Source: Bacteroidia bacterium
GTDB lineage: Bacteria > Bacteroidota > Bacteroidia > NS11-12g > UBA9320
Reading direction: 5' to 3'
NCBI GenBank assembly: GCA_017857855.1
Contig: JAFMCI010000012.1
Location: forward strand, 1 to 54,658
DNA: 54,658 nt
Shown here: one piece after another, positions 1 through 54,658 of the stretch
Layout of the letters: each line of letters starts with the position of its first letter
Position numbering within the stretch: the stretch's first letter is position 1
Notes under the pieces: model-generated
Told to the model about the DNA's origin: nothing
Database searches by the model: none
The model's input: only the letters and a program-made list of their open reading frames with translations
Made by a program: the position numbers and the translations under genes

Positions 1-5
1 AAACT

Positions 6-89
6 GTCTACAACCACTGAACTTGATACGAAGCACAAAGCTTCATTTAACCACTTAACCGCCAATTTATTGTAGGTGCTGTTACCTGC
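6..89 (-). other. attC-like recombination site A (cassette boundary)
   Basis: On the minus strand the site begins with GCAGGTAAC (89-81) and ends with GTTGTAGAC (14-6), 84 bp in all. Its centre holds a 5-bp hairpin, GAAGC/GCTTC (30-44). The outer arms pair only partly. The GCAGGTAAC end is complementary to the start of the esterase unit at 1365-1378, as expected for the R'' box of a cassette's own attC site. GTTGTAGAC would start the next cassette, beyond the left edge. Assignment is by structure, not by a model search. Confidence 0.55.
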
Positions 90-109
90 TGGCGTTCTGC
101 CTGTCGTCA

Positions 110-1300
110 TTATTCCTTTATGAATTTTTGAGTTTGTTTTATTTGTCCTTGTGTAATTGTTATCATGTAAATACCGTTTGGCAAGTTAGAAATGTCAATG
201 ACGTTAAGATTTTGTGTTTTGATTAATACTTGTCCGATTAGGTTACTAACTGAAACTTCGCTTTTGTCAGTTTGTGAAATACTTAAATACAATTCTGTTC
301 TTGCTGGATTTGGATATATTTTAATTGTTGGTCGAATTGTTTGTTCTTCTGCACCAACAGTTATATTGCATAATGTGTGTGCATTAAAAAAGTTCCAAAG
401 TTCTACACTTGCTTGTATGTCTTCATTTGTCTCCCCTGCAACAACTTCATACAAAGGTATTTCAACTCCTGGCCAAGTATGTCCACCACCATTAATTCTG
501 TAGAACTTTACATCTGAATTGCACGAACAATTTGTAAAATTAAATAAGGTTACTGTTGAATTGTCTGTTAGATCTATGTCGGGAAGATTTATTGGTGGAT
601 TAGTTTGAATACAGTTGTTATTTATTTTCCAAAAATCAACTAAAGTATCTGCATTAATAATTTGATTTACTAACCCACCAGAACCATTTGCAACGCCACC
701 GTTGAAAGGGACGAATGGGTCAGCTGTTCCAATAACAAACATCATTGGTATTGGTCTTTGAGGATTGCAGGATGAATATAAGCTTGTGTCCATAATACTA
801 CCCAAACTAGCCATAGCAGCAAATCGCTGGTTTTGTTCACACGCAAACCTTTGTGTCATATAACCACCATTTGAAAAGCCACAGATGTAAATTTTATTAA
901 TGTCAATATTATAATTTGCCAATAATGTGTCAAGAAGCTTGTTTATAAAACCTAAGTCATCTATTCCTGCAATATCTGCTGAAGTTCCCCTGCCGTCTGC
1001 CCAAGAATAGCCACCTGATGAGACTATGCCATAACCTTCAGGATAAACTGCTAAAAAGCCATTGGTATTTGATACTGAATTTAGATTTGTAAAGTTTTGA
1101 GAATTTTGCATTGTTCCACCATTGCCGTGTAACATAAGAACCGCAGAAACAGGAGTTGTATTTGTAAATCCTGTTGGTGTATGAACAGTAAATTTTCTTT
1201 GATAAGTTTGATGAACAATGCTGTCTATAATATTAGCTTGTCCAAAAGACAAATTACATAAAAAAGTAGTAAGTGCTATAAGTATGTATTTTTTCATCAT
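110..1300 (-). CDS. Secreted PHB-depolymerase-like esterase with T9SS sorting domain
   Basis: This 396-residue protein has a signal peptide (about 1-20), an alpha/beta-hydrolase domain and a C-terminal type IX sorting domain (about 325-396, IYPNPA motif, GIY near the end). The nucleophile elbow GFSNGG puts Ser at 143; the likely acid is Asp194 (GTADP) and the base His274 (GGGHTWPG). HGNGG near 58-62 is the probable oxyanion region. This layout matches the secreted LpqC/PHB-depolymerase esterases, so it probably cleaves an ester in a polymer or plant-derived substrate; the substrate cannot be told. The start could be the second Met. The gene is the only one between attC-like sites A and B and has no obvious promoter of its own, as usual for a cassette gene. 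Confidence 0.85.
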   Translation of the reverse strand: MMKKYILIALTTFLCNLSFGQANIIDSIVHQTYQRKFTVHTPTGFTNTTPVSAVLMLHGNGGTMQNSQNFTNLNSVSNTNGFLAVYPEGYGIVSSGGYSWADGRGTSADIAGIDDLGFINKLLDTLLANYNIDINKIYICGFSNGGYMTQRFACEQNQRFAAMASLGSIMDTSLYSSCNPQRPIPMMFVIGTADPFVPFNGGVANGSGGLVNQIINADTLVDFWKINNNCIQTNPPINLPDIDLTDNSTVTLFNFTNCSCNSDVKFYRINGGGHTWPGVEIPLYEVVAGETNEDIQASVELWNFFNAHTLCNITVGAEEQTIRPTIKIYPNPARTELYLSISQTDKSEVSVSNLIGQVLIKTQNLNVIDISNLPNGIYMITITQGQIKQTQKFIKE

Positions 1301-1369
1301 TTCTTTTTAAATTATTAGACGCTCAAAACCGACAAAAGTTTAATAGTTGTATTTTCGTCCAATACGCTT

Positions 1370-1502
1370 GCAGGTAACGTTAAGTGTATGATTTCGTAAG
1401 GGATTGCGAACTTCAAACCTATCAAGTTGCCACCCAAATTTAAAGCGGGTGATACAGCTCGAAAACCTATGGAACCCTTATGAATTATACACATTGTTGG
1501 GC
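1370..1502 (-). other. attC-like recombination site B (cassette boundary)
   Basis: This 133-bp imperfect palindrome lies between the membrane-protein gene and the esterase gene. On the minus strand it starts GCCCAAC (1502-1496, fits RYYYAAC) and ends GTTACCTGC (1378-1370). The arms at 1475-1495 and 1379-1402 are inverted copies with 16 of 19 identical aligned positions from GTGTAT to TAAGGG, including a single-base bulge like the extrahelical bases of integron attC sites. The two end boxes do not pair with each other; each pairs with the far end of its own neighbouring unit. Confidence 0.65.
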
Positions 1503-1509
1503 ATAGTTA

Positions 1510-2286
1510 TTATTTGAGTTCCTCCAAAATCTTGTTTATTTCCATTCCAATTCTGTCAATCTCCGATACATATTTGTCTGTCTCCTCGGATATGGCTTTT
1601 ACAATAATCTCGTTATGCTGTATTCTTAAATCACAATATTTCAGTAGTTTCTTATTCTGTTCAAGTAACTCTACTGGTAAATTCTCAATCGAGTTTAGTC
1701 TATTTACTATTTCCTTATTTTCCTTCCATAAAACAATCCCTTTGCTGAATTCCTTAATCAAGTATTGAGGTTCAGCCATGTTAATCACATTAAATACTGC
1801 AAGCGATTGGTTTTCATTTTCAACGAATTTTGCAACCTCAGTATCGTAAGTTGTTGCATCGAAGTCAGGTTTAGATAAATCCCCTGCAATAAAAGCTGTC
1901 CCTGCAATCATTGCAAGTAAAATCACCATGAAAATCGCTCCAATTCCAGTCGCTTTCCATCCGCTATAAAATTCACCACCTGATTCTTTATGTTCCTTTA
2001 ACCATTGACCTTGAATTTTCTCAACTATCAAATAAATTATCCCTGTATAAATTGCAGGTATCACTGCATTGGGAATTTTATCAATTATATGTTCAGGTAT
2101 CGAAAATATTCCTGCAAATATCAAAAGAGTCGAAATGATTCCAATTATAAAGGCTTTCTTACCTTTCTCAGATTGGTCATGTGATTCATAGTTTTTTTTA
2201 ACTAAATATCCCGCTGCTGCAGGTCCTCCAAAATAAGTTGCAATCGCAATCGCTCTTTGAGAAAATAGTTTTTTTGTTTCTTCCAT
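1510..2286 (-). CDS. Hypothetical multi-pass membrane protein, cassette gene
   Basis: This 258-residue protein has no family I recognise. It has hydrophobic segments near residues 14-28, 46-62, 73-90 and 110-135, followed by a charged, helical, probably coiled C-terminal half (about 150-258) rich in Glu, Lys and Ile. That suggests a membrane anchor with a soluble tail. It is the sole gene between attC-like sites B and C. Its stop lies only a few bases from the GTTGGGC box of site B, the tight packing normal for a cassette. Cassette membrane proteins of unknown function are common in integrons. Confidence 0.75.
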   Translation of the reverse strand: MEETKKLFSQRAIAIATYFGGPAAAGYLVKKNYESHDQSEKGKKAFIIGIISTLLIFAGIFSIPEHIIDKIPNAVIPAIYTGIIYLIVEKIQGQWLKEHKESGGEFYSGWKATGIGAIFMVILLAMIAGTAFIAGDLSKPDFDATTYDTEVAKFVENENQSLAVFNVINMAEPQYLIKEFSKGIVLWKENKEIVNRLNSIENLPVELLEQNKKLLKYCDLRIQHNEIIVKAISEETDKYVSEIDRIGMEINKILEELK

Positions 2287-2329
2287 CTAATTATCTGTTT
2301 ATGATTGTAGTATCGTTCGTTCTAATTAT

Positions 2330-2459
2330 GCCCAACATTAGTATATGCGAACTATAAACAACGAGTGTCGCATATTTTCCATATGTACGCCACTAAATAT
2401 TTTCTCACTTTCGGTAAATATTTGTTGTTTATCCATTCTACATTTACTCATCGTTGTAT
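2330..2459 (-). other. attC-like site C (possible attI of the platform)
   Basis: This 130-bp imperfect palindrome lies just downstream of the integrase stop. On the minus strand it runs from ATACAAC (2459-2453) to GTTGGGC (2336-2330). Inner arms ATAAACAAC (2354-2362) and GTTGTTTAT (2424-2432) pair perfectly, and the outer arms pair with small bulges. The GTTGGGCATAATTA end (2336-2323) is complementary, 13 of 14, to the other end of the membrane-protein unit (1496-1509). No partner of the ATACAAC end is visible upstream of the integrase, so this may be the attI-equivalent, where the array joins the integrase. Confidence 0.6.
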
Positions 2460-2476
2460 ATACCAAAAATAGTATT

Positions 2477-3595
2477 TTATAACAAATCCAAAGGACTCAT
2501 TACGGTTTTATTGTTAATGTTTATCACACGGGTATATATTTCTGTGGTTTTACTACTACTATGGCCTAATGCATTCTGGATCACACGCATACTAACCCCA
2601 GATTGCATTAGATGAGTCGCAAACGAATGCCTTAAAGTATGCGGCGTACTCCAAGGGTTAGCGTTTGTGTCTTTTACCGCCTTTCTAAAAATATTTTGAA
2701 CGCTTTTAGCCGTATATTGTCCTCCGTCCTGTCCTTCGAATAACCAGTATGAGGGCTTATGCAGTCTGTAATACTCTCTTAAAATTCGAAGCAACATCGG
2801 ACTCAGAACAGTGTGTCTATCTCTTTTCCCCTTAGAGTCCTTTATAAAAATAAATCCTTCGTCGCTGCGTATATCCGTTACCCGCAGCCGAATCAGTTCG
2901 CCTAGCCGCAATCCCCCGCTATATATGGTGTACAGTATAGCCTTGTGTTTTATGTTTTGTGGCGAGTTTATAATGGCTTTCACTTCTTCCTTGCTTAGTA
3001 CGTTAGGCAAGTCTTTACTCTTTTTGGGTCGTGTTATATTATAATATTCTCGCGGCTTGCCTAGTGTATGCTCGTAATAGCTCTTTATGGCATTTATAAC
3101 ACTGTTTTGCTTTTGCTCACTTATTTTATATTTACTTACCAAGGTATACACAAAGCCTTCGATCTGATCTTTGGTAACATTATGCAAATCAGCATTTTCA
3201 AAGTAAGAGAAAAACTGCACCAAGTTTCCTTGGTAGGTATTTATAGTATTTGTGCTTAGCCCTTTTAGCACCAGTTTTTGGTGGTTTTTATCTAACTCAA
3301 CTTGACTCTTTTCTGATAGCAATACCTTGGGTTGGGCGGGCGCGGTATTTGTGTCCTTGACTACCAATTTGCCTATAAAAAGCTTTCTCATCTCTTCCTT
3401 ATTTTCCTCCGTATTCACAATACTCCATAGCTTTTGAGTGGGGTGGTAAAATGAGGTGTTGAGCTGCTTAAAGGCTTCTCGTTCTAGTTTCATCTGATAA
3501 GGTATGTGTATCTTTATTCGCTTGCTTTTGGGCAGTGGTTTGTAGATGGTAATCTTTTGATTTATAGAGGATTGAGATGTTTTAGCTGCTTTCAT
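2477..3595 (-). CDS. Tyrosine recombinase, IntI/XerD-like integrase
   Basis: This 372-residue recombinase has the full catalytic set: Arg230 (GGLRLGE), Lys255 or Lys257 in the beta hairpin, His319-x-x-Arg322 (HTLRH), His345 (LGH) and nucleophile Tyr354. A SAM-like core-binding domain covers about 95-180. Residues 10-75 are an extra N-terminal region common in Bacteroidota recombinases. The end (TTEIYT followed by SPLDLL) and TPHTLRHSFAT are strikingly like integron integrases, but the IntI-specific insertion before the HxxR box is not seen. It is transcribed in the same direction as the two cassette-like genes after it, the arrangement of 'reverse' integrons. It probably moves the adjacent units. 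A XerD-like element recombinase is the alternative. Confidence 0.85.
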   Translation of the reverse strand: MKAAKTSQSSINQKITIYKPLPKSKRIKIHIPYQMKLEREAFKQLNTSFYHPTQKLWSIVNTEENKEEMRKLFIGKLVVKDTNTAPAQPKVLLSEKSQVELDKNHQKLVLKGLSTNTINTYQGNLVQFFSYFENADLHNVTKDQIEGFVYTLVSKYKISEQKQNSVINAIKSYYEHTLGKPREYYNITRPKKSKDLPNVLSKEEVKAIINSPQNIKHKAILYTIYSGGLRLGELIRLRVTDIRSDEGFIFIKDSKGKRDRHTVLSPMLLRILREYYRLHKPSYWLFEGQDGGQYTAKSVQNIFRKAVKDTNANPWSTPHTLRHSFATHLMQSGVSMRVIQNALGHSSSKTTEIYTRVININNKTVMSPLDLL

Positions 3596-3706
3596 ACCGT
3601 AAAAATCGTAGAAAACAGGGATTAAATCAAGAAGAATTATGTTTATATTTATTATTAACCGTTATTAACGGATAAGCTATATTCGTTACTATACATCGGC
3701 CTTACC

Positions 3707-4057
3707 ATGATAAAATGTAAAATATGTAAAAATGAAATGAGCGGAAGGTCTGATAAGCTGTTTTGCTCCATAAAGTGCAAAAATTACTACCATATACACT
3801 TAAGGCACGCGAGTAAAAAAGCCGCTATACGCATAAACGAGTACCTCAAACGAAACCATGGCATTCTACTAGAGCAGCTAGGTAAGAATAAAACACAAGT
3901 GAAAGTTTATCGGAATGTACTGGCGGATAAAAAATTTCGATTCAAATACCACACGCACACTGCGGTGAATAGCAATGGCAAAACATTTCACTACATCTAT
4001 GACTTGGCTTGGATGGAATTTAGTGATGATGAAATTTTGATTATTAGACAACGATAA
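3707..4057 (+). CDS. Zinc-ribbon protein of unknown function (paralogue 1)
   Basis: This 116-residue protein opens with a likely zinc site C4-x2-C7-x12-C20-x3-C24. A basic helical stretch (about 30-60) and a beta-rich C-terminus with aromatic residues follow. The product of 20210-20581 has the same cysteine spacing and similar architecture, including a KNxxILLEQL/KNRNILEEL stretch, so the two are diverged paralogues. Such small zinc-ribbon proteins are widespread in Bacteroidota; their role is not known to me. DNA or RNA binding is only a guess. It is divergent from the integrase; the 111-bp intergenic region holds the palindrome CCGTT-ATT-AACGG (3659-3671). Confidence 0.7.
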   Translation: MIKCKICKNEMSGRSDKLFCSIKCKNYYHIHLRHASKKAAIRINEYLKRNHGILLEQLGKNKTQVKVYRNVLADKKFRFKYHTHTAVNSNGKTFHYIYDLAWMEFSDDEILIIRQR

Positions 4058-4188
4058 TCACCTAGTTTCCACTCTCTACAACCCTAAACTAAGCAATTAT
4101 CATTGTTTTATCTAATTAGCAGAAATCCAGCAGTTGTAAATAGCTATAATGCCAAGTTAGTTTTTAAGTGACGTATAAATAAATTGAG

Positions 4189-4250
4189 TTTATCGAAGGT
4201 TTGTAAAGGCGATAAATCATTGCATAGCCCGAGCTATGGTATTATTTTTT
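4189..4250 (+). other. Two adjacent hairpins in an intergenic region
   Basis: TTTATCG (4189-4195) pairs with CGATAAA (4210-4216), and CATAG (4223-4227) pairs with CTATG (4234-4238). A T-run follows at about 4244-4250. The second hairpin could be a weak terminator, but it lies about 165 bp after the 3707 gene. Nothing else was recognised in 4058-4316. Confidence 0.3.
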
Positions 4251-4316
4251 AACGAATAGGAATTGAGTGAAAAACGACTTATATGCAGCAATTGAAAGCT
4301 ATTTTGGTCTAAACTC

Positions 4317-4505
4317 ATGGCAGCTATGAATCCCGATGAATCAGACTTAACCCCCACTGCCATTAACTTTCATAAAATGGCAGATGAATACAACTGTATC
4401 ACAGTCACAGATGACTTTGTGATTATAAACCGCTGTGATGGCAAGATGTGTTACTGTGATTGGGTTACGGGCGATGTGTTATTTTTTAAAAAAATGGAAC
4501 TATAG
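4317..4505 (+). CDS. Possible small hypothetical protein
   Basis: A 62-codon frame opens with ATG. Its product is acidic with several cysteines (MCYCDW near the end) and no recognised family. No promoter or ribosome site is evident. It lies in an accessory, partly non-coding stretch between the zinc-ribbon gene and kynureninase, so it may be a chance frame or a remnant. Confidence 0.3.
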   Translation: MAAMNPDESDLTPTAINFHKMADEYNCITVTDDFVIINRCDGKMCYCDWVTGDVLFFKKMEL

Positions 4506-4584
4506 CGCTACGAATAGCACATAATAGAGTGAAGCCGTATTCTTTTTGAATCCTAACGTATTGAATAAAACAGCAACACCTCCC

Positions 4585-5844
4585 TCAAAACCCCTTCAAC
4601 AGCTCCCCAAATTCCCATACATCCATAAATGAATTGTACATAGGAACAGGAGCTAAGCGTATTACATTGGGCTGTCGCCAGTCGGCTATTACATCTCGTT
4701 CTGTAAGGTAATCAAAGAGTGCTTTACCGTTCTCATTAGTTAGCATACTCAGTTGGCAACCACGCTCGGCCGGGGTTATTATCTCAAACTCTAGCTTATC
4801 ATTAGACGCTTGTGCATCCATTACTACGTGTTCTAAAAAGGTATTTAATAATTTGCCTTTGGCTACAAGTGCGTCCATTCCCACTTCATCAAACATATCG
4901 AGCGATGCCTTATGTGCTGCCATAGCCAGTACGGGAGCATTGCTTAGCTGCCAGCCTGCTGCTCCGGGCTCAGGTATAAAACCTTTTTTCATTTGAAAAC
5001 GCTCACTTTCCTTGTGTCCCCACCAACCTGCTAGTCGCGGAGTATCAGGATTATTGCCGTGCTTCTCGTGCACAAAAACACCACTTACACCTCCAGGGCT
5101 ACTGTTTAAATATTTGTAGGTACACCACGCAGCAAAATCTACATTCCAGTCGTGAAGTGCCATTTTTATATTACCGGCTGCATGTGCACAATCAAATCCT
5201 GCATAGGCTCCTACGCTGTGTGCCGCTTCTGTAAGTACTTTTATATCAAATGCTTGACCCGTGTAATACTGCACCCCGCTAAAAAACACCAATGCACACT
5301 CCTCTCCTACTTCTTTTATTTTGGCTACTATATCTTCTGTACGTAGCGCATACTCACCCGCTCTTGGGTTTATCTCTACCACAGCATCTTCGTACGCAAA
5401 ACCGTGCTGTTTTACTTGGCTCTCTATAACGTACATATCGCTTGGGAAAGCACCACCTTCCATGATGATTTTATAGCGCGATTGTGTAGGTCGGTAAAAA
5501 CTAGCAAGTAGCAAGTGGAGATTTACCGTAAGGTTATTCATCACCACTACTTCTTCTGGTTTTGCCCCTACGAGTTTTGCTTCTTTATCAAAAAAATGAT
5601 GGTAACTAAACCAAGGGTTTTTACCGTGAAAATGACCTTCAACACCCAGTTTTTGCCAATCGTTAAGCTCTTGTTGTATATAATCTACAACAGACTTAGG
5701 CTGCAATCCTAATGAGTTTCCTGTAAAGTAGAGCTGCTCTGCCCTAGTTTTTCCCGGAGGTATAAAAAACTGGCCGCGGTATTTGGCAAGTGTGTCTTCA
5801 CTATCTAATTTCTGAGCGAACTCTTTACTCGTGGTCATTTGCAT
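4585..5844 (-). CDS. kynU: Kynureninase
   Basis: This PLP-dependent enzyme hydrolyses kynurenine (or 3-hydroxykynurenine) to anthranilate (or 3-hydroxyanthranilate) and alanine in tryptophan breakdown or NAD synthesis. Its 419 residues match the family length. Visible motifs are YFTGNSLGLQP near 39-49, the PLP aspartate in GFDCAHAAGN (Asp218) and the Schiff-base lysine in TYKYLNSSPGG (Lys244). LAGWWGHK and the C-terminal VIRLAPVP segment are also typical. The start could be the third codon (second Met). No other kynurenine-pathway gene is in the window, so it stands alone. Cytoplasmic. Confidence 0.95.
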   Translation of the reverse strand: MQMTTSKEFAQKLDSEDTLAKYRGQFFIPPGKTRAEQLYFTGNSLGLQPKSVVDYIQQELNDWQKLGVEGHFHGKNPWFSYHHFFDKEAKLVGAKPEEVVVMNNLTVNLHLLLASFYRPTQSRYKIIMEGGAFPSDMYVIESQVKQHGFAYEDAVVEINPRAGEYALRTEDIVAKIKEVGEECALVFFSGVQYYTGQAFDIKVLTEAAHSVGAYAGFDCAHAAGNIKMALHDWNVDFAAWCTYKYLNSSPGGVSGVFVHEKHGNNPDTPRLAGWWGHKESERFQMKKGFIPEPGAAGWQLSNAPVLAMAAHKASLDMFDEVGMDALVAKGKLLNTFLEHVVMDAQASNDKLEFEIITPAERGCQLSMLTNENGKALFDYLTERDVIADWRQPNVIRLAPVPMYNSFMDVWEFGELLKGF

Positions 5845-5892
5845 AGTGCAAATAAAGCGAGAAATAGAAAAGGGTAAACAAATACTCCGGTT

Positions 5893-6507
5893 TTAGAAAA
5901 AGATTAATAACATTACTAGTCCAATGAGTAATAGTAAGAGTACTATCGAAATAATGAGAACCGCAAGGGCTAATCCGTACCGTTCAGTTACTCCCGGATT
6001 TTTATATCTAAAGTAAATATGTACGGCCATGGCAGAGAGTATAATAGCGCCAATTAATCCGAAAACTGACGTTAAAAAAGTACTTAATAAGGAACCCAAC
6101 GCCCACAACGCGTACTTATTAGCTTGGCGATATTTCCATTTTCGGTAGTCTATATCTTCTTTTTCTGCTGTGGACAACACAGAATCTCTGGGCGCTAGTC
6201 GCTTTTGGGAAGTGCGCAATGGAATAGTATAAAACGGAGAAGCATGCTTGCTTTCTGGCACTGTGTCATAATCCGTATTCAGACCTATTACCTCTTCTGT
6301 TTCAAGGTTAGCGGTAACCTCTATTACGGCTTGGTTATTTTCACGTATCCCCGGATTTTCGTGTTGTGTTTTAACCTTTGCTTGACGCTCAACTTGAGTA
6401 GTTATAGGTGTTTTTACACGCACCATTCTTCCTCTATACTGGCTTGTACATGCGCTTATACAGCTCAAAAGTAAAAGTACAAATAGAGGTTGATGTTTAC
6501 TTCTCAT
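5893..6507 (-). CDS. Lipoprotein with C-terminal membrane segments, unknown function
   Basis: The protein has 204 residues. The N-terminus is a lipoprotein signal with the modified Cys near residue 20 (CISAC). A polar linker rich in Thr, Glu and Arg follows to about 125, then two strongly hydrophobic helices (about 133-165 and 178-204) to the very end. An anchored N-terminus combined with a membrane-embedded C-terminus is unusual; the first segment could instead be an ordinary transmembrane helix. It is the last gene of an operon with 6511-7119 (3-bp gap) and 7116-7640. No family recognised. Confidence 0.7.
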   Translation of the reverse strand: MRSKHQPLFVLLLLSCISACTSQYRGRMVRVKTPITTQVERQAKVKTQHENPGIRENNQAVIEVTANLETEEVIGLNTDYDTVPESKHASPFYTIPLRTSQKRLAPRDSVLSTAEKEDIDYRKWKYRQANKYALWALGSLLSTFLTSVFGLIGAIILSAMAVHIYFRYKNPGVTERYGLALAVLIISIVLLLLLIGLVMLLIFF

Positions 6508-6510
6508 AGC

Positions 6511-7119
6511 TCAAAATAGGCGCACATATTTTCCACGTTTATATCCAAATCCGTCTGGGGTAATGTATTGATACGCACATGAAAAACGATACTCATGACA
6601 ATCATTTACTACGCCATACAACTCGTTTTGACGGACCACAATAATATCCTTACTTATAATTCGGGGAGGTAAGTCAAAAATACAGGGCAAGCGAAGGTTT
6701 CCGTACACATCATAAACTCCCCAATATCCCTCTGCAGATTGCACCGCAATAAGATCACTTGAAGGTAACTTAACCCGAGGATACTGTAAAGGAATAACTA
6801 GCCTCATACTATCGTTGAGCACGCTCATGGAAAAACTATCGCCAACCAGGGCATAGCCATGTTTAAAATTACTCGCAACCGTAAATTGATAGGGAGTTAA
6901 TGCGTTGCCTTGCGCATCTATATAAGCATACAAGGAACCTTGAGATACAAAGGCCTTGCCTTCTGACAATTCGCTTACTTCGGTATACACATAATCTGAG
7001 ATTACCTTATCCTGAGCTACTATGGCTTTTTTTGAATGGTCGGGATGTTGGACCACACGCCACGTCTGCGCCCACGAGGGAAAAACTCCCCAAATTGCTA
7101 TAATGATAATGCCTCTCAT
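6511..7119 (-). CDS. WG-repeat-like secreted protein
   Basis: The protein has 202 residues with a signal peptide (about 1-17, ending at AQT). The rest is a set of short beta repeats: YAYIDAQGN, GYALVGD, GYWGVYDVYGN and LYGVV follow the WG-repeat pattern (aromatic-G-hydrophobic, then a G-containing turn). WG/KWG repeats form a beta scaffold in periplasmic or surface proteins; no enzymatic motif is visible. Its ATG overlaps the stop of the upstream gene by 4 bp, so the two are translationally coupled. Confidence 0.7.
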   Translation of the reverse strand: MRGIIIIAIWGVFPSWAQTWRVVQHPDHSKKAIVAQDKVISDYVYTEVSELSEGKAFVSQGSLYAYIDAQGNALTPYQFTVASNFKHGYALVGDSFSMSVLNDSMRLVIPLQYPRVKLPSSDLIAVQSAEGYWGVYDVYGNLRLPCIFDLPPRIISKDIIVVRQNELYGVVNDCHEYRFSCAYQYITPDGFGYKRGKYVRLF

Positions 7120-7640
7120 TCTATTCGTTCTAAGAGCAACTCGTCACCTACAAACCATTTACCGTTGAGCATAATGGCCAAATACTTGAGTTCGAACACC
7201 TTCTTACGATAGGTGCAGGTTACGGTGATATAACTATACTCATTGCCCTTTGCATCTTCGCCATAATTATATTTTGTAAGCCCTTTTTGGAGTTTATCGA
7301 GTTTTATCTTTTCGCTTTTGGCTAGTTTTAAAATGCGTTTATAGTCTTTTTGAAGTTGCCTTAGCAATACTTGCTGCCGGTAGACTACTTGCTCTTCTCT
7401 GTACACTATGGCCAAGGTATCAAAGGTAGCTTTGAGGTATTTTACATCGGGCACAAATTTCTTGAGATCTGCCGATTTTTCACGACTAAAGGTAAGGTAA
7501 AAAGAATCACACATGAGGGGTAAGGAGTCATACAAGAGCTGAATACCCAGACTATCCTTAGCAGGATCTTTGAGCGTATACAGTTGTGCGTGCCCTATAC
7601 ACCAACTCCCAAACAGTAAAAAAGATAAAAGAAACCTCAT
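7116..7640 (-). CDS. Secreted hypothetical protein
   Basis: This 174-residue protein has a signal peptide (about 1-18, ending GHAQ). The middle (about 85-125) is a Lys/Gln/Leu-rich helix, and the C-terminus is beta-like (YSYITVTCTYRKKVFEL, then GKWFVGDELLLERIE). The last part resembles the end of DUF-type 'snoaL-like' or NTF2-like periplasmic proteins, but I cannot assign it. It is the first gene of the operon 7116-6511-5893 and is probably periplasmic. Confidence 0.65.
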   Translation of the reverse strand: MRFLLSFLLFGSWCIGHAQLYTLKDPAKDSLGIQLLYDSLPLMCDSFYLTFSREKSADLKKFVPDVKYLKATFDTLAIVYREEQVVYRQQVLLRQLQKDYKRILKLAKSEKIKLDKLQKGLTKYNYGEDAKGNEYSYITVTCTYRKKVFELKYLAIMLNGKWFVGDELLLERIE

Positions 7641-7793
7641 TTATATTTCGAAACAAATCTAAATACAAAGTGCTATTACACGGCAATTCTTGTATAAAAA
7701 CTCACAGATACCACCACCCCTTGCTAAAATACCATTGCTCAATTCATAGCCTACAATTACAACAGACGATATACTAAAAGCGCACAAAGCCCC

Positions 7794-7801
7794 TATCTTT
7801 G
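7794..7801 (+). promoter_or_regulatory. -7 promoter element of the metal transporter operon
   Basis: TATCTTTG matches the Bacteroidota -7 consensus TAnnTTTG and ends only 4 bp before the ATG at 7806. The mRNA would start at or very near the start codon. No clear -33 box is seen. No metalloregulator operator could be recognised. Confidence 0.55.
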
Positions 7802-7805
7802 CTGA

Positions 7806-8714
7806 ATGTATAAATTGGCCATATACGCTGGGCTGCTCTTTGTCCTTATACTATCTGGGTGCGCCGAGTCCAAAAAAAGTGACAGGATTACGATAGTGAC
7901 TACCACCGGAATACTAGCAGACTGCGTGCAAAACATAGTCGGCGATCAAGCTGAAGTAATTTCACTCATGGGTGCGGGTGTAGATCCTCACTTGTATAAG
8001 GCCTCGCAAGGTGACATTTCAAAACTAGCTAATGCAGATATTGTCATTTACAATGGGCTACATTTAGAGGGTAAAATGGCAAAAATGCTCGAAAACTATA
8101 ACCAGCAAAAACCTACTTACGCCATTGGTTCATATATGGACCCTGCAAAGCTCAAGCGCGTAGACGGTTCTTCAGACCTTGTAGATCCACATGTTTGGTT
8201 TAACCCTACGCTTTGGATGCAAGGTTTAAAAGGAATTGCAAACGAGCTGTCTAAGGTTAAAGGATTAGAAAAAACGAACGCCAATTATGACGTATATGCC
8301 CAGCAAGTAAACGCATCTCAAGCAAAGCTAATTGCTGCATTGGATAGCAATCTGGTGCAAGAAAAAAGAATTTTAATTACCAGTCACGATGCCTTTTCTT
8401 ACTTTGGAGATGCTTTTGGTTTTGCGGTTCGAGGGTTACAAGGTATATCTACCGCGGCGGAGTATGGCGCTAGAGACGTCAAAGATTTGACTGATTACAT
8501 TATTACGCATAACATAAAATCAGTTTTTGTGGAAACCAGCGTTTCCGATAAAAACCTGCAAGCCGTTCTTGACGGAGCTAATGCACGAAACTACCAATTA
8601 ACTATCGGAGGAACCTTGTATAGTGACGCTTTAGGTGCTGATGGTACCTTTGAAGGAACCTACATCGGCATGATTGAAACCAATGTAAACACCATAATAA
8701 ACGGGCTAAAATGA
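7806..8714 (+). CDS. Zinc/manganese ABC transporter substrate-binding lipoprotein
   Basis: This cluster A-I (TroA/ZnuA/MntC family) binding protein captures Mn2+ or Zn2+ in the periplasm and delivers it to the permease. Its 302 residues fit the family. The lipoprotein signal has its Cys at 19 (LSGC). The three histidine ligands are visible: His62 (DPHLY), His129 (DPHVWFNP) and His194 (SHDAF); the fourth ligand is an acidic residue near the C-terminus in the SDALG-ADGTFEGTY region. The long His-rich loop of many ZnuA proteins is missing, which leans towards Mn or broad specificity. First gene of a four-gene operon; it overlaps the ATPase gene by 4 bp. Confidence 0.93.
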   Translation: MYKLAIYAGLLFVLILSGCAESKKSDRITIVTTTGILADCVQNIVGDQAEVISLMGAGVDPHLYKASQGDISKLANADIVIYNGLHLEGKMAKMLENYNQQKPTYAIGSYMDPAKLKRVDGSSDLVDPHVWFNPTLWMQGLKGIANELSKVKGLEKTNANYDVYAQQVNASQAKLIAALDSNLVQEKRILITSHDAFSYFGDAFGFAVRGLQGISTAAEYGARDVKDLTDYIITHNIKSVFVETSVSDKNLQAVLDGANARNYQLTIGGTLYSDALGADGTFEGTYIGMIETNVNTIINGLK

Positions 8715-9490
8715 AGCAACCACCTATTATAGAAGTACATAATCTTACGGTGTTGTATGGCCGTAAGCCAGCTCTTTGGAACATAGACTTTGACCTACCC
8801 GAAAAACAAGTAATAGGCATAATGGGTCCCAATGGAAGCGGTAAAAGCACCTTGCTAAAAAGCATTATGGGCGTTGTTACACCTACTAGCGGATTTACCA
8901 AGGTGTACGACCAAAGTCTGAATAACGTAAGAGATCGAGTGAGCTATGTGCCACAGCGACAGGACATAGACTGGGATTTTCCTGCAAGTGTTTGGGAAAT
9001 CGTAGCGATGGGCCGATACCAAAAACGTGGATTGTTCAAAAAACTAACCACAGAAGACCAAGATATAATTACCGACAGTCTAGAAAAAGTAAACATGCTA
9101 GGCTACGCCAAACGACAAATAAGCCAACTCTCTGGCGGGCAGCAGCAGCGCGTATTTTTAGCCAGAGCTATCGCTCAGCAAGGTGATCTATTCCTAATGG
9201 ACGAACCCTTTGCAGGGGTAGATATTGCTACCGAAGAGATGATTATTTCCCTGCTAAAAGACATGAAAGAGGCAGGCAAAACCCTTGTTATTGTACACCA
9301 CGATTTGCACACTGCACAATCTTACTTTGACCACCTGGTTCTGCTCAATACAAGACTTATAGCAAGTGGACCAACGGAAGAAGTTTTTACCGACCAAATA
9401 CTCACGGACACCTATGGCGGAAAGCTTACCACCATATCTAAAATAAGTCAAGAACTCGAAAATAAAGAATTTCCGATTCGCCATAAATGA
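8711..9490 (+). CDS. Zinc/manganese ABC transporter ATP-binding protein
   Basis: This is the 259-residue ATPase subunit of the metal importer. It has Walker A GPNGSGKST, a Q-loop in VPQRQDIDWDFP (typical of Mn/Zn ATPases), ABC signature LSGGQQQR, Walker B LFLMDEP and the H-loop in IVHHDLHTA. It closely follows the TroB/MntB pattern. The ATG overlaps the end of the binding-protein gene, and its own end overlaps the first permease, so the subunits are probably co-translated. Cytoplasmic face of the inner membrane. Confidence 0.95.
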   Translation: MKQPPIIEVHNLTVLYGRKPALWNIDFDLPEKQVIGIMGPNGSGKSTLLKSIMGVVTPTSGFTKVYDQSLNNVRDRVSYVPQRQDIDWDFPASVWEIVAMGRYQKRGLFKKLTTEDQDIITDSLEKVNMLGYAKRQISQLSGGQQQRVFLARAIAQQGDLFLMDEPFAGVDIATEEMIISLLKDMKEAGKTLVIVHHDLHTAQSYFDHLVLLNTRLIASGPTEEVFTDQILTDTYGGKLTTISKISQELENKEFPIRHK

Positions 9491-10776
9491 TGGAATTTTG
9501 GGGACATATCACCACTTTTTTCTCAGCCGAAAACTACACGCTTTTTGTCGTTGGAATAGGTTCTGGTATACTCTGTTTTGCCTCGGGCGTTGTGGGTACC
9601 TTTACCTATTTGCGAAAACGCGCTTTGATAGGTGACGTTATATCCCACTCTGTATTGCCTGGGGTTGCAATTGCTTTTATGTTAACTGGAGTTAAAAATC
9701 CTGTTTACTTCTTAATCGGCGCTGTTATTTCTGGCTTGTTGGCCATTTGGATTGTGGATTACGTACAAGCCAAATCTAAGTTAAAACCAGATGCAATATT
9801 GGCACTTACCTTGAGTGTTTTCTTTGGTTTAGGAATAGTTTTACTCACTAAAATACAGCATAGCGGCAACGATGCGCAGAGCGGCTTAGACAGTTTTTTA
9901 TTTGGGAAAGCAGCATCCATGAGCATAGCCGACGTAAAGCTTTTTTCAATTATTGCCATTATAAATATTGCCTGTATTCTTATCTTCTTACGCGGTTTTA
10001 GCTTGGTGAGTTTTGATGAGAACTATGCCCGTGGTATTGGTTTTAACATTAAATTTCTTAAATCATTTTTAGCACTTCTCACTGTACTTACGGTGGCTAT
10101 TGGCGTACAAGCCGTGGGCGTAGTGCTTATGGCTGCATTACTTATTACTCCTGCCGCTGGGGCTCGATTTTTAACCAATTCTATCAGACGAATGCTGATG
10201 TATGCCGGTTTGTTTGGATTCCTGAGTGGGGTAATTGGTGTTTTCATTAGCTATAGTGGGACTGGGATGCCCACAGGACCTTGGATTGTAGTGGTGTTAT
10301 CCTTATTTACCATCACAGCAATTATGCTTGGAAAACAACGCGGCGTAATTGCCAGACTGAAATTAAGAAAAGGAAATCACATCAAAATCAATAACGAGAA
10401 CGTACTAAAAGACATTTACAAACTAGCAGATGATGGCCAAAAAACCATTGAAACCTCCATTCTTTTACAACAAGAAAAATACGCTACATCTGAACTAAAA
10501 GCTATTTTAAATCGCTTGGAAAGACAAGACTATTTAGATCAAGTTCGTGGCTTTATTATACTAAGCGACCGAGGTAGAATAGCCGCAAGAGAAGTTATCC
10601 GTAAGCATAGATTATGGGAGATTTACTTGTCCAAGTATTTTCAAATGCAAGAGGACCACGTGCATGATGATGCCGAAGGTATAGAACACGTTATAACCCC
10701 AGAAATAGAAAAGCATTTAATCAAACTCTTAGAACGACCTGAAATAGACCCGCACCAAAGTGAAATCCCATACTAA
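9487..10776 (+). CDS. Metal ABC transporter permease fused to a DtxR/MntR-like domain
   Basis: This 429-residue protein has two parts. Residues 1-285 form an ABC-3 permease (TroC/ZnuB family) with about eight membrane helices and the GDVISHSVLPG motif near 46-56. Residues about 300-429 look like a DtxR-family regulator: a winged helix (ATSELKAILNRLERQDYL, then a beta wing), then the metal-binding dimerisation part HRLWEIYLSKYF, HDDAEGIEHVI and a terminal DPHQSEIP. Those His, Glu and Asp residues are the usual MntR/IdeR metal ligands. The family's normal permease length is about 280, so the extra 140 residues are real. The fused domain may sense cytoplasmic metal and gate transport; whether it still binds DNA is open. 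Confidence 0.92.
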   Translation: MMEFWGHITTFFSAENYTLFVVGIGSGILCFASGVVGTFTYLRKRALIGDVISHSVLPGVAIAFMLTGVKNPVYFLIGAVISGLLAIWIVDYVQAKSKLKPDAILALTLSVFFGLGIVLLTKIQHSGNDAQSGLDSFLFGKAASMSIADVKLFSIIAIINIACILIFLRGFSLVSFDENYARGIGFNIKFLKSFLALLTVLTVAIGVQAVGVVLMAALLITPAAGARFLTNSIRRMLMYAGLFGFLSGVIGVFISYSGTGMPTGPWIVVVLSLFTITAIMLGKQRGVIARLKLRKGNHIKINNENVLKDIYKLADDGQKTIETSILLQQEKYATSELKAILNRLERQDYLDQVRGFIILSDRGRIAAREVIRKHRLWEIYLSKYFQMQEDHVHDDAEGIEHVITPEIEKHLIKLLERPEIDPHQSEIPY

Positions 10777-11636
10777 TGAATGATTTTTATACGATACTAA
10801 CCGCTAGCCTTGTTGCTATAAACTGCGCTTTAATGGGCGGTTTTTTAATGATGCGTAAAATGGTCATGATAGGGGATGCTATATCGCACGCTGTATTACC
10901 GGGCATTTTTATGGCATATTACATCTCGGGTTCCACCGCAAGTTTACCCATACTAGCGGGGGCTGCGTTCAGTGGCATTCTTGCTACCTTAATGATAGAA
11001 TGGTTTACTAAAAAAGCACGACTACAGAGCGATGCTGCCATTGGAGTTTCTTATACGTTGCTCTTTGCAATTGGCATTATACTCATCTCTAAATGGGGAC
11101 AGAATGCAGACTTAGATCAACAATGTGTGTTGTATGGCGAGATTGAACAAATATCATTTTGGCTACAACCCATAGCTTTTGGCATAGTGTTACCCAAGCA
11201 AACTGTTATTCTATTGGCCGTTGCTGTACTCCTAATTGGAGCAGTTATTTGGGGTTACAAAGGCTTGTTTATTACCACTTTTGATCCCGATTTTGCCCTT
11301 TCAACCGGCGTAGCAGTAACCTTTTGGCATTACTTTTTAATGAGCGGCGTGTCTCTTACTACCGTAGTGAGTTTTGAATCTGTAGGCGCAATTTTAGTTA
11401 TTGCCTTTTTATCTGGACCGCCAGCCATTGCTTATCTGCTTACAGAAGACTTTAAAAAGATGCTCATATTGGCTTGCCTGGTTGGTATTTTATGTTCCAT
11501 TGGAGGTTATTATGCCGCTAAATGGCTGGATGTATCCGTAGCAGGAGCTATTTCTACCTTTATTGGATTGGTGTTTATGGTAGTATTTATCGGCACTTCT
11601 TTAGTAAAACGTAAGGTAGATGTAATATCTACCTAA
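10776..11636 (+). CDS. Second metal ABC transporter permease
   Basis: This 286-residue ABC-3 family integral membrane protein (TroD-like) has about eight helices and the GDAISHAVLPG motif near residues 33-43. It starts at the last base of the preceding gene, so the operon is binding protein, ATPase, permease-regulator, permease. Two different permeases would form a heterodimeric channel, as in TroCD systems. It lacks any C-terminal regulator domain, unlike its partner. Confidence 0.94.
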   Translation: MNDFYTILTASLVAINCALMGGFLMMRKMVMIGDAISHAVLPGIFMAYYISGSTASLPILAGAAFSGILATLMIEWFTKKARLQSDAAIGVSYTLLFAIGIILISKWGQNADLDQQCVLYGEIEQISFWLQPIAFGIVLPKQTVILLAVAVLLIGAVIWGYKGLFITTFDPDFALSTGVAVTFWHYFLMSGVSLTTVVSFESVGAILVIAFLSGPPAIAYLLTEDFKKMLILACLVGILCSIGGYYAAKWLDVSVAGAISTFIGLVFMVVFIGTSLVKRKVDVIST

Positions 11637-11716
11637 AATATTATGCATCTCCGTAGGATTTAGATATCTAACTTATTTAGTGCTTATCATTGTAGCTGTA
11701 AAGGCTTTTATAGGTT

Positions 11717-13594
11717 TTGACCGCAAAGAAGTACATAATGACATTCATTTTGGGTGTTTTTGTCTCTGTGTCTTGTGCACAGGATAGTACTGCTTTTTTT
11801 ACGTTTACTGCACAAGATATAGCGGCCAACAACATTACAAACTTAGAAGAGGCGCTGCAACTCACCCCATTTTTCTATCAATTAACAAGTAGTGATAATA
11901 CTATAAATACAGTCGGTAATTTACCTGCTAATTCCATCATCGTTTACAAAGACAATTTCCCACTCATGATGGATCAGAACATAGGATACGATCTAAAAGC
12001 AATACCCATGTGGGATATCGAGCGAATGGAACTGTATACTAGTAATATTTCTGTAGGTATAAAAAACAGTGGTTACCTCATCATTCACTTGCGCACCTTT
12101 AAAGGTCCCAATTCACCAATAAGAGCCTCTGCGCAGGTTGTAAATAACTCCGCAAGTGATGTTCATACTTCATTTTCGTTGGGACTTACCAATAGGGTTC
12201 ACACAGGACAAATTGCCTTAAATAGAAGTTTTACCTCAGCTCTTTTTGCACTTGAAAACGAGCGTTCAACGCTCATTCACCCTGCCGAGCGCTATGACCT
12301 AAACCTCAAATACAGTTATAAAATATTACGTAGTTTAACCTTAGATGTTGCCAGTAACCACAGCATGTTAACCCTCAAAAAGAAAGGCAGTATATTGGAA
12401 GGTACCTCCAGAGTTAGAGACCAAACCACCCAATTTAGCAGTCATAATATAAATGGCCGCTTGAGTACTGCACTCTCCCGATACCATACCCTTAGCCTTA
12501 GTGGACTAATTAGCAGGATGAGCAATGATATCACTATTTGGGACAAAGACTTAAGCACTGGAAAGCAGAATAAATACAATGATGCAGCTGGTATTTACAG
12601 TTCAGGATTTGACTACGGCTATATGCAACTGCTACTAAAATCAGCCGGAAAGAAATTAAATTACAACTTAGGAATAGAGCTGAGCAATACCATTGACAAC
12701 CACTTTTCTAATATAAACGCCATTGCAACCCAATATGCCGATTATTCCTTATTTGGCCTATTTGAATATCAATTTAGGAATACATTCAAACTAGAAGGGG
12801 GAGTTAAAACCTTAAATAACAATCTCACTAAACCAAAGGCGATGCCGATGGCTAAGCTAACCTTAGCACCTACAAATGACGTGCAGTTATCTGCTTGTTT
12901 TCAGAGAAGTACGTCCTATCCACAATTTAGCCAATGGTTTTATCCTAGCAACTTAACCAATACCTACCAAAACAACATATTACTAGAACCCACAGACTTG
13001 AGCACGCTGCATCTTAATTTATTGATTAAAAAGGACGTGATTACCATTAACAGTGGCCTATTGTACAATAGAAATAATAAGTTGCCTCGTAACGAATTCA
13101 GCACCAAATGGCAAAATGAAAGCGAAACCTCAGGATCTGCAACGTATATCAGCATGAAGTATAAAGGTGATTTTTGGATGCTCCAACCTACTGCGGTAAT
13201 ACACGGCACCAATGAAGTAAAAGACACTACCGGATTAAACTTTTTTCAGCCTGAACTAACCATACTAGGTAATTTAACCGTTCCCAAAACAGGACTAACT
13301 TGTTACACCGTCGTAAGATTAATAGGTCGTAAAACCTCTTCTGAATTAAAAAACGGCACCATCCTATTGAAGGAATATGACGCCATGAACAACGTAAACG
13401 CAGGCCTAAATTACGCATTTGCGAGTAACGTGCTCCAACTGGGTTTTGGGGTAATCAATACGCTAAATAGCACACTAATTAATAGAACAACCTTCACCTT
13501 AACCGAAACAGCGATAACCGAAGGCGGCTCTTTTGATTTAATTAATTCTAGACCCCGATCTTTTTACTTTAAACTAAAGTATACACTCAAGTGA
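11717..13594 (+). CDS. TonB-dependent receptor-like protein (haem-type, HmuR partner)
   Basis: This 625-residue outer-membrane protein has a signal peptide ending near CAQ, a short plug-like region (about 28-130: ITNLEEALQLTPFF, then NSIIVYKDNFPLM and WDIERMELYT) and a long beta barrel to an LKYTLK end. No carboxypeptidase-like N-terminal domain is present, and the plug is short. TTG at 11717 gives an n-region with two lysines and is preferred; ATG at 11738 is the alternative. It overlaps by 4 bp with an HmuY-like lipoprotein gene, an arrangement known for haem uptake. Ligand is inferred from that neighbour only. Confidence 0.75.
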   Translation: MTAKKYIMTFILGVFVSVSCAQDSTAFFTFTAQDIAANNITNLEEALQLTPFFYQLTSSDNTINTVGNLPANSIIVYKDNFPLMMDQNIGYDLKAIPMWDIERMELYTSNISVGIKNSGYLIIHLRTFKGPNSPIRASAQVVNNSASDVHTSFSLGLTNRVHTGQIALNRSFTSALFALENERSTLIHPAERYDLNLKYSYKILRSLTLDVASNHSMLTLKKKGSILEGTSRVRDQTTQFSSHNINGRLSTALSRYHTLSLSGLISRMSNDITIWDKDLSTGKQNKYNDAAGIYSSGFDYGYMQLLLKSAGKKLNYNLGIELSNTIDNHFSNINAIATQYADYSLFGLFEYQFRNTFKLEGGVKTLNNNLTKPKAMPMAKLTLAPTNDVQLSACFQRSTSYPQFSQWFYPSNLTNTYQNNILLEPTDLSTLHLNLLIKKDVITINSGLLYNRNNKLPRNEFSTKWQNESETSGSATYISMKYKGDFWMLQPTAVIHGTNEVKDTTGLNFFQPELTILGNLTVPKTGLTCYTVVRLIGRKTSSELKNGTILLKEYDAMNNVNAGLNYAFASNVLQLGFGVINTLNSTLINRTTFTLTETAITEGGSFDLINSRPRSFYFKLKYTLK

Positions 13595-14592
13595 GAAACC
13601 TGTTTTATATAGCTTTTGCGGTGCTATTAACTTCGTGTTTTGAACCCGATGAAGTATTGCCAAAGCAAAAAGTAAATGAAATTATAATTAGACTTAATAC
13701 CTCTACAAACCAAGCCACGTATGTAAACCTAAGCAATCTTTTAAACAACAACATTGGGGTACAAACCCAATGGCAACTCAAGTTTCAGCATGCGGAAAAT
13801 GCCTGGGCTATATACATCAATCCACTCGCCAAAGCAGGAATACATAATACCACCAATACCGATTTTAAAGCTATAAATTCTAGCTATGAGACCAGTAAAA
13901 TTACATGGCAAGTAGATATTCCAACGGCATCTGGCACCTATCCAGCCATTGGTGCGTGGGGTGATTATTCGTTTAGCAATCCGGAATCCTATAAAGACGT
14001 TTTTATCATGACTTGGGAAGAAACCGGTACCTATTATTTTTATAAATTTCAACTCCTGGACGCGACAGACTCTGCCTATCATATTCGGTATGGTGCGCTT
14101 AATGATTCAGTAGGACAAACCAAATGGATTGTAAAAAATCAAAATTACGCCCACTCTTACTTTAGCCTAAAAGACGATGCTCTTTTTACCCGCTTAGAGC
14201 CCAATAAAGAAGATTGGAACATCTGTTTTACCTATATTTCGGACTCGACCAAACTACATCCTAATTTACCCCACATCCCCACTGCTAATGCTTTCTTTGG
14301 ACTTTTTCAAACCCTCAATATAAACCAAGATCTAAACAAGATATATCTTGATACATCTACCCGCTTTAATGAAATCGATTACTTTTATGCGCGTGATTTA
14401 CCCTATACTCGGACAGACCAATTACTCAGTCCATTTTTTAGGTGGGATTTTGTAGCTCAGCAAGCATTTACTGAAAATGAGATTGTTTTAATCGTAAAAA
14501 ACAAAGAAAAGTATTTCGCTTTGCAACCTACCTCTGTTACCAGTCAAGGACTCGAATCCTTAGAATTTAAACTCCGTGTAAAGCAGTTATAA
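13591..14592 (+). CDS. HmuY-like lipoprotein (putative haem-binding)
   Basis: This 333-residue protein starts at GTG. It has a lipoprotein signal with Cys near 16 (LLTSCFEP). The N-terminal half resembles HmuY-family haemophores: a W-x-L-x-F motif (TQWQLKFQ, about 56-63), then a TDFKAIN segment. A beta-rich region with W-x-x-x-GTYYFYKFQLLDA (around 142-156) is also typical of that fold. HmuY proteins bind haem at the cell surface and hand it to a TonB receptor, and the upstream overlapping gene encodes one. The length is above the about 220 residues of classical HmuY, so the C-terminal part is extra. Similarity judged by eye. Confidence 0.65.
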   Translation: MRNLFYIAFAVLLTSCFEPDEVLPKQKVNEIIIRLNTSTNQATYVNLSNLLNNNIGVQTQWQLKFQHAENAWAIYINPLAKAGIHNTTNTDFKAINSSYETSKITWQVDIPTASGTYPAIGAWGDYSFSNPESYKDVFIMTWEETGTYYFYKFQLLDATDSAYHIRYGALNDSVGQTKWIVKNQNYAHSYFSLKDDALFTRLEPNKEDWNICFTYISDSTKLHPNLPHIPTANAFFGLFQTLNINQDLNKIYLDTSTRFNEIDYFYARDLPYTRTDQLLSPFFRWDFVAQQAFTENEIVLIVKNKEKYFALQPTSVTSQGLESLEFKLRVKQL

Positions 14593-14595
14593 GGC

Positions 14596-15921
14596 TTAGT
14601 TAAACTCAAACTTTGCTTCTTCAAATTTTCCGGAACTCATGAGTAAAATGTTATCCCCTTTTTGATACGCCGCATTTACTAATGCTGCTAAAATTTCTGG
14701 AGAATGCACTATTTCAACATTTTCAAAGCATTCTGCTACGTAATTGGGCTCCACAAATTGCATTTTTTTATGCTCAAAAACGGCATCGTTATAAAACACA
14801 ATTGCTTTATCTGCAGCGGCCATTCCGCCTTTGTAAAGGGGTAAAAAATCGCGATTTAGGCTGCTAAATGTGTGCAACTCAAATACCGCTAGTAGCGGAC
14901 CATTGTACGTTTCCTTTATAGCTTCTGTAGTTGCCTTTAGCTTGCTAGGCGAATGCGCAAAATCCCTATATACCACCTGATTTTCTGTCTCCTTTATTTT
15001 TTCCATTCTACGACCAGCTCCTGTAAAACTTCCAGCAGCTTTATAAAAAGAGTCGGCATTTATCCCTATCTGCTCGCAAACCAATTGGGCAGCATGCAGA
15101 TTTTCTAAATTGTGCTTACCTACTACGTTTAGCTTATATTCTTTACCTTCATGTTTAAGCACACTTCCATATTTATCAGAGATAAAGTTTGGCGTATTGT
15201 ACGGTTTGTTTTTGACTGTAGTTTCTGCAGCAAGCTGAGCTAAATATTCATCCTTCTCAAACCAAAAATAAACAGCATCATCACCATGCGTAGCTATATA
15301 TTTTCTAAATGTATCCACGTATAACTCAAACGTAGGGAATACGTTAATGTGATCATACGCAATACCTGTAATAATAGATACATGTGGATTGTACCATAAG
15401 AATTTAGATCGTAAATCTAACGGCGAAGAAAGGTACTCATCCCCTTCAATAATAACCAAAGGAGCCTCGCTTAGTCTTACTGATAAATCAAATCCGTCGA
15501 TAGAACTACCGACCAAATAATCAAAATCTAAACGTAGTTCAGAAAGCACATGCATAATCATGGCAGTAGTCGTAGTTTTTCCGTGACTTCCCGCTACCAC
15601 AATGCGTTTTTTATCTTGGCAATGACGAGCAACGAACTCCGGAAATGACATAATACTCAATCCAAGTTCTCTAGCTCTAGCTAACTCAGGGTTATCAGCA
15701 CGCGCATGCATACCTACTATTACCACATCCAAATCTTGCGATATTACCGTAGCATCCCAGCCCATCGATGTAGGCAGGAGTCCTTCTTTTTCTAAGTTTT
15801 CCTTGGCGGGATTATAAATAGCATCATCACTACCGGTAACCTTGTATCCTGCTCTATGCAATGCGATGGCCAAGTTGTGCATAATCGCACCACCTATGGC
15901 AATTAAATGTACTCGTTTCAA
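14596..15921 (-). CDS. mpl: UDP-MurNAc:L-Ala-gamma-D-Glu-meso-DAP ligase
   Basis: Mpl attaches the murein tripeptide, recovered from old peptidoglycan, directly to UDP-MurNAc. The 441 residues fit the family. The order is an N-terminal Rossmann-type domain (HLIAIGGAIMHNLA), the Mur-ligase ATP loop GSHGKTTTT (111-119), a central domain with EGDEY and a C-terminal domain ending MSSGKF. The variant sequence GGxxMHNLA distinguishes Mpl from MurC. The start is TTG at 15921, followed by the conserved KRVHLIAIGG. Stand-alone gene, convergent with the HmuY-like gene. Cytoplasmic. Confidence 0.93.
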   Translation of the reverse strand: MKRVHLIAIGGAIMHNLAIALHRAGYKVTGSDDAIYNPAKENLEKEGLLPTSMGWDATVISQDLDVVIVGMHARADNPELARARELGLSIMSFPEFVARHCQDKKRIVVAGSHGKTTTTAMIMHVLSELRLDFDYLVGSSIDGFDLSVRLSEAPLVIIEGDEYLSSPLDLRSKFLWYNPHVSIITGIAYDHINVFPTFELYVDTFRKYIATHGDDAVYFWFEKDEYLAQLAAETTVKNKPYNTPNFISDKYGSVLKHEGKEYKLNVVGKHNLENLHAAQLVCEQIGINADSFYKAAGSFTGAGRRMEKIKETENQVVYRDFAHSPSKLKATTEAIKETYNGPLLAVFELHTFSSLNRDFLPLYKGGMAAADKAIVFYNDAVFEHKKMQFVEPNYVAECFENVEIVHSPEILAALVNAAYQKGDNILLMSSGKFEEAKFEFN

Positions 15922-15969
15922 TACTATGATTTCTTAATTCTTCGTTGTACGAAAATAATTGAACTTGAT

Positions 15970-16179
15970 ATGAAAAAAATCGTCTTCGTTAGTCTCTTGT
16001 TGGTTTCTGGCTTATTTAGTTTACAGTACACGCTAATTAAGTCGTCTAGTTGGGGGCAAGTTCGTAACTTTACCACACAAAAAGCCCCTGTTATAAGTCA
16101 TTACGAAGTGATTTATGTGTATCCATCAGACAGTACACATCAAGCCAATCAAGATCACTATCAACGCAGCGCTATATAA
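15970..16179 (+). CDS. Small secreted or membrane hypothetical protein
   Basis: The product is 69 residues from ATG 15970. A frame extension to 15907 exists, but the ATG gives a clean signal sequence: MKK, then a hydrophobic run to about residue 19. The mature part is short and polar. No family is recognised. It lies divergent from mpl and upstream of the radical SAM gene. The signal-like start is the main argument that it is real. Confidence 0.45.
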   Translation: MKKIVFVSLLLVSGLFSLQYTLIKSSSWGQVRNFTTQKAPVISHYEVIYVYPSDSTHQANQDHYQRSAI

Positions 16180-16250
16180 TTGAAGTTTTTTAAATTATTT
16201 TCCTAAAAATGAAAATAATTATCCCTGGTAAAGTTGCATACTAAAAAAAG

Positions 16251-17354
16251 TTGGCTTATTATGTAGTCAACGATTTGGATAATAATATTGTCATACCGAA
16301 AAATGTAAAAGGCCGTGGAGCCTTACTCAACACCCCCAATCAGTTTAGCCAACACGTAGTTGAAGATTTTTGGGATGGGTCTTATTACGACGAAGAGTTT
16401 TTACTAAATAATAACGAAACATCGTATACCGACATTTTTCCAAAAACCATAATCAATAAAGTAGACAGTCCTGATGTACCCGCCAACTGGAGCATGAATC
16501 CATACCAAGGATGTGAGCACGGATGTATTTATTGCTACGCACGAATTACCCACGAATACTGGGGATACAGTGCAGGAACCGAGTTCGAAAAAAATATATT
16601 AGTTAAAAAAGATGCTGCGGCGCTTCTAACTAAAAAACTAAAAAGCAGAACTTGGACCGGCGAAACCATAATGCTTAGCGGGAATACAGATTGCTACCAA
16701 CCTGCAGAGAAAAAATATGGCATCACCCGGCAACTCTTGGAAGTGTGCCTAAAGTACAATCAACCCGTAGGAATTATCACCAAAAATGCCCTTATCTGTC
16801 GCGATATAGATATATTGAAACAACTAGCAGAGAAGAACTTGGTGCAAGTGCACCTAAGTATTACTACGCTCGACGAGTCACTGCGAAGAGTTATGGAACC
16901 ACGAACATCAACATCTGCCAATAAACTAAAAACCATAGCACTTTTAAGTGAAGCAAATATCCCCGTACATGTTATGCTTGCGCCTATCATACCCGGATTA
17001 AATAGTGATGAAGTATTTTCTATATGCGAAGCGGTAAGTAAAGCGGGAGCAACAAGCCTTAATCACACCATGGTCAGACTAAACGGCGCTATTGCCCTCC
17101 TTTTTGAAGATTGGATACTGAAAACATTCCCCCTAAAGGCTACCCGGGTGCTTAATCTCATCGCCCAATCCCAAGGGGGTAAACTGGGCAATACCACGCC
17201 AGGCGAGCGTATGCGGGGCAGCGGAGTACTGGCAGAGTCCATTCACCAGCAAGTGCGACTCGCCAAAAAGAAATTTAACCTACACTACAAACCTAAACCA
17301 CTCGCTACTAGTGTACACCCTTTTGTGAGCAGTGCTCAGCTTAACTTGTTTTAA
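16251..17354 (+). CDS. Radical SAM protein, PA0069/SplB-like family
   Basis: This 367-residue protein has the radical SAM cluster motif Cys88-x3-Cys92-x2-Cys95 (GCEHGCIYCYAR). NPYQGCEHGCIYCYAR preceded by a KGRGA segment (20-24) identifies the PA0069-type family, related to spore photoproduct lyase; its members' substrates are not established. MLSGNTDCYQPAE (about 143-155) is also conserved. The likely start is TTG at 16251, because an in-frame stop lies nine bases before it and no ATG precedes the conserved KGRGA. It has no operon partners. Confidence 0.85.
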   Translation: MAYYVVNDLDNNIVIPKNVKGRGALLNTPNQFSQHVVEDFWDGSYYDEEFLLNNNETSYTDIFPKTIINKVDSPDVPANWSMNPYQGCEHGCIYCYARITHEYWGYSAGTEFEKNILVKKDAAALLTKKLKSRTWTGETIMLSGNTDCYQPAEKKYGITRQLLEVCLKYNQPVGIITKNALICRDIDILKQLAEKNLVQVHLSITTLDESLRRVMEPRTSTSANKLKTIALLSEANIPVHVMLAPIIPGLNSDEVFSICEAVSKAGATSLNHTMVRLNGAIALLFEDWILKTFPLKATRVLNLIAQSQGGKLGNTTPGERMRGSGVLAESIHQQVRLAKKKFNLHYKPKPLATSVHPFVSSAQLNLF

Positions 17355-17470
17355 AACTAAAGTTTGTAAGAAAATAACACACGTTTTAATCACAATTAAT
17401 TTTTGTCTAGAATGATATATTGAGCGTGTTTGACTATATTCGTAATATTGCCTTATAAAAAATAGCATGA

Positions 17471-17519
17471 AAACAACAAACAACAAACAACAAACAACAA
17501 ACAACAATCAACAATCAAC
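17471..17519 (+). repeat. Heptanucleotide tandem repeat (5 x AAACAAC + 2 x AATCAAC)
   Basis: Seven consecutive 7-bp units directly follow an ATG at 17467. Reading from that ATG gives only 19 codons before TAG at 17524. The secreted-protein frame starting at 17574 is open back to 17463 in another phase. One added unit, or two lost, would join the ATG to it. Slipped-strand change at such a tract is a classic on/off switch. Confidence 0.75.
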
Positions 17520-17573
17520 AGCTTAGGCTCTAACCATTTAGGATTCAGAAAAGTTGTTAAATCTCTAACTTTC

Positions 17574-18098
17574 TTGTTTATAACATTTAGTGTTTTATCA
17601 TTTAGTATCCCTTACAACAAGGACATAATCCCAGACAAATCATCTACTAATGAAGTGCAATCTAAAAACACAATCCCCGCAAGTTTTAATTTTACAACAA
17701 TGATAGATTGCCACACCTATGTAGAATTCAGAGCCATTAACACAATTACGGGTGCCATAGGATCACTAGTACCCGTAACCTTTATTCATAGCATATCACC
17801 TTGGCCTTGTTCTTCCGCTTGCCCTTCTGGATCTGGCTCTATAATAAACATTGGTATGGGTAATAACACTGCTCCAATGACATTTACCGTCGATGTGACA
17901 ATTCCTCTTGGACATTCTGGTCCTGACTGGGAAGTGGGCATGAGAATTGTAAGCACCAATGGTTATCTTCACCCAGTGCAGTGGGTTTCTTCTATAAATA
18001 GTTTTTCATCTTACGCCGGGGATACACGGTGTTGTGAGTTGGGATACGAGGCTAGTAAAAGCGGCAATGATTTCACAGTAGATGCAATATGTCCGTAG
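17574..18098 (+). CDS. Secreted hypothetical protein, possibly phase-variable
   Basis: The product is 174 residues counting from TTG 17574. The frame is open upstream to 17463 and encodes HLGFRKVVKSLTFLF just before, which would complete a proper signal peptide, yet no ATG, GTG or TTG lies in that part. The nearest ATG (17467) is out of phase across the heptamer repeat. The natural start is therefore probably that ATG in cells with another repeat number. The mature part (about 150 residues) has several Cys (DCHTY, PCSSACPS, RCCELGY, AICP), suggesting disulphides, and a beta-rich pattern. No family recognised. Its end overlaps the next gene by 10 bp. Confidence 0.6.
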   Translation: MFITFSVLSFSIPYNKDIIPDKSSTNEVQSKNTIPASFNFTTMIDCHTYVEFRAINTITGAIGSLVPVTFIHSISPWPCSSACPSGSGSIINIGMGNNTAPMTFTVDVTIPLGHSGPDWEVGMRIVSTNGYLHPVQWVSSINSFSSYAGDTRCCELGYEASKSGNDFTVDAICP

Positions 18099-20125
18099 CA
18101 AGAAACATCCTATTTTTATTTTTAATATTGTCAAGCTGGGAGGCATACTCCCAGTTTTTACAAAAAAATATTTACATCAACTATAAGTCTACTCGTTTCT
18201 ACAACGCCGATGACATACCCACTTATACCTCCAGTCAAAGCTATTCGACAAGACAAACCTACGTTACTAAGGGAAACGACCTGCTATATATTAATTCATT
18301 TGCAAAACAAGCTGCTTTCCGATATTCCGCCACAGAAGAAGACATTGTTACAATTGGCTATGTGAAAGCCGATACCGTTAGAAAAGGAATAGTACTTGCC
18401 AAATGGAACGAAGATTTCTCGTCACGATTTTATGGTTTAATTACCTCTAGTCTGGAGGTAAACATTACCGAAATGACTATTTTAGAGGAAGACTCCACCC
18501 TACTGCTCACCGTATATCACACCGGTGATACTTTATATTATAACCCACACAATCCCAACGATTACCTATTTACGCCTTGGAACACGAATACCAAACAAAG
18601 AAACTATACTGGCATCTTTCTAGACTTAGATTTTAATGTTACTAACGTGATTCCTTTTACAAAAGAATTAAATACAGTAGATCAACTTGAGATATGTGAA
18701 GCACAAGATGGTTTTATACTTAAAGGTACATCATTCTCAGTTGATACAACAAAAGTATACCTTAACGACACAGCATTAGCAATAGCTAGTGGCAGTACCT
18801 TATTGGCAAAGTTCTCATCAACTGGCAACTATTTGTGGCACTACCATATAACATCAGGCCCTGAAGTAAATGTACTTGGAATAAAACAACCCCTAGAAAG
18901 TCCAATTTTACTTGACATCGTTGTTAATAGTTCTATTGACACACCCATTATTCTTAACAAAAATGAAATAGTAGTTTTTAAACCAAAATCACTTCAAAAT
19001 ATAAGCATTAACCGTGCTAAGCACTATTTCTTCAAAATCGAATCCGATGGTTCATTCATAGAACTAGACACCCTTTCTGCGTTTCGTAAATTTCAAAAAG
19101 GACCGTATTTCGCCTTTGACGACCCGCGGCACATTGACCCTAGAAATATTCAAGTAATTGATGGTGGGTATGACTCCATAGCAATCTATAAAGGTGTGCG
19201 ATATAAAAATTCTGATAACACCAACCTATTTGTTAGAACTGCGGACCAATCAATCGTAGATAACAGACCATTACTGAACAAAAGCGGTAGCGAATATTTT
19301 TCCATTTCGCGGCTTACATTGACGGAAAACGATACAAAAAACTATGCCTACCATGCTGATAGTTCATTAGGAGCTATTTTCAAACCCACAGAACAAGGGT
19401 ACCAAACTACCGTTCTCGCTCGCTACGACAGTGGATATGATATATTATGGGCTAGAGCGTTTCACTACACCAACGCTTTCGTTTCTTTCAATAAGTATAA
19501 AACTGTAATCAGCGGTCGATCCTATGGTCAGTCGCAGGACTTACATCCAGACATAACAGGTAACTCCCTAGATGAAACAAGGGAAGCAGGTATTACTGTT
19601 TACGATTGTGTCCCTATTGCCTATTTTAGGGCATCAGAGAATAAAGAATATAGTGTTCAGTTTGAAAATTTAAGTCACATGAAAGTGAACTATTACTGGG
19701 ATTTTGGAGATGGGAATTCCTCCACAGAAATAAACCCACTACATAAATTCCCCAGAGTGTCCAATGTTTGGTATGTAGTGCGACTTATCACAGAAAACCA
19801 ATGTGGCAAAGACACTATAGAAATTCCTGTTTATATGGATCCTAACAACGTGGATGTGCCGAAACTAAGCTTCAACGCATATCTTAATGTTTATCCAAAT
19901 CCAGTATTTTCAGAATCCCAACTAACTCTTTTAGTTGCTCATTTCAGCGAGGCATGTAGTACAAAGTTAAGTTCAATGAAAGGAGTAACGGTCTGGGAGC
20001 AACAATCTATATCTACATCATCAGGACAAGTTACGTTTGATGTACCACATTTATCGCCTGGAGCTTATATAATGCATACAACCATAGGCACTGAGATTTA
20101 CTCCAAAAAAATTGTAGTCAAGTAA
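18089..20125 (+). CDS. Large secreted PKD-domain protein with T9SS sorting domain
   Basis: The protein has 678 residues. A signal peptide (about 1-21, ending YSQ) leads into a long beta-rich region of about 480 residues resembling the SBBP/beta-propeller type of Bacteroidota surface proteins. A PKD domain lies at about 525-590 (YYWDFGDGNSS motif). The C-terminal type IX sorting domain (about 600-678: LNVYPNPVFSE, GAYIMHT, KKIVVK end) marks it for export and attachment outside the cell. It overlaps the preceding secreted gene, so the two may share expression, including any repeat-mediated switching. Substrate or adhesion role unknown. Confidence 0.8.
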   Translation: MSVARNILFLFLILSSWEAYSQFLQKNIYINYKSTRFYNADDIPTYTSSQSYSTRQTYVTKGNDLLYINSFAKQAAFRYSATEEDIVTIGYVKADTVRKGIVLAKWNEDFSSRFYGLITSSLEVNITEMTILEEDSTLLLTVYHTGDTLYYNPHNPNDYLFTPWNTNTKQRNYTGIFLDLDFNVTNVIPFTKELNTVDQLEICEAQDGFILKGTSFSVDTTKVYLNDTALAIASGSTLLAKFSSTGNYLWHYHITSGPEVNVLGIKQPLESPILLDIVVNSSIDTPIILNKNEIVVFKPKSLQNISINRAKHYFFKIESDGSFIELDTLSAFRKFQKGPYFAFDDPRHIDPRNIQVIDGGYDSIAIYKGVRYKNSDNTNLFVRTADQSIVDNRPLLNKSGSEYFSISRLTLTENDTKNYAYHADSSLGAIFKPTEQGYQTTVLARYDSGYDILWARAFHYTNAFVSFNKYKTVISGRSYGQSQDLHPDITGNSLDETREAGITVYDCVPIAYFRASENKEYSVQFENLSHMKVNYYWDFGDGNSSTEINPLHKFPRVSNVWYVVRLITENQCGKDTIEIPVYMDPNNVDVPKLSFNAYLNVYPNPVFSESQLTLLVAHFSEACSTKLSSMKGVTVWEQQSISTSSGQVTFDVPHLSPGAYIMHTTIGTEIYSKKIVVK

Positions 20126-20197
20126 GTTAAATTCACGCTTTAGATGCTTTCAAATTTTATTCAGACAATATGTTTTAAAACCACTTAATAAAATAAA

Positions 20198-20205
20198 TAT
20201 CTTTG
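20198..20205 (+). promoter_or_regulatory. -7 promoter element before zinc-ribbon gene
   Basis: TATCTTTG fits TAnnTTTG and lies 4 bp before the ATG at 20210, predicting an almost leaderless mRNA. No good -33 box is visible. Confidence 0.5.
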
Positions 20206-20209
20206 TACG

Positions 20210-20581
20210 ATGGAGCAAAAGTTATGCTTGCATTGTGACAAAGGAATTATAGGTAGAGCAGATAAAAAATTCTGTGATAATCAATGCCGCAATGAATACA
20301 ATAATACTCAGAATAGTATTTCTAATAATTATATAAGGAAGGTAAACCGTATTATTAAAAAAAACAGAAACATACTAGAAGAGCTTACTCCAAAAGACAA
20401 GTCGATAAAGGTAGCTCACAAAGAACTCGCTAAATTAGGATTTAGCTTCGAATATTTTACCAATATCTATACGACCAAAGCTGACAAGACCTATTACTTT
20501 TGCTACGAATATGGCTACCTAGATTTAGGCAGCAATTACTACGCTTTGGTATATAATAAATCCTACTTAAACGAAGAATGA
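20210..20581 (+). CDS. Zinc-ribbon protein of unknown function (paralogue 2)
   Basis: This 123-residue protein has a likely zinc site Cys6-x2-Cys9-x12-Cys22-x3-Cys26, the same spacing as in the protein of 3707-4057. A basic helix with NRIIKKNRNILEEL follows, then an aromatic beta-rich C-terminus (TYYFCYEYGYLDL). Function unknown; the fold suggests nucleic-acid or protein binding. It overlaps the MscS gene by 4 bp, so the two are probably one transcript. A family member joined to a mechanosensitive channel gene gives no clear functional hint. Confidence 0.75.
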   Translation: MEQKLCLHCDKGIIGRADKKFCDNQCRNEYNNTQNSISNNYIRKVNRIIKKNRNILEELTPKDKSIKVAHKELAKLGFSFEYFTNIYTTKADKTYYFCYEYGYLDLGSNYYALVYNKSYLNEE

Positions 20582-21435
20582 AAGAACTTATAGGAATCGA
20601 GATAATTAGTATGGGAGATAATGCTTCCATCACCATAAGCAGTGTTCTGTATATGACTCTTGCCGGTGTGATCATCTGGTTTTCTTATAGATGGATAAAG
20701 AAGTTTACGAGATCTGCCGTTAAATCAGGTAAACTCGATACCGGAAGAGAATTTGCCATCACCAAAATAACCAAGTACATCTTTATACTTATTTATCTGG
20801 TTATTGTACTTGCGTCTATGCACGTCGATTGGAAAGTTTTTGCATTCTTGGCTCCTTTACTTATTGGCGTGGGTCTTGGATTACAGCAAGTTGCTAACGA
20901 TCTTGTTTCGGGTATAATCTTACTTGTAGAACCCTCAATACGTGTGAATGATGTCGTAGAAGTGGACGGTACCGTTGCCAAAGTAAAAGAAATTGGCCTG
21001 CGAACTTCCATGGTAGAAAGTAGAGATGGCGTAGCTATGATTATCCCAAATCACATCTTAGTAAGTGAAAAACTAACCAACTGGAGTGCTAGTGACGCCG
21101 TAAATAGATTTAGCATACAAATAGGAGTTGCATACGGTAGCGATGTGGAATTAGTTAAGAAGATACTTACTGAATGCGCTTGGCGACATAGTAAGGTAAT
21201 TACAAACCCTGCTCCCATTGTACTCTTCAGAGATTTTGGAGACTCCAGTTTAGACTTTGAATTGGTGTTTTGGAGTAACTTCCCGTTTGTAATAGAGATT
21301 ATAAAAAGTGACTTACGATTTTCGATAGAAGCTGATTTTAGAAAAAATAAAGTAGTAATTCCTTTCCCTCAAAGAGATTTACATATTATGGATCCCGCCC
21401 AAAAATCCTTAATCCAACAAAAATTAACGGAATAA
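20578..21435 (+). CDS. MscS-family mechanosensitive ion channel
   Basis: This 285-residue channel has three membrane helices (about 20-38, 62-80, 84-110). The last is the pore helix with the Gly/Ala-rich pattern LLIGVGLGLQQVANDLVSG, followed by the beta domain (VNDVVEVDGTVAKVKEIGLRTS) and the cytoplasmic alpha/beta domain. Such channels open under membrane tension and release solutes during osmotic downshock. It is shorter than many Bacteroidota homologues, with no extra N-terminal helices. The ATG overlaps the zinc-ribbon gene's stop. Confidence 0.92.
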   Translation: MKELIGIEIISMGDNASITISSVLYMTLAGVIIWFSYRWIKKFTRSAVKSGKLDTGREFAITKITKYIFILIYLVIVLASMHVDWKVFAFLAPLLIGVGLGLQQVANDLVSGIILLVEPSIRVNDVVEVDGTVAKVKEIGLRTSMVESRDGVAMIIPNHILVSEKLTNWSASDAVNRFSIQIGVAYGSDVELVKKILTECAWRHSKVITNPAPIVLFRDFGDSSLDFELVFWSNFPFVIEIIKSDLRFSIEADFRKNKVVIPFPQRDLHIMDPAQKSLIQQKLTE

Positions 21436-21455
21436 TTTATAGCATCAATTCAGCA

Positions 21456-22553
21456 ATGAAACATTTACACTTATATGTTTTTGCCCTGCTTATCCTTATT
21501 TCATCTTGTCGAGACGAAAAAGAAAACTGTTGCGACACCATTAACCAAGAATCACCTTATTTTCCGCCTAAGTCTACAAATTGGGAAACCACGTCTCCCT
21601 CAAGTTTGGGCTGGAATACCGATAGTATACAAACCTTATACGACAATTTGGAGCTAAATGGCACCCGAGCATACATCGTTTTAGTAAACGGTAAAATAGT
21701 TCTCGAAAAATACTGGGGTAAAAACCTATTTAATAACGCTGCCTTTGACACGAGTACAAATTGGTATTGGGCCTCTGCAGCGAAAACCTTAACCTGCTTT
21801 GCGGTGGGCAAGGCAGAAGAAGACGGAAAATTATCACTTGCACATAAAACATCTGACTATTTAGGCCTTGGCTGGACGTCTCTTAGCAGTGAGCAAGAAG
21901 ATAAAATAACTATTAGGCATCAACTTACCATGACCACTGGCTTGGACGATGCTACTGGCAGTCCAGACAGCTGGAAACCTCAAGACCTTATTTACAAAGC
22001 TGAAGCGGGTAAGAGATGGGCCTATCATAATGCACCTTATACCTTGCTTGACCAAGTAGTTGAAAATGCAGTTGGTCAAGACTTTGAACCCTACTTTAAT
22101 ATGATTCTTCGCGATAAAATAGGAATGGATGGAAGTTGGATTTGGAGTAGCGATAATCATTTATTTCTAAGCACAGCTCGATCTGCCGCACGATTTGGTA
22201 ACCTTATACTAAACTACGGAGTATGGGATGGAACTAGAATTCTTAACAAAGCATACGTAGATGCCATGACCCATAAGTCTCAAGAGATTAATCAAGCGTA
22301 CGGTTATTTGTGGTGGTTAAATAATACCAATAGTTTCAGAATACCACAAAGTCAAGTTGAATTTCCTGGTTCTCTTACGCCCAACGCCCCCTCAGATATG
22401 TACTCAGCATTGGGAAAAAATGGGCAGTATATTTGCGTAGTTCCGTCTAAAAAAATGGTGATCATTCGTATGGGTGACAATCCAGATTCCGCCTTGGTCC
22501 CTTTTTTGTACCTCAATGATATTTGGAAAATGATGAACGGCGTAATAAAATAA
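21456..22553 (+). CDS. Serine hydrolase lipoprotein, beta-lactamase class C fold
   Basis: This 365-residue protein has a lipoprotein signal with Cys about 17 (LISSCRDE). The catalytic SxxK motif is in WASAAKT (about 107-113); the second motif Y-x-N is YHN in RWAYHNAPYTLL. The third box, usually HxG or KTG, appears as GKNGQY near the end. This is the large EstB/AmpC-like family of esterases, D-aminopeptidases and related enzymes; true beta-lactamase activity is unlikely. Probably periplasmic, membrane-anchored. No linked genes suggest a substrate. Confidence 0.87.
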   Translation: MKHLHLYVFALLILISSCRDEKENCCDTINQESPYFPPKSTNWETTSPSSLGWNTDSIQTLYDNLELNGTRAYIVLVNGKIVLEKYWGKNLFNNAAFDTSTNWYWASAAKTLTCFAVGKAEEDGKLSLAHKTSDYLGLGWTSLSSEQEDKITIRHQLTMTTGLDDATGSPDSWKPQDLIYKAEAGKRWAYHNAPYTLLDQVVENAVGQDFEPYFNMILRDKIGMDGSWIWSSDNHLFLSTARSAARFGNLILNYGVWDGTRILNKAYVDAMTHKSQEINQAYGYLWWLNNTNSFRIPQSQVEFPGSLTPNAPSDMYSALGKNGQYICVVPSKKMVIIRMGDNPDSALVPFLYLNDIWKMMNGVIK

Positions 22554-22620
22554 ATTACTTAAAGCAACATTAGTACTTATATTTTTATTACTAACATGCC
22601 AGATTGGAAGTACAGTTATT

Positions 22621-23229
22621 CTACCTTTCTAAATCATAAATAATACCTATTGTAAACAACCTATTATACCAACCATTGCGACCAAACAAACGAGGTCCAT
22701 TGGTAAGCGAGGGTGAATTACGAATAGACAGTAGTGAAAACGTATGCCGTAAATCAAGACCTAACTTTTCTGTTACATGATAAGTACCACCTAAATGGAA
22801 ACCATACTCCATGAAGTCTAAATTAGTTTCTTCGCCGATAAATCCATTATCATCTCTTTCGTTTATCACATTTACCCCGACAGATAAGCCAGAATATGGG
22901 GTGATTTTCTCAAAACCTTGATATTTGATTAGTAGAGGTACCTCAAGGTAATCATAGCTTAATTTGAGAGTCGGTGAAGGATTATCTTGATCTTGGACTT
23001 TTTTGGCTCCCTTCATACTATAGCGAAGCTCAAAGGCGAGATCCCAATCTTCTTTTACTTCTCTATTTATTTGTATTCCAATATTAGCTCCAAGTTTATT
23101 ATAGCCGCCTAATTGATCACCATCTACCTGACTAAAATTAGCGCCTAAGAGCAACTCTGCACCAAAGTCTTGTGCAAAAAGCACCTGACTATAAAATAGA
23201 ATGGCCGATAGTAAAATAATATTCTTCAT
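22621..23229 (-). CDS. PorT-family outer-membrane beta-barrel protein
   Basis: This 202-residue protein has a signal peptide (about 1-19, ending FAQ) and an eight-strand-like barrel pattern: alternating strands such as FELRYSMKGAK, LSYDYLEVPLLIKYQG and YSGLSVGVNV. The YLEVPLLIKY motif is the hallmark of the PF13568-type outer-membrane barrel. It ends in a strand GIIYDLER. Role unknown; many such proteins are structural or OmpX-like. Single-gene unit divergent from the TerB-like gene. Confidence 0.85.
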   Translation of the reverse strand: MKNIILLSAILFYSQVLFAQDFGAELLLGANFSQVDGDQLGGYNKLGANIGIQINREVKEDWDLAFELRYSMKGAKKVQDQDNPSPTLKLSYDYLEVPLLIKYQGFEKITPYSGLSVGVNVINERDDNGFIGEETNLDFMEYGFHLGGTYHVTEKLGLDLRHTFSLLSIRNSPSLTNGPRLFGRNGWYNRLFTIGIIYDLER

Positions 23230-23236
23230 TTAGCTT

Positions 23237-23244
23237 CAAAAATA
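23237..23244 (-). promoter_or_regulatory. -7 promoter element of the small barrel gene
   Basis: Minus-strand TATTTTTG (plus CAAAAATA) ends 7 bp before the ATG at 23229 and matches TAnnTTTG. The transcript leader would be only a few bases. Confidence 0.45.
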
Positions 23245-23272
23245 GATAAACTTGCACATAGATTGTTTTAAG

Positions 23273-23623
23273 ATGAACAGAAAAAATAAAGACATAGCGG
23301 GATTTCAGATATTAAATATTTTGGCAGAAGTAGACGGAAGTTTCGACCCTAAAGAAGGGCAGGTTATCATAGACTACATTATCCAAAATTTTCCGTTTGG
23401 AGGCAATCTAGAAGAAGCCACTGAAGAACTCAGTACCACCACTGCAGAAGATTACCCTATCCTTTTACAGAAATGTTCAGAAGATTTTTATGCCGATTCT
23501 ACCGAAAAAGAAAGATTAAAACTTATTGACTTTGCACTAAAATTGATAAAAGCTGACGACCAAATTGAAGAGATGGAAAACCTGATGGTGAATAGACTAT
23601 ACCAATATTGGGATATTAATTAA
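23273..23623 (+). CDS. TerB-like protein
   Basis: The 116-residue product starts at ATG 23273; an upstream in-frame TTG (23252) is less likely. It is all-helical and acidic. ILAEVDGSFDPKEGQVI near the N-terminus and IDFALKLIKADDQIEEMENLMVNRLY near the end match the TerB/DjlA-type fold, with paired acidic DG-x-(4)-E motifs that can bind metal. It is probably a small cytoplasmic protein; no tellurite-resistance partners are nearby. Confidence 0.75.
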   Translation: MNRKNKDIAGFQILNILAEVDGSFDPKEGQVIIDYIIQNFPFGGNLEEATEELSTTTAEDYPILLQKCSEDFYADSTEKERLKLIDFALKLIKADDQIEEMENLMVNRLYQYWDIN

Positions 23624-23641
23624 ACGCTGACACGATACAAA

Positions 23642-23679
23642 TAAAAAAAGGATTTGTCAAATGACAAATCCTTTTTTTA
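23642..23679. terminator. Strong bidirectional intrinsic terminator
   Basis: A perfect inverted repeat with an A-run in the left arm and a T-run in the right arm: AAAAAAAGGATTTGTCA pairs with TGACAAATCCTTTTTTT around a 2-base centre. It lies between the convergent TerB-like and aldehyde dehydrogenase genes and can serve both. Confidence 0.9.
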
Positions 23680-23703
23680 TGAGGTCAAGTTATAAAGCCA
23701 AGA

Positions 23704-25245
23704 CTATAATTCAAATTTAATTCCTTGAGCAAGAGGCAAATTTTTACCGTAGTTGATAGTATTTGTTTGACGTCTCATATAGGCTTTCCAAGCGTCAGAT
23801 CCACTCTCACGGCCACCTCCGGTTTCTTTTTCACCTCCAAAAGCTCCGCCTATCTCAGCACCACTTGTGCCTATATTCACATTAGCAATACCACAATCGC
23901 TACCTACAGAACTAAGGAATTTTTCAGCTTCCTGAAGGTTGTCCGTAAATATGGCAGAACTTAGACCTTGTTTTACATCATTTTGCATCAAAATCGCCTC
24001 CTCCAGTGTTTTAAAAGGAATAAGATAAACGATAGGGGCAAAAGTTTCTTCTTGTACTATTTCAAAATGGTTTTTAGCTTCGGCAATGCACGGTGAAACA
24101 TAACATCCGCTCTCGTATCCTTTTCCTGAAAGTACAGTGCCTCCGGTAATAACCATGCCACCTTCATCTTCGACCGCTTTAACTGCATTGAGATATGCTT
24201 GTACAGCATCTTTATCAATTAATGGACCTACGTGATTATTCTCGTCCAACGGATCCCCTATTTTAAGCTGACCATACGCGTTCACTAATTTCTTTTTAAA
24301 ATCTTCAAATATGGTGTCTTGTATCAAAAGTCTACGTGTACTCGTACATCTTTGTCCTGCGGTGCCTACACAACCAAATACTGCCGCAATAAGGGCATTG
24401 TCTAAGTTGGCATGTTCCGTAATAATTACCGCATTGTTTCCACCTAACTCCAATAGCGAATTACCCAATCTAGCACCTACTACCTGGCTCACTCTTCTCC
24501 CCATACGTGTGCTTCCGGTGGCACTCACTAAAGGAACTCTTTTGTCCATTGCCATACTTTCACCTATTCTATAATCTCCAATCACAAGATTAAATAATCC
24601 CTCAGGTAAGTCATTTTCGATAATTACTTCTTTCATCAACTGATGGCAAGCTATAGCTGTTAGTGGCGTTTTCTCGCTTGGTTTCCATACCGTAACGTCA
24701 CCGCATACAGCAGCGATCATACTATTCCACGCCCATACAGCCACCGGAAAATTGAACGCTGAGATAATGCCAACAATACCTAACGGATGCCATTGTTCAT
24801 ACATTCTGTGATTCGGTCTTTCAGAATGCATGCTCAGTCCGTATAATTGGCGACTAAGTCCTACTGCGAAATCGCAGATATCAATCATTTCTTGCACTTC
24901 GCCAAGTCCTTCTTGGTAGCTTTTACCCATTTCTAAGCTTACCAACTTGCCCAATTCTTTCTTACGAAGTCTCAGTTTCACACCATACTTTCTCACGACA
25001 TCACCACGCTGCGGCGCAGGCACCGTTTTCCAATATTCAAAAGCTTCCTGAGCTTTTTTAATCACATGCTCATACTCACTTTGGCTGGCATAGACCACTT
25101 CAGCTAGTTTTTCGCCAGACACCGGAGTATAAACCTCTTTGATATCTGTACCCAGAGAAGTCACCCACTCTCTTCCCGTACATATACTTTCATTTTTAGG
25201 TTTTATTCCTAAGTTTGCTAATAATTCTTCAGTAGTTTTTGCCAT
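23704..25245 (-). CDS. Aldehyde dehydrogenase, ALDH7 (aminoadipate-semialdehyde dehydrogenase) type
   Basis: The protein has 513 residues from ATG 25245. An upstream ATG at 25347 is open, but a TAnnTTTG box lies between the two and the conserved family start matches the shorter form. The catalytic residues are Asn165 (SAFNFP), Glu266 (LELGGN) and Cys300 (GQRCTS). The sequence follows antiquitin/ALDH7, with [14 protein letters not shown] and [12 protein letters not shown]7 enzymes oxidise alpha-aminoadipate semialdehyde to aminoadipate in lysine breakdown with NAD+; other semialdehydes are possible. No lysine-pathway neighbours. Cytoplasmic tetramer in the family. Confidence 0.9.
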
Positions 25246-25265
25246 TATTTTTATTCCTATTGCCA

Positions 25266-25273
25266 CAAAAATA
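25266..25273 (-). promoter_or_regulatory. -7 promoter element of the aldehyde dehydrogenase gene
   Basis: Minus-strand TATTTTTG matches TAnnTTTG. It lies 20 bp before ATG 25245 but inside the longer alternative frame, so it decides for the shorter start. Confidence 0.45.
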
Positions 25274-25477
25274 AGGCATCTGTCATGTTTAAGATAATAA
25301 GCTGTAGTTTTTTCATACAACTCTCCTTTTATAAAGCATTGATCCATTTAAATTATGAACGATAGCTCAATAATTCCAAGCATAAAAGACACCCAAATCA
25401 CTAGCTTATTTCTACCTGCTAGTAAATACAACTTGAAACTTATTATACAACAAACCTGACTAGTTGGTCTAAAACCT

Positions 25478-25485
25478 TAATTTTG
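25478..25485 (+). promoter_or_regulatory. -7 promoter element of aminopeptidase P gene
   Basis: TAATTTTG matches TAnnTTTG and ends 6 bp before the ATG at 25492; the mRNA would be nearly leaderless. No convincing -33 box at the expected distance. Confidence 0.5.
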
Positions 25486-25491
25486 TAACTC

Positions 25492-26790
25492 ATGAAATAC
25501 CCAAGACTAAACCAACAGATATTCATTGAAAACAGAAAACGTTTTGTAGCAGAAATGGCACCAAACAGTATCGCTATATTTCACAGTAACTATCAATACA
25601 GCTGGAATGGAGATGCCGTTTATAAATTCAAGCAAAACTCAGATATATTTTGGGCAAGCGGAATAGACCAAGAAGAGAGCGTATTGGTCTTGTTTCCAGA
25701 TTGTCCCATACCAGCATATAGAGAATGTCTTTTCTTGGTAGAAACCAACGAGAAAATAGCAGTTTGGGACGGCTACAAATACACCAAAGAAGACGCAACC
25801 GCAACTAGCGGTATCGAGAATGTGTTTTGGAATAACGACTACATGCAGCAACTTCGCCAAGTAATTAATATGGCGGATAACGTCTACCTCCCGCTAAATG
25901 AAAATGATCGTTTTAGCCCGAAATCACCAACCAAAGCATTAGACTTTGCCAAGGAAATAATGGCACTATACCCTTTGCACACCTACAATCGTGCGGGTAA
26001 AATATTACAAAGACTTCGTGGCACTAAGACAGAATATGAACTAGAAGTGATGCGTGAAGCTGTGCAAATATCAAAAAAAGGACTACTACGTATTCTAGAA
26101 ACTACCAAACCAGGAATGGGAGAATACCAGATAGAAGCTAATCTGGCTCATACTTTTTTGAGTAATAGAGCTAACGGTTTCAGTTTTGAACCTATCATAG
26201 CTTCTGGCAAAAATGCCTGCACGCTTCATTATATTGAAAATAAAGATGAGGTAAATGATGGTGATTTAATCTTGGTAGACTGCGGTGTAGACTATGCCAA
26301 TTATGCAAGCGATATGACCAGATGTTTACCCGCTAACGGAAAATTTTCGCTACGTCAAAAAGAAGTATATAATGCAGTACTTCGTGTTATGAAAGCGGCT
26401 AGAGCTAAGCTAGTCACTGGCACTATGCTCATGGAATATCAAAAAGAAGTAGAATTACTTATGCAAGAAGAACTGAAAGGTTTAGGATTGCTTACCGATG
26501 AAGACATCAAAAATCAAGATCCGGCATGGCCTGCTTTAAAGAAATACTTTATGCACGGCACCAGTCATTTCTTGGGCATTGACGTACACGACAGCGGAAT
26601 GCGTTACGAACCTATGCACGCGGGTATGGTTTTTAGCTGTGAACCAGGCATTTATATACCTGAAGAAGGCATAGGAGTACGCATAGAAAATCAAATACTA
26701 ATAACCGAAAATGGTCCTGTAGATATGATGGATGAAGCAGGTATGCCTATTGAGGTAGAAGAGATAGAGGCATTGATGATAGGGCACTAA
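25492..26790 (+). CDS. pepP: Xaa-Pro aminopeptidase (aminopeptidase P)
   Basis: This M24-family dinuclear metallopeptidase removes the first residue when proline is second. Its 432 residues match PepP. An N-terminal AMP_N domain (about 1-150) is followed by the pita-bread catalytic domain. The metal ligands are visible: two Asp in LVDCGVDYANYASDMTR, His in HGTSHFLGIDVHD, and two Glu in CEPGIYIPEEGIGVRIENQ and RIENQI. It stands alone, with its own promoter just before the ATG. Cytoplasmic; peptide turnover. Confidence 0.94.
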   Translation: MKYPRLNQQIFIENRKRFVAEMAPNSIAIFHSNYQYSWNGDAVYKFKQNSDIFWASGIDQEESVLVLFPDCPIPAYRECLFLVETNEKIAVWDGYKYTKEDATATSGIENVFWNNDYMQQLRQVINMADNVYLPLNENDRFSPKSPTKALDFAKEIMALYPLHTYNRAGKILQRLRGTKTEYELEVMREAVQISKKGLLRILETTKPGMGEYQIEANLAHTFLSNRANGFSFEPIIASGKNACTLHYIENKDEVNDGDLILVDCGVDYANYASDMTRCLPANGKFSLRQKEVYNAVLRVMKAARAKLVTGTMLMEYQKEVELLMQEELKGLGLLTDEDIKNQDPAWPALKKYFMHGTSHFLGIDVHDSGMRYEPMHAGMVFSCEPGIYIPEEGIGVRIENQILITENGPVDMMDEAGMPIEVEEIEALMIGH

Positions 26791-26866
26791 AACCTTGATG
26801 GCAGAGTTAAATTTATAGTCCTAAAATAAAATAAATAAAGGAAGTAGTATTATTTGTTAAAAATAT

Positions 26867-26874
26867 TACTTTTG
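26867..26874 (+). promoter_or_regulatory. -7 promoter element of rpmH operon
   Basis: TACTTTTG matches TAnnTTTG and lies 47 bp before the rpmH ATG, giving a leader of about 40 bases, longer than at other genes here. A -33 box is not clear. Confidence 0.45.
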
Positions 26875-26921
26875 CAAGCCTTAAAGAAAAATACGACGAC
26901 GAGTCTTAAAAATATACAACG

Positions 26922-27083
26922 ATGAGTAAAAGAACATTCCAACCAAGCAGAAGAAAAAGAAGAAACAAACACGGTTTCAGAGAGAGAATGGCTAGTAAAA
27001 ATGGTAGAAAAGTACTTGCTGCACGTCGTAAAAAAGGACGTAAGAAACTTACTGTTTCTGACGAGCCACGTCACAAAAAGTAA
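26922..27083 (+). CDS. rpmH: 50S ribosomal protein L34
   Basis: This very short basic protein (53 residues) begins [19 protein letters not shown], the classic L34 signature, followed by [22 protein letters not shown]. Bacteroidota L34 proteins carry a short acidic/His tail, here ending in SDEPRHKK. It is a component of the large ribosomal subunit. It is followed by rnpA at a 26-bp gap, the universal rpmH-rnpA order. Confidence 0.97.
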
Positions 27084-27109
27084 TTACTTTGCACCCATAG
27101 GTTTTAATT

Positions 27110-27496
27110 ATGGGCACTTCTAATTCATTTCATAAGCACGAAAAGCTTTGTCACAAGGCTACTATTGATGCTATTTTTAAGAAAAAAGGTGAAAGTGTTT
27201 TTAAGTCACCCATTCTTTTGGCATATTACAAAACAGAACTTATTACCCCTTTCAAATGTCAAGTAATGATATCTGTTGGGAAACGTAAATTCAAGAAAGC
27301 GGTGGACAGACACCGTATAAAAAGACAGATTTCAGAATCTTACAGGCTTCACAAAGAACGTATTTATGAGGCAATTGTTGACGATAGCCAATACGCAATT
27401 GGCCTACTATACCTGTCTGATAAACATATTTCTAGTGCTATTATCGATAAATCCGTTCATCTAGCTATTGATGAATTAATTAAGAAAATAAAATAA
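27110..27496 (+). CDS. rnpA: Ribonuclease P protein component
   Basis: This 128-residue basic protein supports the RNase P RNA in trimming tRNA 5' leaders. The RNR-type motif is seen in VDRHRIKRQISESYR (about 63-77), preceded by VGKRKFKKA. The N-terminal F-x-x-H-EKLCHKATIDAIF part is the usual substrate-cleft helix. It lies between rpmH and a protein of unknown function, then yidD. A hairpin overlaps its start codon (CCCATA 27094-27099 with TATGGG 27109-27114). Confidence 0.94.
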   Translation: MGTSNSFHKHEKLCHKATIDAIFKKKGESVFKSPILLAYYKTELITPFKCQVMISVGKRKFKKAVDRHRIKRQISESYRLHKERIYEAIVDDSQYAIGLLYLSDKHISSAIIDKSVHLAIDELIKKIK

Positions 27497-27506
27497 CAGC
27501 ATACAC

Positions 27507-28334
27507 ATGTCAGCATACACAGATGGTTTAAAATCAACTTACAAGAGAATAACTAGTAATTCTTATAACGACATACGCTGGGCTAAAATTTATAAACTTA
27601 CTCCTGAAGGTTTTAAGGCTAAAATACAACGCATAAAAGGAGTCATTGCGTTTGACAAGATGCCGTGGGCGTACAAGAATGAAAAACACTGGATCACTGT
27701 AGCGCCTTATCTTATTCAAAAGGCATACGCTTCTGAAATACTCTCAAGCGATGACAAAAGCATGATGCTGAGCTTGTCTGCAAAAAATCAAACATTCACT
27801 TCAAAAAATTACACTCCCGGTCAGTCATACAAATGTGTAATTCTTGAAAAAGAGACTGAGGGTATGCTGGTAGAGGCAGGCTTAGATTCACGGTTTAAAA
27901 ATGGCTCACAATATGGACAAGTGATTCTTTCTGACTTCTGGAATCAGCATGACTTCACACTTGCGAAAGTTGGAGACGAGATTACTCTTTGTTTTCTAGA
28001 GCATCTTGAAGATGGTATACTAGCCATGTGCCAACCATCCAAATACACACATTGGTACAGACATAAACCACATAATTTAATTGGCAACACTATACCAGTT
28101 ACAGTGCACAAAGAAGGAACAGAAACCCTGCTGAAAGGGTACGATCACTTCAATAGCGAGCTGCATATGGACAACATTCTTCATGAAAAAGTTAGCATGC
28201 AACAACTCGAGTTATATTTTCAAAATCTGAAAGATAAAGAAGTGATATCTTGTTTAGTCAGTGATATTGATCATTCAACCCATCAACTTTCTTTATTACT
28301 AACTCCCGAGGCACTAACACAGCTGGATAACTAA
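27507..28334 (+). CDS. Unknown protein between rnpA and yidD, possible S1/OB-like repeats
   Basis: This 275-residue soluble protein has no signal peptide. I do not recognise the family. Residues 105-180 (GQSYKCVILEKETEGMLVEAG, then VGDEITLCFLEHLEDGILAM) and 190-270 (GNTIPVTVHKEGTETLLKG, then DKEVISCLVSDIDHSTHQLSLLL) each look like a five-strand OB/S1 pattern with a strand-G-strand rhythm, so an RNA-binding role is possible. It sits 10 bp after rnpA and 21 bp before yidD, so it is probably co-transcribed with ribosome and membrane-insertion genes. That placement is the best functional clue. Confidence 0.75.
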   Translation: MSAYTDGLKSTYKRITSNSYNDIRWAKIYKLTPEGFKAKIQRIKGVIAFDKMPWAYKNEKHWITVAPYLIQKAYASEILSSDDKSMMLSLSAKNQTFTSKNYTPGQSYKCVILEKETEGMLVEAGLDSRFKNGSQYGQVILSDFWNQHDFTLAKVGDEITLCFLEHLEDGILAMCQPSKYTHWYRHKPHNLIGNTIPVTVHKEGTETLLKGYDHFNSELHMDNILHEKVSMQQLELYFQNLKDKEVISCLVSDIDHSTHQLSLLLTPEALTQLDN

Positions 28335-28355
28335 AATGCATAAAAAATCTAGAGT

Positions 28356-28601
28356 ATGATACGTTTATTAAAAGGTATAAGTAGCATATTGGTCATTATC
28401 CTTCTTATACCTATTCGGATTTACCAGAAATTTATCTCTCCTTTCTTGCCTTCTTCATGCAGATATACTCCAACTTGCAGTGCTTATGCTGCACAAGCAT
28501 TGCAAAAACACGGCCCTATAAAAGGAGCTTACTTGGCAATATTAAGAATACTAAGTTGTCACCCTTGGAGTGGCAAACATGGCCACGATCCAGTGCCCTG
28601 A
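28356..28601 (+). CDS. yidD: Membrane protein insertion efficiency factor YidD
   Basis: This 81-residue protein has the YidD signature: an amphipathic N-terminal helix ([21 protein letters not shown]), then [36 protein letters not shown]. It helps YidC-dependent insertion of inner-membrane proteins at the membrane surface. It is normally next to rnpA and yidC; here rnpA is separated by one gene and yidC is absent nearby. Confidence 0.95.
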
Positions 28602-28620
28602 GAAGAGCACTGCATTTCTT
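28591..28620 (+). terminator. Candidate terminator overlapping the yidD stop
   Basis: CAGTGC (28591-28596) pairs with GCACTG (28607-28612) around a 10-base loop, followed by a weak pyrimidine tract (CATTTCTTT). The stem spans the stop codon. The T-run is poor, so the call is tentative. Confidence 0.4.
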
Positions 28621-28664
28621 TACATGATCTCATTGACGAATAACGCACTACCGTGATATTTCGT

Positions 28665-28672
28665 TACTTTTG
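28665..28672 (+). promoter_or_regulatory. -7 promoter element of the protease operon
   Basis: TACTTTTG matches TAnnTTTG and lies 18 bp before the TTG start at 28691. Confidence 0.45.
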
Positions 28673-28690
28673 CTCATAGTACTCTAGGTT

Positions 28691-30319
28691 TTGAAAAAAT
28701 ATATAATTATACTCTTGTTCGGCGGTTTAGGGTTAGTCGCTTTTAAGGCCGACGACTACTTTGAAATATCGAAAAATCTTGAAATATTTGCAGATGTATA
28801 TAAGCAAGTAAACACTAGTTATGTGGACGATGTAAAGCCTGGAGAACTTATACGTGCTGCCATTAACGGAATGCTAGCATCTCTCGATCCATATACTAAT
28901 TTTTATAGCGAAGCCGAAGCCGAAGAATACCGATATCAGGTAACGGGCACATTTGCCGGAATTGGCTCTAGCATACGAAGAATAGATGATTATATCTATA
29001 TAGAATCTCCATTAGATGATTTCCCCGCACAAAAGGCAGGTTTGTTACCTGGAGACAAGATTCTAGAAGTAGACGGCCAAAGCATGAAAGGTAAAAAAAC
29101 CGATGAGGTTACTGAATTTTTAAAAGGGAAAGCAGGAACTAGCTTTAATTTAAAAATTGAGCGCATAGGTTCTGGCATATTAGAAAAAACCATAACGAGA
29201 GAGACTATTAAAGTCAAAAACGTACCCTATCATGGTATTATAGAAAACCATATTGGATTCATTAAACTTGCTGGATTTACACCAAATGCAGGGAAAGAGG
29301 TACAGGATGCACTACTTGATTTGAAAAGTAAAGGAGCCACTAAAATAGTATTGGATTTACGAAATAATGGAGGTGGACTGCTACACGAAGCCGTTAATAT
29401 TGTAAATATATTCGTGCCAAAGGGTGCAACTATAGTGATCACTAGAGGGAAATTTGAAGAAGATAACAGAACATACAAAACCCTCAATTCACCAGTAGAT
29501 ACTGAAATACCTCTAGTAATACTTATTAATAACAACTCCGCTTCGGCAAGTGAGATTGTTTCTGGCGCTCTACAAGACTTTGACAGAGCAGTGCTCATAG
29601 GCCAAAATTCATTTGGAAAAGGACTAGTACAAACTACCATGAGCCTTAACTACAATACCTCTATGAAAGTTACTACGGCTAAATATTATATACCCAGTGG
29701 TAGACTAATTCAGCGTTTAGATTATGGCAATAAAGTAAATGGTAAAGCAATAGCAGTAGCGGATAGCGTTAAGAAAGATTTTTACACCAAAAATGGTCGA
29801 AAAGTTATTGATGGAGAGGGTATACAGCCCGATGTACCAGTGGAAGAAACGAGGTATTCGAAGTTAGCACAAGCGCTTATTAAAAATGATTTGCTATTTA
29901 AGTTTGCAAACCAATTTAGAAGCACTCATGACAGTATAGATGAACCTCTAAAATATAGCGTATCTGACGATGTATTTAATGAATTCAAGCAATTTATTGC
30001 CGATAAAGAGTACAGCTATACAACGCAGACTGAAAGAGATTTGGAGAAACTAGAGAAACAAGCGAAGGAAGAAAAATACTTCTCCTTATTAGAAGAAGAA
30101 CTCACAAAACTCAAAAAAGCACTAGAAAGCACTAAACAATCCGATCTTGAAAACCACAAAACGGAGCTAAAAGAATTACTCGAATATGAAATAGTAAAAC
30201 GCTACTATTTTGAAAAAGGCAAGGTCGAGGTTGGGTTTGATGATGATGTGGAGTGGGCTAAAGCCAAAAGCATCTTAAACAATAGCAATGCGTACAACAA
30301 TTTACTAATAGTTAACTAA
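28691..30319 (+). CDS. Carboxyl-terminal processing protease (S41 family)
   Basis: This 542-residue protease has a membrane-anchor or signal segment (about 1-18), a PDZ domain (about 88-160, GIGSSIRR ... AQKAGLLPGDKILEVDG) and the S41 catalytic core with LDLRNNGGGLL. The likely catalytic pair is Ser285 (SASASEI) and Lys310 (SFGKG). A charged helical tail (about 420-542) is typical of Bacteroidota CtpA. It degrades misfolded or tagged periplasmic proteins. The start is TTG. It ends directly at the start of a TSUP transporter gene, first of a three-gene operon. Confidence 0.92.
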   Translation: MKKYIIILLFGGLGLVAFKADDYFEISKNLEIFADVYKQVNTSYVDDVKPGELIRAAINGMLASLDPYTNFYSEAEAEEYRYQVTGTFAGIGSSIRRIDDYIYIESPLDDFPAQKAGLLPGDKILEVDGQSMKGKKTDEVTEFLKGKAGTSFNLKIERIGSGILEKTITRETIKVKNVPYHGIIENHIGFIKLAGFTPNAGKEVQDALLDLKSKGATKIVLDLRNNGGGLLHEAVNIVNIFVPKGATIVITRGKFEEDNRTYKTLNSPVDTEIPLVILINNNSASASEIVSGALQDFDRAVLIGQNSFGKGLVQTTMSLNYNTSMKVTTAKYYIPSGRLIQRLDYGNKVNGKAIAVADSVKKDFYTKNGRKVIDGEGIQPDVPVEETRYSKLAQALIKNDLLFKFANQFRSTHDSIDEPLKYSVSDDVFNEFKQFIADKEYSYTTQTERDLEKLEKQAKEEKYFSLLEEELTKLKKALESTKQSDLENHKTELKELLEYEIVKRYYFEKGKVEVGFDDDVEWAKAKSILNNSNAYNNLLIVN

Positions 30320-31132
30320 TTGGATCTTTCTTTAATTCTTGCCCTTATTGGTTTTGGTGTGCTTGGTGGTTTCATAAGCGGCCTACTGGGCGTTGGCGGA
30401 GGTATTATTTTTGTGCCTGTACTTGCCTCGGTTATTGGTGCTATGGGCATAAACGACCATGAGCTTATCAAGTATATTTTAGCTAACTCCTTTGCGGCTA
30501 CATTTTTTGCTGGAGCTATTAGCAGCTATAAGCAATATACCCTAAAATCGTTTTATCCGAAAGCTATATTGCTTACGGCTCTTACTGCTATTCCCTGTAG
30601 TTTGCTCATTAGTTACTTTATTAATCATGGTTCTTGGTACACTAAAGAATCCTTTTCCCTATTTTTTATTATTTTGCTAGCCTTTATGCTCTACCGGTTT
30701 TTGTACACCAAAAGTTACGCGCCCAAGGAACTAGAAACCGTGCAACTGATTCATTTCAGTCTATCGGGATTTTTAGCGGGAACAATATCCGCATTATCAG
30801 GCTTAGGTGGTGGCATAATTATGGTCCCACTTTTTACCCAATACAACAAGCTCAAAATAACTGTTGCTGCTGCGATATCTATTGGCGTTATTCCTCTTAT
30901 GATGATACCGCTACTCATTAGTTATGGCATTGCCACTCCGCAAGCCCAGGTAGCCAGTTATCAATTAGGGTATATACTTCCCACTATTTTTCTTCCCATT
31001 GTAGGAGGATTGTTATTTGCAGCGCCAGCAGGTGTTTCTTTAGCACAAAAGCTTTCTGCCAAAAAATTGAAAATTATATTTGCCATTTTAATTTTAATAG
31101 TCATCATCAAAACCGTTATAGGTATCTTATGA
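30320..31132 (+). CDS. TSUP (TauE/SafE) family sulfite/organosulfur transporter
   Basis: This 270-residue inner-membrane protein has about eight helices and two repeats of the family motif: GLLGVGGGIIFVPVLA near 23-38 and ALSGLGGGIIMVPLF near 155-170. TSUP proteins carry sulfite, sulfonates or related anions; the substrate here cannot be told. The start is TTG, immediately after the stop of the protease gene, and its end overlaps the next ATG by 4 bp. Confidence 0.9.
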   Translation: MDLSLILALIGFGVLGGFISGLLGVGGGIIFVPVLASVIGAMGINDHELIKYILANSFAATFFAGAISSYKQYTLKSFYPKAILLTALTAIPCSLLISYFINHGSWYTKESFSLFFIILLAFMLYRFLYTKSYAPKELETVQLIHFSLSGFLAGTISALSGLGGGIIMVPLFTQYNKLKITVAAAISIGVIPLMMIPLLISYGIATPQAQVASYQLGYILPTIFLPIVGGLLFAAPAGVSLAQKLSAKKLKIIFAILILIVIIKTVIGIL

Positions 31133-32544
31133 AAAAACACATCAGCGTACTAAGCATTTTAGTTTTACTTATTATCAGCACACAACAAAGTCAAGCACAA
31201 GGGTCTTTTTGGGGCAGAAATAAAGTTGCTAAAAAAATAAATCGTGACATGAAATCCTTAAATAAAGAAGGACTAAATGAACGCAAAATGGGTTCTGCTG
31301 ACGAGCTTCATACAGCTATTTATCTTGCAGAACAATTCGCCAAAATAGGTTTAGATAGCCTGCAATCACCTGCGTATCTTCAAACCATAAATGTTCCGAC
31401 GCTGAGAATGGCACAACCCAAAACTATGTTGACGATAAGTGGCAGAGTTTTTACCTTGTTTTCTAATTTTTACCCTATCAGCCAATCATCCAATAATGGC
31501 AAATACGTTGGTCCGGCTGTTAATGTAGCATTCGGAATTGAAGATCCAGGACTAGATCGTGCCGATTACACGGGTAAAGATGTTGCTGGTAAAGCTGTTA
31601 TTATAAACTTAGCATTGCCCGCTGATCAAAAAAGTGCAGTCAGATATTCTGCTTGGGAAGCACTAGAAGATAGAGTTGCCTATGCAAAAGGCAGGGGAGC
31701 TAAAGCCATCCTATTTTATTCCTCCGACGCTAATTTTATCCCTCAAGGAAAGCTAGCTAAAGTCCTTGAAAACAGCAATATTCCTATACTTTTTGTAACT
31801 CAAGATTTAAGCGATATGACAGATCCTATTGTAGATCTAAATGTGGATATAATGCTCATCAGTGAAATGACTCAAAATGTAATTGGAAAGATTAACAATA
31901 ATGCCAAAACAACAGTGTTAATCACAACGCATCACGATAATACATACACTACATACGAAGACCTAAGAAATAATTCCAGAAGTGTCGCAAGTTTCCTTGC
32001 GCTTGCCAACGAGATCAAAAGCAATCCTAAAAAATTTGGGCATAACGACTACGTTTTTGCCAGCTTTACAGGTTATGAAAACAATAAGATTGGCGCTAGT
32101 CATCTACTTAACAGCTCTTTAGCAAAGTCTTTCACACTTAATTATATACTGAGTATAGATGAATTCACTAATTTAGATTCTAACCACCAGATATTGACTT
32201 TAAGTGGCATTGGGTCATCACCCGCATTTACCACTATTTCTAAACTCATTATACCAAAAAAAATCAACACATTTACCATCCAAAATAATCTAGAATCCTC
32301 AAGTGAGTCTACAATATATTATGATAATTCCTTCCCTGTTTTGAGTGCAACTGCACAAAGTAAGTATACTGCAGATAGCAAAAGAGCTAAACCTGGACGC
32401 CATGAAGCTAAAATGGTTTGTTTTCTTACTGACATATTAGCAGACTTAGATATGAAATCTGGTGAATACAAAAAAGAAGGAGTCCCTGAAGGAGCGCCGG
32501 AAAAAGTGCTTACCACTATACCTTTTACGCGAATTCTAAAATAA
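31129..32544 (+). CDS. M28-like peptidase homologue with degraded active site
   Basis: This 471-residue secreted protein has a signal peptide ending near SQAQ. It has the PA-domain-like and M28 layout, but the metal site looks broken. The first ligand pair is kept in THHDN. The usual DN-x-SG box appears as RNNSRSVASF with Arg and Asn where the bridging Asp belongs. The EE pair is GYENNKIGAS, with Tyr in place of the catalytic Glu. The closing His region (SKYTADS) lacks the His. It is probably not an active zinc aminopeptidase and may bind peptides. Coupled to the TSUP gene by a 4-bp overlap. Confidence 0.75.
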   Translation: MKKHISVLSILVLLIISTQQSQAQGSFWGRNKVAKKINRDMKSLNKEGLNERKMGSADELHTAIYLAEQFAKIGLDSLQSPAYLQTINVPTLRMAQPKTMLTISGRVFTLFSNFYPISQSSNNGKYVGPAVNVAFGIEDPGLDRADYTGKDVAGKAVIINLALPADQKSAVRYSAWEALEDRVAYAKGRGAKAILFYSSDANFIPQGKLAKVLENSNIPILFVTQDLSDMTDPIVDLNVDIMLISEMTQNVIGKINNNAKTTVLITTHHDNTYTTYEDLRNNSRSVASFLALANEIKSNPKKFGHNDYVFASFTGYENNKIGASHLLNSSLAKSFTLNYILSIDEFTNLDSNHQILTLSGIGSSPAFTTISKLIIPKKINTFTIQNNLESSSESTIYYDNSFPVLSATAQSKYTADSKRAKPGRHEAKMVCFLTDILADLDMKSGEYKKEGVPEGAPEKVLTTIPFTRILK

Positions 32545-32581
32545 TACCGAACAACTTTTACTGCTAAACGTTGCTTTTAAA

Positions 32582-33532
32582 ATGAAATTAACTGAATATA
32601 TCAAGCCAGGTAAAACGCTATTCTCGTTTGAAGTTTTACCGCCACTCAAAGGAAAGAGTATAGACTCGCTATATCAGGGAATAGATCCATTGATGGAGTT
32701 TAATCCTGCTTTTATAGACGTTACCTATCATCGCGAAGAATTTATAGAAAGACCACGAAAAGACGGAGGTTACGATAAAATAAGCACTAAGAAGCGACCT
32801 GGAACAGTTGCTATCTGTGCGGCTATAATGAATAAGTATAAAGTAGAAGCAGTTCCCCATCTTATTTGCGGTGGTTTTAGTAAAGATGAAACCGAAAATG
32901 CTTTGATAGATCTTGCCTTTTTAGGCATTGAAAACGTACTAGCGCTCAGAGGTGATAACCTAAAAAACGAGCGAAACTTTGTTCCTGAAAAAAACGGGAA
33001 TAGCAATGCACTAGACCTTATTCGTCAAATAGCAGATATGAATAATGGCGTGTACCAAGATCAAGAATTACAAAATGTTACGGAAACTAACTTCTGTATA
33101 GGAGCTGCAGGATATCCCGAAAAACATAGTGACGCAGCTAATATGGTGAGTGATCTTAAATTTCTAAAGAGAAAAGTAGATGCTGGTGCTGCTTTCATTA
33201 CTACTCAAATGTTTTTTGATAATCAAAAATATATTGATTACGTAGCTATGTGCAGAGCTGCAGGAATTATGGTTCCGATTATTCCTGGTATAAAACCGAT
33301 TACCACCAAAGGACAGCTACGTGCATTGCCGAAAATTTTTAACATGGATATTCCTGAGCCATTGGCCAGTGAATTAGAGAAGGCTAAAGATGATACTGCT
33401 GCGCGCCAAATAGGTATAGAGTGGTGTATTCAACAGTGTAAAGAACTAAAATCCTTAGAGGTACCCGCTTTGCACTTTTATACCATGAGTTTTTCTAGTG
33501 CTACTAAAGAAGTTGTTTCTCAAATTTTATAA
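32582..33532 (+). CDS. metF: 5,10-Methylenetetrahydrofolate reductase
   Basis: This FAD enzyme makes 5-methyl-THF for methionine synthesis. The 316 residues fit MetF, a TIM barrel. Visible marks are FSFEVLPP (FAD/folate entry, usually FEFFPP), FIDVTYH, PHLICGGFS, ENVLALRGD (the RGD motif) and GAAFITTQMFFD, with PIIPGIKPI near the end. FSFEVLPPLKG at the N-terminus is the Bacteroidota form. The stop is directly followed by the rsgA ATG. Cytoplasmic. Confidence 0.95.
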   Translation: MKLTEYIKPGKTLFSFEVLPPLKGKSIDSLYQGIDPLMEFNPAFIDVTYHREEFIERPRKDGGYDKISTKKRPGTVAICAAIMNKYKVEAVPHLICGGFSKDETENALIDLAFLGIENVLALRGDNLKNERNFVPEKNGNSNALDLIRQIADMNNGVYQDQELQNVTETNFCIGAAGYPEKHSDAANMVSDLKFLKRKVDAGAAFITTQMFFDNQKYIDYVAMCRAAGIMVPIIPGIKPITTKGQLRALPKIFNMDIPEPLASELEKAKDDTAARQIGIEWCIQQCKELKSLEVPALHFYTMSFSSATKEVVSQIL

Positions 33533-34441
33533 ATGAAAGGAATCGTAAGCAAATCTACCGGCAGCTGGTATAAAGTATTGCTTACGGATGGCTCCGAAGT
33601 GGATGCCCGTTTGAGAGGCAAAATAAGAACGCTCAACTTAAAAAGCACAAACCCAGTAGTAGTTGGTGATGAAGTATTACTTGACTTTGTAGAAGAAGAA
33701 TACAGTATACGTGAAGTATGCGAGAGGCATAATTGTATTGTACGAAAATCTCATAACCTGAGTAAACAGTTTCAAATAATTGCCGCTAATATTGATCACG
33801 CCTTTCTAATTATATCACCCGCAAAACCACATACTCCAATGGGTTTTATTGATCGTTTTTTGGCCTCTGCCGAAGCATATCATATTCCCATTTCCATACT
33901 CCTTAATAAAAAAGATTTAAACTCCAAAAAAGCTGAATCTCATCGCGAAATGTTGATGGAATTGTACCCCACAATAGGTTATGACATTTATAATGTCAGT
34001 TTTTTGGACGATGCAGACATCGCTAAAATAAAAAACTTAGTGGCGGACAAATGCGTGCTGCTTGCAGGCAATTCTGGTGTAGGAAAATCTACTTTGATCA
34101 ATGCTCTTTTGCCGGATAGCAATCAAAAAGTTAGTGCCGTTTCTACCTCGTATGATAAAGGACGACACACTACCACATTTGCACAAATGTTTGTAGGAGC
34201 CAATGGTTATCGCATAATAGACACTCCTGGTATTAAAGATTTTGGTATGGTAGATATGCAACCAAGCTTGGTTTCACACTATTTTCCAGAAATGCGTGCA
34301 CTGCTAGCCGGTTGTAAATTTAATGACTGTGTGCATACGGAAGAACCAGAGTGTAAAGTAGTTGAAGCGTTGCACAACGGCGAAATAAGCCCTAGTAGAT
34401 ATGTCAATTATCTGGGCATTTTAGAAGAGGTAACTAAATAA
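33533..34441 (+). CDS. rsgA: Ribosome small subunit-dependent GTPase RsgA
   Basis: This 302-residue GTPase acts in late 30S maturation. An N-terminal OB domain (about 1-70) is followed by a circularly permuted GTPase domain: NKKDL (G4) comes before GNSGVGKST (G1, near 180) and DTPGIKDF (G3). The C-terminal zinc finger is CKFNDCVHTEEPEC. It is transcribed directly after metF, with no gap, and overlaps the convergent DUF2452 gene by 8 bp. Confidence 0.96.
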   Translation: MKGIVSKSTGSWYKVLLTDGSEVDARLRGKIRTLNLKSTNPVVVGDEVLLDFVEEEYSIREVCERHNCIVRKSHNLSKQFQIIAANIDHAFLIISPAKPHTPMGFIDRFLASAEAYHIPISILLNKKDLNSKKAESHREMLMELYPTIGYDIYNVSFLDDADIAKIKNLVADKCVLLAGNSGVGKSTLINALLPDSNQKVSAVSTSYDKGRHTTTFAQMFVGANGYRIIDTPGIKDFGMVDMQPSLVSHYFPEMRALLAGCKFNDCVHTEEPECKVVEALHNGEISPSRYVNYLGILEEVTK

Positions 34442-34883
34442 TCTGTAATCCACCTTCATCATTGCGTATTTTTACTTCCCAAGTCTTATCTGGAAGTAAC
34501 AGTACAGATGCAATAAACGAATCGTATGGCATTCGCTCACCCCACTCATCGGGAGAAATAAAAGAAAGAATTTTAGTTCCATTCTTCTCATAAAGGTGAT
34601 ATACCTCATGTATTTTAGGCGTGAATTTCATCTCCGCTTCATATATCCCATAAGAGACTTCCAAACGAGCTTCGATTTCGCGTACCTGATTCATAATAAC
34701 ATCCGCTTGCTTGCGCAGCATAGTCATTTGCTGCTCTGCATGTTTTTGCATAGCTTCTACGGCAGAAGCTTTTATTTTACCTTTATTTTCAGGATTAATA
34801 ACGGGTGACGATACAGATAATGGTATAGGTGAAAACTTTGCCTCCCCCGTATAATACTGCTTTATCTCTTTATCTTCACTCAT
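34434..34883 (-). CDS. DUF2452 family protein
   Basis: This 149-residue product starts at the internal ATG 34883; an upstream ATG at 34901 adds six residues of doubtful value. It has the DUF2452 pattern: an N-terminal part with PENKGKIKASAVEAMQKHAEQQM, a helical region with IEARLEVSYGIYEAE, and a C-terminal beta region (FTPKIHEVYHLYEKNG, LSFISPDEWG). Cytoplasmic, unknown function, conserved in Bacteroidota. Its end overlaps rsgA on the other strand by 8 bp. Confidence 0.85.
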   Translation of the reverse strand: MSEDKEIKQYYTGEAKFSPIPLSVSSPVINPENKGKIKASAVEAMQKHAEQQMTMLRKQADVIMNQVREIEARLEVSYGIYEAEMKFTPKIHEVYHLYEKNGTKILSFISPDEWGERMPYDSFIASVLLLPDKTWEVKIRNDEGGLQII

Positions 34884-34972
34884 GTTAGTCTTATAAACCA
34901 CTTTAAGTGCATATAGTTCGTTTAATTCTGCATAATCTAAAAACTTTGAGGTATTACTATTGTTTAAACACT

Positions 34973-35566
34973 ATGAAAAATACACTTCTTATAGCTTTAG
35001 TGATATGGGCTTCAAGCTGTACATCTACTAAAAAAAATAATACCAATAACCAAACCTCTATGAGCACACAAAATACCACAACCCAAAGCAAAAGCTTCTA
35101 TGACTTTTCGATAGCAACGCTAGATGAAAATGGCGCTATCAATATGGCAGACTATAAAGGCAAAAAAATACTGATTGTAAACGTGGCATCAAAATGTGGC
35201 TATACTCCACAATACGAAGGTTTACAAAAACTTTATACCGAACACGGGGACAAAGTACAAATCATTGGTTTTCCTTGTAATCAATTTATGGGACAAGAAC
35301 CAGGTGGCAAAGAAGATATTGCTAGTTTTTGTCAAAAAAATTACGGAGTCACTTTTCCGCTAACTACAAAAATAGACGTGAAAGGAAAGGATCAACATGC
35401 GATATATGAATGGTTAACCTCTAAAGTTTATAACGGAATTGATGATTACAAAGTGGGATGGAATTTCAATAAATTCCTTCTAGATGAAAACGGAAAATTG
35501 ATAGCACACTACGATTCAGGTGTTACTCCGATGAGTGAAGAACTCGTTAATGCCATTTTAAAATAA
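34973..35566 (+). CDS. Glutathione peroxidase-family lipoprotein
   Basis: The 197-residue product starts at ATG 34973, giving a lipoprotein signal with Cys16 (WASSCTST). The catalytic Cys75 lies in ASKCGYT, replacing the selenocysteine of animal enzymes, and FPCNQF follows at 100-105. The WNFNKFLLDENG motif supplies the catalytic Trp and Asn. It reduces peroxides, probably with thioredoxin in bacteria. The lipid anchor places it in the periplasm or outer membrane, which is less common than the cytosolic form. Confidence 0.93.
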   Translation: MKNTLLIALVIWASSCTSTKKNNTNNQTSMSTQNTTTQSKSFYDFSIATLDENGAINMADYKGKKILIVNVASKCGYTPQYEGLQKLYTEHGDKVQIIGFPCNQFMGQEPGGKEDIASFCQKNYGVTFPLTTKIDVKGKDQHAIYEWLTSKVYNGIDDYKVGWNFNKFLLDENGKLIAHYDSGVTPMSEELVNAILK

Positions 35567-35614
35567 GATCTTACTGCTTAGGATTGGACGTTAAAGATCC
35601 TCATTATTTTAACC

Positions 35615-37531
35615 TTACGGAAGAGCAGATTTAATAAACTTGCTTAAGAGTGACTTATCTTCAGTATTAACTTTAATAGTGTATAGGCCGTTTGCCAAGG
35701 AAGACACGTCTATTGGAATTATATTATTTGCGGGCGTGTTAATCTGTTCCGCAAGTATTAGGCGACCTTGCACGTCGTAAATAAATAGTTCATTTACCTT
35801 TTCGTCTTCTACATAAATGTTCAACTCTCGGTAAGTTGGATTAGGAAATAACGTTATGCCTGTAAGATCTAGATGTAATCCTTCAACCATTATATCCTTG
35901 GAGATAAGCCAGAAATTAGGATCAAAATAGAGTTCCTCCACCTTAAAACCCAAGTCTACAATTGCGTTTTGATTACCCACGGAATGGTCTACTATAAACA
36001 GGGTATCCCTATTTTCCCCTTTCGCACGGTACTCTATTTTAAGTGGGAAAAAAGATACCGAAGGATGTGAAGTAACTTGACTTATAGCGAGCGTTACTTT
36101 ACCCGCGGGTAGCCTATGCCACTCTGTAGTTATGGTGGGCCAGCCTTCTTTGTAAATATAACGATCAAAAAAATCGGTTAAATCTTGACCTGATTCTAGT
36201 TCCAGTGCTTCTTTAAAATCTATCGTGTGAGCAAAACCATAGCACAATGCAGCATTTGCCATATAATTCCGCGTTGCGTTAAAAAACACATCGTCGCCAA
36301 GCTCCCAGCGCAACAGATGCAATACTTTTGCCCCTTTACGGTAACGCATATCTCCAAAAAACAGATTGTTCACGTTATTGGTATCGTAGGCAAAAACGGC
36401 ACCATCTGTATTTCGGGTAATTCTCTCATTGCACGTTTTTAAAAAGTCAATAAATTGTGGCTTCCCTTGTACCATTTCTCGAGCAATTCCATTGGCATAG
36501 GTTGCCCAGCCCTCGTTTAGCCATAAGTCTGCCCAACTACCGCAGGTTATCTTATCTCCAAACCATTGATGCGCCAGCTCATGCGCCATAAGGTCAAAAC
36601 CTAGGTTACTCATGGAGCTCATGGTTTGATGCTCCATACCTCCACCTCTTGCAAACTGAGCATGCCCATACTTTTCCTTTTTGAAAGGATAATCACCAAA
36701 CAAACTATCAAACGCGCGCATCATTCCGTGTATGGCTAAGCTAAGGGTGTCTGCAGCAGGTTTATAGGATGGATACAAGTAATCTAAGTGATAAACACTA
36801 TCGCCACCACTTAGCGGTATATAAAAACTTTGCTCATAATAATTGGTAACGGTAACTGAAACCAAATAGGTTGAAATCGGATAGCGGTGTTTCCAATGGT
36901 AAACCAAACTGCTGTCTGACAACGTATCTACCCTTTGCAACATCCCTTGTCCCGCGGCTTTATTGCCTTTTGGAATGGTATACTCAAAGTCCATCGAATC
37001 TATTTTATCTGTAAGCTGCTGCTTACATGGCCACCAGCCGTAAGATCCATAAGGCTCTGATAATGTCCAGGCGATAGGCCCATCTTGCGTATAATCAAAG
37101 TTAAAACCGAATTGCTCGTTCTTACTCGGGTCACCTTGATAGTATATCTCTATCGCTATTTTATTCCCTTTGTTTTGATTAGGGATGGTTACAGAAACTT
37201 CGTCGTTTCTATGAGAAAACGATATGGATTTGTTCTCATAGATTACAGAATCTACGGTCATTCGCACATCCAAATCAAACGAAAACGTGTTAAAATTACT
37301 TTCTAAAGCTACTAATTCAGAGTATACACTCCCTTTTATAAAACGTACAGCAGGATCAATCTTTAGTTTTAATTTGTGATAGGTAATGTCGTACGATTGA
37401 CCGCTGCGCTTAGACTTAAAATTTTGTTTAGCCAAATAGGCAGCCTTTTCGCCTTTTATGATAGCCTCTAAATCTTGTCCAACAGCAGAAACACTAAGTG
37501 CAACTAGTATACTAAAAATGAAATTTCGCAT
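35615..37531 (-). CDS. Secreted M1-family aminopeptidase with T9SS sorting domain
   Basis: The product is 638 residues from the second Met (37531), which gives a clean signal peptide ending VGQ; a seven-residue extension to 37552 is possible. The zinc motif HELAHQWFGD with the distant Glu in LNEGWATY, and the upstream RGGGMEHQ (GxMEN-like) motif, show the M1 gluzincin catalytic domain. The C-terminal 80 residues (ITLFPNPTYREL, then GLYTIKV) are a type IX sorting domain. It probably trims N-terminal residues of peptides outside the cell. MEHQ replaces the usual MEN/MENxG. Confidence 0.92.
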   Translation of the reverse strand: MRNFIFSILVALSVSAVGQDLEAIIKGEKAAYLAKQNFKSKRSGQSYDITYHKLKLKIDPAVRFIKGSVYSELVALESNFNTFSFDLDVRMTVDSVIYENKSISFSHRNDEVSVTIPNQNKGNKIAIEIYYQGDPSKNEQFGFNFDYTQDGPIAWTLSEPYGSYGWWPCKQQLTDKIDSMDFEYTIPKGNKAAGQGMLQRVDTLSDSSLVYHWKHRYPISTYLVSVTVTNYYEQSFYIPLSGGDSVYHLDYLYPSYKPAADTLSLAIHGMMRAFDSLFGDYPFKKEKYGHAQFARGGGMEHQTMSSMSNLGFDLMAHELAHQWFGDKITCGSWADLWLNEGWATYANGIAREMVQGKPQFIDFLKTCNERITRNTDGAVFAYDTNNVNNLFFGDMRYRKGAKVLHLLRWELGDDVFFNATRNYMANAALCYGFAHTIDFKEALELESGQDLTDFFDRYIYKEGWPTITTEWHRLPAGKVTLAISQVTSHPSVSFFPLKIEYRAKGENRDTLFIVDHSVGNQNAIVDLGFKVEELYFDPNFWLISKDIMVEGLHLDLTGITLFPNPTYRELNIYVEDEKVNELFIYDVQGRLILAEQINTPANNIIPIDVSSLANGLYTIKVNTEDKSLLSKFIKSALP

Positions 37532-37657
37532 TGGCTTTACAAACTTATGCATCTAAACTGTTTTTGAGCAACTCCTGCAAATCATATTTTAGCATTATTA
37601 GTAACTAATCAAGAGGGGATACTTTAGCAGTTGTGTGACTTAATGCGACTTTAACTC

Positions 37658-39652
37658 TTATTCTAAATTAATTGTTTGTCCTTTGGGAAACTTCACTTGA
37701 TATTTAAAGTTAAGCTCAGTAGTTTTTTGTGAATCTATAGTTAACTCCCATTTAAGTTCGCCTGTTTGCTCCGCATGAATTGCCCCGTTTTTATCCTTTA
37801 ACAGTACCTCTATGTCTTTTGGCATGCTGCTTACAGGCACTTGATCGTACACAATTAAGTTAATAGGTTGTTGTTTATTATTCCTTACTTTTATTTCAAA
37901 CTGTCGTTTTTCTATGGTCTCTTTCCCGATGAATTCTCTACTGGTTTGCGACTTTACTTTTTGTCGGCTAATAAGCACATTTTTATCTCTACCCAATGAT
38001 ATATTTAGCGTGTCTGACAGAAAACGTACATCTAAAATCGACTTCCCAATATAGGTGCTTTCAAAATATAAATTTGCTTCACCTTCGAGTAGATTATACT
38101 CACTCCAGTCAGCAACTCGGGCTATTAAAAATGCTGCTTTCTCTAATTTTGGAACACTTCTGTACTCGTAATACGCTGGGACCTTAGCTTCATTTATCGA
38201 AACCACCTTCTGCTTACCATCGCTTTTTATCGTAAAAGGTATATCGAGTGTTATTTCTAAGCTAGTTTGATTTTCCAAAGGCATTACAGCAATAGGCTTA
38301 GAAACATATACTTGTTTATCTTTACGAGGTGCGGTAAGTGAAAAACGGTTGTAGCCTGTATTTACCAATCCCTCCGTTTGTGCCCAAGTATAGCTTTGCG
38401 AGGGTGCTGATGCAGAATATTGAATATCATCCGACTCCAATAAAGAACGATTTGCATCCATGTTAATCTGAATTTGAGCGATATTTTGTGTATTGGTAAG
38501 CACAATGTTATTCCCTGCACTTGCACTTACGGCTTGGTACTTATCTCCGAAACCAATGCTGCTCACAAAAAGCTGATTTTTACCTTGAGGCAAGGTGATG
38601 GCCCAATTGCCATTTTCGTCGGTAATTGTGCCAATTGACGTTCCTTGTACCTTTATAGTGGCATAGGCAATTGCCGCTCCGTTTGCATCGGTTACTCTGC
38701 CAGATGATTGCGAGGCATTGCTGCTTATATAGTTGCTTAAGTTGTACGAATTTTGAGTAGCGTTAGCCTTGTATGGGTTTGGATTATAGCCGGCAGCCAC
38801 ATAGTTTAGATAGTAGGGTGTTAGCACAGGCAAATCCCCACTTTGATATGGATTTGCATTACTAAAGGTAAGACTTACACCATCCCAATCCTCCCCGGTA
38901 TTTTGCTGAACATTTGCTTTATATATAAGGGTGAGTGGGTCATTTATCGTTTGTACGCGTATATCGTAGCTCGGATACCAGCTGGCATGATTAACCAAGT
39001 AGCTCAATTCAAATTGGCCACTAGTAGATTTATTTGCTTGGAGTTCCAGAAGTATTTCGCTTGTATTTTGAGTTAACTTACTATTTATGGCATCCAATTG
39101 ATTTCTAAATTTGCTCATAGCCGAGCTAATATCTGCTTTTTGGTAGCTGTGCTTATTTCTTTTTTTAGCAATAAGTAGCAATTCATCATAATAAAACTGA
39201 TGTACGGCACGAAAAGTAGCCGCATCTAAATTGTCGTTTTGGCCCTTTATGCTTCTATTTATTTGTAAAAATTGTTCACTTTGACTCAGCGTGTTTAGCT
39301 CGATATCTACCAGTTTAGATTGCTCTTGATAGTAGTTTAGGCTGTCTGATATTTTCTTTAAATCACCGGACAATTCTTTCTCGTCCATGTAGTTCATTTG
39401 ATGGCGAATAGATAAAATGGTAAACTCTCCGTTGCCTTTTACTTGTATGGTTTTAGCATCTAAGTACGGAGATAATTCTGTGATACGCAGGGTTTGTGTA
39501 CCCCCAGATAATTTAGAAGTAAATGAACGAGTTACCTGGGCTCCATTTAAAAAAACGGTTACTTTTTTAATATCTGATTTTATCTCATCTAAAGCAAAAG
39601 AGGAAACACTTAGGAAAATAGTAAAAGCGATGAAGATGATTTTTTTTAGCAT
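37658..39652 (-). CDS. Mucoidy inhibitor MuiA-family protein with inserted carboxypeptidase-like domain
   Basis: The protein has 664 residues. A signal peptide (about 1-20) is followed by the DUF4140-type N-terminal domain (VTVFLNGAQVTRSFTSKLSGG), a coiled helical region (about 95-205) and the DUF4139-type beta domain beginning ELSYLVNHASWYPSYDIRV. Residues 316-386 are an inserted carboxypeptidase-regulatory-like domain (GRVTDANGAAIAYATIKVQG, then TDENGNW), found normally at the start of TonB receptors. The DUF4139 part continues after it to a C-terminal ELNFKYQVKFPKG. Function unknown; periplasmic or outer-membrane associated. Confidence 0.85.
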   Translation of the reverse strand: MLKKIIFIAFTIFLSVSSFALDEIKSDIKKVTVFLNGAQVTRSFTSKLSGGTQTLRITELSPYLDAKTIQVKGNGEFTILSIRHQMNYMDEKELSGDLKKISDSLNYYQEQSKLVDIELNTLSQSEQFLQINRSIKGQNDNLDAATFRAVHQFYYDELLLIAKKRNKHSYQKADISSAMSKFRNQLDAINSKLTQNTSEILLELQANKSTSGQFELSYLVNHASWYPSYDIRVQTINDPLTLIYKANVQQNTGEDWDGVSLTFSNANPYQSGDLPVLTPYYLNYVAAGYNPNPYKANATQNSYNLSNYISSNASQSSGRVTDANGAAIAYATIKVQGTSIGTITDENGNWAITLPQGKNQLFVSSIGFGDKYQAVSASAGNNIVLTNTQNIAQIQINMDANRSLLESDDIQYSASAPSQSYTWAQTEGLVNTGYNRFSLTAPRKDKQVYVSKPIAVMPLENQTSLEITLDIPFTIKSDGKQKVVSINEAKVPAYYEYRSVPKLEKAAFLIARVADWSEYNLLEGEANLYFESTYIGKSILDVRFLSDTLNISLGRDKNVLISRQKVKSQTSREFIGKETIEKRQFEIKVRNNKQQPINLIVYDQVPVSSMPKDIEVLLKDKNGAIHAEQTGELKWELTIDSQKTTELNFKYQVKFPKGQTINLE

Positions 39653-39842
39653 AGCTGATTAATACGGCACAAGTTATAAAGGTAAACGGGAAATGGAATG
39701 TTTTTTATTAGAAAATGAACATACTGTGACCTTTTTGGATGCATTAGAGATAATAAGATACACACTTAAATAATGTTAAAGCGACGTGACAGTCTAGTTT
39801 TACATACTGATAAATTTGAATGCTTCAGTATGGTTATTTTTC

Positions 39843-39850
39843 TACCTTTG
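39843..39850 (+). promoter_or_regulatory. -7 promoter element of gldH
   Basis: TACCTTTG matches TAnnTTTG and ends 8 bp before the TTG at 39859. It sits downstream of the alternative ATG at 39820, which supports the TTG start. TTTG at 39815-39818 could be a -33 box but the spacing of 24 bp is long. Confidence 0.5.
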
Positions 39851-39858
39851 CCTTACTC

Positions 39859-40332
39859 TTGAAAAAATACCTTTTCATACTAGCCATCACCGCGTTTTTA
39901 TTTGCTGGGTGCAACGAAGATGTATTGGTAGATGAATATCATACACTCCCTGTTTCAGGCTGGGAATACAAAGACGTTATCACCGATTCGTTTGAAGTAT
40001 TGGAACCCGGACACTATCACCAACTATCAGCCAATTTGAGAATAAACGGCGATTACCCTTACGCTAATTTTCATGTAAAAATGAACATTACTTTTCCAGA
40101 CAGTAGTTCAAAAGAATATAACGTACCCCTTCAACTTGCAGAGAAATCTGGCAAATGGTTAGGTTCAGGATTGGGAGATGTTATCACCTTTAGAATACCC
40201 GTTTTTCATAGAAAATTTTTAACCCAAAAGGGAAAATATACCGTTTCCATAAGTCAAGATATGCGATTGGAGTCTGTTCCAAACATAGTATCTGCTGGAT
40301 TAAGAGTAGAACAACAAGAAGAAATATTTTAA
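39859..40332 (+). CDS. gldH: Gliding motility lipoprotein GldH
   Basis: The product is 157 residues from TTG 39859, giving the lipoprotein signal KKYLFILAITAFLFAGC with its Cys at about 18. The body is beta-rich with the GldH pattern: W-x-Y-K-D near the start, NGDYPYANFHVKMNITFP, then GLGDVITFRIPVFHRKF. GldH is an outer-membrane lipoprotein needed for gliding and, with other Gld proteins, the T9SS. Its presence fits the T9SS cargo in this window. Followed by lpdA after 4 bp, possibly one transcript. Confidence 0.85.
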   Translation: MKKYLFILAITAFLFAGCNEDVLVDEYHTLPVSGWEYKDVITDSFEVLEPGHYHQLSANLRINGDYPYANFHVKMNITFPDSSSKEYNVPLQLAEKSGKWLGSGLGDVITFRIPVFHRKFLTQKGKYTVSISQDMRLESVPNIVSAGLRVEQQEEIF

Positions 40333-40336
40333 CAAA

Positions 40337-41731
40337 ATGAATAATTACGACGTAGCAATAATAGGAAGTGGGCCAGGTGGATATGTATGCGCTATTCGAT
40401 GTGCACAGTTAGGACTTAAAACCGCTATCATCGAAAAATACGCAACCCTTGGAGGCACATGCCTGAACGTAGGTTGTATTCCTAGTAAAGCGTTGCTAGA
40501 TAGCTCTCACCAATATCATGATGCGGTACATAAGTTTGCCGATCACGGTATTAGCATCGGAACGCCTAAAATAGATTTTAAGCAAATGATTGCCCGTAAG
40601 CAAGGCGTGGTAGACCAAATGACGAAAGGCGTTGATTTCCTTATGAAAAAAAATAAGGTTGATGTGTACTTAGGAATGGGATCATTTGTAGATGCCAATA
40701 CTATCCAAATAGACGGCGAAAAGAAAGAAACTATCTCTGCTAAAAATATTGTAATCGCGACCGGAAGTAAGCCAACTAGCTTTCCAGGAATGGAGATCGA
40801 TAAAAAACGCGTAATATCTTCTACTGAAGCCTTAACCTTAACCGAAATACCTAAACACCTAGTGGTAATAGGCGGCGGTGTAATTGGTTTAGAACTCGGT
40901 TCTGTGTACCATAGGTTAGGCGCTGAAGTGAGCGTAGTAGAATATGCCGACAGTGTAATCTCTACCATGGATGCTGGCTTAGGTAAAGAAATGGGTCGTA
41001 TCTTAAAAAAACAAGGTATGAACTTATACCTGGGTCATAAAGTTACATCCGTAACTACCAAAGGTAAAGTGGTTACGGTAAAAGCAGAAGGCAAAAAAGG
41101 GGATATAGCGTTAGAAGCTGACTATTGTTTGGTATCGGTAGGTAGACGTCCGTATACAGATGGACTAGCTGCAGACAAAGCAGGAGTTAAACTGGATGAC
41201 AAAGGAAGAATAGAAACCAACGATCACTTACAAACCAATGTTCCGACTATCTACGCCATAGGTGATGTGGTAAAAGGTGCTATGCTTGCCCACAAAGCAG
41301 AAGAAGAAGGCGTGATGGTTGCAGAAATATTAGCTGGACAAAAACCCCATATCAATTATAATCTTATCCCAGGCGTAGTATATACCTGGCCTGAGATTGC
41401 AGGAATCGGCCAAACAGAAGAGCAACTTAAAGCTTCAGGAATAAAATACAAAGTAGGTCAATTTCCATTTAGAGCCAATGGTCGTGCTGTTGCGGGCATG
41501 GATACTGATGGTTTTGTAAAAATACTAGCCGATGCAGAGACGGATGAAGTAATTGGTGCCCATATGATAGGACCACGTGTTGCCGATATGATTTCTGAAA
41601 TCGCCGTTGCGATGGAGTTTCGTGCAAGTGCAGAAGATATTGCACGTATTTGCCATGCCCATCCTACTACCAGTGAAGTAACCAAAGAAGCTGCACTAGC
41701 GGCTACCGGCAATCGGGCGTTACACTCTTAA
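40337..41731 (+). CDS. lpdA: Dihydrolipoyl dehydrogenase
   Basis: This flavoenzyme is the E3 subunit of pyruvate or 2-oxoglutarate dehydrogenase and the glycine cleavage system. Its 464 residues match the family. It has FAD site GSGPGG (10-15), redox-active Cys42 and Cys47 (GGTCLNVGCIPSK), NAD site GGGVIGLELG (about 178-187), a second FAD motif YAIGDV and the active-site His/Glu in HAHPTTSE near the C-terminus. It is not beside E1/E2 genes here. Located directly after gldH. Confidence 0.96.
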   Translation: MNNYDVAIIGSGPGGYVCAIRCAQLGLKTAIIEKYATLGGTCLNVGCIPSKALLDSSHQYHDAVHKFADHGISIGTPKIDFKQMIARKQGVVDQMTKGVDFLMKKNKVDVYLGMGSFVDANTIQIDGEKKETISAKNIVIATGSKPTSFPGMEIDKKRVISSTEALTLTEIPKHLVVIGGGVIGLELGSVYHRLGAEVSVVEYADSVISTMDAGLGKEMGRILKKQGMNLYLGHKVTSVTTKGKVVTVKAEGKKGDIALEADYCLVSVGRRPYTDGLAADKAGVKLDDKGRIETNDHLQTNVPTIYAIGDVVKGAMLAHKAEEEGVMVAEILAGQKPHINYNLIPGVVYTWPEIAGIGQTEEQLKASGIKYKVGQFPFRANGRAVAGMDTDGFVKILADAETDEVIGAHMIGPRVADMISEIAVAMEFRASAEDIARICHAHPTTSEVTKEAALAATGNRALHS

Positions 41732-41745
41732 GTTAACTGCGCCAT

Positions 41746-43131
41746 CTAAAATTTATATTCTATCCCAAACTTTAGACCATGCGTGATAAGTTTCTGATCG
41801 TAACTTTTCATTATAGAGTTTAGTGATATGGTATAATTATATAGCGTAAACACATTTATATTGTTGAACATGGTAAATTTCGCTCCTGTTGACACGTGTG
41901 GTTGATAGAGTACGTTAGTAAGATAATCAGCAGATAGCAAACCTACTTCGTATACGATTTGACCATCCACATTCCCTTGATTTATGGTATAAAGACCTTT
42001 TTGATTTTGCAAAAATGAAGTGGTAAACCCCAGCTCTCCAAACAACTTAAATCGATTGAATGATTTTTGATATTGAACCACTAACGGAACATTAACATAG
42101 CTTATGCGGGTTTCGCAATCCTTGCAGGCTGTAAAGACTGACGAATCGGTTGTAGCTTTAATTTCTTTTTTGATTAATGATATGTTATTTCCCGAAGGAG
42201 TCGTCGTATAAGTACGTTTTATGATAGCATAAGAAGTATCGTACGTAGTAGCATATGTAAACGATTTATAATTGGTATTTTCTCGTATTACGGTTTGTCC
42301 TAGTCCTAATTTGAGCGCCCAATCCCCTAGCTGTACACCAAAATCTAAACCGTAATTGGTAACCCTAAAAGGAATCTCGTCGGTCTGAATATGATACAAT
42401 TCACTTGATACTTTTTGTTTGGCGTAAGCAAAATTCCCTGCGTAAACACTCATAAAATAGTGCACTGGAGGTTTGTGAGGTGTTAATACGATTGCACTCC
42501 ATAACGAATCTTCATCATCCACTTTTTCAGGTATATTCCAAGTGGTGTCTACTTTCATTTCGTTTACAAGATTCATCCATTTCGCATCCTGCCAATTAAT
42601 AACCATTTTTAAATCGGATTTTTCATTTTCTACGAGTTGAGTGAAAACCTCTGTTTGCTGCATTATCTCGGAGTCCATAAAATCTAAATTATCGAGCATC
42701 CAAGGTTCAGAATACAATTTATTCTTACCTTTAATTTGCGTGTATGGATTCCGTTTGGGGAAGATTTGGCTTTTGCCGAAAATAATATTCTCATTTTTAC
42801 GACGAGATGTCTGAGATAAATTCTTTGCTCTTTTTTGAGCGAAAGCTTCCTCCCATTTTGGAGATTCCTTAATGATGCTTGATGCACTTGTATTTTGCCC
42901 CTTAGAAAACAGATGAGGTTTATTCCCTTTTTTAAGAACACTGTAGGATAAGACACATAATACTATAAGCGCAACTGCTATCCCGGTTCGGAATAGCCAA
43001 AAGACCAATACGCCTTTGTGATCATCCTCTAACAATTCTTCCATTCTATCCCAATCCGCTGAAGAATAGGGAACTGTTGGTTTGCCCAGTTTCTCTTTTA
43101 AAAAATCATCTAACGTATTCTTCTGACTCAT
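41746..43131 (-). CDS. Membrane-anchored protein with C-terminal barrel, partner of ECF sigma factor
   Basis: The protein has 461 residues. Residues 1-40 are a charged cytoplasmic segment with the short WDRMEELLEDD stretch, then one transmembrane helix at about 41-64, a long linker, and a C-terminal domain (about 225-461) rich in amphipathic strands ending GLKFGIEYKF, like an outer-membrane barrel. It overlaps the sigma gene by 4 bp, the position of an anti-sigma factor. The N-terminus could bind the sigma factor, and the outer part could sense. No known anti-sigma domain is obvious. Similar 'outer membrane beta-barrel' partners of sigma factors occur in Bacteroidota. Confidence 0.7.
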   Translation of the reverse strand: MSQKNTLDDFLKEKLGKPTVPYSSADWDRMEELLEDDHKGVLVFWLFRTGIAVALIVLCVLSYSVLKKGNKPHLFSKGQNTSASSIIKESPKWEEAFAQKRAKNLSQTSRRKNENIIFGKSQIFPKRNPYTQIKGKNKLYSEPWMLDNLDFMDSEIMQQTEVFTQLVENEKSDLKMVINWQDAKWMNLVNEMKVDTTWNIPEKVDDEDSLWSAIVLTPHKPPVHYFMSVYAGNFAYAKQKVSSELYHIQTDEIPFRVTNYGLDFGVQLGDWALKLGLGQTVIRENTNYKSFTYATTYDTSYAIIKRTYTTTPSGNNISLIKKEIKATTDSSVFTACKDCETRISYVNVPLVVQYQKSFNRFKLFGELGFTTSFLQNQKGLYTINQGNVDGQIVYEVGLLSADYLTNVLYQPHVSTGAKFTMFNNINVFTLYNYTISLNSIMKSYDQKLITHGLKFGIEYKF

Positions 43132-43694
43132 TTTATTAAGCTTCTTTTAAAATTCTCATTTCGTTGTCTTTCTTCTAATAAGGTTTTCATCATTCTCCTA
43201 GCTCTATTGAGGTGCCATCTACTTACTCCTTCAGATATTTTTAACAGTTTTGCAATTTCTTTATGCGAATACCCATCTATCACAAAAAGATTCAGTACAT
43301 TTTTGTTAATGGCAGGTAATCGATGAAGAAGTTCTAGCACGTCACTTTCTTCTAAATTCTGTTCCCCCTCATTCAAAACAAGATTTTCATCTTCATCTAG
43401 GTCCTCCGTGACAACTATTTTGCGTTCATAACTGGCGTTTTTTCGATATTCATCTATGCTGGTATTTATCGCAATATTTCGTATCCATGTGGCCAAGGCA
43501 AATTGGCTATCATAGTTATTAATACTTTTAAGCACCTTAAAAAATGAGGTATTTATAAGGTGACTAATCTGATTTTGGCTTGCAGAATACCGACTCGCAA
43601 TATTATGTAACAGTGGATAGAATGCCTTATATAATGCATTCTGAGACCTCCTATCTTTGCGAATACAGCCTGCTATAATTTCGTCTATTTGCAA
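43128..43694 (-). CDS. ECF-family RNA polymerase sigma factor
   Basis: This 188-residue sigma-70 family (ECF) factor has region 2 at about 20-85 (LYKAFYPLLHNIASRYS, then ATWIRNIAINTSIDEYR) and region 4 at about 120-175 (RLPAINKNVLNLFVIDGYSHKEIAKLLKIS, then VSRWHLNRAR). An acidic linker joins them. It lacks region 1.1 and 3. It would direct transcription of its own operon and stress or surface genes. Its stop overlaps the start of the membrane-anchored partner by 4 bp. Confidence 0.9.
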   Translation of the reverse strand: MQIDEIIAGCIRKDRRSQNALYKAFYPLLHNIASRYSASQNQISHLINTSFFKVLKSINNYDSQFALATWIRNIAINTSIDEYRKNASYERKIVVTEDLDEDENLVLNEGEQNLEESDVLELLHRLPAINKNVLNLFVIDGYSHKEIAKLLKISEGVSRWHLNRARRMMKTLLEERQRNENFKRSLIK

Positions 43695-43740
43695 AACAAA
43701 TTAGAAGACACATGATGTGCCTGCCTACTTAAATTTTTGA

Positions 43741-45693
43741 TTATTTGGATAAAAACAACTTTTTGGTTGTCATTTTGTCTCCCATTGATATCTGCACAAA
43801 ATAGATTCCATGTTTAAATCCGTTCATGTCAAGTTGGATGTGCGAATTAGAAGTGCTTATCCCGTCTTTACTCCCAAGCACCTCTTGACCATACGCATTT
43901 AATACTTTAATCTCTATCGGTGCATTGATTATATTCGTTAAAGCAACCGTTACGATACCATTGGTAGGGTTAGGATACAGCACCACGTTAGTAGTTTTTT
44001 CAATGCTCGAAACTCCTAACTCTTCCTGTGACAGGATATTAACTGTAAACCCGTCTTTTTTAAGAACTTCACCCTTAGAATTCATGCCAATAGAATCACA
44101 AAACTGACTGTAACAAGAATTATCAAGATCAATAATTGTTAAGCAAAGTTCGTACTTTCCAAAGGCCGCATACTCGTGAGTTGGCTTTGCAGATGAACTT
44201 ATATTTCCATCTCCAAAATCCCATATATACTGTGTTGAAGGAGTAGTGTTGGTACTATTATCTACCACATACATCGTATATGCTATATTTGTGTCTACTG
44301 CTATATAATAGGATGCATTACAGTTAAACAGCGCCGGAATAGTTACTGTTTTACACAGTGAATCACAAACTCGACCATAGGCATCTAAGACATATAAACA
44401 AACAGTAAAGTCCCCGCTATACGTGTACTCATGATCCAACGAATTGCCATTGGTTGTATCTTTTGCCCCGTCCCCAAAACTCCATATACGAACAATTGTT
44501 GAGTCTGCATTGGTAGAATCTGTTAGGTAGATTTGCGCATACTCTCGTGTAAGCGAGAAATTAGGAGTTGGGCATTGCTCGTTATAAGGACATCCTGTAG
44601 AAGGCGAACTAAGTAAGTTAGCATAATCTACCCGTCCATAAATATTAAAATTATCCTGGTAGTCAGAAATGCTTGCATTTATTGCTAAGGTATCTGTCGT
44701 ACCCCAATAGTTGGAGGTCAGATCGATCCTTGTACTGCTTGTAGGGTTAGGATTTGAACCCGCAATGCGTACTTTTTTAGGCGTATTATCGAAATTATTA
44801 TAATGAATATTTAATATCGGATCGATGTAATTAGCGGTATATCGCTCAAGGCACAGTGCTGCAGAATAGGATCGCGTAGCGTCATAACCAACAGAGTCTA
44901 AATTATTGTTTTTGAAATTAAACGTGTTTTGGATTTGACCATAGAAGCCCACCAAAATACCATATTTGATATCAATAAAATCATTACATAAGAGGTCTAA
45001 ATCCCCACGTTGTCCAAATCTGATTTCGTCTAAGTATTTAAAAGTGTTTCCTTTAGCATAGAATATACCTGTAATTTGCAAACCCCGGGCGTAGCTAACA
45101 GAGCTATTCAGCATGACCGTTTTTAAAGAATCTCCTGAAAGATATATTGCAGTTCCTTGGTGATATGACGTGCCTTTTACACCTTCTATTTCACAATTTA
45201 AAATAGTTAGATTAGACTTATCGTAACCAATGTTGTAGGCATATATGCTATAGTATCCATTATAAACTCTCGAATTTTCTATTCTAAAATTGGTGCTTTG
45301 TATGTCAAATATTTTGTTGGCTACACCGGTACCTTCTACATCAGCATATCGTATAATTGCTTCTCCACCTTTAGCTGCGTAGCGAATGCCACTTTTTTGT
45401 TTATAGTTAATGATCAACCCTGAGACATGCACAATAGAATCTGCCTTGCCGAGGATGTTGAATGCTCCGTCAATATACAATGTGGTATAACCTCCTGCTC
45501 CGATAATTTCTGCACCGGGCATAACTGTGACGGTAACTCCTGTATCAATATAAGTGTTTTGTGGCAGAGAATAGGGGCTTCCCGCTGCAGTCCATACTTG
45601 ATTGCTTAAGATAAGTGGTGAAACTGTAGTTTGTGAAAACGAATAACTAAGTGAAAAAAAAGAAAATAAAAAGGTAAGTAATCTATAATTCAT
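43741..45693 (-). CDS. Secreted beta-helix/PKD protein with T9SS sorting domain
   Basis: The protein has 650 residues. A signal peptide (about 1-20, ending FSQ) is followed by a right-handed parallel beta-helix region (about 25-360) with repeated short strands and Asn/Ser turns. Two PKD-like domains carry the marks WSFGDGAKD (about 410) and YIWDFGDGNISS (about 490). A T9SS sorting domain ends it (VVLYPNPTNGIVTV, GIYFVQI, TKKLFLSK). Beta-helix proteins often bind or cut polysaccharide, but no catalytic motif is clear. Exported to the cell surface. Cassette-free, single-gene unit. Confidence 0.85.
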   Translation of the reverse strand: MNYRLLTFLFSFFSLSYSFSQTTVSPLILSNQVWTAAGSPYSLPQNTYIDTGVTVTVMPGAEIIGAGGYTTLYIDGAFNILGKADSIVHVSGLIINYKQKSGIRYAAKGGEAIIRYADVEGTGVANKIFDIQSTNFRIENSRVYNGYYSIYAYNIGYDKSNLTILNCEIEGVKGTSYHQGTAIYLSGDSLKTVMLNSSVSYARGLQITGIFYAKGNTFKYLDEIRFGQRGDLDLLCNDFIDIKYGILVGFYGQIQNTFNFKNNNLDSVGYDATRSYSAALCLERYTANYIDPILNIHYNNFDNTPKKVRIAGSNPNPTSSTRIDLTSNYWGTTDTLAINASISDYQDNFNIYGRVDYANLLSSPSTGCPYNEQCPTPNFSLTREYAQIYLTDSTNADSTIVRIWSFGDGAKDTTNGNSLDHEYTYSGDFTVCLYVLDAYGRVCDSLCKTVTIPALFNCNASYYIAVDTNIAYTMYVVDNSTNTTPSTQYIWDFGDGNISSSAKPTHEYAAFGKYELCLTIIDLDNSCYSQFCDSIGMNSKGEVLKKDGFTVNILSQEELGVSSIEKTTNVVLYPNPTNGIVTVALTNIINAPIEIKVLNAYGQEVLGSKDGISTSNSHIQLDMNGFKHGIYFVQISMGDKMTTKKLFLSK

Positions 45694-45789
45694 ATTTGAT
45701 GGTTGTGTACTCCTATATACGCAAGCTGTACCTGCGATGTTAGGGAATAAATAAAGAAAAAATGAATTGAACGCTTAAACTTCGTAATT

Positions 45790-48073
<2,284 letters not shown>

Positions 48074-48197
48074 TGTAACAGTATTGTATCCCTAAAACGC
48101 TATTATGGAATCTATCTATGCTTAGGTTACTGCATACCCAAAAATATCTTTTTACTGTAATAGCTAAAAAACAACTTGTTCATATACATTTGCTCCA

Positions 48198-48303
48198 ACA
48201 AAGGGGTGCTTTGCAGACCATAATTTCTGCATTGCTGAGATGATACCCACGATTCGCTTCTGCGAACGAAACCTGATGCAGATAATGCTGCCGTAGGGAA
48301 TAA
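48198..48303 (+). promoter_or_regulatory. TPP (thiamine pyrophosphate) riboswitch
   Basis: The THI-box core is present in order: AAGGGGTGC (48201-48209), a P3 hairpin with GCAG/TCTGC arms (48213-48230), CTGAGATGATACCC (48235-48248), an extra hairpin TTCGC/GCGAA (48253-48266), then ACCTGATGCAGATAATGCTGCCGTAGGGA (48271-48299). CTGAGA and CCTGAT-CAGATAATGCTG-CGTAGGGA are the invariant TPP-sensing segments. It lies 54 bp before the TonB receptor gene on the same strand, so TPP should lower that gene's expression. Confidence 0.95.
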
Positions 48304-48328
48304 AAGATAGTAAGGTATCTCTCAACAC

Positions 48329-48356
48329 TCCTGTAATTTTAAAATAAAACACAGGA
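48329..48356 (+). promoter_or_regulatory. Hairpin abutting the start codon (possible riboswitch expression platform)
   Basis: TCCTGT (48329-48334) pairs with ACAGGA (48351-48356), which directly precedes the ATG at 48357. No T-run follows, so translation block rather than termination is the likely mode. Another weak hairpin, AGATA/TATCT, lies at 48305-48320. Confidence 0.45.
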
Positions 48357-50843
48357 ATGAAAAAACAATCAAGTATAAGCCGCCAGGTAGCTTCTTTACT
48401 CTCACTATTTGTGATATCTACCATGATATGCTCTGGGCAAAACACCTTCAATGCTCAACTAAAAAATGCAAGTAGCTATGAGCCTATAGCTTCTGCATTT
48501 ATTAGGTTAAGTAACAAGCAAAAAACATTTACCGCCTACTCTACCGAAAATGGCTCCATCTACATAGAAAATATTCCATCGGGAAAGTACCAAGCAGCAA
48601 TAACCCATGTAGGATATAAAACATTCGTTGATTCTTGCGTGGTCTATGTTAATGCACAAAACGGTCCCGAGAAGATTTTCTTTTTATTACCCGATATGGC
48701 ATTTTTAGATGCGGCAGTCATTACGACCGTACGTGCAAAAAATACTACCCCATCCACATTTACCAATATCAAAAAGGAAGAAATAGAAATGATGGATCAA
48801 AGTAAAGACTTCCCATTTTTACTTAATATGACGCCAAGTACCGTCATATCTTCAGACGCTGGAAATGGCGTGGGTTATACTGGAATTCGTATACGTGGCA
48901 TTGATCCTACGCGCGTAAATATTACTGTGAATGGAATACCTATAAACGATGCCGAAAGCCAAGGAATGTACTGGGTAAATATGCCAGATCTCGCTACCTC
49001 CACTGAAAGCGTACAGATACAACGAGGAGTGGGCACAAGCACAAATGGATCCGCCGCTTTTGGTGCAAGTGTAAATATTCGCACAAATGAGTTACCCAAA
49101 GAATCCTCTACGCAAACAAGCTTTGGAGTAGGTAGTTTTAATACCCAAAGAATCTCTCTGCTGCATAATACAGGAAGATTAAAAAATAATTGGGCATTTC
49201 AACTCAGAGGCAGCTTAATACAAAGTGATGGCTACATAGACCGAGCAAGTTCAGATTTAAAATCTGCTAACTTGGTTGCTGCTAAATATTGGGATAAATC
49301 TGTTTTTAAAACCAATATACTGATTGGAAGCGAACGCACTTATCAAGCGTGGTGGGGAATACCTCAGCCGGTTTATAAGGGAGATATAGCAGGAGAAAAC
49401 AGATATATAAATCAACTTTATATAGTTGGAACTGATCTTCAAAATTTACAAGAAAGTAATAGTAAAACCTATAATTATTACACCTACGAAAATGAAGTAG
49501 ATCGCTACACACAAAATCACTATCAGTTTTTCTTTGACCATGCCTTCAGCAGCTTTTTAAAGCTGAATACGGCGGCGTATTTAACCACAGGTAAAGGGTA
49601 CTTTGAGCAATTTAAAGCACAAGAAACACTTTCTGATTACGGCATTGGAAGCGTGCAACCTACCGGCGACACTTCCTTTTTAGGTGATGTGATACGCAGA
49701 AGATGGTTAGACAATACGCTAGTGGGAACTATAGCTAATGTGACGTATAATCGAAATAAATTTGAAACGATTATAGGAGGTGGGTTGAGCAGCTACAATG
49801 GTCGTCATTTTGGAGAAGCGATCGCCACCCAATTCACGGGTTATGAAGCCATTAATACTATTTATTATGATAACCAAGCGACCAAAATAGATGGCAACTT
49901 CTACGTCCGTCAATCTTACAACTATAATAACTTAATTCCTTATATCGACTTACAATATCGTACGGTAAATTATCAATTTGAAGGCTTGGACGATAGTCTA
50001 AACCTTGCCCCACAAGAAGTGAATTTTCTATTCTTTAATCCTAAAATAGGTCTCACCTACCTCCTTAAAAACAATGCCTTTTATGGCGTATTTGCCGTAG
50101 GTAACAGAGAACCGGTTCGCGATGATTTTAGAGACAATAAAAGCAGTATCAGGCCACTTCATGAAACTATGGAAAATGTAGAAGTAGGATATAGATATGC
50201 TAACAAAAGAAAGCAGCTGAATGTAAATTTATACACCATGCAGTATACTAACCAATTAGTCCTTACAGGAGCAGTGAATGATGTGGGACAAGCCATTCGC
50301 ACCAATGTAAAAAATAGCTACCGTAGCGGTATAGAAATTGATTTTCAATACCCTATTACTAAAAAATTACAAGGCGGAGGTAACGTTACACTTTCAGAAA
50401 ATAAAATTCAAAACTTTACTCAGTTTACAGATGACTGGGATAATTGGCCAGTACAAATTAGTGAGCAATTTATAAATACCGATATAGCCTTCTCTCCGAA
50501 CACCATTGCTGCAGCTCTTTTGAGCTATAAAGCGAACACATTTTTTACGTTAAATGCAAGTGGCAAATATGTCAGTAAACAATATTTGGACAACACGCAA
50601 AATGATCTGAGAAGCTTGGATGCCTTCACCAATTTGGATTTCAGCATTAACTACACTTCTGCACAATTAAAAGGTACTAAAAATATTAATGTTGGACTTT
50701 ACCTAAATAATGTTCTTAACCAATTTTATGCCCCAAATGGATATACATTTAGTGGATATTTAGGTGGTGAAAGACAGGATTTTAATTATGTGTATCCTAT
50801 GGCTGGTTTTAATTGGATGATGAAGGTAAATGTTCTCTTTTAA
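48357..50843 (+). CDS. TonB-dependent receptor, predicted thiamine transporter
   Basis: The protein has 828 residues. A signal peptide (about 1-28) is followed by a carboxypeptidase-regulatory-like domain (about 30-110, SAFIRLSNKQKTF, then GKYQAAITHVGYKTFV), a TonB plug (about 130-245, VGYTGIRIRGIDPTRVNITVNGIPIND, RGVGTSTNGSAAFGASVNI) and a 22-strand-type barrel to the aromatic end WMMKVNVLF. The TPP riboswitch upstream shows that it is turned down when cell TPP is sufficient. The known Bacteroidota pattern is a THI-regulated outer-membrane receptor, so uptake of thiamine or its phosphates is the predicted role. General plug similarity alone would suggest siderophore uptake. Confidence 0.9.
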   Translation: MKKQSSISRQVASLLSLFVISTMICSGQNTFNAQLKNASSYEPIASAFIRLSNKQKTFTAYSTENGSIYIENIPSGKYQAAITHVGYKTFVDSCVVYVNAQNGPEKIFFLLPDMAFLDAAVITTVRAKNTTPSTFTNIKKEEIEMMDQSKDFPFLLNMTPSTVISSDAGNGVGYTGIRIRGIDPTRVNITVNGIPINDAESQGMYWVNMPDLATSTESVQIQRGVGTSTNGSAAFGASVNIRTNELPKESSTQTSFGVGSFNTQRISLLHNTGRLKNNWAFQLRGSLIQSDGYIDRASSDLKSANLVAAKYWDKSVFKTNILIGSERTYQAWWGIPQPVYKGDIAGENRYINQLYIVGTDLQNLQESNSKTYNYYTYENEVDRYTQNHYQFFFDHAFSSFLKLNTAAYLTTGKGYFEQFKAQETLSDYGIGSVQPTGDTSFLGDVIRRRWLDNTLVGTIANVTYNRNKFETIIGGGLSSYNGRHFGEAIATQFTGYEAINTIYYDNQATKIDGNFYVRQSYNYNNLIPYIDLQYRTVNYQFEGLDDSLNLAPQEVNFLFFNPKIGLTYLLKNNAFYGVFAVGNREPVRDDFRDNKSSIRPLHETMENVEVGYRYANKRKQLNVNLYTMQYTNQLVLTGAVNDVGQAIRTNVKNSYRSGIEIDFQYPITKKLQGGGNVTLSENKIQNFTQFTDDWDNWPVQISEQFINTDIAFSPNTIAAALLSYKANTFFTLNASGKYVSKQYLDNTQNDLRSLDAFTNLDFSINYTSAQLKGTKNINVGLYLNNVLNQFYAPNGYTFSGYLGGERQDFNYVYPMAGFNWMMKVNVLF

Positions 50844-50879
50844 GAACTAGTAATAGGTCCTGGGTTTTATGGTAATTTT

Positions 50880-51551
50880 CTACTTTAGTATAGACTCCCC
50901 ATTTAAGTCTGTTGTTAATATATCACTCATATAGTCAAAAAAAGGTCTTATTACCATAAAAGTCTTCATCACTTCTTGAGGGAAAGTCGGGTCCATCACT
51001 TCTTCGTCTGTGAAACTTCTAAATGCATAGAACTGCTTCATTTGAATCCATTTAATATGAGGATGCTCTTTGTCAAAGTCACGCGGAGCTGTCGCCACTC
51101 TCTCTCCTCTTAGCTGGTCAAAATACAGTTTAAATGTTTTATCAGTGGTGATTTTAGTAATGATCGACTCATCTAGTTCAAATTCCTTTCGAATTCTGAA
51201 TAAATCCTCTTTTGAGGGGTCATAAAATCCGCCTCCAACTACGGTTTGATTCCCCGGTTGAATACTTAGATAATAACTTCCTCGCCTAGAGTCTCCTAAT
51301 CGGGTATAATAGCCACTAAAGTTTGTTTTATATGGCGATTTATTACTGCTAAAGCGTACATCACGATTAATTCTAAAAATCTTTGAATTCTCAATTTTAT
51401 CAACCTCATCTAACTGACGATGGACTTCTTTTATCAATGCTAAAACCTGACTTCTTGAGACATCATAGTTTTTTTTGTGCAGGGTAAACCATTCGCGCGT
51501 GTTATTGGCGGCTAGCTCTTTTAAAAAAGAAAAAACAGTATTTGATAGCAT
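50880..51551 (-). CDS. DUF2461 family protein
   Basis: This 223-residue soluble protein has the DUF2461/TIGR02453 signature: FLKELAANNTREWFTLHKKNYD at the start, then RINRDVRFSSNKSPYKTNFSGYY and SYYLSIQPGNQTVVGGGFYDP. No signal peptide. Function unknown; widespread in bacteria and fungi. Convergent with the TonB receptor, 36 bp apart. A strong hairpin terminator lies just upstream of its start (from the gene beyond). Confidence 0.92.
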   Translation of the reverse strand: MLSNTVFSFLKELAANNTREWFTLHKKNYDVSRSQVLALIKEVHRQLDEVDKIENSKIFRINRDVRFSSNKSPYKTNFSGYYTRLGDSRRGSYYLSIQPGNQTVVGGGFYDPSKEDLFRIRKEFELDESIITKITTDKTFKLYFDQLRGERVATAPRDFDKEHPHIKWIQMKQFYAFRSFTDEEVMDPTFPQEVMKTFMVIRPFFDYMSDILTTDLNGESILK

Positions 51552-51606
51552 AAAAGATTCGCAATATCCGCTATAATTTTAGTAAAGCCTAGTTGATCTA
51601 GGCAAA

Positions 51607-51640
51607 AAAAAACGTTCCCAAAATAATGGGAACGTTTTAA
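51607..51640. terminator. Intrinsic terminator of the Ala-rich lipoprotein gene
   Basis: AAAACGTTCCC (51609-51619) pairs with GGGAACGTTTT (51628-51638) around an 8-base loop, with an A-run before and a T-run after. On the minus strand this gives a stem followed by T residues just after the stop at 51658. It is symmetrical and may act both ways. Confidence 0.88.
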
Positions 51641-51657
51641 TTTTTTTTGAGACTGAA

Positions 51658-51882
51658 TTATTCAGCTACAGTAGCAGTTGAATCTGCAGTTGCTGTAGTA
51701 TCAGCTGGCATAGCCGCTGCTTCAGCTGCTGCCATAGAATCTGCAGTTGCTGCTGCTGCAAGAGAATCTGCAGTTGCTGCCGCTGCTGCTTCTGCAGCAC
51801 CATTGTCAGATTGAGAACAAGAAGTAAGTGTGATAGCTGCAACAGCTACTACTAAAACTAATGCATTTCTAAGTTGTTTCAT
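51658..51882 (-). CDS. Short Ala-rich repetitive lipoprotein
   Basis: The product is 74 residues. A lipoprotein signal (about 1-22) has its Cys at 22 (LTSCSQS). The mature tail is almost only Ala, Asp, Ser, Thr and Glu, built from repeats of TADS-(L/M/T)-A. The DNA shows a repeated GAATCTGCAGTTGCTG unit at 51679, 51739 and 51767 (minus-strand coding). No known family; the tail is acidic and probably disordered, like a spacer or coat lipoprotein. It has its own terminator and, from its position before a long gap, its own promoter region. Confidence 0.7.
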   Translation of the reverse strand: MKQLRNALVLVVAVAAITLTSCSQSDNGAAEAAAAATADSLAAAATADSMAAAEAAAMPADTTATADSTATVAE

Positions 51883-52301
51883 TTTGGTTTGTGTTTAAAT
51901 GTAATAATAGTGCAAATATGTATTTTTGGCTAATATCTTGTTACTCATTCATTTATGTTTTAAACAAAATATGTCTATTTTACCAATAATTTGTCGTAAC
52001 ACATTGATTTTCAAGTGTATTATTTTTTTATTAAATGTGAAAATAGAGCTTTAAACAGCTCATAACACCCCTTTATTATCACTTTTTACGGGGTAAGCAC
52101 ACATTACACCAACATTTTTCTGCGTAAAAAGGCAAATAAGCTTGGTGAAAAACAAGAAAAAATCGATAACAAGAAATTATCAAGGCACTTCAATATTTAT
52201 ATGCTTATTTGAAAAAAGAAATTTACGTTTACACTATTTGACATAGATTTGCACACTAAATAAGAGAATAATTTTTTTATTGTTTCTTATATTAAAAACA
52301 T
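51883..52301. other. Long AT-rich intergenic region
   Basis: No gene of good quality is seen in this 419-bp stretch. It holds a small hairpin GAGCT/AGCTC around 52036 and a -7-type box TAGATTTG at 52244-52251 that probably starts the tRNA transcript. Confidence 0.5.
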
Positions 52302-52376
52302 CGGGATGTAGCTTAGTCCGGCTAAAGTGCACGTCTGGGGGGCGTGAGACCGTGGGTTCGAATCCCGCCATCCCGA
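52302..52376 (+). tRNA. tRNA-Pro (anticodon GGG)
   Basis: A full cloverleaf can be folded over 75 bases. The acceptor stem is CGGGATG/CATCCCG. The anticodon stem CACGT/GCGTG closes the loop CTGGGGG with anticodon GGG at 52337-52339. The T arm is GTGGG-TTCGAAT-CCCGC. The discriminator is A and CCA is not encoded. It reads CCC and CCU proline codons. Confidence 0.95.
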
Positions 52377-52434
52377 CAAAAATTTAGAACAGCAGGCGTT
52401 TCGTCTAAAAATCTAAGAAGCAAATTTAAAATCA

Positions 52435-52725
52435 ATGGCAAGTTTTAAGGAAATAATAAGTGGAGGTGTGCCTGTTTTGGTAGATTTTAGTGCAGAATGG
52501 TGTGGCCCATGTAAAATGATGGTCCCAATTCTAGAACAAGTGAAGAAAGAACTAGGTGAAAAAGTCAAAATTGTTAAAATCGACGTAGATAAAAATCAAT
52601 CTTTGGCCAGCACATATCACGTACAAGGAGTTCCTACTTTAATGGTTTTCAAACAAGGAAAACAAGTTTGGCGCGAAAGTGGTGTAAGGCAAGCGAGTGA
52701 ACTAGTTACTATTTTGAAAAGTTAG
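52435..52725 (+). CDS. trxA: Thioredoxin
   Basis: This 96-residue thioredoxin-fold reductant has active site Trp22-Cys23-Gly-Pro-Cys26 and VDFSAEWCGPCK before it, the cis-Pro in QGVPTLMVF and a cytoplasmic, signal-free N-terminus. It is slightly shorter than E. coli TrxA. It would pass electrons to reductases and the peroxidase-type enzymes. It follows the tRNA gene by 58 bp. Confidence 0.94.
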   Translation: MASFKEIISGGVPVLVDFSAEWCGPCKMMVPILEQVKKELGEKVKIVKIDVDKNQSLASTYHVQGVPTLMVFKQGKQVWRESGVRQASELVTILKS

Positions 52726-52779
52726 ATTAGAGCTACCTGGTAATTCACGGCCTACTCTAAAGATCTAAATGTCTAATCC

Positions 52780-53613
52780 CTACGGTAAGTACTCTTTCTT
52801 AAAATTAGGTTTACGTTTCTCCAAAAAAGCATCACGGCCTTCTTTAGCCTCGTCAGTCATGTAGGCTAATCGTGTAGCTTCTCCTGCAAATACTTGTTGG
52901 CCTACCATGCCATCGTCGGTTAGATTCATGGCAAACTTTAACATTTTTATACTAGTTGGCGATTTTTCTAAAATTTCTTGAGCCCATTGATACGCTGTAT
53001 CTTCTAACTCTGAGTGAGGAATTACCGCATTTACCATTCCCATATCAAACGCCTCTTGAGCGTTATAATTCCTACCTAAGAAGAATATCTCACGCGCTTT
53101 TTTCTGTCCTACCATTTTGGCTAAATATGCAGAACCATATCCACCGTCAAAACTAGTAACATCAGCATCTGTTTGTTTAAAAATAGCATGCTCCTTGCTT
53201 GCTAGTGTCAAATCACAAACCACGTGCAAACTATGCCCACCGCCTACAGCCCATCCTGGCACAACTGCTATTACCACTTTGGGCATAAAGCGAATCAAGC
53301 GTTGCACATCCAAAATATTAAGTCTGTGGTAATTGTCTTCTCCGACATAACCTTTATGCCCACGTGCTTTTTGATCGCCACCGCTACAAAAACTATAAAC
53401 CCCATCTTTGCTGCTTGGTCCTTCGGCACTTAATAAAACCACTCCTATACTTAAATCTTCTTGTGCATCGTGAAAAGCATCTAGCAATTCACTGGTAGTT
53501 TTAGGACGAAAGGCATTTCGTACATCAGGCCTATTGAAGGCTATACGTGCTACGCCATTGCATTTTTTGTAGGTAATGTCTTCGTATTGTTTTACTGTAG
53601 TCCAACTGATCAT
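52780..53613 (-). CDS. menB: 1,4-Dihydroxy-2-naphthoyl-CoA synthase
   Basis: The product is 277 residues from ATG 53613. The upstream frame to 53658 is ruled out by the TACCTTTG promoter box lying inside it. The crotonase fold is clear, with the MenB marks FNRPDVRNAFRPKT, FCSGGDQKARG, GWAVGGGHSLHVVCDLTLAS and QTDADVTSFDGGYGSAYLA. It closes the second ring of menaquinone from o-succinylbenzoyl-CoA. No other men genes are in the window. Confidence 0.96.
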   Translation of the reverse strand: MISWTTVKQYEDITYKKCNGVARIAFNRPDVRNAFRPKTTSELLDAFHDAQEDLSIGVVLLSAEGPSSKDGVYSFCSGGDQKARGHKGYVGEDNYHRLNILDVQRLIRFMPKVVIAVVPGWAVGGGHSLHVVCDLTLASKEHAIFKQTDADVTSFDGGYGSAYLAKMVGQKKAREIFFLGRNYNAQEAFDMGMVNAVIPHSELEDTAYQWAQEILEKSPTSIKMLKFAMNLTDDGMVGQQVFAGEATRLAYMTDEAKEGRDAFLEKRKPNFKKEYLP

Positions 53614-53617
53614 AGGG

Positions 53618-53647
53618 CAAAGGTAATGTGTCAAGTTCAAACTCAAA
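53618..53647 (-). promoter_or_regulatory. Promoter of menB
   Basis: Minus-strand TTTG (53647-53644) is followed after 18 bp by TACCTTTG (53625-53618), the full Bacteroidota promoter. Only four bases (CCCT) separate the box from the ATG, so the transcript is close to leaderless. Confidence 0.6.
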
Positions 53648-53683
53648 TACAAACTCAAGCTTCAATTTTTATATCTTAGAAAA

Positions 53684-53884
53684 GTGAACAAGTACATTCT
53701 ACTTTTATTCATATTGTCTTTTGAGATAAAAGGAAATTCATACTCACAAACGCTAATAGGCTGTTTTAATAGAATGCAACCTGACGATTACGTGTACTTC
53801 CATTATATTTTTGGAAGAAGCAGCAAATCTCCAAAACCAATCGTTTTTGACAATAAAAGGGTAACTGTGAGAGATTGCTCGTAG
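53684..53884 (+). CDS. Possible small secreted protein
   Basis: A 66-codon frame starts at GTG. Its N-terminus looks like a signal peptide (MNKYILLLFILSF, ending YSQ). The remaining 45 residues are unremarkable. Its 3' part overlaps the convergent membrane-protein gene by 82 bp, so at least one of the two ends is suspect. No promoter matches nearby. Kept as doubtful. Confidence 0.3.
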   Translation: MNKYILLLFILSFEIKGNSYSQTLIGCFNRMQPDDYVYFHYIFGRSSKSPKPIVFDNKRVTVRDCS

Positions 53885-54348
53885 TAATAGTCTATCCAAA
53901 TATGAGGTTTTAGATAAAATAATAAAGCAAGGATGATCATAGGAACCAATCTACCTAAAGCCTCATAATACGATTTATCCTTTGTGTTAATTTTTTGCAG
54001 AACTATACCCAAGGCAATTAGTGCCCCTAAAAGTCCATAGGAGATAAATTGATCTGCGCCTGCCCATATATTAATCGAAAACAATAAGCCCGTCCAAATA
54101 AGTGCAAGCGACACTCCGCAAAGGCGAAAGACAATGCTTTTAAATAGATCTTTCTTAAGGACTGTTTTATCTTTTAACCACTTACGAAGACCAATACCTT
54201 GATAGAGTAACACCGATCCGAAAATATCAATGATACAAAGTACACTGACTGCTACAATAAGTATCTCACTAGCGAATGGCCAATGAACTACTTTAAAAAT
54301 AAATCCAGTAAGCACACCCAAAATGGCTGCAATCTCTATGCGTTTCAT
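53803..54348 (-). CDS. Multi-pass membrane protein with GldL-like N-terminal motif
   Basis: This 181-residue protein has five or six hydrophobic helices and no signal peptide. The first helix pair carries FKVVHWPFASEIL (about 18-30), resembling the FKxxHWPGA start of the gliding motor protein GldL, but the rest lacks the long cytoplasmic part of GldL. It is therefore a distant or partial relative at best. Function unknown, inner membrane. The last 27 codons overlap a doubtful frame on the other strand. Confidence 0.7.
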   Translation of the reverse strand: MKRIEIAAILGVLTGFIFKVVHWPFASEILIVAVSVLCIIDIFGSVLLYQGIGLRKWLKDKTVLKKDLFKSIVFRLCGVSLALIWTGLLFSINIWAGADQFISYGLLGALIALGIVLQKINTKDKSYYEALGRLVPMIILALLFYLKPHIWIDYYYEQSLTVTLLLSKTIGFGDLLLLPKI

Positions 54349-54530
54349 AACGCAAGTATAGCTAATTTTGCTATTGTCTCTATTAGCGCGTTTCTAATAA
54401 CTCACTTCTACAATAGCCTTCGCTGCTTGAGCGATGATCGCACGATTTACTCTTTCGACAGGGACTATGCAATCACAAAACCAATTTCTTGATTCTTTGG
54501 CTTGTTATTTCCCGTTAAATTCAAGGTCAA

Positions 54531-54658
54531 CTAAAAATCATAAGAAAAACCCGCAGTTACAATTCCAAAATGTAGCCAATTTTTGACATATCCGTCGCTT
54601 GGCGGTCTTGAGTCATTAGACGTACCTACGGCTCCACCTCCTAAGTATCTTAGGTTTA
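54531..54658 (-). CDS. C-terminal fragment of an outer-membrane beta-barrel protein
   Basis: The last 41 codons of a minus-strand gene enter from the right edge. The readable end (NLRYLGGGAVGTSNDS, then WLHFGIVTAGFSYDF) is a beta-strand pair finishing on Phe, the usual last residue of outer-membrane barrels. The family cannot be named from so little. The 182 bp between this and the 53803-54348 gene holds nothing recognised. Confidence 0.6.
   Translation of the reverse strand, partial: NLRYLGGGAVGTSNDSRPPSDGYVKNWLHFGIVTAGFSYDF

Follow-up and report, generated by a model that had tools for sequence, protein, structure and literature searches.

What kind of element leaves behind a tyrosine recombinase gene a row of units whose two ends are complementary to each other and not to those of the neighbour? 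The question is raised by one end of the window analysed here (the whole 54,658-nt stretch of contig JAFMCI010000012.1, from a Bacteroidia bacterium), where a first-pass annotation had noticed two such units and had attributed them to excision as a circle and insertion at G^TT. Our analysis makes it likely that we see here the proximal part of an array of integron-type cassettes, in which a recombinase without the additional domain of canonical integron integrases (IntI) joins bottom-strand attC sites to attI at GTT; no recombination was observed, and all the evidence is comparative. The anatomy itself is established: read along the minus strand, the recombinase gene is followed by 140 nt, unit 1, a 117-nt hairpin, unit 2 and 80 nt of a second hairpin, with the following features:

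2477..3595, minus strand: tyrosine recombinase gene (372 aa, PF00589), transcribed toward the array and carrying a ~95-aa N-terminal extension
2337..2476, minus strand: attI-like region from the recombinase stop to the first GTT (140 nt), conserved up to GTT in relatives
2343..2375, minus strand: 8-bp inverted repeat ATATGCGA/TCGCATAT with a 17-nt loop, within attI and 6 nt before the first GTT
1378..2335, minus strand: unit (cassette) 1, boundaries inferred, assuming cleavage at G^TT
2323..2336, minus strand: R' of unit 1, GTTGGGCATAATTA, the unit start
1510..2286, minus strand: ORF of unit 1, a 258-aa membrane-type protein of unknown family (weak DUF4199 match, E 0.006)
1496..1509, minus strand: R'' of unit 1, the matching end TAACTATGCCCAAC (minus strand), complement of GTTGGGCATAGTTA, pairing with its own R' at 13 of 14 positions
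1379..1495, minus strand: hairpin portion, 117 nt (L'', variable loop and L'), of the attC-like site separating units 1 and 2, with the L stem GTGTATAATTCATAAGGG / GTGTATGATTTCGTAAGGG
1365..1378, minus strand: R' of unit 2, GTTACCTGCAAGCG, the unit start
110..1300, minus strand: ORF of unit 2, a 396-aa PHB-depolymerase-like esterase with a T9SS type A sorting tail
81..94, minus strand: R'' of unit 2, complement of GTTACCTGCTGGCG, pairing with its own R' at 12 of 14 positions
1..80, minus strand: 5' part of a second attC-like hairpin, of the type AGCACCTA..., truncated by the contig end

Both end pairings claimed by the first-pass annotation held, with coordinates and letters exact (1378-1365 against 81-94 for the esterase unit, 2336-2323 against 1496-1509 for the membrane-protein unit), as did the claim that the pairs differ between units, which extends to unit-specific end sequences in dozens of relatives' arrays. 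In both window units the pairing is broken at position 11, with an A at the start and a C at the end, and resumes for 3-5 nt. The chance of finding an own-end partner within 2 kb of a GTT in the rest of the window is 0.0011 at a score of at least 8.5 (unit 1) and 0.0066 at a score of at least 7 (unit 2), and both matches lie at the places expected of them, right after the recombinase and 117 nt apart. A scatter of the same end motifs over unrelated sites would have refuted the reading, and neither motif recurs exactly in the rest of the window. When the own ends of unit 1 are joined, the bottom-strand hairpin improves from -13.7 kcal/mol in the array to -23.2 kcal/mol (folding with DNA parameters only); unit 2 was excluded from this comparison, its hairpin being truncated by the contig end. 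Excision as a circle and insertion at this site are supported in that all testable evidence fits, but the exact cut G^TT held only in part: the boundary is placed at GTT and, because GTT is conserved, the data cannot separate G^TT from GTT^.

Own-end pairing is shown here and supports the earlier reading, but it is a textbook property of integrons and not new in itself. The self-pairing of integron cassette ends usually covers 9-11 nt, the conserved bases of attC being limited to AAC and GTT (PMC2727003), and in our control canonical IntI arrays from the same phylum it covers 8-17 nt. The mean fold gain on joining own ends is likewise the same in the two sets, units beside domain-less recombinases and canonical control units (-7.2 vs -7.1 kcal/mol), a gain expected in both because the units were selected by own-end pairing; only the window pair was not chosen by an own-end search, so that the better folding of the circle is independent evidence for the window alone. 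What the first-pass annotation did not contain, and what goes beyond the textbook, is the combination of a recombinase that is non-canonical as an IntI, lacking the additional domain, with sites from which the 5'-arm extrahelical bases are missing.

The missing domain is shown at several levels. The window recombinase matches the IntI profile TIGR02249 with 187 bits, under the cut-off of 265, and the match is split at ~181-239, as it is in all relatives tried, which likewise stay under the cut-off; an alignment to IntI4 (2a3v) skips from residue 188 to 247. The KGKxDR and HxLRH motifs are separated by 76 residues, where canonical IntI has 118 and XerC/XerD ~80, and the structure model has a single helix there. 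The additional domain (I2 helix) is absent throughout the recombinase family, as it is from archaeal XerA and XerC/XerD, whose catalytic fold is alike; the best fold match of the model is indeed archaeal XerA (4a8e, Z 23.0), with IntI4 following (Z 18.7). Residues R230, K255, H319, R322, H345 and Y354, which from knowledge of the family we take to be the catalytic ones, are invariant. In a maximum-likelihood tree, IntI form one clade (100/100) and XerC/XerD a separate one (100/99), and the domain-less recombinases fall on the IntI side, together with recombinases found beside IS91-family transposases (L202-L204), which share the SPL-type C-terminus, are shorter than IntI and, unlike the window recombinase, are paired with an IS91 transposase. 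The inner order of this tree is weakly to modestly supported, its branches are long, the domain-less recombinases are paraphyletic in it, and archaeal XerA was not included. No IntI over the TIGR02249 cut-off was found in the window's genome or in 19 relatives, so no canonical enzyme acting in trans is visible. The window recombinase thus falls outside the branch of the XerC/XerD dimer-resolution enzymes, and the genome carries its own XerC/XerD-like genes (L003 and L004).

Some observations on the recombinases stand beside these results. Residues 1-95 form a conserved N-terminal α/β extension beyond the IntI/Xer core, without a Pfam match. Short C-terminal recombinase fragments occur on other contigs of the same genome (G000:C95:35-154) and of a sister genome (G001:C62:9398-9580), and could conceivably be second, broken copies. 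At locus L073, the array's own recombinase is domain-less and frameshifted, and a second tyrosine recombinase lies in reverse orientation in the array region (L073:14349-15134, minus strand); the latter fell near canonical IntI in preliminary trees and, not being the array's own, was left out of the final tree.

The sites differ from canonical ones as clearly as the enzyme. Sites of the window type are bounded by AAC and GTT and fold on one strand into a two-armed hairpin. In canonical attC sites, the 5' arm of the L stem bears 2-3 extrahelical bases, and these are shown to be nearly absent here: we counted 3 extra bases on this arm in 23 sites, against 64 in 29 canonical sites, each of which has at least one (any extra base, Fisher p 2e-8), and 0 in 15 sites of an independent set. 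A single extra base does occur in some sites, mostly on the 3' arm (7/23 and 4/15), the window's own site included. A.C mismatches occur in both arms and correspond to bottom-strand G.T wobbles; their asymmetry is equally plain: mismatches giving a bottom-strand wobble outnumber those giving a top-strand one by 41:8, and by 22:4 in the independent set. Because A.C mismatches become G.T wobbles on the bottom strand, it is this strand that folds better, and it is the more stable in 31 of 35 sites and in 15 of 19 of the independent set, against 16 of 32 canonical sites. That the wobbles act as a strand signal is an inference. The R' core fits GTTRRRY in only 7 of 85 cases, and canonical controls of the same phylum, although closer, do so in only 21 of 57. 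The sites are of two types, between which MAFFT misaligns the 3' arm by one base.

To what extent the pattern recurs was followed by de novo chaining 3' of the relatives' recombinases, with a site model that consisted only of GTT/AAC and own-end complementarity. Many Bacteroidia, among them Aequorivita, Algoriphagus, Dyadobacter and Saprospiraceae, carry chained arrays with up to several units, and in dozens of these arrays the own-end rule holds with unit-specific sequences, R'' pairing with the start of its own unit. Junction lengths, for which 20-170 nt were allowed, cluster at 117-121 nt (27/83, against 8/101 in Markov nulls). Units start with GTT, seven bases and a conserved A at position 11 opposite C, followed by 3-5 paired bases; the A is present in 85 of 98 units (17 of 57 canonical ones) and the A.C combination in 68 of 98 (2 of 57), and the recurrence of the latter constitutes independent support because the search penalised that mismatch. 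The independent set comprised 20 regions beside recombinases from a class-wide survey, about 15 of which gave the recombinase end; arrays were seen in seven of these, with 10 of 19 junction lengths again at 117-121 nt and, over all chained units, A at position 11 in 26 of 33 and A.C in 22 of 33. Among the chained units, several with a score of about 5 and without A at position 11 are spurious, and conclusions rest on units with at least 9 exact end matches; moreover, sites in one array share descent, so that the counts overstate independence. The cargo (YhcG nuclease, GmrSD, MerT, WG-repeat, transporter) is typical of cassettes.

Of the 247 Bacteroidia genomes sampled, 132 contain domain-less relatives of the recombinase, a count that includes distant members and does not imply an array for each genome; about half of the recombinase-carrying genomes with testable sequence show such arrays. 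In a phylum-wide sample of 296 genomes, 84 carry canonical IntI above the cut-off; of those listed, G133 alone comes from the class of the window.

The window array itself is cut short, the contig breaking inside an attC (positions 1-80), and many relatives' contigs likewise stop shortly after the recombinase; because contigs end in these places, such arrays are probably undercounted in draft genomes. A search of the draft genome for the remainder of the array, with the second-site DNA and the 3'-arm pattern, gave no match elsewhere, and no DNA homologue covering the window cassettes was found among the relatives, the sole match measuring 112 bp. The sorting tail of the unit 2 esterase (110-1300) is a secretion signal typical of Bacteroidota, and the cargo therefore looks adapted to this phylum.

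Movement of the units can be judged where related attI regions are followed by different cassettes. In one genome, loci L107 and L109 agree completely over the 148 nt of attI that lead up to GTT, beyond which their first cassettes differ; in Aequorivita, the three loci L061, L063 and L019 likewise have a common attI as far as GTT and differ thereafter, as do the window and L006, whose attI-like sequence is conserved up to the same point. The genome with L107 and L109 (G008), which is nearly complete, has both recombinase copies in full. The unit at L109:3245-3894 recurs in another family (G075, L178:1501-2152) with 91% identity over 652 nt, and its boundaries are exact: the homology starts precisely at GTT and stops just past AAC, with attI-like sequence adjoining and unrelated flanks. 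R' and R'' of this unit are nearly identical in the two genomes and the hairpin after AAC is different, whereas the whole attC is part of a canonical cassette. The unshared hairpin is not predicted by simple cassette transfer and remains unexplained; possibly the ORF with its R ends and the hairpin evolve or are exchanged separately. Only this one cassette could be traced between genomes, and that array units move as discrete cassettes is inferred from sequence alone. The attI inverted-repeat score averages 7.0 in 46 domain-less loci, against 4.7 in shuffled sequences (4.9 against 5.1 for canonical attI). Domain-less attI regions often contain an inverted repeat that stops ~5 nt short of GTT and looks like an attC L arm without R''; the phylum's canonical attI lack it.

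How far, then, does the system resemble those already known? Canonical IntI integrons (class 1, Vibrio and other chromosomal ones, including our controls L209, L210, L216 and L218) have in common with it an attI, cassettes in head-to-tail order, site ends of AAC and GTT, unit-specific R'/R'' self-pairing, two-armed hairpins with a variable loop and GTT boundaries. They differ in the additional domain and the extrahelical bases, in lacking the conserved A at position 11 and the strand bias of the wobbles, and in that the canonical integrase is usually divergent from the array, whereas the window recombinase is transcribed toward it.

An ordinary chromosomal integron, with standard R'/R'' pairing, a diverged IntI and an unchanged mechanism, would nonetheless account for much of this: most cassettes are known to pair their own ends over 9-11 nt (PMC2727003), the phylum's canonical arrays pair over 8-17 nt with the same fold gain, and in the chromosomal integrons of Treponema the integrase, which is treated there as an intI gene, is likewise transcribed toward attI, in cassette direction (PMC3607928). 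We consider this explanation very unlikely, as the additional domain is absent throughout the recombinase family and the 5'-arm extrahelical bases are missing, yet present in all 29 testable canonical control sites. Unlikely, but still standing, is an Xer-like recombination of double-stranded DNA at duplex L'-R' sites whose two arms measure ~11 bp, with full exchange of the second strand, in which the hairpins form but are not the substrate. The closest fold is that of XerA, there is no I2 helix to block second-strand exchange, and the conserved A lies 11 nt out on the R arm, which corresponds to the arm length of Xer sites; these arms measure 11 nt. Against it, such a mechanism needs no R''-L'', no unit-specific complementarity of own ends and no wobble bias toward one strand.

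Two further explanations are all but excluded. Each unit could be a transposon with its own terminal inverted repeats, as the 14-nt imperfect inverted ends might suggest, but the units contain no transposase, each has ends of its own, beyond the repeats there is always a hairpin of ~118 nt, and the units follow the recombinase head to tail. Alternatively, the hairpins could be RNA elements (terminators or regulators) of the cassette transcripts, with the end pairing incidental, and a strong stem does follow each ORF; yet the sense RNA would hold the A.C mismatches, G.U pairs being possible only on the opposite strand, an Rfam search returned no match, and the end pairing spans the whole ORF and is unit-specific.

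We thus return to the integron-type reading with a domain-less recombinase, whose mechanism is proposed and not observed. The array would consist of the recombinase, attI and head-to-tail units, each an ORF with a hairpin site. In a free circular cassette, R' and R'' would be contiguous with the hairpin and form with it a two-armed bottom-strand stem (R and L arms), the wobble of the R arm lying 11 from the crossover; the recombinase would bind the folded stem and join it to attI at GTT. Integration would part R' from R'', leaving each array end complementary to the far end of its own unit, and the weaker site that remains in the array may make a cassette more likely to be retained than excised. 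A single-stranded substrate is inferred from the own-end complementarity and the strand-biased wobbles, and catalysis by the domain-less recombinase is likewise an inference. How second-strand exchange would be avoided without I2 is left open by the single-strand model. Enzyme and site differ together, as they would in a working alternative.

According to the literature, the I2 helix docks the extrahelical bases, is required for the capture of cassettes and confers single-strand recombination; it is described as occurring in no protein but IntI, with no evolutionary intermediates known (PMC7790495). In a survey of integrons based on IntI profiles, Bacteroidetes had only integrases without cassettes, one complete integron being reported later, from Salinibacter (PMC9024848), and we found no description of integrons such as the present ones in the open-access literature searched, most subscription papers and preprints lying outside its coverage. 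A bolder reading, for and against which we see comparable grounds, is that these arrays represent a widespread integron branch of Bacteroidia, whose integrase either never gained or has lost I2 and in which the bottom-strand attC is recognised by the G.T wobbles of its two arms and not by extrahelical bases; neither I2 nor the extrahelical bases would then be essential, and the enzymes could represent the missing intermediate between Xer-like recombinases and IntI. If true, this would make both features dispensable for single-strand cassette recombination. An I2-less recombinase beside many arrays, whose sites lack the bases that I2 docks, renders the origin of integrons and their minimal requirements directly testable. 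In Bacteroidia, a group regarded as almost free of integrons, a stripped-down integrase seems to be common, which suggests a large uncounted reservoir of gene capture in these dominant environmental and gut bacteria.
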